From Mitsuaria chitosanitabida ATCC BAA-476 = NBRC 102408 (GTDB taxonomy: Bacteria; Pseudomonadota; Gammaproteobacteria; Burkholderiales; Burkholderiaceae_C): a DNA stretch of 64,000 nucleotides. The stretch lies in assembly GCF_001598255.1 (NCBI RefSeq), contig NZ_BCYP01000030.1, forward strand, positions 1-64,000, read 5' to 3'. The notes beneath the pieces were generated by a model. That model saw only the letters and a list, made by a program, of their open reading frames with translations, searched no databases and was not told the DNA's origin. Shown here piece by piece: positions 1 to 64,000 of this stretch (position 1 is its first letter; the number at the start of each line of letters is the position of its first letter). A program made the translations under genes and the position numbers.

Positions 1-1420
1 ACTCGATGGCGTGGACCTGGTCGGTGCTCAGGCCCGCCAACTGCTTGGTCGACAGAGCGGCGACCTGCTGCGAGGTCAGCGCCACGATGGCGTCCGTGGA
101 CAGCGCGCCGATCTGGGCGGAGCTCAGCGCGGCCACCTGGCCGGTGGTCATGGCCTGGACGTCGTCGGTGTCCATGCCAGCGACTTGCGCGGTCGTCAGC
201 GCGGCGACCTGGGCGGTGCCCAGGGCGCGGATCTGGGCGCTGTTCAGGGCGTTCAGCTCGTCGGTGGCCAGCACGGCCACCTGGCCGGTCGACAGCGCCG
301 CGATCTGCTGCGAGCTCATCGCGGCGACCTGGTCGGAGTTCAGGGCCTGGAACTGGTCGGTGGTCAGGGCGCGCAGCGCGGCGGTGCTCAGCACCTTCAC
401 GTCGTCGGAGCCCAGGGCGGCGACCTGGTCGGTCGTCAGGCCCTTGACCTGGTTGGAGCTCAGCGCCGCGGCCTGCTGCGAGGTCAGGGCGGCGATGGAA
501 TCGGTGCTCAGCACGGCGATCTGGGCCGAGCTCAGCGCGCCGACCTGGGCGGTCGACAGCGCGTGCACGTCGGCGCTGCCCACGCCGGCCAACTGGTCGG
601 TGGTCAGGGCGGCGATCTGGGCCGTGGTGATGGCGCGGACCTGGTCGGTGCCCAGGGCGGCCAGCTCGTCGCTGGCGAACTGGCGGATCTGGGCCGTGGT
701 CAGCGCGCCGATCTGGGCGGTGGTCAGGGCGGCGATCTGGTCGGAATTCAGCGCGGCGATCTGGTCGGTGCCCAGCGCGCGGATGGCGGCGGTGCTCAGG
801 GCGTGGACGGCGTCGGAGCTCAGCGCGGCGGCCTGGCTGGAGTTCAGCGCGCCGGTCTGGGTGCTGGACAGCGCGGCGGCCTGCTGGGTCTGCAACGCGG
901 CGACGCCTTCGGTGGACAGGGCACCGACCTGCTGCGAGCTCAGGGCCTTGACCTGGTCGGTCTTCAGGGCCTGCAGGTCGTCGGAGCTCAGGGTGCTCAT
1001 CAGGCTGGTGCTGATGGCGGCCACTTGCTGGGTGCTCAGCGAGCGGATCTGGTCGGAGCCCAGGGCGTTCAGGTCGTCCGACTCCAGGTTGCGCACCTGC
1101 TGCGTGGTCAGCGCGCCGACCTGGCGGGTGGTCAGCGAGCCGAACTGGTCGGAACCCAGCGCGTTGAGCTGCGCCGAGGTCATGGTCTGGACGGCGGCGG
1201 TGCTCAGCACGCGCAGGTCGTCGGACTGGATGGCGGCGATGTTGGCGGTCGTGAAGAACGACACGGCCTTGGTGCCCAGCGTCGCGAACTGCGACGTCGT
1301 CAGTGCCTGGAACTGATCGGTGGAGAACGCCGCCCAGTCTTCGCTGGTGAGACGGGCCAGCGTGGTCGACGTCAGGGAGGCGATCTCGTCTGTCGTCAGG
1401 TTGGTAATCAGCGATGCCAT
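1..1420 (-). CDS. Giant octapeptide-repeat protein (5' part, runs off the window)
   Basis: Read on the minus strand, the frame opens with ATG at 1420-1418, preceded by a GGAG ribosome site at 1428-1431, and stays open to position 1, so at least 473 residues are present and the C terminus lies outside. The whole visible protein is an unbroken chain of 59 octapeptides without a single slip. The loose consensus is [ST][ST]x[QD][IVL]xAL, for example TTAQIAAL or STDQVHAI. Repeats begin at residue 1, so there is no Sec signal peptide and no separate N-terminal domain. Thr/Ser pairs followed by Asp/Gln and a hydrophobic tail could form short capped helices or a solenoid, but I do not recognise a named family. 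Large repeat proteins in this group are often exported by type I systems with a C-terminal signal, which cannot be seen here. Function unknown; that it is a real gene is well supported. Confidence 0.85.
   Translation of the reverse strand, partial: MASLITNLTTDEIASLTSTTLARLTSEDWAAFSTDQFQALTTSQFATLGTKAVSFFTTANIAAIQSDDLRVLSTAAVQTMTSAQLNALGSDQFGSLTTRQVGALTTQQVRNLESDDLNALGSDQIRSLSTQQVAAISTSLMSTLSSDDLQALKTDQVKALSSQQVGALSTEGVAALQTQQAAALSSTQTGALNSSQAAALSSDAVHALSTAAIRALGTDQIAALNSDQIAALTTAQIGALTTAQIRQFASDELAALGTDQVRAITTAQIAALTTDQLAGVGSADVHALSTAQVGALSSAQIAVLSTDSIAALTSQQAAALSSNQVKGLTTDQVAALGSDDVKVLSTAALRALTTDQFQALNSDQVAAMSSQQIAALSTGQVAVLATDELNALNSAQIRALGTAQVAALTTAQVAGMDTDDVQAMTTGQVAALSSAQIGALSTDAIVALTSQQVAALSTKQLAGLSTDQVHAIE
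5..1228 (-). repeat. Three 408-bp super-repeats, each of 17 octad units
   Basis: Inside the octapeptide-repeat gene, comparing octad n with octad n+17 gives repeated specific matches, so 24-bp units are organised in 408-bp (136-residue) blocks at 821-1228, 413-820 and 5-412. Examples of aligned pairs are TSQQAAAL with TSQQVAAL, STAAIRAL with STAALRAL, ASDELAAL with ATDELNAL, and SSAQIAVL with SSAQIGAL. The first block aligns with the second the same way (GSDQIRSL with GTDQVRAI, QTQQAAAL with TSQQAAAL). The first eight octads (1229-1420) do not fit this pattern well and may be an N-terminal cap. This was found by hand alignment of the translation. Confidence 0.75.
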
Positions 1421-2326
1421 CTTTGAACTCCGTGGACCTATGGGGCAGATGCGCCCATAGGCGCGTGGTATTGATCAGCTTTTTCGAAAGGCACCCGACC
1501 TTCCGGTTGCCGTCACTCGGGTTTTCGGACGCTGAATGACGAACTTGAGCTAGCCCGGAAATGGTAGGGGGCTCCCCCTTCACCTGATGCACACAAAAGG
1601 GCCGGGAGTCGGCCTCAAATCACGGTTACAGATCGCCCGTAAGCCCCGGAACGCGGGGGATCGAAAGACTGCCTGGGCAAGCATTCGCGGCGCCGGTTGG
1701 CGAGGCTTCACGAAAAGTTCAAGGCGGCGTCACGCGCGATGCGTCATCCGGGATCGTCCTGTTCATCGGGGGTGACGGCGTACGGTGCCGGAAGAGGCTC
1801 GCCGGGAAGCGAGAGGGCCTGTGTGCGGTAGCCCGCGGACCACTTGGGCGAGCACTGCATGCAACACGATGTAAGCCGCGTTACGGCAATCGCCCGATGG
1901 CAAGGCTGCCCGGAGGGGGTGGGGATGGCATGCTGTGTCGGTCGTGACATATTCCCGGGGTTTTCGAGTGGCCGGATTTCCGGCGTCCCAGGGTTATGGG
2001 GCAAGTATTTGTCATTGACCCGTATACCCAATATCCGGGCAGTTTTCACGGTGCGGCCGGCACCGGCGGGCCGGTCCGCGGTCGGGGCGCGACGCCGGCC
2101 GGCGTGGGCCGGGCAGGGGGCTCGGAGGGGGTGCCGAGGGAGGTCCTCCTGGCGCCTCGGGCACGCGAGCGGCTGGGAGCGCGCGCGGTGCGTGTAAACT
2201 CCCGGCCTTCACCGTATTTCCGACGCTGCTCAAGGTCGGCCCGCAGGACCCGTCCTGCCGCCGGCGAGTCTGTGACTTCGGGTTGGTGTTTTTCTCAGAA
2301 CTCAGTTCATTCATTCCGGAGCCAAC
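1421..2326. other. 906-bp region without a supported gene
   Basis: No open frame here has a convincing start, codon pattern or recognisable product. The short frames on both strands are Arg/Pro/Gly-rich and look like chance in GC-rich DNA. Near the left edge, 1438-1460 forms a 7-bp perfect inverted repeat (CTATGGG and CCCATAG) in the presumed 5' untranslated region of the octad-repeat gene, just upstream of its ribosome site. The rest must hold the promoter of that gene and possibly of the small gene at 2327, but I cannot place either promoter with confidence. Confidence 0.5.
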
Positions 2327-2491
2327 ATGGGCAACAAGATCGTCACCGAAGCCGAGCGTCGCGCTTCCCCCCGTCCCGCCGCCCCCAAGGGCGTGACCCT
2401 GACCGCGCACCGCGGCCAGAAGAGCAGCCTGGAGCGCGGCTCTCACACCCGTTCGAAGAAGAACCCGGGCAAGCGTCCGCACTCGGGTTGA
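2327..2491 (+). CDS. Small basic conserved-type protein, 54 residues
   Basis: ATG at 2327 follows a GGAG ribosome site at 2318-2321 with 5-base spacing, and the frame ends with TGA at 2491. The product has 54 residues with 13 Lys/Arg and 3 His against only 3 Glu. It starts MGNKIVTEAERR and has a Ser/Arg/Lys-rich tail. There is no signal peptide or membrane segment, so it should be cytoplasmic, and the charge suggests binding to nucleic acid or another polyanion. I have no named family for it; small uncharacterised proteins of this look occur in Burkholderiales. The next gene starts 105 bases downstream on the same strand. The coding call rests on the ribosome site, proline/serine codon pattern and a clean start and stop. 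Confidence 0.65.
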   Translation: MGNKIVTEAERRASPRPAAPKGVTLTAHRGQKSSLERGSHTRSKKNPGKRPHSG

Positions 2492-2596
2492 GGTCGCGGG
2501 GAGCAAGACCCCGACGACATCCACGACAGGCCCATGCCGACAGGCGGGGCCTGTTTTGTTTTCCATGTCCGCAACGACGCTGCCCGATCAATCGCC

Positions 2597-4279
2597 ATGA
2601 TCCGCATCAACGAACTTCGCCTTCCGCTCGACCATCCCGAAGAGGCCTTGCGCGCCGCCATCCTGGCCCGTCTGGGTCTGGAGGAGGCGCGGCTGAAGGA
2701 CTTCACCGTGTTCAAGCGCAGCTACGACGCGCGCAAGAAGACGGCGATGGTGCTGATCTACAGCGTCGATTGCGACATCGGTGACGCGGCCGCCGAGGCC
2801 GCGCTGCTGCAGCGCCTGGCGGGCGACACGCACGTGAAGCCCTCGCCCGACACGCGCTACCACTTCGCCGGCCATGCGCCGGCCGACTTCTACGCCGGCG
2901 AGCGTCCGCGGCCGGTGATCATCGGCTTCGGTCCCTGCGGCATCTTCGCGGCGCTGATCCTGGCGCAGATGGGCCTGCGGCCCATCGTGCTGGAGCGCGG
3001 CAAGCAGGTCCGCGAGCGGACCAAGGACACCTGGGGCCTGTGGCGCGAGAGCGTTCTGGACCCCGAGTCCAACGTGCAGTTCGGCGAGGGCGGGGCGGGC
3101 ACCTTCTCGGACGGCAAGCTCTACAGCCAGATCTCGGATCCGCGCTTCCTGACGCGCAAGGTGCTGACGGAGTTCGTCAAGGCCGGCGCCCCCGAGGAGA
3201 TCCTCTACGTCAGCAAGCCGCACATCGGGACCTTCCGCCTGGTGAGCATGGTGATCAAGATCCGCGCCGAGATCGAGCGGCTGGGTGGGGAGATCCGCTT
3301 CCAGCAGAAGGTCACGGATTTGCTGATCGAGCCGGACGCCGACGGCCATCAGCACGTGCGCGGCGTGCAGCTCGAGTCGGGCGAGCAGCTGCGCACGGAC
3401 CATGTGGTGGTCGCGCTGGGCCACAGCGCCCGCGACACCTTCACGATGCTGCATGGGCGCGGCGTCTACATGGAGGCCAAGCCCTTCTCGATCGGCTACC
3501 GCATCGAGCACCCGCAATCGATCATCGACAAGGCCCGCTTCGGTCCGAACGCCGGCCATGAGCTGCTGGGCGCGGCGGACTACAAGCTGGTCCACCACGC
3601 GAAGAACGGGCGCTCGGTCTACAGCTTCTGCATGTGCCCCGGTGGCACGGTGGTGGCGGCGACCTCGGAGCCCAATCGCGTGGTCACCAACGGGATGAGC
3701 CAGTACTCCCGCAACGAGCGCAACGCGAATGCGGGCATCGTGGTGGGGATCTCGCCCGAGGACTACCGCCAGGACGGCAAGACCGACGGGAGCCTGGTGA
3801 ATCCGCTCGACGGCTTCGCCTTCCAGCGCTTCTGGGAGTCGCGCGCCTATGAGCTGGGCGAGGGCAACTACCTCGCGCCGGCCGCGCTGGTCGGCGACTT
3901 CATCAAGCGCCAGCGCAGCACGGCGCTCGGCACGGTCGAGCCCAGCTACAAGCCGGGCGTGACGATGACCGACCTCCAGCAGAAGGGCTTCGGCAGCCTG
4001 CCGGTCTACGCGCTGGACGCGATCCGCGAGGCGCTGCCCGCGTTCGAACGCCAGATCCGCGGCTTCTCGATGAACGACGCGGTGCTGACGGGCGTGGAGA
4101 CGCGCACGTCCTCGCCGCTGCGCATCACGCGCGGCAAGGACTATCAGAGCCTGAACGTCCGCGGCCTCTATCCGGCGGGCGAGGGTGCCGGCTATGCCGG
4201 CGGGATCATGTCCGCCGGGGTCGACGGGATCGAGGTGGCGGAGGCGCTCGGCAAGTCGATGCTGGGCCTCGGCGCCTGA
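2597..4279 (+). CDS. FAD-dependent dehydrogenase (COG2509-type NAD(P)/FAD oxidoreductase)
   Basis: A 560-residue flavoprotein of the family often annotated as FAD-dependent dehydrogenase or NAD(P)/FAD-dependent oxidoreductase. An N-terminal region of about 95 residues (starting MIRINELRLP) precedes a Rossmann dinucleotide motif PVIIGFGPCGIFAALI near residue 105 and a conserved QFGEGGAGTFSDGKL stretch that contacts flavin in relatives. The C terminus carries the second FAD signature YPAGEGAGYAGGI and ends about 30 residues later. The open frame extends 21 codons upstream, but ATG at 2597 begins the conserved N terminus, so that start is chosen. Substrate is unknown for the family; a role in electron transfer or tRNA/cofactor metabolism has not been shown. 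No clear operon partner: the gene behind is convergent. Confidence 0.85.
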   Translation: MIRINELRLPLDHPEEALRAAILARLGLEEARLKDFTVFKRSYDARKKTAMVLIYSVDCDIGDAAAEAALLQRLAGDTHVKPSPDTRYHFAGHAPADFYAGERPRPVIIGFGPCGIFAALILAQMGLRPIVLERGKQVRERTKDTWGLWRESVLDPESNVQFGEGGAGTFSDGKLYSQISDPRFLTRKVLTEFVKAGAPEEILYVSKPHIGTFRLVSMVIKIRAEIERLGGEIRFQQKVTDLLIEPDADGHQHVRGVQLESGEQLRTDHVVVALGHSARDTFTMLHGRGVYMEAKPFSIGYRIEHPQSIIDKARFGPNAGHELLGAADYKLVHHAKNGRSVYSFCMCPGGTVVAATSEPNRVVTNGMSQYSRNERNANAGIVVGISPEDYRQDGKTDGSLVNPLDGFAFQRFWESRAYELGEGNYLAPAALVGDFIKRQRSTALGTVEPSYKPGVTMTDLQQKGFGSLPVYALDAIREALPAFERQIRGFSMNDAVLTGVETRTSSPLRITRGKDYQSLNVRGLYPAGEGAGYAGGIMSAGVDGIEVAEALGKSMLGLGA

Positions 4280-4330
4280 ACGCCGCGCGCTCTCGGCCGG
4301 CCTTCAGCCGGTCCGAGGGGCTCATCGCAA

Positions 4331-4352
4331 GGCGCCGGTCTCGACCGGCGCC
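4331..4352. terminator. Strong hairpin between convergent genes
   Basis: A perfect 9-bp stem (GGCGCCGGT with ACCGGCGCC) closes a CTCG tetraloop between the stops of the FAD dehydrogenase and the LPMO. A second imperfect stem lies just upstream at about 4290-4318. Neither is followed by a T run on either strand, so intrinsic termination is uncertain, but a bidirectional stop or mRNA 3'-end stabiliser is plausible. Confidence 0.5.
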
Positions 4353-4402
4353 CGCTTCATCGGGCGAATGCTTTACCAGAGACCGGCTTCACCCGGCGCG
4401 CT

Positions 4403-5545
4403 TCACAGCGCCTGCCACAGGGTCGGCGACGTCGCCGGCGTCCAGCCCGCGCCGACATAGGCGGTATGTGCCTGCAGGCAGCGGTACTGCTTGCCCTGGT
4501 AGCTGACGACCTGGCCGGCTGTGTAGCTCGCGCCCTCGACCCAGGTCGTCGACCCCGGCGGCGTCGTCGGCGGCAGCACCACGTCCATCGCGTAGCTCGC
4601 GCCCGAATTGGCGTTCTGCAGGTAGACGTCCATCACGGTCACGCCGCTCGGCACGATCACGCTGCCGCCTTGCAGCGTCCCCACCTTCACGTAGGCCGAG
4701 GTCTGGTTCACCCGCGTCGCGAGCTGGCTCAGCCAGGTCGCCTTGCTGGCGGCCGCGGTCAGCGTGATGGCGATGGTCTCCAGGTCGTTGCCCGCGCCGT
4801 TGAACACGCGCAGCTTCACCTGGCTGCTGGCCGGCAGGTCCTGTGCGGCGGACACCTGGCCGATCTGCTTCAGGTCCGAGGGCGTGCCCGGCGGGGTCGA
4901 TCCGCCGCCGAAGTCCACGTCCGAGCAGGCGTAGAAGGCCTCCGTGCTGTCCGAGCGCTGCCAGGCCGAGAAGATCACGTGCTTGCCGCTGCGTTTGGGC
5001 AGGCCGAGCTTCATCGTGTAGATCGTCTTGCCCGACGTGACGATCTGATCCGGACCGATCTCCGCGACCTGCTCCAGGTCCGACCACCGCAGCGGCGAGG
5101 CCGCCGGGTTCCAGCCGTCCTTGGTCAGGAAGAACTTCCAGTTCAGCGAGCGGTGCGGCGCGGTCGCGTAATAGCGGTATTCGTACTTGCCGTCGGTGCC
5201 TGGCGACCAGGCCGTCGCCGGCCAATCCGAGCGCGCCAGGTCGAAGCCCTTGAACTTCTCCTGACCACCGGCGCAGATCTTCAGATCCGGCGCGGCCGCC
5301 TGGTGGTTGCCGTTGGCGTTGGCCTGGTTGACGCCGTTCCAGTCGTAGATGGCCTGCTCGCCGCCGTAGGCGATCGCGCCCTGGCAGGCGGGCAACGACG
5401 GGTTCTTGAAGCAGTTGTACTGGCGCGAGATCGGGAACTCCGGCGCGCCGTGGGCGAGGGCGGCGCTCGGTGCGAGCGCGGCCAGGAAGCCGATCGAGAA
5501 CGAGGTCAGCGCCAGCGCGCCGCCGAGTCGGGCAGGGGAATGCAT
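4403..5545 (-). CDS. Secreted AA10 lytic polysaccharide monooxygenase, GbpA-like, with chitin-binding module
   Basis: A 380-residue secreted copper enzyme that would oxidatively cleave chitin (or cellulose). ATG at 5545 has an AAGGAGA ribosome site; an in-frame start 20 codons upstream lacks this support. The signal peptide is residues 1-31, ending SAALA, and the mature protein begins with His32 in HGAPEF, the N-terminal copper-brace histidine of AA10 enzymes. The second copper histidine is likely in APHRSLNW, followed by FFLTKDGWNP, a family signature. A Gly/Thr/Pro linker leads to a GbpA domain 2-like region, and the last 45 residues form a CBM5/12 aromatic chitin-binding module. It is divergent from a LysR regulator. 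Assignment to AA10 is firm; substrate is inferred. Confidence 0.92.
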   Translation of the reverse strand: MHSPARLGGALALTSFSIGFLAALAPSAALAHGAPEFPISRQYNCFKNPSLPACQGAIAYGGEQAIYDWNGVNQANANGNHQAAAPDLKICAGGQEKFKGFDLARSDWPATAWSPGTDGKYEYRYYATAPHRSLNWKFFLTKDGWNPAASPLRWSDLEQVAEIGPDQIVTSGKTIYTMKLGLPKRSGKHVIFSAWQRSDSTEAFYACSDVDFGGGSTPPGTPSDLKQIGQVSAAQDLPASSQVKLRVFNGAGNDLETIAITLTAAASKATWLSQLATRVNQTSAYVKVGTLQGGSVIVPSGVTVMDVYLQNANSGASYAMDVVLPPTTPPGSTTWVEGASYTAGQVVSYQGKQYRCLQAHTAYVGAGWTPATSPTLWQAL

Positions 5546-5838
5546 CAAGGTCTCCTTGAAGAATGGAAGAAACAGAGGGATGCGCCCCGATGCGTGGCCC
5601 GACACGACACCAAAGCGATGCCACCATAGGACCTATGGCAGACCAAAACAAGTCGGGAAGCGGTAACGGTTGTCGCCGAGGCGGTGGGGCGAGCCCGTGG
5701 CTGCGGGCTTGAGCGTTCCCGGATCGCCACGTTCCATGAAAGTTTCAAGACTTCGCGACTGACGAAGTGGTTATCATGAACACCCATAGTCTTGCTCTTT
5801 GAGCGAAGGCTAAAGTTCAACTCAGCCGCCGCCACGCC

Positions 5839-6807
5839 ATGCGCCTCGACCTCACCACCCTGAATCTCGTGCTTGCGATCGAACAGACCCGATCCATCAC
5901 TCGCGGTGCCGAGCGCGAGCACCTCGCGCTGGCCGCCGCCAGCAAGCGGATTTCGGATCTGGAGACGCGACTGGGCGTGCAGCTCTTCGAACGCCGCGCC
6001 CGTGGCGTCGAGCCGACCGAGGCCTGCCGCGCGCTGGTGCGGCACATCCGTTCGCTGCATGCCTCGCTGCATGCGCTGGAGAGCGAGGTGGTCGAGTTCG
6101 CGCGAGGCATCAAGGGCCATCTGCGCATCGCCGCCAACGCCGGCGCGATCGCCGAGGCGCTGCCGCCCGATCTGGCCGCGTTCTCGCAAGCCCATCCGCA
6201 GATCCGCATCAGCCTGGAGGACCAGACCTCGGCTGAAGTGCAGGCCGCCGTGGCCGAGGGCCGCGCCGACGTCGGCGTGTTCACGACGCCGCTGCTGGAC
6301 AACCGGCTGCAGACCTGGTCCTACCGCACCGGCCGGCTGGCCGTGCTGGTGCCCGCCAAGCACGAGCTGGTGGGCAAGACCTCGGTCAGCTTCGACGACC
6401 TGCTGGAACACGACCTCGTCGGCCTGCATGGCGGCGCCGCGGCGCAGGAGCTCATGATGCAGGAGGCCATGGCCCGCGGCCGCACGCTCAAGGCGCGCCT
6501 GCAGGTGCGCGGCTTCGACGCGATCGCGCAATTGGTCGAGGCCGGCATGGGCGTCGCCGTGCTGCCCGACGCGCCCGCGCGCCGCTTCGCGCAGGTCTTC
6601 GACGTGCATCGCCTGGTCCTGGACGAGACCTGGGCCCAGCGCGATTACGTGCTGGGCGTGGCGCGCCAGGAGCGTCTGCCCACCGTGGTCCAGCGCTTCG
6701 TCGATGCGCTGTGTCCCGCCGCCAAGGAGCAGCAGGCCCAGCAGGCCAGTCAGAAGGCCGACGCCAAGCCCGTGGCCAAGATTGATCCGAAGGGCGGCTC
6801 GAAGTGA
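5839..6807 (+). CDS. LysR-family transcriptional regulator
   Basis: A 322-residue LysR-type regulator. The winged helix-turn-helix is at residues 1-60, with [20 protein letters not shown] as recognition-helix region, followed by a periplasmic-binding-like effector domain from about residue 90 to 295. The C terminus ends in a low-complexity Ala/Gln/Lys tail of about 30 residues. It lies 34 bases upstream of leuC on the same strand and diverges from the LPMO gene across 293 bases. LysR genes are commonly found beside leuCDB in Burkholderiales, so control of leucine genes or autoregulation is plausible, but the divergent LPMO cannot be excluded. The effector is unknown. Confidence 0.9.
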
Positions 6808-6841
6808 GTCGTCCTGTTTTGAAGTGATGGAGAGCCATCCC

Positions 6842-8290
6842 ATGACCGCCAACATCGCCCATCCCGCCGGCAACGCCGCCGCCCCGCGCACGCTCTACGA
6901 CAAGCTCTGGGACGAGCACGTGGTGCACACCGAGGAAGACGGCACGGCCGTTCTCTACATCGACCGCCACCTGGTCCACGAGGTCACCAGCCCGCAGGCC
7001 TTCGAGGGCCTGGATCTGGCCGGCCGCAAGGTCTGGCGCCTGTCCGCCAACCTGGCCGTCAGCGACCACAACGTCCCGACGACGGACCGCAGCCAGGGCA
7101 TCGCCGATCCGGTGTCGCGCCTGCAGGTCGAGACCCTGGACAAGAACTGCGACCGCTACGGCATCACGCAGTTCAAGATGAACGACCTGCGTCAGGGCAT
7201 CGTCCATGTGATCGGTCCGGAGCAGGGCGCCACGCTGCCCGGCATGACCGTGGTCTGCGGCGACAGCCACACCTCCACCCACGGCGCTTTCGGCGCGCTG
7301 GCCCACGGCATCGGCACCTCCGAGGTCGAGCACGTGCTGGCCACCCAGACCCTGCTGGCCAAGAAGGCCAAGAACATGCTGGTCAAGGTCGAGGGCCGCT
7401 GCGCCCCCGGCGTCGGTGCCAAGGACATCGTGCTGGCCATCATCGGCCGCATCGGCACGGCGGGAGGCACCGGCTACACCATCGAGTTCGCCGGCGCCGC
7501 GATCCGCGCGCTGTCGATGGAAGGCCGCATGACGGTCTGCAACATGGCCATCGAGGCGGGCGCCCGCGCCGGCCTGATCGCCGTCGACGACACGACCGTG
7601 GCCTATGTGAAGGGCCGTCCCTTCACGCCCACCGGCGTCGAATGGGACCAGGCCGTCGAGTACTGGCGCACGCTGCATTCGGACGCCGGCGCGAAATTCG
7701 ACACCGTGGTCGAGCTGGATGCCGCGCAGATCCGCCCGCAGGTGACCTGGGGCACCTCGCCCGAGATGGTCCTGTCCATCGAGGATCGCGTGCCCGATCC
7801 CGACAAGGAGAAGGATGCCGTCAAGCGCGGCGCCATCGAGCGCGCGCTGACCTACATGGCGCTGGAGCCCAACAAGGCGATCGACGACATCCGCATCGAC
7901 AAGGTCTTCATCGGCAGCTGCACCAACAGCCGCATCGAGGACATGCGCGAGGCCGCCGCCGTGGTCAAGCGCGTGGGCGGCCGCATCGCCAGCAACGTCA
8001 AGCTGGCGATGGTGGTGCCGGGCTCCGGCCTGGTGAAGGCGCAGGCCGAGGCCGAGGGCCTGGATCAGATCTTCAAGGCCGCGGGCTTCGAATGGCGCGA
8101 GCCGGGATGCTCGATGTGCCTGGCGATGAACGCCGACCGGCTGGAGCCGGGTGAGCGCTGCGCCTCGACCAGCAACCGCAATTTCGAAGGCCGGCAGGGC
8201 GCCGGCGGCCGCACCCATCTGGTCAGCCCGGCGATGGCCGCGGCCGCCGCGATGGAAGGCCACTTCGTCGACGTCCGCCGCATCGCCTGA
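6842..8290 (+). CDS. leuC: 3-isopropylmalate dehydratase large subunit
   Basis: The 482-residue large subunit of isopropylmalate isomerase, which interconverts 2- and 3-isopropylmalate in leucine synthesis with LeuD. Aconitase-family motifs are present: [19 protein letters not shown] near residues 139-157, the cluster cysteine in GSCTNSR, and the two further 4Fe-4S cysteines in PGCSMC. ATG at 6842 is preceded by GGAGAG; another in-frame ATG five codons upstream is less well spaced. leuD follows after 23 bases. In many relatives a small entericidin lipoprotein gene sits between leuC and leuD; here there is no room for one. Confidence 0.97.
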
Positions 8291-8313
8291 GCGCGCGCAC
8301 GCAGGAGCAAGAC

Positions 8314-8964
8314 ATGGACAAGTTCACCGTGCACAAGGGCCTGGTGGCCCCGATGGATCGCGACAACGTCGACACCGACGCGATCATTCCCAAGCAATTC
8401 CTCAAGTCGATCAAGCGCAGCGGCTTCGGCCCGAATCTCTTCGACGAGTGGCGCTATCTGGACCATGGCGAGCCCGGCCAGGACCCGGCCAGCCGCAAGC
8501 CCAATCCGGACTTCGTGCTGAACCAGCCGCGCTATCAGGGCGCTTCCATCCTGATCGCGCGCAGCAACTTCGGTTGCGGCTCCAGCCGCGAGCACGCGCC
8601 CTGGGCGCTGCAGCAGTACGGCTTCCGCGCGCTGATCGCGCCCAGCTTCGCCGACATCTTCTTCAACAACACCTTCAAGAACGGCGTGCTGCCCATCGTG
8701 CTCCCCGAGCGCCAGGTCGCCCGGCTGTTCGACGAGGTCTTCGCCTTCCCCGGCTATCAGCTGACGGTGGACCTGGAGCGCCAGGTCGTGGTCAAGCCCG
8801 ACGGCGAGGAGCTTCCGTTTGACGTGCAGCCCTTCCGCAAGTACTGCCTGCTCAATGGCTTCGACGACATCGGCCTGACCCTGCGTCACGCCGACAAGAT
8901 CAAGGCCTACGAGGCCGAACGCATCGCCACCAAACCGTGGCTCAACCATCGAATTACGCGCTGA
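8314..8964 (+). CDS. leuD: 3-isopropylmalate dehydratase small subunit
   Basis: A 216-residue swivel subunit of isopropylmalate isomerase. The N terminus has the family stretch [17 protein letters not shown] and the middle has [11 protein letters not shown], which closes over the active site of LeuC. Length matches the bacterial LeuD family (about 200-216). The ATG follows a GCAGGAGC ribosome site. It is the second gene of leuCDB, with 39 bases before leuB. Confidence 0.97.
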
Positions 8965-9003
8965 GCGCGCGCGCCGCGCTCGACACGCCAGAGAGGAACG
9001 CTC

Positions 9004-10137
9004 ATGAAGATCGCAGTCTTGCCGGGTGACGGCATCGGTACCGAAATCGTCGCGGAGGCCGTCAAGGTCCTGAAGGCGCTGGACCTGCCGCTGGAGATGG
9101 CATTCGCGCCCGTCGGCGGCGCCGCCTACGAGGCCAGCGGCCACCCGCTGCCGGAGGCCACGCTGAAGCTGGCTCAGGAAGCCGATGCGGTGCTGTTCGG
9201 CGCCGTCGGCGACTGGAAGTACGACAAGCTGGAGCGCGCGCTGCGCCCCGAGCAGGCCATCCTGGGCCTGCGCAAGGCGCTGGGCCTGTTCGCCAACTTC
9301 CGCCCCGCGATCTGCTACGAGCAGCTGACCCACGCCTCCAGCCTCAAGCCCGAGCTGGTCGCCGGCCTGGACATCCTGATCATTCGCGAGCTCACCGGCG
9401 ACATCTACTTCGGCCAGCCGCGCGGCCGCCACACCGCCGTCGACGGTCACTTCCCGGGCGCCGAGGAGGCCTTCGACACGATGCGCTACTCGCGCCCCGA
9501 GATCGAGCGCATCGCCCACGTGGCCTTCCAGGCCGCGCGCAAGCGGGGCAAGAAGGTGACGTCGGTCGACAAGGCCAACGTGTTGGAGACCTTCCAGTTC
9601 TGGAAGGACGTGGTCACCGAGGTCCACAAGGAGTATCCGGACGTCGAGCTGGATCACATGTACGTCGACAACGCGGCGATGCAGCTGGTCAAGGCGCCCA
9701 AGAAATTCGACGTGGTCGTCACCGGCAACATGTTCGGCGACATCCTGTCGGACGAGGCTGCGATGCTGACCGGCTCCATCGGCATGCTGCCCAGCGCCTC
9801 GTTGGACAAGAACAACAAGGGCCTGTACGAGCCCAGCCATGGCAGCGCGCCGGACATCGCGGGCAAGGGAATCGCCAATCCGCTGGCTACAATCCTGTCC
9901 GCTGCCATGATGCTCAAGTTCTCCCTCAACCAGCCCGAAGCTGCCGCTCGTATCGAGTCGGCGGTTCAATCCGTGCTGGCCCAGGGTCTGCGTACCGCGG
10001 ACATCTGGAGCGAGGGCACCCAGAAGGTGAGCACCCGCGAGATGGGTGATGCCGTCGTCGCCGCCATTGCCGCTGGCAAAGGCACGACCACGACCGCGTC
10101 GCAGACCATTACCACGACCAAAACCATCAAGAGCTAG
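9004..10137 (+). CDS. leuB: 3-isopropylmalate dehydrogenase
   Basis: The enzyme oxidises and decarboxylates 3-isopropylmalate with NAD to give the leucine precursor 2-oxoisocaproate. The N-terminal [10 protein letters not shown] motif, the [12 protein letters not shown] segment and [17 protein letters not shown] are family signatures that bind isopropylmalate, metal and NAD. At 377 residues it is about 20 longer than typical because of a Thr-rich tail after residue 355 ([17 protein letters not shown]). AGAGAGGAAC precedes the ATG. It closes the leuCDB run; an inverted-repeat region separates it from asd. Confidence 0.96.
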
Positions 10138-10163
10138 TCCGCTCCGGTTCGTCTCGCCCCCAC

Positions 10164-10210
10164 TCACAAACCCGGCGAAGCGAGCCGGGCAGGCTCCCCA
10201 GGGTTTGTGA
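10164..10210 (+). promoter_or_regulatory. Alternative inverted repeats in the leuB-asd spacer
   Basis: TCACAAACCC at 10164-10173 pairs perfectly with GGGTTTGTGA at 10201-10210. Inside it CCCGGC at 10171-10176 pairs with GCCGGG at 10184-10189. The two stems share the CCC at 10171-10173, so they are partly exclusive. The spacer is 128 bases long and asd starts 55 bases after the outer repeat. No T run follows, so a simple terminator is unlikely; an operator or RNA leader element for asd is possible. Confidence 0.4.
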
Positions 10211-10265
10211 CGGTGTTTAGGGCGATTGCCCGGCCAGCAGTGCCGGGTCTATTCAAGGAACGCAA

Positions 10266-11399
10266 ATGACGACATTGGTTGGTTTGGTGGGCTGGCGTGG
10301 CATGGTCGGCTCGGTGCTGATGGACCGCATGGCCCAGGAGCGCGATTTCGATCTGATCGAGCCGCTGTTCTTCAGCACCTCGAACGCCGGCGGCGCGGCC
10401 CCGTCGTTCGCCAAGAACGAAACAAGGCTGCAAAGCGGCTACGACATCGAGCAGCTCAAGCGCTGCGAGATCATCATCACCTGCCAGGGTGGCGACTACA
10501 CGACCGAGGTCTATCCCAAGCTCCGCGCCGCGGGCTGGAACGGCCACTGGATCGACGCGGCGTCCTCGCTGCGCATGGCCGACAACGCCGTGATCGTGCT
10601 GGACCCGGTCAACATGCCGGTGATCAAGAACGCGCTGTCGCAGGGCGGCAAGGACTGGATCGGCGGCAACTGCACCGTCAGCTGCATGCTGATGGGCGTG
10701 GGCGCGCTGTACAAGGCCGGTCTGGTCGAGTGGATGTCCACCCAGACCTATCAAGCCGCGTCGGGCGGCGGCGCGCAGCACATGCGCGAGCTGCTGACCC
10801 AGTACGGCACGCTGAACGCGGAAGTGCGCTCGCTGCTGGACGACCCCAAGAGCGCCATCCTCGAAATCGACCGCAAGGTCATCGCCAAGCAGCGCGCGCT
10901 GTCGGGCGACGAGGTCGCCAACTTCGGCGTCCCGCTGGGTGGCTCGCTGATCCCCTGGATCGACAAGGACCTGGGCAACGGCCAATCCAAGGAAGAGTGG
11001 AAGGGCATGGCCGAGACCAACAAGATCCTGGGTCTGGGCGAAGGCTTCGCCGGCACCTCGGCGATCCCGGTCGACGGCTTCTGCGTGCGCGTGGGCGCGA
11101 TGCGCTGCCACTCGCAGGCGCTGACCTTCAAGCTCAAGAAGGACGTCCCGCTGGACGAGATCGAGGCCATGATCGCCGCCGACAACGAGTGGGTGAAGGT
11201 CGTCCCGAACACGCGTGAAGCCACGATCAAGGACCTGACCCCGGTCGCCGTCACCGGCACGATGGGCATCCCGGTCGGCCGCATCCGCAAGCTGGCGATG
11301 GGCCCGGAATACGTCGGTGCCTTCACCATCGGCGACCAGCTCCTGTGGGGGGCGGCCGAGCCGCTGCGCCGCATGCTGCGCATCCTGCTGGATCGCTGA
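10266..11399 (+). CDS. asd: Aspartate-semialdehyde dehydrogenase
   Basis: A 377-residue NADPH enzyme that reduces aspartyl phosphate to aspartate semialdehyde, the branch point to lysine/DAP, threonine and methionine. The N terminus has the nucleotide motif [15 protein letters not shown], typical of the gram-negative Asd class. The catalytic cysteine lies in [14 protein letters not shown], followed by the [12 protein letters not shown] stretch. ATG at 10266 follows AAGGAACGCAA. It fits with leucine genes upstream and with the dap operon later in the window, which uses its product. A strong terminator follows at 11444. Confidence 0.97.
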
Positions 11400-11443
11400 A
11401 ATCGTCCGTCCGCCGACAGGCGGGCAGGGCGCTGAAACCCGAG

Positions 11444-11473
11444 AGAGCGATGGCGAAGGCCATCGCTCTTTTT
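11444..11473 (+). terminator. Rho-independent terminator after asd
   Basis: An 11-bp perfect stem (AGAGCGATGGC with GCCATCGCTCT) with a GAAG tetraloop, followed directly by a run of five T. It lies 45 bases after the asd stop and is a textbook intrinsic terminator for the leu-asd region. Confidence 0.93.
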
Positions 11474-11780
11474 CATGGCGATTCGCTCCCGGATCGCATG
11501 CGCGAGACGGCGGGGTTTTGCCCGGCTTCGCATTAGGGATTGCGAGAGCGTCGCATCTCGTTGCCTGCTAGCGACACGCCGGTAACCACCTGTGAATCTA
11601 AGCTAGCTCATCGATGTTATTCAGGAGCTACCTCAGCAACAGAGCGTATATGCTTGCCCCCGTTGTGATTTTCTGCGCGGGAACGAGCGAGGCCCGCGGC
11701 GGGCGCCGGAGCCGCACAACAACAATAGGTCATGAGAGCGGTCTTGAAGTCGAGGCCGCTTTGTCGCTTTGGGGGACGCC
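11474..11780 (+). other. Leader region upstream of fimV
   Basis: About 300 bases between the asd terminator and the fimV start. Base composition is lower in GC than the genes around it, as expected for a promoter region. I see no coding frame, tRNA or clear promoter pair; only the GGGGGA ribosome site at its right end is assigned. Confidence 0.4.
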
Positions 11781-14516
11781 TTGAAAAAACATGCAAGCGC
11801 ATACGCGCGATTTGCGCTAAGCCAGGTGGCGGCCGTCACCGCGTTGGGATTGGCCACGGGCTCCGCCTGGGGCCTGGGGTTGGGCAAGCTGACCGTGCAG
11901 TCGGCGCTGGGCGAGACCCTGCGCGCCGAGATCGATGTCAGCAGCCTGAGCCCCGAGGAAGCCACCTCCCTCAAGCTGCGCGTCGCTCCGCCCGATTCCT
12001 ATCGTGCGTCCGGCCTGGACTACAACCCGGTGCTGTCCAGCGCCCAGGTGCAACTGGCCCGCCGTCCCGATGGCCGCCCGTACCTGCGCCTGAGCAGCGA
12101 CCGCGCCGTCCAGGAACCTTTCGTCGACGTGATCCTGGAACTGAGCTGGTCCAGCGGCCGTCTGACCCGTGAATTCACGCTGCTGTTCGATCCCCCGAGC
12201 GGCCCCGCGGTCGCCCGCGCGCCCGAGGCCACGACCTCGCCGGTGATCTCGGCGCCGGCCCCCACGGCGCCGGCTGTCGCCTCGGCGCCGGTCGCACGCA
12301 GCACGCCGTCCGCCGCCTCCGAGTCGGCCAGCCGTACGCCGGCCACGCCCGCGGCGCAGCCGCCCGCGCCGGCGGTGACCGCGCGTCCGCGCCCGGCTGC
12401 TCCGGCGCCGGCCCCCGCGCCGGCCGCTGCCGCCACGGCGGCGTCCGAGTACACCGTCAAGCCGGGCGACACGCTCTCGCGCATCGCCTCGCGCACCCAG
12501 CCGACGGGCGTCTCGCTCGACCAGATGCTGGTGGGCCTGTACCGCAGCAACCCGGACGCGTTCATCAACCAGAACATGAACCGCCTGAAGTCGGGTGCCG
12601 TGCTGGCCGTGCCGGACAGCGGCTCGGTCCAGGCGATCACGCCGACCGAGGCGCGTCGCGTCATCCAGGCGCAGAGCAGCGACTTCGGCGGCTACCGCCA
12701 GCGTCTGGCCGAAGGTGCTCCGGCGTTGAAGGCGGAAGAGAACGCGCGTCAGGCCAAGGGTTCGGTGCAGGCCGCGGTCGAGGACCGCAAGCCCGCCGCC
12801 GCGCCGTCGCCGGACAAGCTGACGCTGAGCAAGCCCGGTGCCGCGGCCGAGACGGCCAACAAGGTGTCGAAGGAGACCGAGAAGAAGGACTCCGCCGCCC
12901 GTGTCGCCGAACTGACCCGCAACGTCGAGGAGCTCAAGAAGCTCTCCGCCGCCGCCAAGCCGGGCACGCCGGCTCCGGCTCCCGCGCCGGCGCCGGCTCC
13001 CGCGCCGGCCTCCGCGCCCGTGGTGCCGCCGGTGACGGTGGCCGCCAACGTGCCGGCCTCGGCCGCGCCCGCGACACCCGCTTCCGCGCCGGCCTCCGCC
13101 GTCGTGGCGGCCGCGCCGGCTTCGCGTCCGGCCGCCGCCTCGGCGCCCAAGGTCATGCCCGCGCCGCAACCCGAGGCGGAGGAGCCCAGCTTCCTCGACT
13201 CGCTGTCGGATTACCTGCCGGCCCTGGGCGCGGCCCTGGCCGTGATCGTGGGGGGCGTGGTCTACAACCGCTGGCGCGCGCGCCGCGACGCGGCCTCGCG
13301 CTCCGAGACCGCCTTCGCCGAAAGCCGTTTGGCGCCGGACTCCTTCTTCGGTCACAGCGGCGGCCAGCGTGTCGACACGCGTGACGCGTCGACCACCGGC
13401 CAATCGTCGATGAGCTACTCGCTGAGCCAGCTCGACGCGATCGGCGATGTGGATCCGGTCGCCGAGGCCGATGTCTACCTGGCCTACGGCCGCGACCTGC
13501 AGGCCGAGGAAATCCTGAAGGAAGCGCTGCGCGCCAACCCCGAGCGCCTGGCCATCCGTCTGAAACTGCTCGAGGTCTACGGCAAGCGCCGCGACATCAA
13601 GGGCTTCGAGCAACTGGCCGTGCAGCTCTACGCCGAGACCAAGGGTCAGGGCGAGGACTGGGCCAAGGTCCAGGAACTGGGTCGCCAGGCCGATCCGGAC
13701 AATCCTCTGTACCAGCCGGGCGGCACGCCGGTCGTCTTCGAGAACGACGACGAGCGTCCCGAGCCGATGAACGCCAGCACGCTGCCGGCCACCGGCCTGA
13801 CCCATCCGGGCAGCGGCGCGGTCGCCCGCGCGGCGGCCACCGCGGCGGCGGCTGCCGCCGTGGCGTCCTCGCGCGACAGCGGCCCGTCCAGCCTGATGGA
13901 TCTGGACCTCGACCTGGATCTGGGCTCGCCCCCGGCGCCGGCTGCCGCGATGGCCGCGACGCAGGCGCTGCCGACCTCGGCTTCCCAGGCACCGCTGAAC
14001 ATGGACCTGGACCTGAGCGCCCCGTCCGCCGCGCCCACGCATGCGCCGACCAGCGCCAGCGCGCATGAGCTGGAGTTCGACCTGGGCGATCTGGACGATC
14101 TGGGCGGCACCCCGCCGGCCCCGGCCGCCGCCGAACCGGGCTCGCTGGACTTCGACCTGTCCAACATCGACCTGGACCTGCCGTCCGTGTCGCCGACCGC
14201 CGGCCACGACGAGCGGACCATGGGCAAGGTGCAGGACGTCGAGGACATCGACGCTGTCGAGCTGCCCGACCTGGACATGGCGGCCCACGCGCCGGCGCCG
14301 TCCTCGGACACCATGAGTCTGGACGACCTGGGTGTGGACCTGGACAGCATCGATCCGAACGACGACGAGGCCCTGCAGCGTCAGCTGGAGCTGGCCGAGG
14401 AGTTCCGCCAGATCGGCGACACCGAGGGTGCCCGCGACGTCCTGCAGGAGCTGGTGGGCAAGGCCTCCGGTCCGCTGAAGGAGCGCGCCCAGCTGATGCT
14501 GGACTCGATGCGCTGA
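11781..14516 (+). CDS. fimV: FimV-family motility/peptidoglycan-binding protein
   Basis: A large inner-membrane protein (about 911 residues) that in Pseudomonas assembles type IV pilus machinery and polar signalling. A TTG start at 11781 with GGGGGA upstream gives MKKHASAYARF followed by a signal-type hydrophobic segment; another TTG four codons upstream is in frame. Next is the FimV N-terminal domain (LGKLTVQSALGETLRAEID), a LysM module around residues 225-280 (YTVKPGDTLSRIA), a long Ala/Pro-rich region with short coiled coil, one transmembrane helix near 475-500, acidic Asp/Leu-rich repeats, and the C-terminal FimV motif ending in GDTEGARDVLQELV. It heads the truA-trp run. pilU elsewhere in the window supports a type IV pilus. 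Confidence 0.92.
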   Translation: MKKHASAYARFALSQVAAVTALGLATGSAWGLGLGKLTVQSALGETLRAEIDVSSLSPEEATSLKLRVAPPDSYRASGLDYNPVLSSAQVQLARRPDGRPYLRLSSDRAVQEPFVDVILELSWSSGRLTREFTLLFDPPSGPAVARAPEATTSPVISAPAPTAPAVASAPVARSTPSAASESASRTPATPAAQPPAPAVTARPRPAAPAPAPAPAAAATAASEYTVKPGDTLSRIASRTQPTGVSLDQMLVGLYRSNPDAFINQNMNRLKSGAVLAVPDSGSVQAITPTEARRVIQAQSSDFGGYRQRLAEGAPALKAEENARQAKGSVQAAVEDRKPAAAPSPDKLTLSKPGAAAETANKVSKETEKKDSAARVAELTRNVEELKKLSAAAKPGTPAPAPAPAPAPAPASAPVVPPVTVAANVPASAAPATPASAPASAVVAAAPASRPAAASAPKVMPAPQPEAEEPSFLDSLSDYLPALGAALAVIVGGVVYNRWRARRDAASRSETAFAESRLAPDSFFGHSGGQRVDTRDASTTGQSSMSYSLSQLDAIGDVDPVAEADVYLAYGRDLQAEEILKEALRANPERLAIRLKLLEVYGKRRDIKGFEQLAVQLYAETKGQGEDWAKVQELGRQADPDNPLYQPGGTPVVFENDDERPEPMNASTLPATGLTHPGSGAVARAAATAAAAAAVASSRDSGPSSLMDLDLDLDLGSPPAPAAAMAATQALPTSASQAPLNMDLDLSAPSAAPTHAPTSASAHELEFDLGDLDDLGGTPPAPAAAEPGSLDFDLSNIDLDLPSVSPTAGHDERTMGKVQDVEDIDAVELPDLDMAAHAPAPSSDTMSLDDLGVDLDSIDPNDDEALQRQLELAEEFRQIGDTEGARDVLQELVGKASGPLKERAQLMLDSMR

Positions 14517-14572
14517 AGCCGATGAGGAGCGGCGGGGCGCGGGCGCTTCGCTAAACTCGCGAGCTTCGCGAC

Positions 14573-14606
14573 AAGGCGCTCGGCCTGGCCGGGCGCCTTT
14601 TCTTTT
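14573..14606 (+). terminator. Rho-independent terminator after fimV
   Basis: Stem AAGGCGC with GCGCCTT enclosing a smaller CGGC/GCCG stem, followed by TTTCTTTT. It sits 56 bases after the fimV stop and before truA, so truA probably has its own promoter. Confidence 0.85.
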
Positions 14607-14655
14607 GGGCGGCCGCTTTCATGTGCCCGCCGTTTCCTGATTCCGGAGAGCTGGG

Positions 14656-15438
14656 ATGCGCGTGGCGCTGGGCGTGAGTTACCGCGGCGAGGCCTACAAG
14701 GGCTGGCAGAGCCAGCCCAGCGGCGGCACCGTGCAGGACAAGCTGGAAGCCGCGCTGGCGCAGTTCGCCGCCCAGCCGATCCGCACCATCTGCGCGGGTC
14801 GCACCGACACCGGCGTGCACGGGCTCAACCAGGTCGTGCACTTCGATTCGCCGGTGGACCGCGAGCCCTTCTCCTGGGTGCGCGGCGTCAACCGCTACCT
14901 GCCGCGCGACATCGCCATCCAGTGGGCCGCCTTCCCGGGCGAGGACTTCCATGCCCGCAACTGGGCGCGCGGCCGCCGCTACTGGTTCCTGCTGCTGGAG
15001 TCCAACGTGCGGCCGTCCATCCAGGCGGGTGGGGTGGGGTGGACCTTCCGCCCGCTCGACGGCGACGCGATGCGCGACGCGGCGGCGCGGCTGGTGGGGG
15101 AGTACGACTTCAGCTCCTTCCGGTCGTCGGAGTGCCAAGCGGCCTCGCCGGTGAAGATCCTGCGCGACATCCGCATCGAGAAGCGCGGTGCCTACTGGCG
15201 CTTCGAGTTCGACGGCGTGGCCTTCCTGCATCACATGATCCGCAACATCATGGGTTGCCTGGTCGCCGTGGGCGCCGGCCAGAAGCCGCCGTCGTGGATG
15301 GACGAGGTGCTGGCGGCGCGCTCGCGCGACGCGGCCGCGCCGACCTTCCCGCCGGACGGGCTGTATTTTGTCGGTCCGACCTACGACGACCACCTGAACC
15401 TGCCGCGTCACACCGCCGCGATGGATTGGTTGCCGTGA
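14656..15438 (+). CDS. truA: tRNA pseudouridine(38-40) synthase
   Basis: A 260-residue enzyme that converts uridines 38-40 of the tRNA anticodon arm to pseudouridine. The catalytic aspartate lies in AGRTDTGVHG near residue 55, the family signature. GWQSQPSGGTVQ near the start and FLHHMIRNIMG near residue 200 are further conserved blocks. Length is normal for bacterial TruA. GGAGAGCTGGG precedes the ATG. It stands between fimV and trpF, the usual place in Burkholderiales. Confidence 0.97.
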   Translation: MRVALGVSYRGEAYKGWQSQPSGGTVQDKLEAALAQFAAQPIRTICAGRTDTGVHGLNQVVHFDSPVDREPFSWVRGVNRYLPRDIAIQWAAFPGEDFHARNWARGRRYWFLLLESNVRPSIQAGGVGWTFRPLDGDAMRDAAARLVGEYDFSSFRSSECQAASPVKILRDIRIEKRGAYWRFEFDGVAFLHHMIRNIMGCLVAVGAGQKPPSWMDEVLAARSRDAAAPTFPPDGLYFVGPTYDDHLNLPRHTAAMDWLP

Positions 15439-15490
15439 GCGCATGTCTCCCCGCGTCTGGCGGTCGACGACTCTCGATAGACTGCGCCCC

Positions 15491-16126
15491 ATGAGCCGTA
15501 CCCGAATCAAGATCTGCGGACTGACCCGCGAGGCCGACGTCGACGCGGTCGTCGAGGCTGGCGCCGATGCGATCGGCCTGGTGTTCTACGCCAAGAGCCC
15601 GCGCGCGGTGAGCGTCGAGCGCGCCGCCGAGCTGGCCCGACGCCTGCCGCCCTTCGTGACGCCGGTGGGCCTCTTCGTCAACGCGACGGCGGCGGAGATC
15701 CAGGCCGCGCTGGCCGCGATCCCCAACCTGACGCTGCAGTTCCACGGCGACGAAACCCCCGAAGACTGCGATCGTTGGGCGCGCACCTATCTGCGCGCGG
15801 CTCGCATGGCGCCGGGTTTCGATTTGCTAGACTTCACGTCTCGTTTCTCTCGCGCCCAAGCCGTGCTGCTCGATGCCTTCGTCGAGGGCTATGGCGGCGG
15901 CGGAAAGGTGTTTGATTGGTCACTGCTGCCTCCAAGCGTTCCCTCTCCGGTCGTTTTGTCTGGTGGGTTGGATGCAGCCAACGTGATCGATGGCGTGCGG
16001 CGCGTCCGGCCCTGGGCCGTTGATGTCAGCTCCGGCGTCGAGGCCTCGAAAGGCCTCAAGGACGCCGCGAAGATCCGCCAGTTCTGCGATGCCGTGCGCG
16101 AGGCCGACCGCCTGATGTCGGTCTGA
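15491..16126 (+). CDS. trpF: Phosphoribosylanthranilate isomerase
   Basis: A 211-residue TIM barrel that isomerises phosphoribosylanthranilate in tryptophan synthesis. ATG at 15491 begins MSRTRIKICGLTREAD with the conserved catalytic Cys in KICG; the open frame upstream is not conserved. The general acid Asp is expected in LLDAFVEG, and VLSGGLDAANV plus VDVSSGVE form the phosphate-binding end of the barrel. It precedes trpB by 45 bases. Other trp genes (trpE, trpG, trpC, trpD) are not in this window, as is usual where trpFBA forms a separate operon. Confidence 0.96.
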   Translation: MSRTRIKICGLTREADVDAVVEAGADAIGLVFYAKSPRAVSVERAAELARRLPPFVTPVGLFVNATAAEIQAALAAIPNLTLQFHGDETPEDCDRWARTYLRAARMAPGFDLLDFTSRFSRAQAVLLDAFVEGYGGGGKVFDWSLLPPSVPSPVVLSGGLDAANVIDGVRRVRPWAVDVSSGVEASKGLKDAAKIRQFCDAVREADRLMSV

Positions 16127-16171
16127 TTTCCTGAAGCGCGCGCGGGCATCCTCCGACACCGAGGACCCCTC

Positions 16172-17524
16172 ATGTCCAAGACCATTTCCAGTCCGATCCC
16201 GTTCATCACGGGACCGCTCGAAGGCTATGCGCAACCCGACGCGCAAGGCCGCTTCGGCCCCGTGCCGACCCCCAGCGCGCACGGCTACTACGGTGGCCGC
16301 TTCGTCGCCGAAACCCTGATCCACGCGCTCGACGAGCTGAACGAGGCCTATGCCCGCTACAGCCAGGATCCGGAATTCATCCGCGAGTTCCAGTACGAGC
16401 TGGCCCACTTCGTCGGCCGCCCCAGCCCGATCTATCACGCCCGCCGGCTGAGCGAGGAGCTCGGCGGCGCCCAGATCTTCCTCAAGCGCGAGGACCTGAA
16501 CCACACGGGCGCGCACAAGGTCAACAACACCATCGGCCAGGCGCTGCTGGCGCGGCGCATGGGCAAGAAGCGGGTGATCGCCGAGACCGGCGCCGGCCAG
16601 CATGGCGTGGCCACCGCGACCATCTGCGCCCGGTACGGGATGGAGTGCGTCGTCTACATGGGCGCCGAGGACGTCAAGCGCCAGTCGCCCAACGTCTATC
16701 GGATGAATTTGCTGGGCGCCAAGGTCGTGCCGGTGGAATCGGGCTCCAAGACCCTGAAGGACGCGCTGAACGAGGCGATGCGCGACTGGGTCACCAACAT
16801 CGAATCGACCTTCTACATCATCGGCACCGTGGCCGGCCCACATCCGTATCCGATGATGGTGCGCGACTTCCAGCGCATCATCGGCGACGAGTGCCTGATC
16901 CAGATGCCCGAGATGACCGGGCGTCAACCCGACGCGGTCATCGCCTGCGTGGGCGGTGGCAGCAACGCCATCGGCATCTTCTATCCCTACATCCCGCATG
17001 CGGACGTGCGCCTCATCGGCGTCGAGGCGGCCGGCCTGGGCGTCGACACGCCCAAGCACGCCGCGACGCTGGGCGCGGGCTCGCCGGGCGTGCTGCACGG
17101 CAACCGCACCTATCTGCTGCAGGACGACGCGGGTCAGATCATCGAGACCCATTCGATCTCGGCCGGCCTGGACTATCCGGGCGTCGGTCCGGAGCACGCG
17201 TACCTGAAGGACATCGGTCGCGCCGAGTACGTCGGCGTGACCGACGCGGAGGCGCTCGCCGCCTTCCACCGGCTGTGCCGCAGCGAGGGCATCATCCCGG
17301 CGCTCGAGTCCAGCCACGCGCTGGCGCACGCGCTCAAGATCGCGCCGACGATGCGCCCCGATCAGCACCTGCTGGTCAACCTGTCCGGTCGCGGCGACAA
17401 GGACATCGGCACCGTTGCCGACCTGTCCGGGGCGGCGTACTTCGATCGCCCGTCGATGGCCGGTCACGCCGTCAAGGGCGGTGCCGAGCTGAACGCCAAC
17501 GCAACGACCGGAGGCGCGCAATGA
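16172..17524 (+). CDS. trpB: Tryptophan synthase beta subunit
   Basis: A 450-residue PLP enzyme that joins indole and serine. The PLP lysine is in [12 protein letters not shown], with [10 protein letters not shown] and VGGGSNAIG as substrate and phosphate-binding loops. The N terminus has about 30 extra residues before the conserved GYYGGRFV, and the C terminus an Ala/Asn/Thr-rich tail of about 20 residues. AGGACCCCTC precedes the ATG. The stop overlaps the trpA start as ATGA, so the two subunits are translationally coupled, as expected for a 2:2 complex. Confidence 0.97.
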
Positions 17525-18324
17525 GCTCGACCCGCATTCAGGCGACCTTCGCCAAGCTGGCCTCGGAAGGCCGCCAGGCGCTGATTCCCTACGTCACCGC
17601 CGGCGATCCCTATGCCGACGTCACCGTCGAGCTGATGCTGGCCATGGCCCGCGCCGGCGCCGACGTGATCGAGCTGGGCGTGCCGTTCTCCGATCCGATG
17701 GCTGACGGTCCCGTGATCCAGCGCGCCAGCGAGCGCGCCCTGGCCAAGGGCATCACGCTGACGCATGTGCTGGAGATGGTCCGCGCCTTCCGCCTGGAGG
17801 ACGAGGGCACGCCGGTCGTGCTGATGGGCTATGCCAACCCGATCGAGCGCTTCGGCCTGGAGCGCTTCGTCGCCGAGGCCAAGGCCGCAGGCGTGGATGG
17901 CGTGCTGGTGGTCGACTATCCGCCCGAGGAGTGCGAGGCCTTCGCGACGCTGATGAAGGCGCAGGGCATGGATCCGATCTTCCTGCTCGCCCCGACGTCC
18001 ACCGACGAGCGCGTCGAGCGCCTGGGCCGGCTGGCCAGCGGCTACGTCTACTACGTCTCGCTCAAGGGCGTGACCGGCGCGGGCCACCTGGACACCAGCG
18101 CCGTGGCGGCCGCGATGCCCCGTCTGCGCCAGCATGTGAAGGTGCCGCTGGGCGTCGGTTTCGGCATCCGGGACGGGGCCACGGCGGCCGCCGTGGCGCG
18201 TCATGCGGACGCCGTGGTGATCGGTTCGGCCCTGGTCCAGCTGATCGAGGTGCAATCCAGGGATAATGTCGCGATCCAGGCAGCGGCCTTCATTCGAGAC
18301 ATCCGCGCCGCGCTGGACGCCTGA
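17521..18324 (+). CDS. trpA: Tryptophan synthase alpha subunit
   Basis: A 267-residue TIM barrel that cleaves indole-3-glycerol phosphate and channels indole to TrpB. Catalytic Glu is in [17 protein letters not shown] and catalytic Asp in [24 protein letters not shown] and GVGFGIRDG form the phosphate site. It starts in the ATGA overlap with trpB. accD follows 33 bases later with AGGAG before its ATG. Confidence 0.97.
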
Positions 18325-18357
18325 GAGGGCGTTCGGCGATAGACATAGGAGCCCGCC

Positions 18358-19230
18358 ATGAGTTGGCTTGAGAAACTTCTCCCGCCCAAGATCCAGCAGA
18401 CCGACCCGGACCAGCGCCGCACGGTGCCCGAAGGCCTGTGGATCAAGTGCCCGTCCTGCGAGACGGTGCTGTACAAGACCGACCTCGAGCAGAACGTCAA
18501 CGTCTGCCCGAAGTGCGGTCACCACCACCGCATCGGCGCGCGCGCCCGCCTGGACGCGTTCCTGGACGGCGAAGGCCGCTATGAAGTCGGCCAGGAAGTG
18601 CTCCCGGTCGACGCGCTGAAGTTCAAGGACAGCAAGAAGTACCCCGATCGACTCAAGGAAGCGCTGGAGAACACCGGCGAGACCGACGCGTTGATCGTCA
18701 TGGGCGGCGCGGTGATGAGCATCCCCGTGGTCGTGGCCTGCTTCGAGTTCGACTTCATGGGCGGCTCGATGGGCTCCGTGGTCGGCGAGCGCTTCGCGCG
18801 CGGCGTCGAGACCGCGATCGAACAGAAGACCCCCTTCATCTGCTACACCGCCACCGGCGGCGCGCGGATGCAGGAAGGCCTGCTCTCGCTGATGCAGATG
18901 GCCAAGACCAACGCCGCGCTCACGCGTCTGGCCAAGGCGAAGCTCCCGTACATCAGCGTGCTGACCGACCCGACCATGGGCGGCGTCTCCGCGAGCTTCG
19001 CGTTCGTGGGCGACATCGTCATCGCCGAGCCCAAGGCGCTGATCGGCTTCGCCGGCCCGCGCGTGATCGAGAACACCGTGCGCGAGAAGCTCCCGCCGGG
19101 CTTCCAGCGCGCCGAGTTCCTGATGGAGAAGGGCGCGATCGACATGATCGTGGACCGCCGCAAGCTGCGCGAGGTCATCGCCCGCAACCTGGCCATCCTG
19201 CAGCGGCAGAGCGCCGACGCGGTCGCCTGA
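18358..19230 (+). CDS. accD: Acetyl-CoA carboxylase carboxyltransferase beta subunit
   Basis: A 290-residue subunit that with AccA transfers carboxyl from biotin to acetyl-CoA in fatty acid synthesis. The N-terminal zinc ribbon is visible as KCPSCE and [11 protein letters not shown] (four Cys). The carboxyltransferase core includes [13 protein letters not shown] and [18 protein letters not shown], which form the oxyanion holes. AGGAG lies before the ATG at 18358. It sits between trpA and folC, its standard neighbours in beta- and gamma-proteobacteria. A hairpin follows. Confidence 0.97.
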
Positions 19231-19278
19231 CGACGGTCCGAGGGCAGGGCGCTCGCGCATTGGCCCCCGCGACTCAGC

Positions 19279-19313
19279 ACGGCCAGACCCGAATCGGTCT
19301 GGCCGTCTTCATT
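19279..19313 (+). terminator. Hairpin after accD
   Basis: An 11-bp perfect stem (ACGGCCAGACC with GGTCTGGCCGT) around a CGAATC loop, followed by CTTCATT. The T run is weak, so partial termination between accD and folC is likelier than a full stop. The folC start is 26 bases after the stem. Confidence 0.6.
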
Positions 19314-19331
19314 TGAGCCCTGGATTCCACG

Positions 19332-20735
19332 ATGACTTCGAACTCCCCGTCGTCCCCGAACACCTCGTCCCCCGATCTGTCGATTCCGGTGCTGGCGCCG
19401 GGCGGCAACGCCCAGCAGGTCCTCGATGCCTGGCTGTCGCGCTGCGAGCGGCTGCATCCGAAGGAGATCGACATGACGCTGGCGCGCGTGTCCGAGATGC
19501 GCCAGCGCCTCGGCCTGGACTTCGGTCCGGACACGCCGGTGGTGATGGTCGCGGGGACGAACGGCAAGGGCTCGACCTGCGCCATGCTGGAGAGCATCGC
19601 GCTGCAGGCCGGCTATCGCGTCGGCCTCTACATCAAGCCGCACCTGGTGCACTTCCAGGAGCGCTGCCGCGTCGGCGGCCGGCCCGTGGACGCGGCCTCG
19701 CTGCTGCCGCACTTCGAGGCGGTCGAGCAGGCTCGCGGCGAGCTGCAGCTGACCTATTTCGAGTTCACGACCCTGGCCATCCTGCATCGCCTGGCCGCCG
19801 AGCCGCTGGATCTGGTGATCCTGGAGGTCGGTCTGGGCGGGCGGCTGGACGCCGTCAACGCGATGGACGCCGATTGCAGCGTCATCACCAGCATCGACCT
19901 GGACCACACCGAGTACCTGGGCCCGGATCGCGAGTCCGTCGGCCGCGAGAAGGCGCACATCATGCGCGCCGGCAAGCCGGCGATCGTGTCGGACCCGATC
20001 CCGCCAGATTCGATCGCGGCCTACGCGGCCTCGATCGGCGCCGACGTGCGCCAGCTCGGCCGCGACTTCAACTACAGCGGCGATCGCCAGCAGTGGCAGT
20101 GGGCGGGACGCTCGCGCCGCTACAGCGGCATGGCCTATCCGGCGCTGCGCGGCGTGAACCAGCTGCTGAACGCCAGCGGCGTGCTGGCGGTGCTGGAAGC
20201 GCTGCACGAGCGCCTGCCCATCAGCGCGCAAGCCGTGCGCGCGGGCCTGGCGCTGGTAGAGCTGCCGGGCCGCTTCCAGGTGATCCCGGGCTCGCCGATG
20301 CTGGTGCTGGACGTGGCGCACAACCCGCACGCGGTCGCCGCGCTGGCCCAGAACCTGGACCAGATGGGCTTCTATCCGCGCACCCGCGCGGTCTTCGGCG
20401 CGATGGCCGACAAGGACCTCGCCAACATCCTGGCGCGCATCTCGCCGCTGGTCGATCACTGGCACTTCTGCGACCTGCCCATCGCTCGTGCGGCCACCGC
20501 CCGGGCGCTGCAGGAGCGCTTCGACGAGGCGCGTGCCGCCGGACTGCTGAAGGCGCCCGCGGACGTGGGCTCGACCCTGCACGCGGACCCGGCCTCGGCC
20601 CTGGCCGCGGCGGCGTCCGAGGCGGACCCCGCTGATAGAATTTTGGTCTTCGGTTCGTTCTACACCGTGGGCGGCGTGCTCAAGGACGGGATCCCGAGGT
20701 TGGGGACCGGCGTGCAGCCCGAGGCTGACGCCTGA
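19332..20735 (+). CDS. folC: Bifunctional folylpolyglutamate synthase/dihydrofolate synthase
   Basis: A 467-residue Mur-ligase-type ATPase that adds glutamate to dihydropteroate and to folates. The P-loop is VAGTNGKGSTCAML near residues 76-89. The omega-loop region and DLDHTEYLG, a metal-binding DxDHT-type motif, follow, and VLDVAHNPHAVAAL marks the C-terminal glutamate ligase domain. The first 30 residues (Ser/Pro-rich) are not conserved. It stands between accD and the SPOR protein, the usual order. Confidence 0.95.
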   Translation: MTSNSPSSPNTSSPDLSIPVLAPGGNAQQVLDAWLSRCERLHPKEIDMTLARVSEMRQRLGLDFGPDTPVVMVAGTNGKGSTCAMLESIALQAGYRVGLYIKPHLVHFQERCRVGGRPVDAASLLPHFEAVEQARGELQLTYFEFTTLAILHRLAAEPLDLVILEVGLGGRLDAVNAMDADCSVITSIDLDHTEYLGPDRESVGREKAHIMRAGKPAIVSDPIPPDSIAAYAASIGADVRQLGRDFNYSGDRQQWQWAGRSRRYSGMAYPALRGVNQLLNASGVLAVLEALHERLPISAQAVRAGLALVELPGRFQVIPGSPMLVLDVAHNPHAVAALAQNLDQMGFYPRTRAVFGAMADKDLANILARISPLVDHWHFCDLPIARAATARALQERFDEARAAGLLKAPADVGSTLHADPASALAAAASEADPADRILVFGSFYTVGGVLKDGIPRLGTGVQPEADA

Positions 20736-20876
20736 TCCCACGCCGAACCCCCTCCGCATTGAGCGCGTTCACCGCGTTGCAACGCTGCGTTCGAACCGCT
20801 CGCAGTTGAAGTCGGCGGCCCGGTCCGTACATGCGGAAGGGCCGCTTTCCGCTCCCGGCCTGCCACACACAATTCC

Positions 20877-21824
20877 ATGGGTTTCCTGTCTTTCCTGAAG
20901 CGTGGTGATGCGAACGACTCCGGCGATCGGAGCCCTCCGCGCGAGTCCGGCCGTGGCCGTGCTCGCGGCGGTGCCGAATCCGTCGACGACGTCCAGCAAC
21001 TGCGCATCAGGGCGCGCCGCCGCCTGATCGGCGCGGCGGTGCTGGTGGGCGTCGGGATCATCGTCTTCCCGCTGCTCTTCGAAACGCAGCCCCGGCCGAT
21101 CCCGGTCGATCTGCCCATCGACATCCCGCGCAAGGACGGCGCCGCCCCCTTGACCATCCCGGCACCGGTCGCGCAGACCGCGCAGCCGGGGCAGGGCGCG
21201 GGCGATCAGGGCCGCGGCATCATCACCGAGACCCCGGAGCAGGCCGCCGCCGATCGCGCCGTGCCGCCGCCGGAAGCGCCGGCCGAGCAGCTCGCGCGGA
21301 ACACGACGCCGCCGGCCGTGGTGCCCGTTCCGGTGCCCCGCGTCGAGCCCAAACCCGAACCCCGCGCCGCGATCGCCGAGCCGGCCGCCAAGCCCGAGGC
21401 CAAGCCCGCCCAGGCGGCCGCCGAGCACAAGCCGGAGCGCAAGCCTGATCCGAGGCCGGAGACCAAGCCCGACACCAAGGTCGCCGCGGCCAAGCCGGAC
21501 ACACGCGCCACCGACGCCGCCCGCGCGCAGGCGCTGCTGGAGGGCCGCGCGCCCGCGCCGGCCACCGCCGCCAAGCCCGATGCGGCCGCCAACGGCGCGC
21601 GCTTCATCGTGCAGGTCGGCGCCTATGCCGACGGCAAGGCCGCGCAGGACGTGCGGGCCAAGGTCGAGCGCATGGGCCTGAAGACCTACACGCAGGCGGT
21701 CGACACCGCGGACGGCAAGCGCATCCGCGTCCGCGTCGGCCCGTTCAACTCCCGCGACGAAGCGGACAAGGTCGCGGCCAAGGTCCGCGGCGGCGGCCTC
21801 TCGTCGGCCGTGCTGACCCTCTGA
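20877..21824 (+). CDS. SPOR-domain membrane protein (DedD-like)
   Basis: A 315-residue single-pass inner-membrane protein. Residues 1-48 are cytoplasmic and basic, a transmembrane helix lies near 51-68, then comes a 170-residue periplasmic linker rich in Pro/Lys/Glu/Ala, and a C-terminal SPOR domain from about residue 240 (FIVQVGAYADGKAAQDVRAKVE). SPOR domains bind glycan strands lacking stem peptides at the division septum, so a role in cell division is inferred. Position between folC and cvpA matches dedD in E. coli. Confidence 0.88.
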   Translation: MGFLSFLKRGDANDSGDRSPPRESGRGRARGGAESVDDVQQLRIRARRRLIGAAVLVGVGIIVFPLLFETQPRPIPVDLPIDIPRKDGAAPLTIPAPVAQTAQPGQGAGDQGRGIITETPEQAAADRAVPPPEAPAEQLARNTTPPAVVPVPVPRVEPKPEPRAAIAEPAAKPEAKPAQAAAEHKPERKPDPRPETKPDTKVAAAKPDTRATDAARAQALLEGRAPAPATAAKPDAAANGARFIVQVGAYADGKAAQDVRAKVERMGLKTYTQAVDTADGKRIRVRVGPFNSRDEADKVAAKVRGGGLSSAVLTL

Positions 21825-21875
21825 CGGCTGGCACGGAGCCCTTGGCATGACCCATCATGAACAGCTCGCCGCGCG

Positions 21876-22364
21876 ATGAACTGGGTCGACATCGCCCTGG
21901 CGGGCCTGCTCGTCGTCTCGGTGCTGGTCGGGGCCTGGCGCGGCTTGGTCTTCGAACTGATGACCATCGCCGGCTGGGTCGTCGCCTATGTGGCGTCCCC
22001 GTTCGTGGCGCCGGTGATCGAGCGCTTCATCCCGATCGAGAAGGTCGGCCCGACGCTGCTGCATGCCCTGGGCCTGGTGCTGGCCTTCGTGCTGGTGCTG
22101 CTGATCTGGGGCATCGGCGCCAAGCTGATCCGCGCCTTGATCCACGCGACGCCGCTGGGCGTGCTGGACCGGCTGGGCGGCGCGGGCTTCGGCGTGCTGC
22201 GCGCCGTGCTGGTGGCGCTGCTGGCCACGGTCATCGTCGACATGACGCCGGCCGCCAAGTCGCCGGCCTGGACCGAATCGCAGATTGCGCCGTGGCTGCA
22301 GACCACGCTCGCGCAAGTCCGGCCGCTGCTGCCGGAAGCGCTGAAAGACTTTGTTCCGGCCTGA
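21876..22364 (+). CDS. cvpA: CvpA family membrane protein
   Basis: A 162-residue inner-membrane protein with four hydrophobic helices (about residues 5-25, 30-50, 65-88 and 105-127). It starts [15 protein letters not shown], close to other CvpA proteins (colicin V production family). The family supports colicin V production and envelope homeostasis in E. coli; the molecular role is unclear. Location directly before purF is the conserved arrangement. Confidence 0.92.
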
Positions 22365-22422
22365 GCGTCACGAGCGCGCAGGCCATTGTTCTCCCCGTTC
22401 CAAGTGCATTGAAGGACTCCCC

Positions 22423-23937
22423 ATGTGCGGCATCGTCGGTGTGATTTCCAAGGCGCCGGTCAACCAGCTGATCTATGACGCGCTGCTGCTGCTGCAGCAT
22501 CGCGGCCAGGACGCGGCCGGCATCGTCACCATGCAGGGCCAGAAGTGCTTCATGCACAAGGCGCGCGGCATGGTCCGCGATGTCTTCCGCACCCGCAACA
22601 TGCGGGCGCTGCCGGGCAACGTCGGTCTCGGCCAGGTCCGTTACCCGACCGCCGGCAACGCCTACAGCGAGGAAGAGGCCCAACCCTTCTACGTCAACGC
22701 GCCCTACGGCATCGTGCTGGTCCACAACGGCAACCTGACCAACGCCCACGCGCTGAAGGAAGAGCTGTTCGAGGTCGACCGCCGCCACATCAACACCGAG
22801 AGCGACACCGAGGTGCTGATCAACGTGCTGGCCCACGAGCTGGAGATGGCTGGACGCGACCTCCCGCTGACGCCCGCGCAGATCTTCAAGGCCGTGGCCA
22901 CGGTGCACAAGCGCATCAAGGGCTCCTACGGCGTGATCGCGCTGATCGCCGGTCATGGCCTGCTGGCCTTCCGTGATCCCTACGGCATCCGTCCGCTGTG
23001 CTTCGGCCAGGCGGCCGACGGCGAGGTGATGGTCGCCAGCGAGAGCGTGGCCCTGGAGGGCACCGGCCACACGCTGACGCGCGACCTGGCGCCCGGCGAG
23101 GCCCTGTTCATCGATACCAGCGGCGCGATCCACACGCAGCAGTGCGCCGAGAACCCGACGCTGAACCCCTGCATGTTCGAGTTCGTCTACCTGGCGCGCC
23201 CGGACTCGGTGATGGACGGCATCTCGGTCTACCAGGCTCGCCTGAACATGGGCGAGACCCTGGCCCAGCGCCTGATCTCGACCATCCCGCCCAGCGAGAT
23301 CGACGTCGTGATCCCGATCCCGGAATCGAGCCGTCCGTCGGCGATGCAGCTCGCGCACCGGATCGGCAAGCCCTACCGCGAGGGCTTCGTCAAGAACCGC
23401 TACGTGGGCCGGACCTTCATCATGCCGGGCCAGTCCACGCGCAAGAAGTCGGTGCGTCAGAAGCTCAACGCCATCGGCCTGGAGTTCAAGGGCCGCAACG
23501 TGCTGCTGGTGGACGACTCCATCGTCCGCGGCACGACCTCCAAGGAGATCGTGCAGATGGCCCGCGAGGCCGGCGCCAACAAGGTCTACCTGGCCTCGGC
23601 CGCCCCGCCGGTGCGCTTCCCCAACGTCTACGGCATCGACATGCCGACCAAGGAAGAGCTGATCGCCCACGGCCGCTCCATCGAGGAGATCCGCCAGTTC
23701 ATCGGCGCCGACGCGCTGATCTACCAGGACGTGGACGCGATGAAGCGCGTGGTGGCGCAGTTGCGCCCCGGGCTGAACGGCTTCGAGGCCTCGTGCTTCG
23801 ACGGCCAGTACATCACCGGCGACGTGTCGGCCGAGGACTTCGCGACCATCCAGGCGCAGCGCAAGTCCCAGGGCGGCGACGAAGAGGACCTGCCGGCGCG
23901 CAGCCGGCTCGCGCTGCAAAGCGGCGGAGACCAGTGA
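22423..23937 (+). CDS. purF: Amidophosphoribosyltransferase
   Basis: A 504-residue enzyme making phosphoribosylamine from PRPP and glutamine, the first step of purine synthesis. ATG at 22423 follows AAGGA and gives MCGIVGVI, exposing Cys2 as the glutaminase nucleophile after Met removal, which fixes the start. The C-terminal phosphoribosyltransferase domain has the PRPP motif [16 protein letters not shown] near residues 363-378. No propeptide is present, as in the E. coli type. metZ starts directly at the next base after the stop codon. Confidence 0.97.
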
Positions 23938-25179
23938 ATGAGCATTGAATCGAACAAGCCCGCCGGCATCCCGCGCGTGGACCTGCCCGCCGACGCGCGG
24001 CTGGACACGCTGGCCGTGCGCGAGGGCCTGCCGCCCACGCCCTGGGGCGAGAACTCGGAAGCGCTGTTCATCACCAGCAGCTTCGTGCATCCGGACGCGG
24101 CCACCGCCGCCCGCCGGTTCGCCAACGAGGAAGAAGCCTTCGTCTACAGCCGCTTCTCGAATCCGACCGTCATGATGATGGAGCGCCGCCTGGCGGCGCT
24201 CGAGGGCACCGAGGCCTGCATCGCGACCTCGTCCGGCATGTCCGCGATCATGCTGCTGGTGATGGGCCTGCTGAAGTCCGGCGATCACGTGGTGTGCTCG
24301 CGCTCGGTCTTCGGCTCCACCATCAAGCTGCTGCAGGGCGAGTTCGGCAAGTACGGCGTGGAGACGACGTTTGTCTCCCAGACCGATCTGGCCGAGTGGA
24401 AGGACGCGCTGCGCCCCAACACTAGGCTGCTCTTCGCCGAGACCCCGACCAACCCGCTGACCGAGGTCTGCGATGTCGCGGCCCTGGCCGAGATCGCGCA
24501 CGGCCACGGCGCGCTGCTGGCGGTCGACAACTGCTTCGCCTCGCCGGCGCTGCAGCAGCCGGCCAAGATGGGCGCGGACTTCATCATCCACTCCGGCACC
24601 AAGTACCTGGACGGCCAGGGCCGCGTGATCGCGGGCGCGATCTGCGCGTCCGCGAAGTACGTCGAGAGCGTGTTCACGCCGGTGATGCGCACGGTGGGCA
24701 TGTCGCTGTCCCCCTTCAACGCGTGGGTCGTGCTCAAGGGCATGGAGACGCTGTCGGTGCGCATGAAGGCGCAGACCGCCGGTGCCGGCGTGCTGGCCGC
24801 CTGGCTGGAATCGCATCCCGCGATCGAGCGCGTCTACTACCCGGGCCTGAAGTCGCATCCGCAGCATGAGCTCGCGATGCGCCAGCAAGGCGGGCAGGGC
24901 GGGGCGGTCGTGTCCTTCATCGTGAAGAGCCAGGCCGACGACCAGGGCCGCGCGGCGGCCTTCCACGTGATCGACCAGACACGCATCTGCTCCATCACCG
25001 CCAACCTGGGCGACACCAAGACCACCATCACCCATCCGGCGAGCACCTCGCACGGGCGGCTCACCGAGCCGCAGCGTCAGGCCGCCGGCATCACGCAGGG
25101 GCTGATCCGCGTCGCGGTCGGCCTCGAAGACATCGAAGACATCAAGGCCGATCTGGCCCGCGGTTTGAACTCGCTATGA
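23938..25179 (+). CDS. metZ: O-succinylhomoserine sulfhydrylase
   Basis: A 413-residue PLP enzyme of the Cys/Met metabolism family that makes homocysteine from O-succinylhomoserine and sulfide. The PLP lysine is in [13 protein letters not shown] near residue 222, and YSRFSNPT and SSGMSAI are cofactor-phosphate sites. It starts immediately after purF and overlaps gltX by four bases (ATGA), so the three genes are co-translated. The purF-metZ pairing is typical of beta-proteobacteria and Pseudomonas. Related cystathionine enzymes cannot be excluded by sequence alone, but context favours MetZ. Confidence 0.93.
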
Positions 25180-26567
25180 CCTCTCCCATCCGCACCCGCA
25201 TCGCCCCCTCGCCGACGGGCTTCCTGCACCTGGGCACGGCGCGCACGGCGCTGTTCTCCTGGGCCTATGCCCGTCATCACGGCGGCCAGTTCGTGCTGCG
25301 CATCGAGGACACCGACGTCGCCCGCTCGACGCAGGACTCGGTCGAGCAGATCCTGGCGTCGATGAAGTGGCTGGGCCTCGAATACGACGAGGGTCCGATC
25401 TATCAGATGCAGCGACTGGAGCGCTATCACGCCGTCATCGAGCAGATGATCGCGGCCGGCACCGCCTACCGCTGCTACTGCTCGCCCGAAGAGCTGAACG
25501 CGATGAAGGCCGGTCAGGAAGCGCGCGGCGAGAAGCGCCGCTACGACGGCACCTGGCGTCCGGAGGCGGGCAAGACGCTGCCGGCGGTTCCGGACGGCAT
25601 CACGCCGGTGGTCCGCTTCAAGAATCCGGTGGACGGTGACGTGACCTGGGACGACGTGGTCAAGGGCCCGATCACCATCAACAACCGCGAGATCGATGAC
25701 CTCATCATCCTGCGTCCCGACGGTGTGCCGACCTACAACTTCGCCGTCGTGATCGACGACTGGGACATGGCCATCACCCATGTCTTCCGCGGCGACGAGC
25801 ACATCAACAACACGCCCTGGCAGATCAACATGTTCAACGCCCTGGGGGCGAAGCTGCCGGCGTTCGGGCATATCCCGGTGATCCTGGGCGACGACGGCCA
25901 GAAGCTGTCCAAGCGCCGCGGCGCGGTCAGCGTGACCGCCTACGAGGACAACGGCTATCTGCCCGAGGCGATGCTGAACTACCTCTCGCGCCTGGGCTGG
26001 AGCCACGGCGACGACGAGCTGTTCACGATCGAGCAGATGGTGTCGTGGTTCGACGGCAGTCACATCTCCAAGAGCCCGGCCCAGTGGGATCCGGCCAAGC
26101 TGGAGTGGGTCAACGCCCATTACATCAAGCTGGCCGATGACGCCCGCCTGGCGGCCCTGGTCGCGGCGCAACTGGCCAAGCGCGGCCTGGAAGCGCCGCA
26201 GCGCCTGGAGGCGATGTGCGGCCTGTTCAAGGACCGCTGCAGCACGACCGTGGCGCTGACCGACTGGCTGGCGATGTACGTCTCCCCGGTGACGGTGAGC
26301 GACGCCGATCGCGCGCAGCACCTGACCGACGCGATCAAGCCGGCCGTGCTCACGCTGGCCGACAAGCTCGAGGCGCTGGCGGTGTGGGACAAGGCGTCCA
26401 TCAGTGCCGCGATCAAGGAAACCATCGGCGCCCATGGTCTGAAGATGCCGCAACTGGCCATCCCGGTGCGCGTGCTGGCCTGTGGCCGCGCGCAGACGCC
26501 GTCGGTGGATGCGGTGCTGGAACTGTTCGACAAAGAAATTTTGTTGAACCGCTTGCGTTCCGTTTAA
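25176..26567 (+). CDS. gltX: Glutamate-tRNA ligase
   Basis: A 463-residue class I aminoacyl-tRNA synthetase charging tRNA-Glu. The HIGH-type motif is in [15 protein letters not shown] and the KMSKS-type loop is KLSKRRGAV near residue 245. The Cys pair in [10 protein letters not shown] lies where many GluRS have a zinc-binding knuckle. It starts in the ATGA overlap with metZ. Two tRNA-Glu genes follow within 800 bases. The 3' end of the gene contains a probable tRNA promoter. Confidence 0.97.
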
Positions 26568-26582
26568 AACTCGGTCTATACT
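26553..26582 (+). promoter_or_regulatory. Probable sigma-70 promoter for the tRNA cluster
   Basis: TTGCGT at 26553-26558 and TATACT at 26577-26582 are separated by 18 bases, across the end of gltX. The next 130 bases lead to the first tRNA-Ala and are AT-richer than the coding region. The match is good but not proven; a second weaker pair (TTTGAT, 16 bases, TATAGT) lies at 26973-27000 before the first tRNA-Asp. Confidence 0.5.
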
Positions 26583-26712
26583 CTCGTTCTCGCTTGAACA
26601 GCGCGTTGTTCGAAACGAACGACGAAGCAGCAGACAGCGAATCAAACCGGGGAATGCAAGTTCCCCGACGAGATTCAAGAAAGCTGATTCGACGTCGAAT
26701 CGAATCCCCGAA

Positions 26713-26788
<76 letters not shown>

Positions 26789-26830
26789 AATTTCGGTTTG
26801 TGTGGCGCGCGGTTCAAGGAAGAAGGTTTA

Positions 26831-26906
26831 GTCCCCTTCGTCTAGAGGCCTAGGACACCACCCTTTCACGGTGGCTACAGGGGTTCGAATCCCCTAGGGG
26901 ACGCCA
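26831..26906 (+). tRNA. tRNA-Glu(TTC), copy 1
   Basis: A 76-base cloverleaf with encoded CCA. The acceptor stem pairs GTCCCCT with AGGGGAC. The anticodon loop CTTTCAC gives TTC. It lies 42 bases after tRNA-Ala. Confidence 0.95.
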
Positions 26907-27089
26907 AGTTTTCGAGCTTGGTTGCTTTCCTGGAGATTGAACGAGAAAATCGAAAAATTCTTCGGAAATCGATTTGATCGTTGTCAAAATCAGGTATAGT
27001 AACGAAATCGACGCGGCGCTGACATCAAGCAGTTGATTGAGGCGATGCGATAGAGTCTGATGCGACGGATCGAAAGATCTTGAGTATCT

Positions 27090-27166
27090 GGAGTGGTAGT
27101 TCAGTTGGTTAGAATACCGGCCTGTCACGCCGGGGGTCGCGGGTTCGAGCCCCGTCCACTCCGCCA
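27090..27166 (+). tRNA. tRNA-Asp(GTC), copy 1
   Basis: A 77-base cloverleaf with encoded CCA. The acceptor stem pairs GGAGTGG with CCACTCC. The anticodon loop CTGTCAC gives GTC. It lies 183 bases after tRNA-Glu, with a possible promoter in between. Confidence 0.95.
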
Positions 27167-27215
27167 ACACATAGTTGAAACTCGGGCTGCGTACCGGTTC
27201 GATGCGAAAGCATTC

Positions 27216-27291
<76 letters not shown>

Positions 27292-27339
27292 AGATTCCTT
27301 CGGGAGTCTGGGCGCAGACCGAGAGTCAACGACAGTCCA

Positions 27340-27415
27340 GTCCCCTTCGTCTAGAGGCCTAGGACACCACCCTTTCACGGTGGCTACAGGGGTTCGAATC
27401 CCCTAGGGGACGCCA
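27340..27415 (+). tRNA. tRNA-Glu(TTC), copy 2
   Basis: Identical to the tRNA-Glu at 26831, including encoded CCA and the TTC anticodon. It lies 48 bases after the second tRNA-Ala. Confidence 0.95.
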
Positions 27416-27517
27416 AGTTTGACAAGGCTTGGTTGCATCGCGGTTCTGAATGGAACTGGCGGCTTGCAACGAAACTTGTCCGCGAACAAGAATGAGGTGC
27501 TTAACAACCTCGTCTTA

Positions 27518-27594
27518 GGAGTGGTAGTTCAGTTGGTTAGAATACCGGCCTGTCACGCCGGGGGTCGCGGGTTCGAGCCCCGTCCACTCCGCCA
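27518..27594 (+). tRNA. tRNA-Asp(GTC), copy 2
   Basis: Identical to the tRNA-Asp at 27090. It is the last tRNA of the cluster and is followed within nine bases by a strong terminator. Confidence 0.95.
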
Positions 27595-27602
27595 ACATTT
27601 GA

Positions 27603-27638
27603 AACCCCGTCGATGCAAGTCGACGGGGTTTTTCTTTT
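27603..27638 (+). terminator. Rho-independent terminator of the tRNA operon
   Basis: An 11-bp stem (AACCCCGTCGA with TCGACGGGGTT) and a TGCAAG loop, followed by TTTCTTTT. Its place right after the last tRNA marks the end of the gltX-tRNA transcription run. Confidence 0.93.
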
Positions 27639-27739
27639 GCCCGTTCGAAACTGAGAATACCGCGGCGCTCGATTCTAGCGCGTTGGATTGCTCGCGCACT
27701 GCCGGCGGTTTGTCGGGTGATTGCTTGATACTGGACGGG

Positions 27740-28066
27740 TCAGAGGTCTGGATACTCGCGCTTGCGCTGCGCCGTATAACTCCACCAATCGCGGGGAGGG
27801 CTGCCGTTCATGAAATCGACGGCCGCCATATAGGTATCCAGCACGCACGGGTCATGACGTTGACCGGTCAGTTTGCAGATCTTTTGATAGAGCGCGAAGG
27901 GATCCGCGCCCATCAGATCCGCGGGCTGATGGATGCCCATCAGTTTGAAATCCCGGACCATCGCTGGCCCGATGTTGGGGATTTGCCGCAAGTCGGCGCA
28001 CTCGACGGCCGAAGCCGCCTTGGTGCTCGCGCGCTTGTGCGATTTGCGTGCGCCGGTTGCGGTCAT
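27740..28066 (-). CDS. Cdd1-type helix-hairpin-helix protein
   Basis: A 108-residue protein with a helix-hairpin-helix core: LRQIPNIGPAMVRDFKLMGI at residues 27-46 is a DNA-binding HhH motif. The C-terminal half with CVLDTYMAAVDFMNG and a final DWWSYT is typical of the family called Pathogenicity locus Cdd1, sometimes annotated as mitomycin resistance protein. The N terminus is basic. It starts 2 bases after the lexA stop, so it is almost surely co-transcribed with lexA and induced in the SOS response. Role in DNA repair is inferred from HhH fold and context. No terminator is clear downstream. Confidence 0.8.
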   Translation of the reverse strand: MTATGARKSHKRASTKAASAVECADLRQIPNIGPAMVRDFKLMGIHQPADLMGADPFALYQKICKLTGQRHDPCVLDTYMAAVDFMNGSPPRDWWSYTAQRKREYPDL

Positions 28067-28068
28067 GG

Positions 28069-28746
28069 TCAGTGGAAGCCGCCTGCGCGGATCAGGCCCA
28101 CCGCCAAACCTTCGATCGCGAACTGATCGTCGGCCGTCACCTCGATGGGCTGGAAGTCCTCGTTCTCGGGCAGCAGCCGGATGCCGCCGCCATGGCGCTG
28201 GAAGCGCTTCACGGTGACCTCGTCACCGATGCGCGCCACGACGACCTGGCCGTTGCGTGCCTCGCTGGTCTTCTGCACGGCGAGCAGGTCGCCATCCATG
28301 ATGCCGATGTCCTTCATGCTCATGCCTTTCACGCGCAGCAGGAAGTCCGGCGACTTCGAGAACATCGAGGGGTCGACGCTATAGTGCTGCTCCACATGTT
28401 CCTCGGCGAGGATGGGCGAGCCGGCGGCGACGCGGCCCACCAGCGGGAGCGTCAGCTGGGCCAAGCTGGCCAGCGGCAGTGCGAACTGGCTGTACTCGCG
28501 GGCCCGATTGACCTGCCGCAGTGCGGTCGACGGCAAGCGGATGCCCCGCGCCGTTCCCCCCACCAGTTCGATCACGCCCTTGCGGGCCAGCGCCTGCAGA
28601 TGTTCCTCGGCGGCATTGGCGGACTTGAAGCCCAGCTGTCTCGCGATTTCGGCGCGGGTCGGCGGGGAGCCGGTGCTCTCGATGCTGTCGCGGACCAGAT
28701 CGAAGATCTGCTGTTGGCGGGCGGTGAGTTTGGGTGGTGTGTCCAC
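28069..28746 (-). CDS. lexA: SOS repressor LexA
   Basis: A 225-residue repressor. The winged helix-turn-helix ([13 protein letters not shown], then [23 protein letters not shown]) is at residues 5-50. The self-cleavage site Ala-Gly is in GRVAAGSP, catalytic Ser in [15 protein letters not shown], and catalytic Lys in DEVTVKRF. I choose GTG at 28746 (start [11 protein letters not shown]) because family members begin about six residues before LTARQQ. An in-frame ATG at 28845 would add 33 unconserved residues, and the LexA-type box would directly abut it. The Cdd1 gene follows in the operon; an asparaginase is divergent. Confidence 0.95.
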
Positions 28747-28845
28747 GGGCGCGGGCCTTTGTCGAGTCGCCGGGTTTTGAGAGATGGGATCCCGAGTCGC
28801 AGAGCGTCCGGTTGTTCGGGTTCTGCCTGAGATTCCATCCAGCAT

Positions 28846-28861
28846 CTGGATTTTTATACAG
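28846..28861. promoter_or_regulatory. LexA-type SOS box between lexA and the asparaginase gene
   Basis: CTGGATTTTTATACAG fits the CTG-N10-CAG pattern of proteobacterial LexA sites with an AT-rich core. It lies 99 bases upstream of the chosen lexA start and 11 bases before the asparaginase TTG, overlapping that gene's ribosome-site region. It probably autoregulates lexA and may also repress the divergent gene. Confidence 0.75.
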
Positions 28862-28872
28862 GAGACGACAAA

Positions 28873-29829
28873 TTGCAAAGCGAGCTGCATACGACGCCTG
28901 ACGCGGCCCAGACCGTGGTGATCATCGGCACCGGCGGCACGATCGCCGGCGCGTCCGGCAGCGCGACCGACAACGTCGGCTACAAGGCGGGATCGCTGTC
29001 GGTGGCGTCGCTGGTGAAGGCGGTGCCGGCGCTGGCCTCCAAGGCGCTGGAGGCGGAGCAGCTCGCCCAGCTCGACAGCAAGGACATGGACCACGCGACC
29101 TGGGCGCGACTGGCCCGGCGCGTCGAGCAACACCTGGCACGTCCCGAGGTGCGCGGTGTCGTCATCACGCACGGCACGGACACGCTGGAGGAAACCGCCT
29201 ACCTGCTGCAGCGCGTGCTCGCGCCGAGCAAGCCGGTGGTGCTGACGGCCGCCATGCGGCCGGCCACGGCGATCCAGGCGGACGGGCCGCAGAACTTGCT
29301 CGACGCGGTCGCGGTCGCTGGCGCCGAAGGCGTGCGGGGCGTCGTCGCGGTGGTCGCGGGTCAGGTGTGGTCGGGGCTGGAGCTGCGCAAGACGCACAGC
29401 TATCGGCTGGATGCCTTCGAGGCGGGCCCCGATGCGGGTCCCCTGGCCGTGGTGGAGGAGGGGATCATCCGCCGCTTCCGCGATTGGCCGCTGGGCGAAG
29501 CGCTTGGCGCCACGCTTCTGCCGGAGGATTCGACGGGCTGGCCCTGGGTGGAAGTGCTTGGCAGCCATGCGGGCGCCGACGGTCGGGCGCTGGACGCCTG
29601 GCGTGCGGCGGGCCTGCAGGGGCTGGTGCTCGCGTGCACCGGCAACGGCACGGTGCATCAGGCGCTCGAGGCGTCGACCGCTGCGTTGAAGCAATCGGGT
29701 GTGCCCGTGTGGCGCACGACGCGATGCGCGCAGGGGCGCATCGTCGGCGCCGTCGACGAGCCGGCGGGCGCGTTGTCGCCGTGGGCCGCTCGGGTCGAGC
29801 TGATGCTGCATCTGCTCCAGCGAGGCTGA
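28873..29829 (+). CDS. Asparaginase, cytoplasmic type
   Basis: A 318-residue asparaginase hydrolysing asparagine to aspartate and ammonia. The first catalytic Thr lies in [10 protein letters not shown] (residues 17-26) and the second in [17 protein letters not shown] near residue 100, the two family signatures. There is no signal peptide, so a cytoplasmic type is likely. The start is TTG at 28873 with GGAGA upstream; no ATG precedes the first motif. It diverges from lexA with the SOS box in its leader, an unusual pairing. Near its 3' end are several hairpins shared with the convergent ohr gene. Confidence 0.92.
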
Positions 29830-29874
29830 GGCAAGACCTGGCCCCCGAGCAAGCGGGGGCAGGCTTTAACGACA

Positions 29875-29921
29875 AACGCCGGCAATTGCCGGCGTTCTTC
29901 ATGGCGAGCCCGAAGGGCTCG
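29875..29921. terminator. Hairpin cluster between convergent asparaginase and ohr genes
   Basis: A perfect 22-base palindrome at 29875-29896 (arms AACGCCGGCAA and TTGCCGGCGTT) is followed by CGAGCCC-GAA-GGGCTCG at 29905-29921. A third stem GCCCCCG/CGGGGGC lies just upstream at about 29841-29860. T runs are short, so this is a probable bidirectional terminator rather than a certain one. Confidence 0.6.
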
Positions 29922-29952
29922 ACGAGCTGGAGCCCATGAGGGCTCGGCGCTC

Positions 29953-30387
29953 TCAGACGATCGTCAGCGAGACGTCGATGTTGCCGCGGGTGGCGTTCGA
30001 GTACGGGCAGACTTCGTGGGCGTCGGCGACCAGCTTCTCCAGCTGCGCGCGGTCCATGCCCGGCACCGAGATCTTCATCGCGACGGCGATGCCGAAGGCG
30101 CCCGGCTTGTTGGCGTGAGGGCCGATGCCGACTTCGCTGGTGATGGAGACTTCGGCCGGCAGGGCGACCTTGTTGCGGGCCGAGACAGCCTTCATCGCGC
30201 CGATGAAGCAGGCGGAGTAGCCCGCGGCGAACAGCTGTTCGGGGTTGGTGCCGCTGCCGCCGGCGCCGCCCAGTTCCTTGGGCGTGGACAGCTCGACCTT
30301 CAGCGCGCCGTCGGACGACTGGGCGCTGCCTTGACGGCCGCCGGTGGCGGTGGCGGTGGCGGTGTAGAGGGCTTTCTCGATGGCCAT
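29953..30387 (-). CDS. ohr: Organic hydroperoxide resistance protein
   Basis: A 144-residue thiol peroxidase of the Ohr/OsmC family that reduces organic hydroperoxides. The peroxidatic Cys is in GYSACFIGA near residue 60 and the resolving Cys in [12 protein letters not shown] near residue 125. The start [12 protein letters not shown] is usual for Ohr, and AAGGAGC precedes the ATG. It follows ohrR on the same strand by 53 bases, which points to direct control by that repressor. Confidence 0.96.
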
Positions 30388-30440
30388 GTGGCGCTCCTTG
30401 GTGGGGTGGGGTTGGGATCGAAAGAACGGAGGGGTGGCGG

Positions 30441-30977
30441 TCAGGCTCCGGCCTGATCGTCGTCTTCACGGGCGAGGTGCGTCAGCACATTGCTCCGCAA
30501 TTCATGCAGCCGCCGGGTCAGCGTCTGCAGCTCGTCGGGGCGGCAGGCGCTGGCGCAGGCCAGCTGCTGGGGAATGGCGACCGCCTGCTCGCGCAAGGCG
30601 CGACCCGCGGCCGTCAGGTGGATCTCGACGCGACGCTCGTCCTGGACGTTGCGACGGCGCTCGATCAGGCTGGAACCTTCCAGGCGCTTGAGCAGCGGCG
30701 TCAGCGTGCCGGAGTCCAGGCTCAGCCGTTGCCCCAGTTCGGACACGCCGGGGCCGTCGGTCTCCCACAGCACCAGCATGACCAGGTACTGCGGATAGGT
30801 CAGGCCCAACGGCGCCAGCAGCGGCTTGTAGAGCTTGGTCATCGCCAGCGAGGTCGAATACAGCGCGAAGCACAGCTGCACGTCCAGCTGCAGCCAGTCG
30901 GTGCCCGCCGGCATCGGCTGGACCGCGACGCCGGTGGCGGTCGCGTCCTGCGCTTGGGGGTGGTTCGTCTTCAGCAT
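30441..30977 (-). CDS. ohrR: Organic hydroperoxide-sensing repressor (MarR family)
   Basis: A 178-residue MarR-type regulator. The reactive Cys is in [13 protein letters not shown] near residue 36, with the partner tyrosines in [19 protein letters not shown], as in OhrR. The winged-helix DNA-binding region is [20 protein letters not shown]. Start at ATG 30977 is chosen; a TTG 12 codons upstream is in frame and would overlap the operator-like repeats. It heads an ohrR-ohr pair. The C-terminal 25 residues ([10 protein letters not shown] end) are variable. Confidence 0.93.
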
Positions 30978-30994
30978 GGGGTGAACTGTAGCGA

Positions 30995-31014
30995 GCAATT
31001 GAATTGCACGCAAT
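30995..31014. promoter_or_regulatory. OhrR operator-like inverted repeats
   Basis: GCAATT-G-AATTGC at 30995-31007 overlaps a second repeat ATTGC-AC-GCAAT at 31003-31014, just upstream of ohrR. AT-rich CAATT/AATTG palindromes are typical OhrR sites in other proteobacteria, so autoregulation is likely. Confidence 0.55.
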
Positions 31015-31096
31015 CGATATGGTCTTTCGCGGCGGTTGAGGGCAACTATCGGCGGCCCTCGGCGGTCGGTCCAGCGATCTCGCGTGAGGATCCCTG

Positions 31097-31136
31097 GAAA
31101 AGGCGACGCCCCGGGGACTTGCGTCGCCGGGGCGTC
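31097..31136 (-). terminator. Rho-independent terminator of the dap-prmB-ABC-F operon
   Basis: On the minus strand GACGCCCCGG pairs with CCGGGGCGTC (31105-31136), followed by GCCTTTTCC. It lies 38 bases after the ABC-F stop codon. Confidence 0.75.
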
Positions 31137-31173
31137 CGGGTCGGGCAGGGCGCCAGCGCGCGGAACCTGAAGC

Positions 31174-36455
<5,282 letters not shown>

Positions 36456-36502
36456 CTCCGTCCCTTCCTCGTCGACGTCATGGCGTCGGATCGTAGCGGT
36501 GG

Positions 36503-36528
36503 CACGGGGCCGGCCTCGGCCGGCCCGT
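36503..36528. terminator. Hairpin between dapD and pilU
   Basis: A GC-rich near-perfect stem (CACGGGGCCGGCC with GGCCGGCCCGTG, one bulge) six bases after the dapD stop on the minus strand. No T run follows, so it may tune expression or protect the dapD mRNA rather than stop transcription. Confidence 0.4.
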
Positions 36529-36533
36529 GGGGT

Positions 36534-37352
36534 TCAGGCGCGCAGCAGGTCGTTGATGCTGGTCTTGGCGCGGGTGCCGGCGTCGACCTTCTTCACGATG
36601 ATCGCGGCGTACAGGCTGTACTTGTCGTTCTTGGGCAGGCTGCCGCTGATCACGACGGAGCCGGCCGGGACGCGGCCGTAGCTGACGGTGTCGGTCTCGC
36701 GGTCGTAGATCGGGGTGCTCTGGCCGATGTACACGCCCATGGAGATCACCGAGTTCTCCTCGACGATCACGCCCTCGACGATCTCCGAGCGGGCGCCGAT
36801 GAAGCAGTTGTCCTCGATGATGGTCGGGTTGGCCTGCAGCGGCTCCAGCACGCCGCCGATGCCGACGCCGCCGGACAGGTGGACGTTCTTGCCGATCTGG
36901 GCGCAGGAGCCGACGGTGGCCCAGGTGTCGACCATGGTGCCTTCATCGACGTAGGCGCCGATGTTGACGTACGAGGGCATCAGCACGACGTTCTTGGCCA
37001 TGAAGCTGCCGCGGCGGGCGACGGCCGGCGGGACCACGCGCACGCCGGTGGCGCGCAGGGCCTCGTCGCTCATGCCGCCGAACTTGGTCGGGACCTTGTC
37101 GAAGAAGGTCATGTCGCCGGCGCCCATCTGGCGGTTGTCGTTCAGACGGAAGGACAGCAGCACGGCCTTCTTGACCCACTGGTGGACGGTCCACTCGCCG
37201 ACGGCCTTGCGTTCGGCCACGCGCAGCGTGCCGTTGTCCAGGCGGGCCAGCACGTCGTCCACGGCGGCGCGGACTTCCGGGCTGTTGGCGGAGTTGAGGT
37301 TGGCGCGGCCTTCCCAGGCGAGGTCGATGATGGATTGCAGGTCTTGCGTCAT
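36534..37352 (-). CDS. dapD: Tetrahydrodipicolinate N-succinyltransferase
   Basis: A 272-residue left-handed beta-helix enzyme transferring succinyl from succinyl-CoA to tetrahydrodipicolinate. The hexapeptide-repeat region (about residues 100-240) includes [20 protein letters not shown] and [14 protein letters not shown] at 37352 gives [16 protein letters not shown], the conserved N terminus; the open frame upstream is not conserved. The gene lies between dapC and pilU, following the order of the pathway. Confidence 0.97.
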
Positions 37353-37411
37353 GGCGGTTCCGGAGAAATCTGAGGAGAGGGAGTGATGTGAAGCGGGCAG
37401 CGAAGGCGGGC

Positions 37412-38638
37412 TCAGGCTGGCTTCACGAAGGATCGGATGCGGTGGGCGGCTTCCAGGCATTCGGCCTGTTCGGCCACCAGGGCCAGGCGGATGCGGCCGG
37501 CGCCGGGGTTGATGCCGTGGGCGTCGCGGGCCAGCAGACTGCCGGGCAGAACGCCGACATTGTATTGAGCGAGGAGCTGCTGGGCGAAGCCGATATCGTT
37601 ACCGTCTGGCACTGCGGCCCACAGGTAGAAACCCGCGTCGGGCAGGGCGACGTCCAGCACCTCGGCCAGCACCGGCGTGACCGCCGCGAACTTGGCGCGG
37701 TACTGCGCGCGGTTGGCGATGACGTGCGCCTCGTCGTTCCAGGCGGCGATGCTGGCGGCCTGGATCATCGGGCTCATGGCCGAGCCGTGATAGGTCCGGT
37801 ACAGCAGGAAGCGCTTGATCCACGTCGCGTCGCCGGCCACGAAGCCCGAGCGCATGCCCGGGACGTTCGAGCGCTTGGACAGGCTGGTGAAGGCGATCAG
37901 GTTGCGGTAGTCCGTGCGGCCCAGCTGCGCGGCGGCCTGCAGGCCGGACAGCGGCGCGGCGTCGGGGCCCTCGCGGAAATAGATCTCCGAGTAGCACTCG
38001 TCCGAGGCGATCACGAAACCGTGGCGGTCGCTGAGCTCGAACAGCGTCTTCCACTCGGACAGCGGCATGACCGCGCCGGTCGGGTTGCCGGGCGAGCAGA
38101 CGAACAGCAGCTGGGTGCGGGCCCAGGTCGCGTCGTCGATCTGCGACCAGTCGGCGGCGAAGTTGCGCGTCGGGTCGGAGTTCGCGAAGGCCGGCTGGGC
38201 GCCCGCGAGCAGGGCCGCGCCCTCGTAGATTTGATAGAAGGGATTGGGGCAGACCACGGTCGCGCCGGGGCGGGCCGGGTCGACCACCACCTGCGCGAAG
38301 GCGAACAGCGCCTCGCGCGAGCCGTTGACGGGCAGCACCTGCGTGGCGGGGTCCAGCGCGAGTCCGTAGCGGCGCTGGATCCAGCCGGTGATGGCCTCGC
38401 GCAGCTTGGGATCGCCGGCGGTGGCGGGGTAGCTGGACAGGCCCTTGAGGTTGGCCATCAGCGCGTCCTCGACCAGCTTGGGCGCGGGGTGCTTGGGCTC
38501 GCCGATGCCCAGCGAGATGGGACGGTACTCGGGGTTCGGGACGATGCCCTGGGTCAGGGCACGCAGGCGCTCGAACGGGTAGGGGTTCAGCAGCGCCAGT
38601 CGTGGATTGACCGGCGGCGTGGCGGGAGTGGAGCTCAT
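37412..38638 (-). CDS. dapC: Succinyldiaminopimelate aminotransferase
   Basis: A 408-residue fold-type I PLP aminotransferase that forms N-succinyl-LL-DAP. The PLP lysine is in [17 protein letters not shown], with [11 protein letters not shown] near the N terminus and [10 protein letters not shown] as cofactor-binding loops. With dapD and dapE adjacent, DapC rather than a generic aspartate aminotransferase is the best call. It heads the minus-strand dap operon; the region upstream has a hairpin at 38695-38713 close to the SET gene stop. Confidence 0.94.
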
Positions 38639-38694
38639 GCGCGAAATGATAGGCCGGCGAGGTGCGCGGCCGGGCGTCTCAGGGGTGCTTATGT

Positions 38695-38713
38695 CGACAA
38701 CGAAGGGTTGTCG
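38695..38713 (-). terminator. Hairpin after the SET-domain gene
   Basis: A perfect 7-bp stem CGACAAC-GAAGG-GTTGTCG one base beyond the SET gene stop codon on the minus strand, flanked by AGGGG/CCCCT that could extend pairing. There is no T run downstream. It may separate the SET gene from dapC. Confidence 0.4.
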
Positions 38714-38714
38714 T

Positions 38715-39140
38715 TCAGAGCGCCCCTCGACACCCCTCGGCCCCGCACCGGCAAGCCAAGCGACCCTCGTGATGCGTCACGCCGTAGTCGACGGTGATCT
38801 CCGCGCCGGGCGCGAGGTCCTCCAGCGCGAAGAAGCTGACCTCGCCGTCCTCGACCTGGATGCGGGCGTTGGGGCGGCAGCTGTGGTTGGTGAAGCGCAT
38901 CGCGTCCTGCGAGCGGCTGCAGTCGATCGCCCGCGCGGGCGAGAGCTCCACCAGCATCAGCCGCCGGCTCTCCTGCGCCCGGCGGCGCGCCTCCGCGACG
39001 GTGATCGATTCACCGGTCAGCAGGCCCAGCCGCGTGCCGGCGGGAATGGCCTCGGCCGCGAACACGCCGAAGCCGTCGATGCGGCTGCGCTTGAGCGCGA
39101 CCGCGACGAACTGCGTGCGCGTGTCGTAGGCGAGGGCCAT
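38715..39140 (-). CDS. SET-domain protein-lysine methyltransferase
   Basis: A 141-residue protein made of little more than a SET domain. SRIDGFGVFAAEAIPAGTRLG near residues 19-39 is the N-terminal SET motif, MRFTNHSCRPNA the knot motif that binds SAM, and ITVDYG the catalytic C-terminal motif. The end CRCGAEGCRG is a post-SET zinc motif with three cysteines. SET enzymes methylate protein lysines and are mainly eukaryotic, but small ones occur in bacteria; the target here is unknown. queF lies 11 bases upstream on the same strand, so the two are probably co-transcribed. Confidence 0.88.
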   Translation of the reverse strand: MALAYDTRTQFVAVALKRSRIDGFGVFAAEAIPAGTRLGLLTGESITVAEARRRAQESRRLMLVELSPARAIDCSRSQDAMRFTNHSCRPNARIQVEDGEVSFFALEDLAPGAEITVDYGVTHHEGRLACRCGAEGCRGAL

Positions 39141-39151
39141 GCCTCCTCAGC

Positions 39152-39754
39152 TCAACGCAGCAGGCCGGTCTCGACACCGTGCGCCGGCAGGTCGACGGCC
39201 GGCAGCGGCTTCCAACCCTTCTTGCGGTGCTCGGTGACCACGTTCGTGTAGATGCCGCCGCGCACGTACCACTTGGCCGTGATGCGGATGAAGCGCGGAT
39301 TCGTGACCTTCACGATGTCCTCGAGGATGGTGTTGGTCACCTTCTCGTGGAACGCGCCCTCGTCGCGGTAGCTCCAGAAGTACATCTTCAGGCTCTTGAG
39401 CTCGACGCAGAACTGGTCCGCGATCATGTCGATCGTGAAGTGCGCGAAGTCCGGCTGGCCCGTCAGCGGGCAGTGGCAGGTGAACTCCGGGATCTGGAAC
39501 TGGATGACGTAATCGCGCTCCGGGGCCGGGTTTGGGAAGACGTGGATCTCCTTGCTCGGGCGGCTGGGCGGGTTGGGCGGCATCTCGCGCATCTTGGGCG
39601 CGACCGCGGTGTCGGCCTTGGAGGCCTTCGCCGGCTTGGCGGGTTTCGCGGCCTTGTCGGCCTTGATCGGGGCGATCATCTTCAGCGGGGTCGCCTTGAG
39701 CGTCGACGATGCGGCAGCCTTCGCGGCCGGCTTGGCGGGGGTGTTCTTGGCCAT
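39152..39754 (-). CDS. queF: preQ1 synthase (7-cyano-7-deazaguanine reductase) with Lys/Ala/Pro tail
   Basis: A roughly 200-residue NADPH enzyme reducing preQ0 to preQ1 for queuosine in tRNA. The core (about the last 140 residues) is a unimodular QueF: the catalytic Cys is in [13 protein letters not shown], and the signature [15 protein letters not shown] follows. From the ATG at 39754 the first 55 residues are Lys/Ala/Pro-rich ([23 protein letters not shown]), resembling histone H1-like tails, and are not part of the enzyme fold. A later start at [12 protein letters not shown] would give a standard length, but no clear ribosome site decides. It diverges from smc. Confidence 0.92.
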
Positions 39755-39935
39755 GGGAGCAGGAATGGAATTCTGGGGCCGGACGGGTCGCTGCTTCAGA
39801 GGGCGGCGACGGCCGGAAGAGGAAGGGCGCGATGTTATCATCCGCCGCGAACCGGACGCCCCTTCATGGGGCGTTTCCACAATCAAATCAAAGGCTTAGC
39901 TCAACTTCGGGCCAGGTCATGGTTCGAACGTCTCG

Positions 39936-42215
39936 ATGCGACTGAACTCGATCAAGCTCTCGGGCTTCAAGTCCTTTGCCGATCCGACCAACTTCCAGCT
40001 GCCTGGCCAGCTGGTCGGCGTGGTCGGTCCCAACGGCTGCGGCAAGTCCAACATCATGGACGCGGTGCGCTGGGTGCTGGGCGAAAGCAAGGCCAGCGAA
40101 CTGCGTGGCGAGTCCATGCAGGACGTGATCTTCAACGGCTCGGGCAACCGCAAGCCCGCCAGCCGCTCCAGCGTGGAACTCGTGTTCGACAACGCCAGCG
40201 CGCGCGCCGGCGGCCAGTGGAACCAGTTCACCGAGATCGCCGTCAAGCGCGTGCTCACGCGCGACGGCACGTCCAGCTACTTCATCAACAACCAGCCGGT
40301 GCGCCGGCGTGACGTGCAGGACGTGTTCCTGGGCACGGGCCTGGGCCCGCGCGCCTACGCCATCATCGGCCAGGGCACGATCAGCCGGATCATCGAATCC
40401 AAGCCCGAGGAACTGCGCATGTTCCTCGAGGAAGCCGCGGGCGTTTCCAAGTACAAGGAGCGCCGCCGCGAGACCGAGAACCGCCTCAAGGACACGCGCG
40501 AGAACCTGACCCGCGTCGAGGACATCCTGCGCGAGCTCAACAGCAATCTCGAGAAGCTGGAGCGCCAGGCCGAGGTCGCCGCGAACTACCGCCACCTGCA
40601 GGAGCAGGGCACGCTGAAGCTGCATCAGCTGTGGTTCCTCAAGCACCGCGACGCGGCCGGCGAATCGGCGCGCGTGAAGACCGAGCACTCGGAGGCGGTC
40701 AACGCCCTCGAGGCCAAGATGGCCGAGCTGCGCCAGATCGAGGCGGAGCTGGAAACCGTCCGCCAGGCCCACTACGCCGCGGGCGACGAGCTCCACGCCG
40801 AGCAGGGCCGCATGGCCGAGGCGCAGATGGCGGTGAGCCGGCTCGAGGAACGCATCCGCTACGTGGTCGAGGGCCGCCAGCGTCTGGAGCAGCGGCTGAT
40901 CGAGCTGCAGGCGCAGAACCAGCAATGGCAGGAGCGCGCCGAGCAGGCGCAGGCCGAGCTCGACGAGGTCGCGACCCAGATCGCCCAGGCCGAGGAGCAG
41001 AGCGAAATCCTCGCGGCCCAGGCCGAGGATCAGGCGATGAAGCTGCCCGAGGTCGAGGACCAGGTGCGCGCCGCGCAGGCCCGCGCCAACGAGCAGCGCA
41101 CGCAGGTGACGCAGGTCCAGCAGCAGATCCAGGTGCTGGCGGCCGAGAGCCGCAGCGTGGACGAGCAGCTCAAGGGCCTGCGCGGCCGCCGCGACCGGCT
41201 GGGCCAGGAGCGCCAAGGCCTGGCGGCGCCGCAGCATGACAAGCTGGACGAGATCCGCCGGCTGTCGACGGCCGCGGACGAGCAGCAGGCCGTCGCCGAC
41301 GCGCGGCTGGCGGAGCTCGCCGAAGCGGTGCCCGCCGCCGACGAGACACGCCAGCAGGCCCAGCAGGAATCGCAGCAGCAAGCCGCCAAGCTGACCGACA
41401 TCGTCGCCCGCCTGACCGCGCTGCGCGCGCTGCAGGAGAAGGTGCAGACCGAGGGCAAGCTCAAGCCCTGGCTGGCCAAGCATGGCCTGCAGGACATCAA
41501 GGGCCTGTGGACGCAACTGCACGTCACGCCGGGCTGGGAGAACGCGCTGGAGGCCGCGCTGCGCGAGCGCATGGGCGCGCTGTCGGTGGGCCGGCTGGAG
41601 ACGGTGCAGGCCTTCGCGTCCGACGCGCCACCGGCGCGATTGGCCTTCTATTCGCTGCCCTCGGGCGAGATCGCCAACACGCATCGCGCGCTGGCGCCGC
41701 TGAGCGATCTGCTCAAGCTGGAGTCCAACGGCCTGAAGGCCTTGATGAACGACTGGCTGGAAGGCGTGTACACGGCGGAGTCCATCGCGCAGGCGCTGCA
41801 GGACCGGCCCAAGCTCAGCCATGGCGAGGTCATCATGACCCGCGAAGGCCACGCGGTGAGCCAGTTCGCGGTCAGCTTCTATGCGCCGGACAGCGAGACC
41901 GCCGGTCTGCTGGCGCGCGCGCAGGAGATCGAGAACCTGGATCGCGAGCAGCGCGCCCAGACGCTGATGGCCGACGAGGCCCGCGCCCAGGCCATCCGCG
42001 CCGAGGCCGCCTACACCGAAGCCGCTCAGCGCCTGTCGGTGCTGCGCCGCGAGGCCACCGAGACGCAAGGCCGCGCGCATCAACTGCAGGTCGAGCTGCT
42101 GCGTCTGGCGCAGCAGACCGAGGCCGCGGTGGCGCGTCGCACCCAGCTGGACGAGGAGATCGGCGAGATCGACGCCCAGACCGAGGCGCTGATGGAGCGC
42201 CGCATGGAGGGCTAG
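39936..42215 (+). CDS. smc: SMC N-terminal part: head lobe, coil and hinge
   Basis: A 759-residue product ending at the TAG. The ATPase N-lobe begins MRLNSIKLSGFKSFAD, with Walker A VGPNGCGKSN at about residues 30-39. The first coiled coil spans about 170-500, the hinge about 510-660, and about 100 residues of returning coil precede the stop. It lacks the C-terminal head with signature and Walker B, so by itself it cannot hydrolyse ATP. It diverges from queF across 181 bases. Confidence 0.7.
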   Translation: MRLNSIKLSGFKSFADPTNFQLPGQLVGVVGPNGCGKSNIMDAVRWVLGESKASELRGESMQDVIFNGSGNRKPASRSSVELVFDNASARAGGQWNQFTEIAVKRVLTRDGTSSYFINNQPVRRRDVQDVFLGTGLGPRAYAIIGQGTISRIIESKPEELRMFLEEAAGVSKYKERRRETENRLKDTRENLTRVEDILRELNSNLEKLERQAEVAANYRHLQEQGTLKLHQLWFLKHRDAAGESARVKTEHSEAVNALEAKMAELRQIEAELETVRQAHYAAGDELHAEQGRMAEAQMAVSRLEERIRYVVEGRQRLEQRLIELQAQNQQWQERAEQAQAELDEVATQIAQAEEQSEILAAQAEDQAMKLPEVEDQVRAAQARANEQRTQVTQVQQQIQVLAAESRSVDEQLKGLRGRRDRLGQERQGLAAPQHDKLDEIRRLSTAADEQQAVADARLAELAEAVPAADETRQQAQQESQQQAAKLTDIVARLTALRALQEKVQTEGKLKPWLAKHGLQDIKGLWTQLHVTPGWENALEAALRERMGALSVGRLETVQAFASDAPPARLAFYSLPSGEIANTHRALAPLSDLLKLESNGLKALMNDWLEGVYTAESIAQALQDRPKLSHGEVIMTREGHAVSQFAVSFYAPDSETAGLLARAQEIENLDREQRAQTLMADEARAQAIRAEAAYTEAAQRLSVLRREATETQGRAHQLQVELLRLAQQTEAAVARRTQLDEEIGEIDAQTEALMERRMEG

Positions 42216-42236
42216 GCGCGCTTCGAGGAGCTGGAC

Positions 42237-43448
42237 ATGCAGCTCGCGACGACGCAGGAGAAGCACGCCGAGCTCGACGAATCCGTGATCAACGCGGAGC
42301 GCAAGCTGACCGAGGCGCGCGAGCATCAGCGCGTGCTGGAGCGGCGCGCGCAGGAAGCGGTCTTCAGCGCCCGCGCGCTGGCGGCCAAGCGCGGCGAGCT
42401 GCAGCGCGCGATCGAGACCTCGCGCCAGCAGGTGCAGGTCAACGAGCAGACGGTGCAGAACATGGCGCAGGAGCGCGCCGAGCTGGACGACGCCGCGGCG
42501 CAGGCCGGGCTGGAGGACGCGCTGGCCGTGCGCATGGAACGCGAGCAGGCGCTGGCCGCCGTGCGCGCCAACTACGACGACCTCAGCCTGCGCCTGAAAC
42601 GCGCCGAGGAAGGCCGCATGGGCATCGAGCGCGCGCTCGATCCGCTGCGCGAGCGCATCACCAAGTTGCAGCTGGACGAGCAGGCCGCCTCGCTGGGCGG
42701 CGCGCAGTTCATGGAGCAACTGGTCGCCGCCAACGTCGATCTGGAGGCGCTTGGCAAGGTCATCGAGGAGGGCGGCGTCAAGCTCTACGGCCTGCAGGGC
42801 GAGATCGACCGCATCACCCGCGACATCGCGGCGCTGGGCGCGGTCAACCTGGCGGCGCTGGACGAGCTGGGCGCGGCGCGAGAGCGCAAGACCTTCCTGG
42901 ACTCGCAGTTCGGCGACCTGACCAGCGCGATCACGACGCTGGAGGACGCGATCCACAAGATCGACCTGGAGACGCGTGACCTGCTGGGCGCGACCTTCAC
43001 GCAGGTCAACGACCATTTCGGCCGCATGTTCCCGAGCCTGTTCGGCGGCGGCCAGGCCAAGCTGGTCATGACCGGCGACGAGATCCTGGACGCGGGCGTG
43101 CAGGTGATGGCGCAGCCGCCGGGCAAGAAGAACTCGACCATCCACCTGCTGTCGGGCGGCGAGAAGGCGCTGACCGCGATCGCGCTGGTGTTCGCGATCT
43201 TCCAGCTGAACCCGGCCCCGTTCTGTCTGCTGGACGAGGTCGACGCGCCGCTGGACGACGCCAACACTGAGCGCTATGCACGGCTGGTGGCGGAGATGAG
43301 CAAGATCACGCAGTTCCTGTTCATCTCGCACAACAAGATCGCCATGGAGATGGCCGAGCAGTTGATCGGCGTGACCATGCAGGAGCAGGGCGTGTCGCGG
43401 ATCGTGGCGGTGGACATGGAGTCCGCGCTGGCGATGGCGGAGCAATGA
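42237..43448 (+). CDS. smc: SMC C-terminal part: coil and ATPase C-lobe
   Basis: A 403-residue frame in the same register as the first part. ATG at 42237 is preceded by GAGGAG at 42225-42230, a good ribosome site, and lies 21 bases after the TAG, so translational restart is feasible. It holds the last part of the return coil, the ABC signature LLSGGEKALTAIALVFAIF and Walker B FCLLDEVDAPLD, ending near the zipA leader. In a full SMC the N and C lobes meet as one head, so two chains could in principle assemble through the coil. Confidence 0.65.
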   Translation: MQLATTQEKHAELDESVINAERKLTEAREHQRVLERRAQEAVFSARALAAKRGELQRAIETSRQQVQVNEQTVQNMAQERAELDDAAAQAGLEDALAVRMEREQALAAVRANYDDLSLRLKRAEEGRMGIERALDPLRERITKLQLDEQAASLGGAQFMEQLVAANVDLEALGKVIEEGGVKLYGLQGEIDRITRDIAALGAVNLAALDELGAARERKTFLDSQFGDLTSAITTLEDAIHKIDLETRDLLGATFTQVNDHFGRMFPSLFGGGQAKLVMTGDEILDAGVQVMAQPPGKKNSTIHLLSGGEKALTAIALVFAIFQLNPAPFCLLDEVDAPLDDANTERYARLVAEMSKITQFLFISHNKIAMEMAEQLIGVTMQEQGVSRIVAVDMESALAMAEQ

Positions 43449-43506
43449 GGATGACGACGGCGATCGCGGCGCGGGGCGCGCGCGGGGCCGCAGGAGCAAT
43501 GACGCG

Positions 43507-44607
43507 ATGACGACGGACTGGAACCTGACGACGCTGCTGGCAGCGCTGGGCGGCGTGGTGCTGGTGGGCCTGCTGGCGCAGGGCTGGTGGAGCGCGCGCA
43601 AGGCGGGCCCGCGCCGCGCCGAGCCGGTGACGCCGGCGGGCGACCGCCACGAGCCCAGCCTGGGTGCGAACGGCGCGGCGGGCGGCGAGCCCCCCATCAC
43701 GCTGGACGGCCACGAGGCGGGCGGGCTGCCGGATCTGCGCACGCTGGACGAGACCGTGCCGGCGGTGGCGCGCGCGCGCAAGGCCTCGACGCGCATCGAC
43801 GCGCTGATCGACGCGATCGCGACGCTGACGCCCGAGTCGCCGGTGAGCGGCGAGATGGCCTTGTCGCACCTGCCGGGCAGCCGGCGCGCGGGGACCAAGC
43901 CCTTCCAGGTCGAAGGCCTGAACGCCGACAGCGGCGAGTGGGAGCTGCCGCATCCCGGCCAGCGCTACACCGAGTTCCAGGCCGGCCTGCAGATGGCCAA
44001 CCGCAGCGGCGCGCTCAACGAGATCGAGTACTCCGAGTTCGTGCAGAAGATCCAGGGCTTCGCGGACGGTGTCGGCGCGATGCCGGAGTTCCCCGACATG
44101 CTGGACGTAGTGGCGCGGGCGCGCGAGCTGGACCAGTTCGCCGCCGGTCACGACGCGCAGCTCGCGATCGTGCTGCGCGCGCGCGGCGCGGCGTGGACGC
44201 TGGGCTTCGTGCAGCAGGGCGCGCTGCGTCACGGCTTCGTGCCGGGCGCGATCCCGGGCCGCCTGGTGCTGCCGGCGGCCGAGGAGGGCGCGCCGCCGCT
44301 GCTGACGCTGAACTTCGACGCGCAGGCGGCGCTGGCGGACGATCCGCAGACCTCGTCGCTGCGGGACCTGACCCTGTCGCTGGACGTGTTGCAGACGCCG
44401 GAGGCGCTGGAACCCTTCGCCACCTGGCAGGAATCGGCGCGCAGCCTGGCGCGCGACTTCGAGGCCGACGTCTGCGACGACCGCGGCCAGGTCCTGAACC
44501 TGCACGCCTTCCAGTCCATCGGACAGGAGCTGGCGGAGCTCTACAAGTCGCTGGCCGCGCGTGACCTGACGGCGGGCAGCGCCGTGGCGCGCCGCTTGTT
44601 CAGCTGA
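43507..44607 (+). CDS. zipA: Cell division protein ZipA-like
   Basis: A 366-residue inner-membrane protein. An N-terminal helix (residues 9-28, LLAALGGVVLVGLLAQGWW) is followed by a linker and a C-terminal FtsZ-binding domain from about residue 215 to 350 (ending QSIGQELAELYKSLAARDL), as in the ZipA family. It lies 58 bases after smc, the order also seen in Pseudomonas (smc-zipA-lig). An AGGAG at 43492 stands 5 bases before a three-codon mini-frame (ATG ACG CGA TGA) whose stop overlaps the zipA ATG. ligA, the usual next gene, is 12 kb away. Confidence 0.88.
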   Translation: MTTDWNLTTLLAALGGVVLVGLLAQGWWSARKAGPRRAEPVTPAGDRHEPSLGANGAAGGEPPITLDGHEAGGLPDLRTLDETVPAVARARKASTRIDALIDAIATLTPESPVSGEMALSHLPGSRRAGTKPFQVEGLNADSGEWELPHPGQRYTEFQAGLQMANRSGALNEIEYSEFVQKIQGFADGVGAMPEFPDMLDVVARARELDQFAAGHDAQLAIVLRARGAAWTLGFVQQGALRHGFVPGAIPGRLVLPAAEEGAPPLLTLNFDAQAALADDPQTSSLRDLTLSLDVLQTPEALEPFATWQESARSLARDFEADVCDDRGQVLNLHAFQSIGQELAELYKSLAARDLTAGSAVARRLFS

Positions 44608-44751
44608 GCGCACGTCTTCCAGCACTTCGAGTCACCCGGCCCTCATTTGTCGATGGTCCCGGGGCGACTTCACAGATGAATCGGTGATCGATCGCGCGTC
44701 ACCCCTTCGGCACAGTCAGAACCTTCTGTGTTGACGGGCGTCGCTCCAGCA

Positions 44752-45330
44752 ATGGGGGACGAGTGGGACGTGGTGGAAGCTCATGAATTCGCATCGCAGG
44801 TGGGCGCGCCTGCATCGAGACGGGTCAGTACCGCATGCTGGCCATACAGGAAGCCTAGGGAACGAGCCCCTGAATGCGAGCCGGACCTCTTCATCCAGGC
44901 GACAACCTACGGGTCGATCGGACAGTTGGCGGCGCTGTTGAAGGTGACCCCAGAGGAGGTCGCGGAACTGGAGACGCGAGGGCGGCTGCTCAGCGTGCCG
45001 CCGAGTTCACGGCCCAGCCGGGACTACCCGTTGTATCAGGCCCTGCCTGGGGTGGTCGGGCCGCCCTTGGAAGCCGTGCTTGAGCTATTTCTTCGCGCCA
45101 GGAACGCGGGAGAGATTCACATCGCCAACTGGGAGATGGCGTCGTTCTTCTTGATCCCGACGCCGTTCCTGGTCTGGCTCACCCCTTTGGAGGTGATGCT
45201 TGGCCAACGGGTCTACGACGACCCCCTGGAGCAGGAGGCGGCATGGCTGCTGCGACAGGACGCCGCCTTCCGCATCCGGGCGGCGCTGGCGGCAGCCCAC
45301 GACGAGTCCATGCACCGGAGGTCGCCATGA
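44752..45330 (+). CDS. Probable antitoxin of a RES/Xre-type toxin-antitoxin pair
   Basis: A protein of about 192 residues. The C-terminal half resembles Xre/MbcA/ParS-type antitoxins: a helical region (GSIGQLAALLKVTPEEVAEL) and a C-terminal stretch with FFLIPTPFLVWLTPLEVML, which recalls the N-P-x-L-x-G-x-T-P-L-x-x-L motif of that family in weakened form. The first 50 residues are unlike anything I know. ATG at 44752 is chosen; a GTG 8 codons upstream is in frame. The stop overlaps the RES gene start as ATGA, the classic layout of such pairs. The call depends much on the neighbour; function not certain. Confidence 0.6.
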   Translation: MGDEWDVVEAHEFASQVGAPASRRVSTACWPYRKPRERAPECEPDLFIQATTYGSIGQLAALLKVTPEEVAELETRGRLLSVPPSSRPSRDYPLYQALPGVVGPPLEAVLELFLRARNAGEIHIANWEMASFFLIPTPFLVWLTPLEVMLGQRVYDDPLEQEAAWLLRQDAAFRIRAALAAAHDESMHRRSP

Positions 45331-46013
45331 CCCAGACGCGCATGACGCCTCCCAGCCTGCCCCCATTCAAGGGGCATCATCTCCAGCTGGAGTTGGTCGA
45401 CCCGGGCAGCGTGCGTCTGATTCGCGCCTATGAGCACCCAATGGGGGACTGGCATCCGGCACCCGTGGAGTTCCGGCGCAATCATGTGGATCCGCCACCG
45501 GGCTATGGCGATGCCTTCGCCATGCTCTATACGGCGAGCAACATCCAAGCGGCGGCGACCGAAGTGCGCGCAATGTGGTGGGACCCTCGGCTGGGGCGCA
45601 GCTTCTGGTGTCCAAAGGCCGCGGCCGCGCATCGTGTCGCGCGCTTCGAACTCGAATCGCCCGGATTGTTCATCCCGATCGACGGCCCCAATCGCATGGT
45701 CTTCGGTCTTCAAGGTCGATACGACCCGAGCTATGAGACCTCCCGATGGGTGGCGCTTGCACTGTTCAGAAGGTACGGCCACCTGGCCCACGGGCTGAGC
45801 TACGAATCCTTTCATCGCTTTCAACCGGGTCGCGTCTACGCGATCTGGCACTCGAGAAAGGAAGGCTTGCTGCTCCGCTCGAAGGATGGGCACCCTGCCG
45901 TCATCGATGACCCCGAGTGGCGAGCGTTTCTGGGGGCGCATCCGGAGGTCGAGCGGCAACCGGGAGCGCGGGGAGAGGGGTGGGTGGAGGCGCTCGATGG
46001 CGTGTCCATCTAA
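45327..46013 (+). CDS. RES-domain protein, probable NAD-depleting toxin
   Basis: A 228-residue RES-domain protein. The core has an N-terminal Arg in SVRLIRAYEHP, then AMLYTASNIQAAATEVRAM, where Tyr/Ser and Glu correspond to the R-E-S residues that name the domain, and a later LSYESFH. RES toxins degrade or ADP-ribosylate with NAD as substrate (e.g. MbcT, Res). ATG at 45327 has GGAGG upstream and overlaps the upstream gene by four bases. Slightly longer than many RES toxins (150-200). The stop overlaps that of the convergent phosphoribosyltransferase by three bases. Confidence 0.78.
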   Translation: MTQTRMTPPSLPPFKGHHLQLELVDPGSVRLIRAYEHPMGDWHPAPVEFRRNHVDPPPGYGDAFAMLYTASNIQAAATEVRAMWWDPRLGRSFWCPKAAAAHRVARFELESPGLFIPIDGPNRMVFGLQGRYDPSYETSRWVALALFRRYGHLAHGLSYESFHRFQPGRVYAIWHSRKEGLLLRSKDGHPAVIDDPEWRAFLGAHPEVERQPGARGEGWVEALDGVSI

Positions 46014-46774
46014 GGGTAAGGCGACGAAGCCCCGTGATCCTCGCTTGGGTGTTGGTCCAGCAAGCGCCGCACCTCCTCATCCGACGTCTGCTCGAACCTC
46101 GCATACCACTCCCCGACGGATCGGAAGCGTTCCGGCGTGTGGCCGCAGATCACCTCATCCGCGTCCTGCCCGAGGAGGGGACAGGTTTCCGGCGCCGCGA
46201 CCGGGACCGCGACCACGATGCGCGCCGGACGCATCTCCCGCAGCGCCTGCACGCCTGCGCGCATGGTCGCCCCTGTGGCCATGCCGTCGTCCACCAGGAT
46301 CACCTGACGGCCGCGCACGATGGGCGGCGGCCGATCGCCGCGATACAGCTTCTCGCGTCGATGCAGCTCCCGCAGCTCCGCACGGGTGACGATGTCGATG
46401 GCGGCGTAGCTCAGCTTCAGTTGCTGGATCACCTGCGTGTTGAGCACGCGGACGTCGCCGGTCGCGATGGCGCCCATCGCGTACTCCGGCTGGCCGGGCA
46501 GACCCAGCTTGCGGACCACCAGGACATCCAGCGGCGCTCCCAGCGTCCGCGCGATCTCGGCGGCCACCGGCACACCTCCGCGTGGCAACGCCAGCACCAG
46601 CACGTCCTCGCGCCCCGCGTAGCCGGCCAGTCGCTGCGCCAACGCGCGTCCACCTTCTAGGCGATCCGCGTACAGCGGCCCACGTGACGCGCTCGCCCGC
46701 GGATGACCGTCGCTGACGGACAAGCGGTCGGTCGTCGGGAGGTGCGGGAGCAGGGCGTGGGTCTCTGGCGTCAT
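46010..46774 (-). CDS. Phosphoribosyltransferase-domain protein
   Basis: A 254-residue type I phosphoribosyltransferase fold. The PRPP loop is VILVDDGMATGATMRAGVQALRE near residues 155-177, and an N-terminal block has LALPRGGVPVAAEIA and LVVRKLGLPGQPEYAMGAIA, typical of the stand-alone family often found beside stress genes. Substrate unknown. ATG at 46774 (MTPETHALLP) is chosen; upstream in-frame codons reach into the Ku leader and look non-coding. It diverges from ku across 209 bases. Genes of this type occur near Ku/LigD and stress islands in several bacteria, but a link to end joining is not shown. Confidence 0.85.
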   Translation of the reverse strand: MTPETHALLPHLPTTDRLSVSDGHPRASASRGPLYADRLEGGRALAQRLAGYAGREDVLVLALPRGGVPVAAEIARTLGAPLDVLVVRKLGLPGQPEYAMGAIATGDVRVLNTQVIQQLKLSYAAIDIVTRAELRELHRREKLYRGDRPPPIVRGRQVILVDDGMATGATMRAGVQALREMRPARIVVAVPVAAPETCPLLGQDADEVICGHTPERFRSVGEWYARFEQTSDEEVRRLLDQHPSEDHGASSPYP

Positions 46775-46983
46775 GTCGGTCTCGAAGCGCGGCTCCGCGG
46801 AGTCGCCGATCTCTTCGTCAGAGCAAGGCGGGTGCCCGATGGCGACCTGACGAGCGAAACGAGGCTCCTCGTCATCGGTCCCGCCTCGCGCCGACCGGGA
46901 GCGACCACCGCGCCTCGCGCGTGGGCGCGTCGCTTGCCGCATGGCAACTCCCGTCGCGTCGCCGACTCGCCATCGAGGTCCGC

Positions 46984-48006
46984 ATGCCCACTCGCGCCGC
47001 TGCTTCGAGCACCCGTTCCCACGCCCCCCGCAAGGCGCCCCCGCGCGCCGCCGCTCCCGCGCGCAAGCGGGCCTCCAACGCGGACCACGCCGGACATGGC
47101 GGACACCGATCCGGCCCAACGGGTCACGGCAAGTCCTCCGACGCCAAGACCGCCCGCGGCGACAGCGACACCGCGCCCGCCGCGCGCCGCGCGATCTGGA
47201 AGGGCGCGATCAGCTTCGGTCTGCTGCATGTGCCGGTGGCGCTGTATCCCGCGTCGCGCGACCAGGGCGTGGACTTCGACTGGCTGGACAAGCGCAGCAT
47301 GGACCCGGTCGGCTACAAGCGCATCAACAAGCGCACCGGCAAGGACATCGACAAGGCGCAGATCGTCAAGGGCGTGAGGCAGGACAACGGCGATTACGTG
47401 CTCGTCTCCGACGACGAGATCCGCAAGGCCTATCCCACGACCACGCAGACCATCGAGATCGAGACCTTCGTGCCCGCCACGCAGGTCTCCTTCGTCTATC
47501 TGGAGAAGCCGTACTACCTCGAACCGGTCGGCAAGGCGAGCAAGGTCTACGCCTTGCTGCGCGAGGCGATGGCGGACTCCGGTCTGATCGCGATCGCGCG
47601 GCTGGTGATCCACAGCAAGGAGCACCTGGCCGCGCTGCTGCCGGCCGGGCCGGCGCTGATGATCGGGATGCTGCGCTGGGCCAACGAGATCCGTCCTTGC
47701 GAGGACCTGAACCTCCCGGCCGAAGGCAAGTCCGCGCACGGCTTCAAGGCGGCGGAGCTGCAGATGGCGCGCCAGCTCATCGACGAGATGAGCACCGACT
47801 GGCACCCCGAGGACTATCACGACGAGTTCACCGCCGCGATCCGGCGGTTGATCGCGCGCAAGGTCGAGCAGGGCAAGACCGAGACCGTCACGCCGCTGGA
47901 GGCCGAACCCGACACGGGCGCCCGCGAGGAGGGCGGCAAGGTGGTCGACCTGACCGAGCTGCTGCGTCGCAGCCTGGGTGGGAAGAAGAAGCCCAAGGCG
48001 GCCTGA
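46984..48006 (+). CDS. ku: DNA end-binding protein Ku
   Basis: A 340-residue bacterial Ku that binds double-strand breaks and recruits LigD for end joining. The N terminus has about 60 basic Ala/Arg/Lys/His-rich residues, then the Ku core starts RAIWKGAISFGLLHVPVAL and runs to about residue 310 (beta-barrel ring). A Lys-rich tail KKKPKAA ends the protein, as in other bacterial Ku where it aids DNA sliding. ATG at 46984 has GAGG upstream. ligD follows after two bases, so they are one operon. A 60-residue basic N-terminal extension is longer than usual. Confidence 0.93.
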   Translation: MPTRAAASSTRSHAPRKAPPRAAAPARKRASNADHAGHGGHRSGPTGHGKSSDAKTARGDSDTAPAARRAIWKGAISFGLLHVPVALYPASRDQGVDFDWLDKRSMDPVGYKRINKRTGKDIDKAQIVKGVRQDNGDYVLVSDDEIRKAYPTTTQTIEIETFVPATQVSFVYLEKPYYLEPVGKASKVYALLREAMADSGLIAIARLVIHSKEHLAALLPAGPALMIGMLRWANEIRPCEDLNLPAEGKSAHGFKAAELQMARQLIDEMSTDWHPEDYHDEFTAAIRRLIARKVEQGKTETVTPLEAEPDTGAREEGGKVVDLTELLRRSLGGKKKPKAA

Positions 48007-48008
48007 CC

Positions 48009-50813
<2,805 letters not shown>

Positions 50814-53800
50814 GCAGCGGCACGCGCAGCTCGAAACTCGCACCCGTGCCGATGCCGTCGCTGGTGGCGTCGACGCGCCCGCCATGCATCTCGATCAGCC
50901 GGCGGACCAGCGACAGCCCGATCCCGAGCCCGCCTTGCGACCGGTCCAGCGTCCGGTCGCCCTGGACGAAGAGATCGAACATCGTGGCCTGCAGGTCCGG
51001 CGGGATGCCGACCCCGTCGTCCCGGATCCGGATCACCGCCATGCCGCCGTCCGACGGCGTCGGCGGCTGCTCGGCATTCACGCTCAGCTCGATCCGGCCC
51101 TCCGGGTCGGTGTACTTCGCGGCGTTGGTCAGCACGTTGGCCACGCACTGCACCAGCCGCGCCTGGTCCGCGCGGACCACCAGCGGCCGGCCCGCCGAGA
51201 CCGAGAAGCGATGCCGCTTCTCGCGCATCAGGGGCTCCACCGTCTCGACCGCCTGGGCGATCACCTCCGGAAGCATCACCGGCGTCAGCTGCAGCTCGAT
51301 GCGCCCCTCGGTGATGCGCGAGATGTCCAGCAGGTCGTCGACCAGCCGGGTCAAGGTCTCCACCTGGCGCCGGATGATGGCCACCATCTGCCGGGACCGC
51401 TCGTCCGGCAGGCCCAGCCGCGCCAGCACGTCGCCGGCGCTGCGGATCGGCGCGATCGGATTGCGCAGCTCGTGGGCCAGCATGGCGAGGAACTGGTCCT
51501 TCTGCCGATCCGCCGCCTCGAGCCGCCGCCGCGCCTTCAGGTGGGCGGAGATCTCCCGGAAATAGCACACCACCCCGGCCGAGCCGTCCGGCAGCGGGAT
51601 GCGGTTGATCTGCCACTCGTAGGCCTCGGTCGTGCCCAGGTCGCTGCGCGCCTGGATGAACTCGGGCGTGTAGTAGGGCTCGCCCGTGGCCCAGGTCCGC
51701 GCGAACAGCGCCACGATCTGGTCCGCCAGCGGATGCCCCCATTGCCGCGCCACCAGCTCGTCGAAGCGGCGGTCCAGCAGGTCCGGCGCGTTGCCGAAGC
51801 TCGCGCGCGCCGTCGGATTCGCCTCCCGCATCCGGAAGGCCGTGCCGTCGTGCGCGACCAGGAAGACGCCCAGCGGGGCCTCGTTCAGCAGGGTCTCGAA
51901 CTGCTCGGTGCGCAGCCGGAAGGCAGCCTCCGCCGCCTGGCGCATGCGCCGCAGCTCCAGCAGCGCCCCCAGCCGCGCGAGCAGCTCGCGCGCGGAGAAG
52001 GGCTTGATCAGGTAGTCGTCCGCGCCGGCGTCCAGGCCCTCGATGCGGGCCTCCTCGCCGGCCCGCGCCGACAGCAGCACCACCGGCACGCCGCCCAGCC
52101 GCTCGTCCGCGCGGATCGCGCCGAGCAGGGCCAGGCCGTCCAGCCGGGGCATCATGACGTCGCTGACGATCAGGGCCGGCGGCTCCCGGCGCGCGGCCTC
52201 CAGGGCCTGCAGACCGTCGGCCACCACTTCCACCGCGTAGTAGGGCGACAGCAGGTCGCGCAGGTAGCCCCGCATGTCGGCGTTGTCGTCGGCCAGCAGC
52301 ACCCGCGCGCCGAAGTTCGGCGCGAAGCGCCGGTCCGGCGCGGGCTGGGCGCCCGTCACGTCGGCCGCCGGCGGCGCGATGTCCGGCATCGGCAGCCAGC
52401 GCAGCGCCTCCTCGACATAGGCGCGCGCGCCGGTGGTGCTGGCGGGCGCCTGCGCGGCCGCGCGCGCGGTCTCGATCCGCTCGGCGGGGAGGTGCGCCGA
52501 GCCCAGCGGCACCCGCACGCGGAACAGCGATCCCTCGCCCATCACGCTGGCGGCCTCGATGTGGCCGCCATGCAGCTTCACCAGCTCCTGCACCAGCGCC
52601 AGGCCGATGCCCGAGCCCTCGTGCGAGCGTCCCTCCGCCCCGGCCACGCGATGGAAGCGCTCGAAGACCCGCGGCAACTCGTCCGGCGGGATGCCGGTAC
52701 CCGTGTCGGCGACCTCCAGCATCGCCTCCCGCGGATCGTGCCCCTGGGCGCGCAGGCGCACGGTGACCGCGCCGCGCAGCGTGAACTTGAAGGCGTTGGA
52801 CAGCAGGTTCAGGACGACCTTCTCCCACATCTCGCGGTCGACGAAGACCGGCTCCGGCAGGGCCGGGCAGTCGACGACGAAGTCCAGTCCCGCCCGCTCC
52901 ATCGCGGAGCGGAAGGTGCTCGCCAGATCGCGGGTCAGCGCCGCCAGGTCGGTGGCCTCGTAGCGGGCGAGCGCGCGGCCCGCCTCGATGCGCGAGAAGT
53001 CCAGCAGCGTGTTGACCAGCCGCTGCAGCCGGCCCGCGTTGCGCAGCGCCAGCGCCAGGCGGTCGCGCTGCGGCGCGTCCAGGCCCGGCGCGGTGAGCAG
53101 CTCCTCCAGCGGGCCCAGCATCAGCGTGAGCGGCGTGCGGAACTCATGGCTGACGTTGGAGAAGAACGCGGTCTTGGCGCGGTCCAGCTCGGCCAGCGCC
53201 TCGGCCCGCCGCCGCTCGGCCTCGTAGGCCATCGCATCGGCCAGCGCCGCCGCGACCTGGCCCGCGACCAGCCGCAGGAAGGCCCGCGAGGCCTCGTCGT
53301 CCGGGCGACGCGGGCTGAGGCCCGCGACCAGGAAGCCCGCCGGCTCCTTGCCCGGACTCTTGAGCGGCAGCAGCACCGCGCGCTCGACCCGTTCGGGCCA
53401 GGGCGGCAGGTCGATCCCGATCCCGAGCGCGGCCAGCGAGGGCAAGGCCTGCGCCGCCTCGCCCCCGTAGAGCGCCCGCAGCGGCCAGCCGTCCGGCGGG
53501 TCGACCAGGCTCAGCCGCGCCGGCAACTGGCCGGCGGCGCGCTCGCCCGCGCAGCCGACGCGATGGGCGTGCCGGCCGTCCGGCTCGGTCAGGTAGAGGC
53601 CGGCGAAGGGCAGGTCCAGCGGGAACTCCGCCAGCACCTCGCAGGTCCGGCGCGCGCATTCGGCGGCGTCGTCGGCGCCCACGGTGCGCGCCGCCAGGTC
53701 CCGCAGCACCCGCAGCCGGCGCTCGCCGACAACGCGGTCGGTGACCTCCGTGACCACGCACAGCATGCCGGTGACCCGCAGCGCGTCGTCGTAGGCGGGG

Positions 53801-54513
53801 CTGTAGGAGAAGGTGTGGTACGTCTCCTCGGGGAAGCCGCTGCGCTCGAGGAACAGCAGCAGGCCCTCGTCCCAGGTGGCCTCGCCGGTGGTGAGCACGT
53901 GCCGGATGCGGCTGTAGGCGGCGTCCCAGACCTCGGCCCAGACGCGCTCCGAGCGGGCCCCCAGCGCCCATTCGCGCTTCAGGCCCAGCGTCGGCAGGTA
54001 GGCGTCGTTGCACAGGAAGGTCATCTCCGGCCCCCACGCCATCCACATCGCGTAGCGGGAGTCCAGCATCATCCGCACGGTGGTCTTGAGCGACCGCGGC
54101 CAGCCGTCGGGCGCGCCCAGCGGCGTGGCGGACCAGTCCAGCGCGCGCATGCGCTCGCCCATCTCGCCCCCACCGTCCAGGAAGTGCCGCCACTGCGGCG
54201 GGGCGACCGGCGCGATCGCGCCGGCGGCGTCGGTGCTGCCGTCGACGCCGGTGGCGGGGCGGAGAGGCGGGGCCGTGGCGTCATTGCCGGCGGGCTTGGG
54301 AAGCATCAGGGCGGAGTCCTCGAGGCAAAGGGGCGGGACGGCGCGGGGCAGTCTACAAACGCCAAGCAAGCGGCGGACCCGGGACGACCCTCGCCGAACA
54401 CGGCGACGGCGCTCGCCGGCGGGCACCTCGCGGGTGGGCTGTCTCGGGAACGACATTTGCCAAGAGCACACTTCGCCCGATCGCCCGGATCGGGCATGAC
54501 AAGAGGAGGTGCC

Positions 54514-55008
54514 ATGAGAAAGACTCACCTGATCACGCCCGCCAACCTGAGCGCGGCCTGGGCCGCGGCCCTGGCCCTGGCCATCGCGCTGCCGGTGTCG
54601 GCGCAGACGACGCAGCCCCCGGCGGCGGACGCCAGGTCCACCCCCACGCCGCAGGTCACCGAGGCGACCGATGCCGCCACCAAGTCCGCCACCGCCTGGC
54701 TGCGCCAGATCGACGGCGGCAAGTATCCCGAGAGCTGGGACCAGGCGTCCAAGAGCTTCCGCGACGAGGTGGCGCGCAACGACTGGAACGCGGCCCTGAC
54801 GTCGCTGCGCACGCCGCTGGGCGCGCCGACCACGCGCACGCTCAAGTCCGCGCAACTGACCCGCGAGCTGCCCAATGCGCCGCCCGGGGAGTACGTGGTG
54901 ATCCAGTTCGACACGGCCTTCGAGAAGAAGCCCGCGTCGGTCGAGACGGTGGTCGCCATCCGCGATCCCGACCGGAACTGGCGGGTGACGGGCTACTTCA
55001 TCAAGTAG
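54514..55008 (+). CDS. Exported DUF4019-like protein
   Basis: A 164-residue protein with a signal peptide: basic MRKTHLI, hydrophobic AAWAAALALAIAL and the cleavage-type VSAQ near residue 30. The mature part has a conserved arrangement (ATAWLRQIDGGKYPESWDQA, then DWNAALTSLRTPLGAP and YVVIQFDTAF) that fits DUF4019, a family of unknown function, probably periplasmic. A very strong AGGAGGT ribosome site precedes the ATG. It diverges from the hybrid kinase across 207 bases, which include a GCCCGAT/ATCGGGC inverted repeat at 54475-54495, so joint regulation is possible. Confidence 0.75.
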   Translation: MRKTHLITPANLSAAWAAALALAIALPVSAQTTQPPAADARSTPTPQVTEATDAATKSATAWLRQIDGGKYPESWDQASKSFRDEVARNDWNAALTSLRTPLGAPTTRTLKSAQLTRELPNAPPGEYVVIQFDTAFEKKPASVETVVAIRDPDRNWRVTGYFIK

Positions 55009-55031
55009 GTCCCGACCGCGATGAGCCGGTG

Positions 55032-55080
55032 GCGCCTCCGGGTTCTCCCTCGACGCAGCGACGCGTCGACCCGGAGGCGC
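55032..55080 (+). terminator. Long hairpin between the DUF4019-like gene and the CNNM gene
   Basis: A perfect 12-bp outer stem (GCGCCTCCGGGT with ACCCGGAGGCGC) encloses a 6-bp inner stem (CGACGC with GCGTCG). It lies 23 bases after the stop codon. The following bases are TCGTTACACT, not a T run, so it may be a terminator helper or processing signal. A -10 like TACACT overlaps the right side. Confidence 0.5.
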
Positions 55081-55117
55081 TCGTTACACTGGCGGCTTCC
55101 GCATTCCGAAAGCCGCC

Positions 55118-58758
<3,641 letters not shown>

Positions 58759-58768
58759 TTCGGGGAGA

Positions 58769-58989
58769 CCCTCACCCCCGCCCTCTCCCGCAAGCGGGAG
58801 AGGGAGCAAGAGGGGCGCGCTGACTCGCTCCGTAGCGGCAGAGCACTGGCGGATCCTTCTCCCGCTTGCGACAGAGCGCTGGCGGATCCTTCTCCAACTT
58901 GCAGCAGAGCGCTGATGGCTCCCTCTCCCGCTTGCAGGAGAGCGCTGATGGCTCCCTCTCCCGCTTGCGGGAGAGGGCAGGGGTGAGGG
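58769..58989. repeat. Compound extragenic element: 39-bp inverted ends around 33-bp tandem repeats
   Basis: The ends 58769-58807 and 58951-58989 are inverted copies of a 39-bp palindromic sequence, with one mismatch. Each contains CTCTCCCGCAAGCGGGAGAG, a hairpin. Between them four 33-bp units at 58839-58970 repeat (CAGAGCGCTGGCGGATCC type), the last overlapping the right-hand end. Similar palindromes are widespread REP-like elements in proteobacteria. It lies between ligA and the convergent MFS gene and could also act in termination. Confidence 0.85.
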
Positions 58990-59005
58990 TCTTCGGGCTC
59001 CTGCC

Positions 59006-60289
59006 TCAAGCGCCTACCGAAGCGCCCTTGCGCCGGATCACCATCGCCATCACCGCCGCCAGCAGGCAGGCCGCTCCCGCCACATACAGCGCGGGCGAGT
59101 AGCTCAGCAGCAGGCTGCGGCTCAACCCGGCGCCGTAGGCCGCGACCGCCGCGCCGATCTGGTGGCCCGCGAAGATCCACCCGAACACCATGCCCACCTT
59201 GGCCGCTCCGAAGCGCTCCGCCGTCAGGCGGACCGTCGGCGGCACGGTCGCGATCCAGTCCAGCCCATAGAACACCGCGAACAGCGACAGCCCGTAGAGC
59301 GTGAACTCCGCGTTCGGCAGCCACAGCAGCGACAGCCCCCGCAGCGCGTAGTACCAGCACAGCAGCTTGCGCGCGTCGTAGCGGTCGCTGAGCCAGCCCG
59401 AGGCGATGGTGCCGATGAAGTCGAACATCCCCATCATCGCCAGCACCGAGGCCGCGGGCACCGCGGCCAGGCCGTAGTCGCCGCACAGCGAGATGAAATG
59501 GGTCTGCACCAAGCCGTTGGTCGACAGCCCGCAGATGAAGAAGGTCCCGAACAGCAGCCAGAAGGTCGGCTGCGTCGACGCCTCGCGCAGCGCGGCGAAA
59601 GGTGTCCGCCAGGTCACCGGCGCGGCCGGGGCCGCGGGCGCGGCGGCCGTCGCGGGATCGGCGCCATAGGGCGCCAGTCCCACGTCCGACGGCCGGTCGC
59701 GCATGAACAGCAGCACCAGCGCCATCACCGCCAGGCACAGCACCGCCAGCGGCAGCAGCGGCGAGCGCCAGCCCCAGTGCTCGATCATCCAGGCGGCGAT
59801 GGGCAGGCAGATCAGCTGGCCGGTGGCGGCGCTGGCCGTGAGGATCCCCATGATCAGCCCGCGACGGGTCGCGAACCAGCGGTTGGACACGACCGCGCCC
59901 AGCACCAACGCGGTCATGCCGCTGCCCACGCCCAGCATCACGCCCCACAGCAGCACCAGCTGCCACAGCTGCGTCACCAGCCCCGCGAGCAGCATGCCGC
60001 CGCCGACCAGCGACAGCGCCGTCGCCACCACGGCCCGCACGCCGAAGCGCTCCATCAGCACCGCCGCGAAGGGCCCCATCAACCCGAACAGCGCGAAGCG
60101 CAGCGCCAGCGCGGACGAGATCTGGCTGGTCGACCAGCCGAACTCCTTGGCCAGCGGCTGCAGCATCGCGCCAGGCAGCCCCAGCGCCGCCGACATGAAC
60201 AGCATGGTCAGGAAGGTCAGCCCGGCGATCACCCAGCTGAAGTGAAGACCTTGATGGGTCAGGCGGCGGGACAGGGCGGGTGCGAGCAT
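59006..60289 (-). CDS. MFS transporter
   Basis: A 427-residue 12-helix major facilitator superfamily permease. It starts MLAPALSRRLTHQGLHFSW at ATG 60289 (GAGGT upstream; the open frame upstream is not conserved). The cytoplasmic loop between helices 2 and 3 has LMERFGVRAVV, and helix 4 begins near GVGSGMTALVLG. The second half starts about residue 220 after an Ala/Pro loop. It resembles monocarboxylate/oxalate-formate antiporter type permeases, but the substrate is unknown. A TetR regulator is divergent, suggesting local control. Confidence 0.9.
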   Translation of the reverse strand: MLAPALSRRLTHQGLHFSWVIAGLTFLTMLFMSAALGLPGAMLQPLAKEFGWSTSQISSALALRFALFGLMGPFAAVLMERFGVRAVVATALSLVGGGMLLAGLVTQLWQLVLLWGVMLGVGSGMTALVLGAVVSNRWFATRRGLIMGILTASAATGQLICLPIAAWMIEHWGWRSPLLPLAVLCLAVMALVLLFMRDRPSDVGLAPYGADPATAAAPAAPAAPVTWRTPFAALREASTQPTFWLLFGTFFICGLSTNGLVQTHFISLCGDYGLAAVPAASVLAMMGMFDFIGTIASGWLSDRYDARKLLCWYYALRGLSLLWLPNAEFTLYGLSLFAVFYGLDWIATVPPTVRLTAERFGAAKVGMVFGWIFAGHQIGAAVAAYGAGLSRSLLLSYSPALYVAGAACLLAAVMAMVIRRKGASVGA

Positions 60290-60453
60290 GGCGACCTCAC
60301 GGGCGGCGGTCAGGCCGGCCAGTTTTGATGACGGTCGGCATCGTAATCGCAAGCCCCGCCGGTCGCTCGAATTTGATGATGACCATATTCAAAACCATGC
60401 CTTCGCCGGAAGTTGGCGGCCCAGGCGAAGTCGGCGATACGATGACGTCCATC

Positions 60454-61044
60454 ATGAAAGTCAGCAAGGAACAGTCGGCCGCCAACCGGCAGGCGCTGGT
60501 CGAGGCCGCCTCGCGTCTGTACCGGGAGCGCGGCATCGCCGGCGTCGGTCTGGCGGAGATCGCGCGCGAGGCCGGCTTCACGCACGGCGGCTTCTACGGG
60601 CGTTTCGCGTCCAAGGAGGAACTCGCGGCCGAGGCCTGCGATCAGGCCTTCGAGGGCGCGCTGGGCAAGCTGTCGGCGCAGTTCGAGCGCCACGGCGGCG
60701 ACCTGACGACGCTACTTCGGCGCTACTTCGGCGCGACGCATCGCGACACGCCCGGCGCGGGCTGCCCGATGACCTCGCTGGCGGTCGACGCCGCGCGGGA
60801 GGGCGGACAGCTCGGCCAGTCCATGAGCCAGGGCATCGACGCCTATCTGCGGGCACTGGCCATCCACCGGCCCGACGGGACCGTCGTCGACGAGCCGACG
60901 CCCGAGGACCAGGCCCGCGCGATCCGGACGCTGACGACCATGGTCGGCGCCGTCGTGCTGGCGCGCGCCTGCGGGCAGGGCGCGCCGGGGCTGTCGGATC
61001 AGATCCTCAGGACGTCGCTCGAGCAGCTGACGACGGGAGCTTGA
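60454..61044 (+). CDS. TetR-family regulator
   Basis: A 196-residue regulator. The TetR HTH is at residues 10-57: AASRLYRERGIAGVGLAEIAREAG and THGGFYGRFASKEEL. The C-terminal ligand domain has no clear relatives I can name. Start is ATG 60454 (MKVSKEQSAANRQ), typical of a TetR subgroup; an ATG four codons upstream is also in frame. It diverges from the MFS gene across 164 bases, whose AT-rich part near 60366-60390 probably holds the promoters and operator. Its end overlaps the convergent permease by 38 bases. Confidence 0.88.
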   Translation: MKVSKEQSAANRQALVEAASRLYRERGIAGVGLAEIAREAGFTHGGFYGRFASKEELAAEACDQAFEGALGKLSAQFERHGGDLTTLLRRYFGATHRDTPGAGCPMTSLAVDAAREGGQLGQSMSQGIDAYLRALAIHRPDGTVVDEPTPEDQARAIRTLTTMVGAVVLARACGQGAPGLSDQILRTSLEQLTTGA

Positions 61045-61897
61045 GCACGCCCACCGCCAGCGCGGTGCCCACCAGCACGACCAGGCAGCCCAGCGCCATG
61101 CTTGCGCTCAGGGTCTCGCCCAGGAAGATCCAGCCCCACAGCAGGCCGAAGACCGGGATCAGGAAGGTCACCGAGATGGTGTTGGTCGGGCCGACCCGCT
61201 TCATCAGGCGGAAGAACAGGATGTAGGCGATGCCGGTGCACAGCAGCGCCAGCAGGGCGACCGCGCCCCAGGCATGCGCGCTGGGCAGCGCGGCGGGCCG
61301 CAGCGTCCAGGCGGGCAGGGCCAGCAGCAGGGCGGCGGCGAACTGGCTGCCGGTGGCCACCGCCAGCGGGCTGGCGCCGGACAGGTAGCGTTTGGTCGCG
61401 CTGGCGGCGACGCCGTAGCTCAGCGCGGCGATCAGGCAGGCGACGATGGCGAAGCCGCTGCCGCCCGGCTTGAACGAGGCCTTGTCCCAGGCCAGCAGCA
61501 CCACGCCAGCGAACCCCAGCGCCAGGCCCACCAGCCGCGAGCCGTCCAGCCGTTGCCCGAACCAGGCCCAGGCGACCAGCGCGCCCCACATGGGCGTGGT
61601 GGCATTCAGGATGCTCGACAGGCCGGCGTTGATCGACAGCGCGGCGAAGCTGAACAGCGCGAACGGGAAGGCGCTGTTGAGCAGGCCCACCAGCAGCAGG
61701 CCCTTCCAGTGGGTGCGCAGGTCGCCGAGGCCCTCGCGCAGACCCAGCAGCGGGATCAGGAAGAGCGAGGCGCCGGCCACCCGCACCGCGGCGGTGGCCA
61801 CCGCGCCGAACTCCGGCGCGGCCAGGCGCATGAACAGGAAGGACGCGCCCCAGATGGCGGCCAGGACCAGCAGTTCGATCAGATCGCTTCGCTTCAC
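61007..61897 (-). CDS. DMT-family permease (EamA domains)
   Basis: A 296-residue membrane protein with about ten helices in two EamA halves. It starts with GTG at 61897 (KRSDLIELLVLAAIWGASFLFMRL), with AAAGGT upstream. WGASF in helix 1 and the repeat near residue 150 are typical of drug/metabolite exporters of the DMT superfamily. The GTG overlaps the ogt stop as GTGA, so it is coupled to the repair genes upstream, an unusual partner for which I cannot give a reason. Its 3' end overlaps the TetR gene. Confidence 0.9.
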   Translation of the reverse strand: MKRSDLIELLVLAAIWGASFLFMRLAAPEFGAVATAAVRVAGASLFLIPLLGLREGLGDLRTHWKGLLLVGLLNSAFPFALFSFAALSINAGLSSILNATTPMWGALVAWAWFGQRLDGSRLVGLALGFAGVVLLAWDKASFKPGGSGFAIVACLIAALSYGVAASATKRYLSGASPLAVATGSQFAAALLLALPAWTLRPAALPSAHAWGAVALLALLCTGIAYILFFRLMKRVGPTNTISVTFLIPVFGLLWGWIFLGETLSASMALGCLVVLVGTALAVGVLKLPSSAARATS

Positions 61898-62523
61898 GCG
61901 GGTACCTTTTGCGGGTTGGGCGAGGCGCGTAGCGTATCCGGCAACCCGCCCTCGATTGTCAGCAGGGCCTCCTTGCGGTGCAGACCGCCGGCGTAGCCGG
62001 TGAGGCTGCCGTCGGCGCCGACCACGCGGTGGCACGGGATCAGCACCGACACGGGGTTGCGACCCACCGCCGCGGCGACCGCGCGGACCGCCTCGGGCCG
62101 GCCCAGACGCGCGGCGAGCTCGCCATAGGTGATGGTCTCGCCCGCCGGGATCGCCAGCAGCGCCTGCCAGACGGCCTGCTGGAAGGGCGTGCCGCGCGGC
62201 GACATCGGCGGCAGGGCGGGCGACTCGCTCCGCGACGCGTCCCGCGACTTGCCGGCGAAGTAATCGCGCAGCACGGCCACCGTGTCGCGCAGCAGCGGGT
62301 CGGCGTCGTCACGCGGGGCGTCGACACCGCCGGGGTGGTACTTCTGGCCCTCGAACCAGAGGCCGGACAGGCCCTGGTCATTGCGGGCGACCAGCAGCGG
62401 CCCCAGCGGGGTGGCGGTCTCGGTCCAGGCGGTGTGGCGGGGCGCGGCGCGCGAGGCGGCGGCCCGGGGGGACGCCGACACGGGGGCGGTGCCGGGGCGG
62501 GCGGTGGTGCGGGGTGTCTTCAT
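61894..62523 (-). CDS. ogt: Methylated-DNA-protein cysteine methyltransferase
   Basis: A 209-residue suicide enzyme removing O6-methyl from guanine. The acceptor Cys is in VLIPCHRVVG, the helix-turn-helix is GETITYGELAARLGRPEAVRAVA, and GGLHRKEALLTIEG completes the active site. The first 35 residues are Ala/Pro/Arg-rich and not conserved. ATG at 62523 has AGGAGA upstream and overlaps the stop of the glycosylase gene as ATGA. Ada or Ogt type cannot be separated strictly; length and lack of an AraC domain favour Ogt. Confidence 0.93.
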   Translation of the reverse strand: MKTPRTTARPGTAPVSASPRAAASRAAPRHTAWTETATPLGPLLVARNDQGLSGLWFEGQKYHPGGVDAPRDDADPLLRDTVAVLRDYFAGKSRDASRSESPALPPMSPRGTPFQQAVWQALLAIPAGETITYGELAARLGRPEAVRAVAAAVGRNPVSVLIPCHRVVGADGSLTGYAGGLHRKEALLTIEGGLPDTLRASPNPQKVPA

Positions 62524-64000
62524 CGCGTCATCTCCTTTTTCATGGCGGCGGCGGAACGGCCCGCCTTGGCCGCGGTCCTGGCGGCGGCCCGGGCCTCGCT
62601 GGCGGCGGCGCTCGCGGCGGAGGCCTCGCGCCAGAGCTGCAGCACGGCGTAGCTGCGGTAGGGGGCGAAGTGCTCGGCGGCGGCGATCAGCTCGCGCGGC
62701 CGCAGCGGGGTGCCGGCGCGCTGCTCCAGGCATTGCTTGAGCACCACGTCGCCGGGCAGGTAGGCGTCGGGCCAGCTCCAGCCTCGCATCAGCATGTAGT
62801 GCGCGGTCCAGGGGCCCAGGCCGGGCAGGGCGGCGAGCTCGGCGATCGCGTCCTCGACCGTGCCGCGGCCCTGCGCGAAGGCCAGGGTCGGCCATTGACG
62901 GGCGAGATGGATCAGCGCCTCGGCGCGGCGCGCCGGCATGCCCAGCGAGGCGACGTCGTCGACGGTGGCGGCGGCCAGCGTGGCCGGCGTCGGGAAGACG
63001 TGGGTCACCCCGGCTGGCGCGCCGAGCGCGTCGGGCAGCGGGACGCCGAACTTCGCGATCAGGCGCGTGGCCAGCGTGCGGGCGGCGGCGACCGTGATCT
63101 GCTGGCCCAGCACCGCGCGGATCGCCAGCTCGAAGCGGTCCAGCGAGCCCGGCAGCCGCAGCCCCTCGGCGGCCGGGCCGAGCGTCTCGCCCAGCGCGGC
63201 GGCGATCGCCTGCGGATCGGCGTCCAGGTCCAGCCAGCGCCTCAGCCGCGGCATCAGCTGCGCGATCGCCGGCCACAGCGAGGCGCTCAGCGAGAGCCGC
63301 ACCTGCGCGCGCTCGGCGCCGTCGGGGCTCAGCCGGATCGACACCCAGCCCAGCAGATCGTCTTGACCGGCGCGGACCAGGCGCACGCTGCGCGACAGCG
63401 TCAGCGCCGCCACGTCGACCTGCTCGACGCCCGGCACCGCACGCGCCGCGAGGAAGCTCAGCAGCGCCGTGCCGAGCAGCGGCGGGCGCAGGTCGAGGCG
63501 CAGTTCAGCGGTCTCGAAGACTCCCGCGCCAGGGGCGTGGGACGGGGGGCGGGCCGTGCGTTCGCCGTGCTCGTCGGTCGCGGACGTCGCGAGCGGCGAC
63601 GCCGCGAGGGCGGTCGCTGTCGGGCCGGGGGCGGGCGGCGCGGAGGCCGACGTCCTGCCGCCGGGCTGGTCGCTCTTGCTGCCCTTGCGCAAGGCGGTCG
63701 GGCTCAGCCGGTAATGTTCCTGGAAGGCGGCGTTGAAGCGGCGCAGCGAGGCGAAGCCGGCGGCCAGCGCCACCTCGGCGATGGGCAGGCGGGTATCGGT
63801 GAGCAACTGTTTCGCCAGCAGCAGACGGCGGGTCTGCAGGTATTGCAGCGGGGCGACGCCATGCACGGTGGTGAACACGCGCCGCACATGGCGCTCGCTC
63901 ACGCCCAGGTGGGCGGCCAGGGCGGGCAGCGAGGCGTCCTCGGGCGCGCATTCGTCCAGCCAGCGGGCGGCCTCGCGGGCCAGCACCTCGGCGGCGTCCA
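62520..64000 (-). CDS. Ada/AlkA-type DNA-3-methyladenine glycosylase 2 (5' end outside window)
   Basis: At least 493 residues are visible; the frame is open to the window edge, so the true start is outside. The visible N-terminal part has an AraC-type HTH (LAAHLGVSERHVRRVF, then PIAEVALAAGFASLRRFNAAF). An AlkA N-terminal domain and HhH-GPD glycosylase domain follow, with LPGLGPWTAHYMLMRG and the catalytic Asp in WPDAYLPGDVVL near the C-terminal part. An Ada zinc domain would be expected in the missing part. A Ser/Ala/Lys tail ends it. It leads the coupled ogt and permease genes, an adaptive-response style operon. Confidence 0.9.
   Translation of the reverse strand, partial: DAAEVLAREAARWLDECAPEDASLPALAAHLGVSERHVRRVFTTVHGVAPLQYLQTRRLLLAKQLLTDTRLPIAEVALAAGFASLRRFNAAFQEHYRLSPTALRKGSKSDQPGGRTSASAPPAPGPTATALAASPLATSATDEHGERTARPPSHAPGAGVFETAELRLDLRPPLLGTALLSFLAARAVPGVEQVDVAALTLSRSVRLVRAGQDDLLGWVSIRLSPDGAERAQVRLSLSASLWPAIAQLMPRLRRWLDLDADPQAIAAALGETLGPAAEGLRLPGSLDRFELAIRAVLGQQITVAAARTLATRLIAKFGVPLPDALGAPAGVTHVFPTPATLAAATVDDVASLGMPARRAEALIHLARQWPTLAFAQGRGTVEDAIAELAALPGLGPWTAHYMLMRGWSWPDAYLPGDVVLKQCLEQRAGTPLRPRELIAAAEHFAPYRSYAVLQLWREASAASAAASEARAAARTAAKAGRSAAAMKKEMTR

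Follow-up and report, generated by a model that had tools for sequence, protein, structure and literature searches.

The window analysed here is a stretch of 64,000 nucleotides from Mitsuaria chitosanitabida ATCC BAA-476 = NBRC 102408, taken from the forward strand of contig NZ_BCYP01000030.1. At its start lies a minus-strand frame (1420..2) that has an ATG at 1420, is open throughout and runs off base 1. The features at this end of the window are:

2..1420, minus strand: 5' part of a giant ALTTAQ-repeat gene (473 codons, residues 1-473, 59 octads), an open frame matching PF20080
311..424, minus strand: best single PF20080 repeat match in the window (56.7 bits, E=1.5e-14)
1428..1431, minus strand: GGAG, a likely ribosome binding site 7 bases before the ATG, read from the letters
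1421..2326, no strand: intergenic stretch upstream of the giant gene, with no PF20080 match listed there

The intergenic stretch presumably holds the promoter of the giant gene, and the next plausible gene past it, judged by eye, appears to start near 2327 on the plus strand.

Four further features were recorded in the window. An AA10 lytic polysaccharide monooxygenase with GbpA_2 and CBM5/12 domains is encoded at 4403-5605 on the minus strand and is probably chitin-active. The tRNA trio Ala-Glu-Asp occurs twice in tandem with the same anticodons (26713-27594, plus strand). LigD, in the order phosphoesterase, ligase, primase-polymerase, lies within a 1290-codon open frame (46941-50813, plus strand), and a 1374-codon frame (50884-55008, plus strand) had DUF4019, in its last 100 residues, as its only Pfam match at 1e-8.

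A giant octad-repeat gene cut by the assembly

The window gene starts with MASLITNL and was read by eye as octads from there on. Octads in register filled the visible gene (473 residues, 59 octads), as an earlier sequence-only reading had claimed, and we likewise saw, by eye, no N-terminal export signal in the window protein, in agreement with its report of no signal peptide. The strict consensus given in that reading, [ST][ST]x[QD][IVL]xAL, fitted 12 of the 59 octads, compared with a mean of 0.02 and a maximum of 1 in 1000 shuffles, and a softer form fitted 57 of 59. Residue identity in the window protein was 0.36 at a lag of 8 and averaged 0.07 at lags that are not multiples of 8. The strongest lag was 136 residues (17 octads), with an identity of 0.51, so the 408-bp higher-order unit is real.

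Base 1 of the window is the end of contig C30 (G000:C30, 180,514 bp) and not just the window edge, which means that the giant gene has been cut by the assembly. The missing end, which the sequence-only reading had placed beyond position 1, was found on contig C29 of the same genome (61,329 bp). This contig ends inside a minus-strand, 2,390-codon frame of the same repeats, and the frame finishes with a non-repeat module and a tail. Directly after it lies a paralogue, about 1,500 residues long, whose ending is of the same type. The description of a protein made only of octapeptides held for the visible part but failed for the full protein, which ends in a non-repeat putative calcium module and tail.

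The uncut gene encodes 3,151-3,154 residues in the seven Roseateles-type orthologues compared; these are nearly all octads and end in an FrpC-like module. The window part aligned at residues 1-473 of seven intact orthologues (shifted by 4 in L049, a matter of start choice), and the best ungapped register of the 2,390-residue C29 frame ran from orthologue residue 769, with 75-77% identity in the seven compared and 57-59% in the next best register. These two placements leave an unassembled middle of 295 residues, or 2 x 136 + 23, and a gap of two 136-residue units plus 23 matches what the repeat phase demands. Against the corresponding first 473 residues, the window part showed 74-82% identity to eight intact Roseateles-type orthologues and 67% and 47% to two more distant ones. 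We conclude that the gene encodes ~3,150 residues, with some 360 ALTTAQ octads, the putative calcium module and a short tail, and that its first 15% lies in the window. It is extremely improbable that the fragment seen in the window comes from a degenerate or broken copy, with the C29 repeats forming a gene of their own: C30 and C29 are unjoined in the assembly, with no exact end overlap and only shared repeat words (6 shared 25-mers), but the 473 codons have no stop, the intact 3,151-3,154-residue orthologues match both pieces in order, and the gap size is the one predicted from the phase.

Repeat family, fold and C-terminal module

The sequence-only reading had recognised no known family and had named a profile match to a described repeat family as evidence against itself. 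Such a match was found: the window protein belongs to Pfam PF20080, the ALTTAQ repeat (E=4e-124; 404.4 bits, curated cut-off 26.4), with matches in 17 stretches. The repeat is the same as that of the Pfam entry, far above its cut-off, but the entry names a repeat and no system. PF20080 was found in 16 of 16 genomes of the genus, in 5 of 20 from the other genera of the family and in 0 of 24 from the other families of the order. It was also present in 19 of 151 genomes of the family to which the Rhizobium cremeum genome described below (L087) belongs.

By sequence, the closest solved chain was HeliScrew4 (PDB 9zem; E=1.9e-18 over 107 residues), which shares the octad repeat in the pattern L-[ST]-P-[ED]-[QK]-[IF]-A-A. 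It differs in having 120 residues and in that Pro replaces the second Ser/Thr in 10 of its 12 octads. An AlphaFold2 prediction of the window part, for which the alignment input was 10 orthologues, gave a pLDDT of 95.6 and a pTM of 0.81, with about one helix of 4-6 residues per octad. The octad solenoid suggested from the letters is thus consistent with both the HeliScrew4 match and the predicted helix per octad. The matches listed by Foldseek and VIA were only middling, and 9zem was not among them. In open-licence PubMed Central we found no paper on the ALTTAQ repeat or linking it to a glycosyltransferase or secretion system, and none on HeliScrew4.

In the predicted helix starts, the first Ser/Thr of the pair sits at the N-cap and the second at N1. 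The N-cap position was S/T in 66% of octads, and Gly and Asn also occurred there. The second position carried Ser/Thr in 58 of 59 window octads and in 264 of 268 octads of the C29 part. This hydroxyl was kept in every octad (58 of 58) of nine orthologues and, in the tenth, in 98%; that orthologue is only 47% identical, and half of these positions in it swap Ser and Thr. The second hydroxyl seems dispensable for the fold, given that N1 is Pro in 10 of the 12 HeliScrew4 octads. The paralogue was laxer at this position (69% S/T, 11 Pro of 153).

FrpC is a type I-secreted protein. The C-terminal module of the orthologue L042 is homologous to the FrpC self-processing module (6sjw, 6sjx), matching 6sjw with E=5.8e-38 over 168 residues, and may bind calcium. 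The FrpC module is described as cleaving an Asp-Pro bond (PMC7078468). The residue before that Pro in 34 pattern hits from the fetched loci was Thr in 29, Ser in 5 and Asp in 0; as L042 and L144 are the same gene, these are 33 distinct copies. In contrast to FrpC, Thr or Ser takes the place of the cleaved-bond Asp in 33 of 33 distinct copies from ALTTAQ proteins, and FrpC-type cleavage should therefore be absent. A Pfam scan (E<=0.001) of the last 400 residues of L042 found no RTX nonapeptides, only ALTTAQ and EF-hand_5. The five rhizobial repeat-protein tails examined were without the calcium module, so the export signal is not uniform.

GT41 and type I secretion genes associated with the repeat

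We compared 78 relatives' loci from named genomes by ORF clustering, with flanks of at most 10 kb. The most widely shared non-repeat neighbour was a TPR-GT41 glycosyltransferase, present in the fetched flanks of 24 of the 78 loci; going by the organism names, 16 of these are alpha-, 7 beta- and 1 gammaproteobacterial. From GT41 density, 0.2-0.5 GT41-bearing loci were expected, a rough figure in which one density assumes 4.5-Mb genomes. The fetched flanks of the 11 closest loci (L042-L052) held no GT41. Other neighbour clusters that spanned the groups were set aside as frames inside the repeats or general ABC-transporter ATPases, judged by their positions and at most one Pfam scan each.

A single 22-kb stretch of Rhizobium cremeum (L087) takes in the repeat gene together with GT41 and ABC/HlyD genes, in Duganella aceris (L102) the repeat genes were followed by ABC and HlyD genes, and the 13-kb locus of a Roseateles MAG (L059) included genes for HlyD and OEP as well as part of one for ABC. 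The genome of the window has, on contig C7, an operon of GT41, ABC (798 aa), HlyD (402 aa) and an efflux-type protein of the outer membrane, which shares 63% identity over 423 residues with an OEP confirmed by Pfam. The C7 GT41 was the best of the three GT41s of this genome for all six neighbour GT41 queries; its other type I system (C13) and GT41s (C6, C26) were worse matches than the C7 genes. A complete ABC-HlyD-TolC-type system was found, strongly associated with the repeat protein by genome association. The sequence-only reading had asked whether type I secretion genes lie near the gene, and in its own genome they turned out to be on another contig (C7). Its expectation that the far end of the gene and type I secretion would hold the clue was borne out by the C-terminal module and the associated GT41/T1SS operon.

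We then surveyed 200 genomes of the family, counting a genome as repeat-bearing at E<=1e-9. There were 134 GT41 matches, and the cut-offs for the C7 types were set after the scores had been seen, in gaps from 458 to 344 bits (GT41) and from 835 to 632 bits (ABC). Repeats were present in 47 genomes, the C7-type GT41 in 36 and the C7-type ABC in 38. The C7-type GT41 occurred in 36 of the 47 repeat-bearing genomes and in 0 of the 153 others (Fisher 2.7e-30, which ignores relatedness), and at genus level in 25 of 35 and 0 of 106 (5e-20, again ignoring relatedness). The corresponding figures for the C7-type ABC were 37 of 47 and 1 of 153, with G082 the genome that carries this ABC type and no repeats at E<=1e-9. 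A general GT41 (E<=1e-60) occurred in 45 of the 153 genomes without repeats, which shows that the link is to the C7 subtype. Wherever a genome had both GT41 and ABC (32 genomes), the two genes were adjacent, at a spacing of -27 to 358 bp. Approximate distances between GT41 and repeats could be taken in 26 of the 36 C7-type genomes, those with repeat coordinates among the matches listed: on one contig they were 9-34 kb apart in 18, one pair was 68 kb and that of G171 427 kb apart, and 6 were on different contigs, including those of the window's genome. Eleven of the 47 repeat-bearing genomes were without the C7-type GT41 and 6 were without both the GT41 and ABC types; in G027 and G200 another GT41 lay 5-6 kb from the repeats.

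A cluster in G022 links the repeat gene with GT41, ABC and HlyD; its further genes, for an OEP, a methyltransferase, GT2, hexapeptide-acyltransferase-type proteins, FdtA and a DegT aminotransferase, are ones that we take to be typical of amino-deoxy-sugar donors. The Roseateles lineage differs: behind its repeat genes come a GT4-type glycosyltransferase, a DUF5672 protein and an unassigned 335-residue protein, in an order shared by the window's genome and G005 (87-91% identical). A UDP-galactopyranose mutase-like gene was seen in the flanks of rhizobial repeat genes (L115, L088 and 12 other loci; for this 14-locus cluster the Pfam assignment is that of L115), hinting at a galactofuranose donor. 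The neighbouring GT41 protein of Duganella/Rugamonas was long (L118, L065, L086 and L117, all but L118 by clustering only), and that of L118 has 1104 aa and also carries methyltransferase and weak GT2 domains.

The share of octads with a second-position hydroxyl was scored in 77 of the 78 loci, L112 being below the repeat filter. The idea that an in-locus GT41 goes with a higher share failed (median 0.76 with GT41, n=24; 0.91 without, n=53). A prediction fixed beforehand, that the second hydroxyl is relaxed where a genome has no GT41, was weakly borne out: the two of 52 genomes without GT41, one of them already seen before the prediction, scored 0.35 and 0.62, and 9 of the 50 genomes with GT41 were as low (P about 0.04). 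This test covered 50 of the 78 loci together with G094 and G063; left out were L042-L057, L059, L061-L063, L071-L073, L075, L080, L085, L104 and L112, and L163 (G073) has no hydroxyl score. The lowest share was that of G094 (0.10), yet this genome has a weak GT41 match (3.2e-25). Octad proteins low in second-position Ser/Thr were seen in L113 (Mycoplana, 0.21), L111 (Ensifer aridi, 0.35) and L168 (G094, 0.10), and, like HeliScrew4, they were rich in Pro (0.29, 0.23 and 0.28, respectively).

A proposed route of glycosylation and export

These genome comparisons suggest that an export pump and a sugar-attaching enzyme are dedicated to the repeat protein. The association of the repeat protein with GT41 and the type I system was both genome-wide and positional. 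That the repeat protein is itself the substrate of the GT41 and the type I system, with glycan on the pairs, and makes an extended surface or matrix fibre, we consider fairly likely. The octads would form a continuous solenoid of very short helices, in a protein that carries no N-terminal signal. A dedicated TPR-GT41 (OGT/FlmG-like) glycosyltransferase would modify the Ser/Thr pairs of the octads in the cytoplasm, and export would be by the type I system (ABC, HlyD, TolC-like) encoded in the GT41's operon. Outside the cell the product would be a sugar-coated fibre, with adhesion, matrix or shielding as candidate roles. Repeat, module, enzyme and pump are together explained most simply by cytoplasmic O-glycosylation of the Ser/Thr array of a giant solenoid by GT41, followed by dedicated type I export, and this is probably the route taken. 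We are more tentative, at slightly below even confidence, in proposing a dedicated glyco-export system in which the operon of GT41 and type I pump sugar-coats the solenoid, with its hundreds of regularly spaced Ser/Thr pairs, before it is threaded out. The product would be a bacterial analogue of the mucin bottlebrush, built on a rigid core of helices. Alpha-, beta- and gammaproteobacteria all have related pairs of repeat gene and GT41.

Rather unlikely, in our judgement, is an unglycosylated giant fibre secreted by the type I system, with the GT41 modifying another exported protein, lipid or polysaccharide and the Ser/Thr pairs being structural, as a helix N-cap plus hydrogen-bond ladder. The first position of the pair does behave as a helix N-cap, with Q, D or E three residues on, and the presence of GT41 was no clean predictor of hydroxyl share; other TPR glycosyltransferases serve flagellin, FlmG being an example (PMC7591256). 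However, the second position, which is Pro in most HeliScrew4 octads, is the best kept in the Roseateles-type protein, and it is kept as a hydroxyl and not as one residue. GT41 also co-occurs with the repeats, and is linked to them, in three classes, which speaks against this reading as well.

It is quite improbable that the repeat protein remains in the cytoplasm as a scaffold and that the type I genes export other products. Such a protein would fit the lack of an N-terminal signal (by eye) and of an RTX nonapeptide match (Pfam, last 400 residues of L042), but the C-terminal module is related to FrpC, a complete T1SS lies in the GT41's operon, and 37 of the 38 genomes with that ABC type carry the repeats.

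The proposed glycosylated and exported fibre can be set beside two known systems. Giant RTX adhesins are type I-secreted, lack an N-terminal signal and have a terminal calcium module and stalks of Ig-like or cadherin-like domains. The ALTTAQ protein resembles them in size, in having no N-terminal signal (by eye), in its terminal putative calcium module and, by association, in its type I system. It differs in that its stalk consists of helical octads and not of Ig-like or cadherin-like domains, that a glycosyltransferase lies in the secretion operon, and that RTX nonapeptides were not found (L042). FlmG is a GT41 enzyme. In Caulobacter it combines TPR with a glycosyltransferase and modifies flagellin in the cytoplasm before flagellar export (PMC7591256), and the enzyme proposed here would be alike in architecture, in acting in the cytoplasm and in acting before export. 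The FlmG substrate is flagellin, which leaves through the flagellar exporter, whereas the present case involves a giant repeat protein and, by association only, a type I system. The ALTTAQ repeat was already known; the coupling of a GT41-T1SS operon to it and the SPM-like ending on an ALTTAQ protein were not found in print (open-licence PubMed Central).

Proteins with the ALTTAQ repeat can be thousands of residues long. Should the association prove functional, the repeat family gains a job and a group of bacterial OGT-like enzymes gains substrates. Protein O-glycosylation would then be coupled to type I secretion, and the octads would offer an evenly spaced array of acceptors that is easy to assay.
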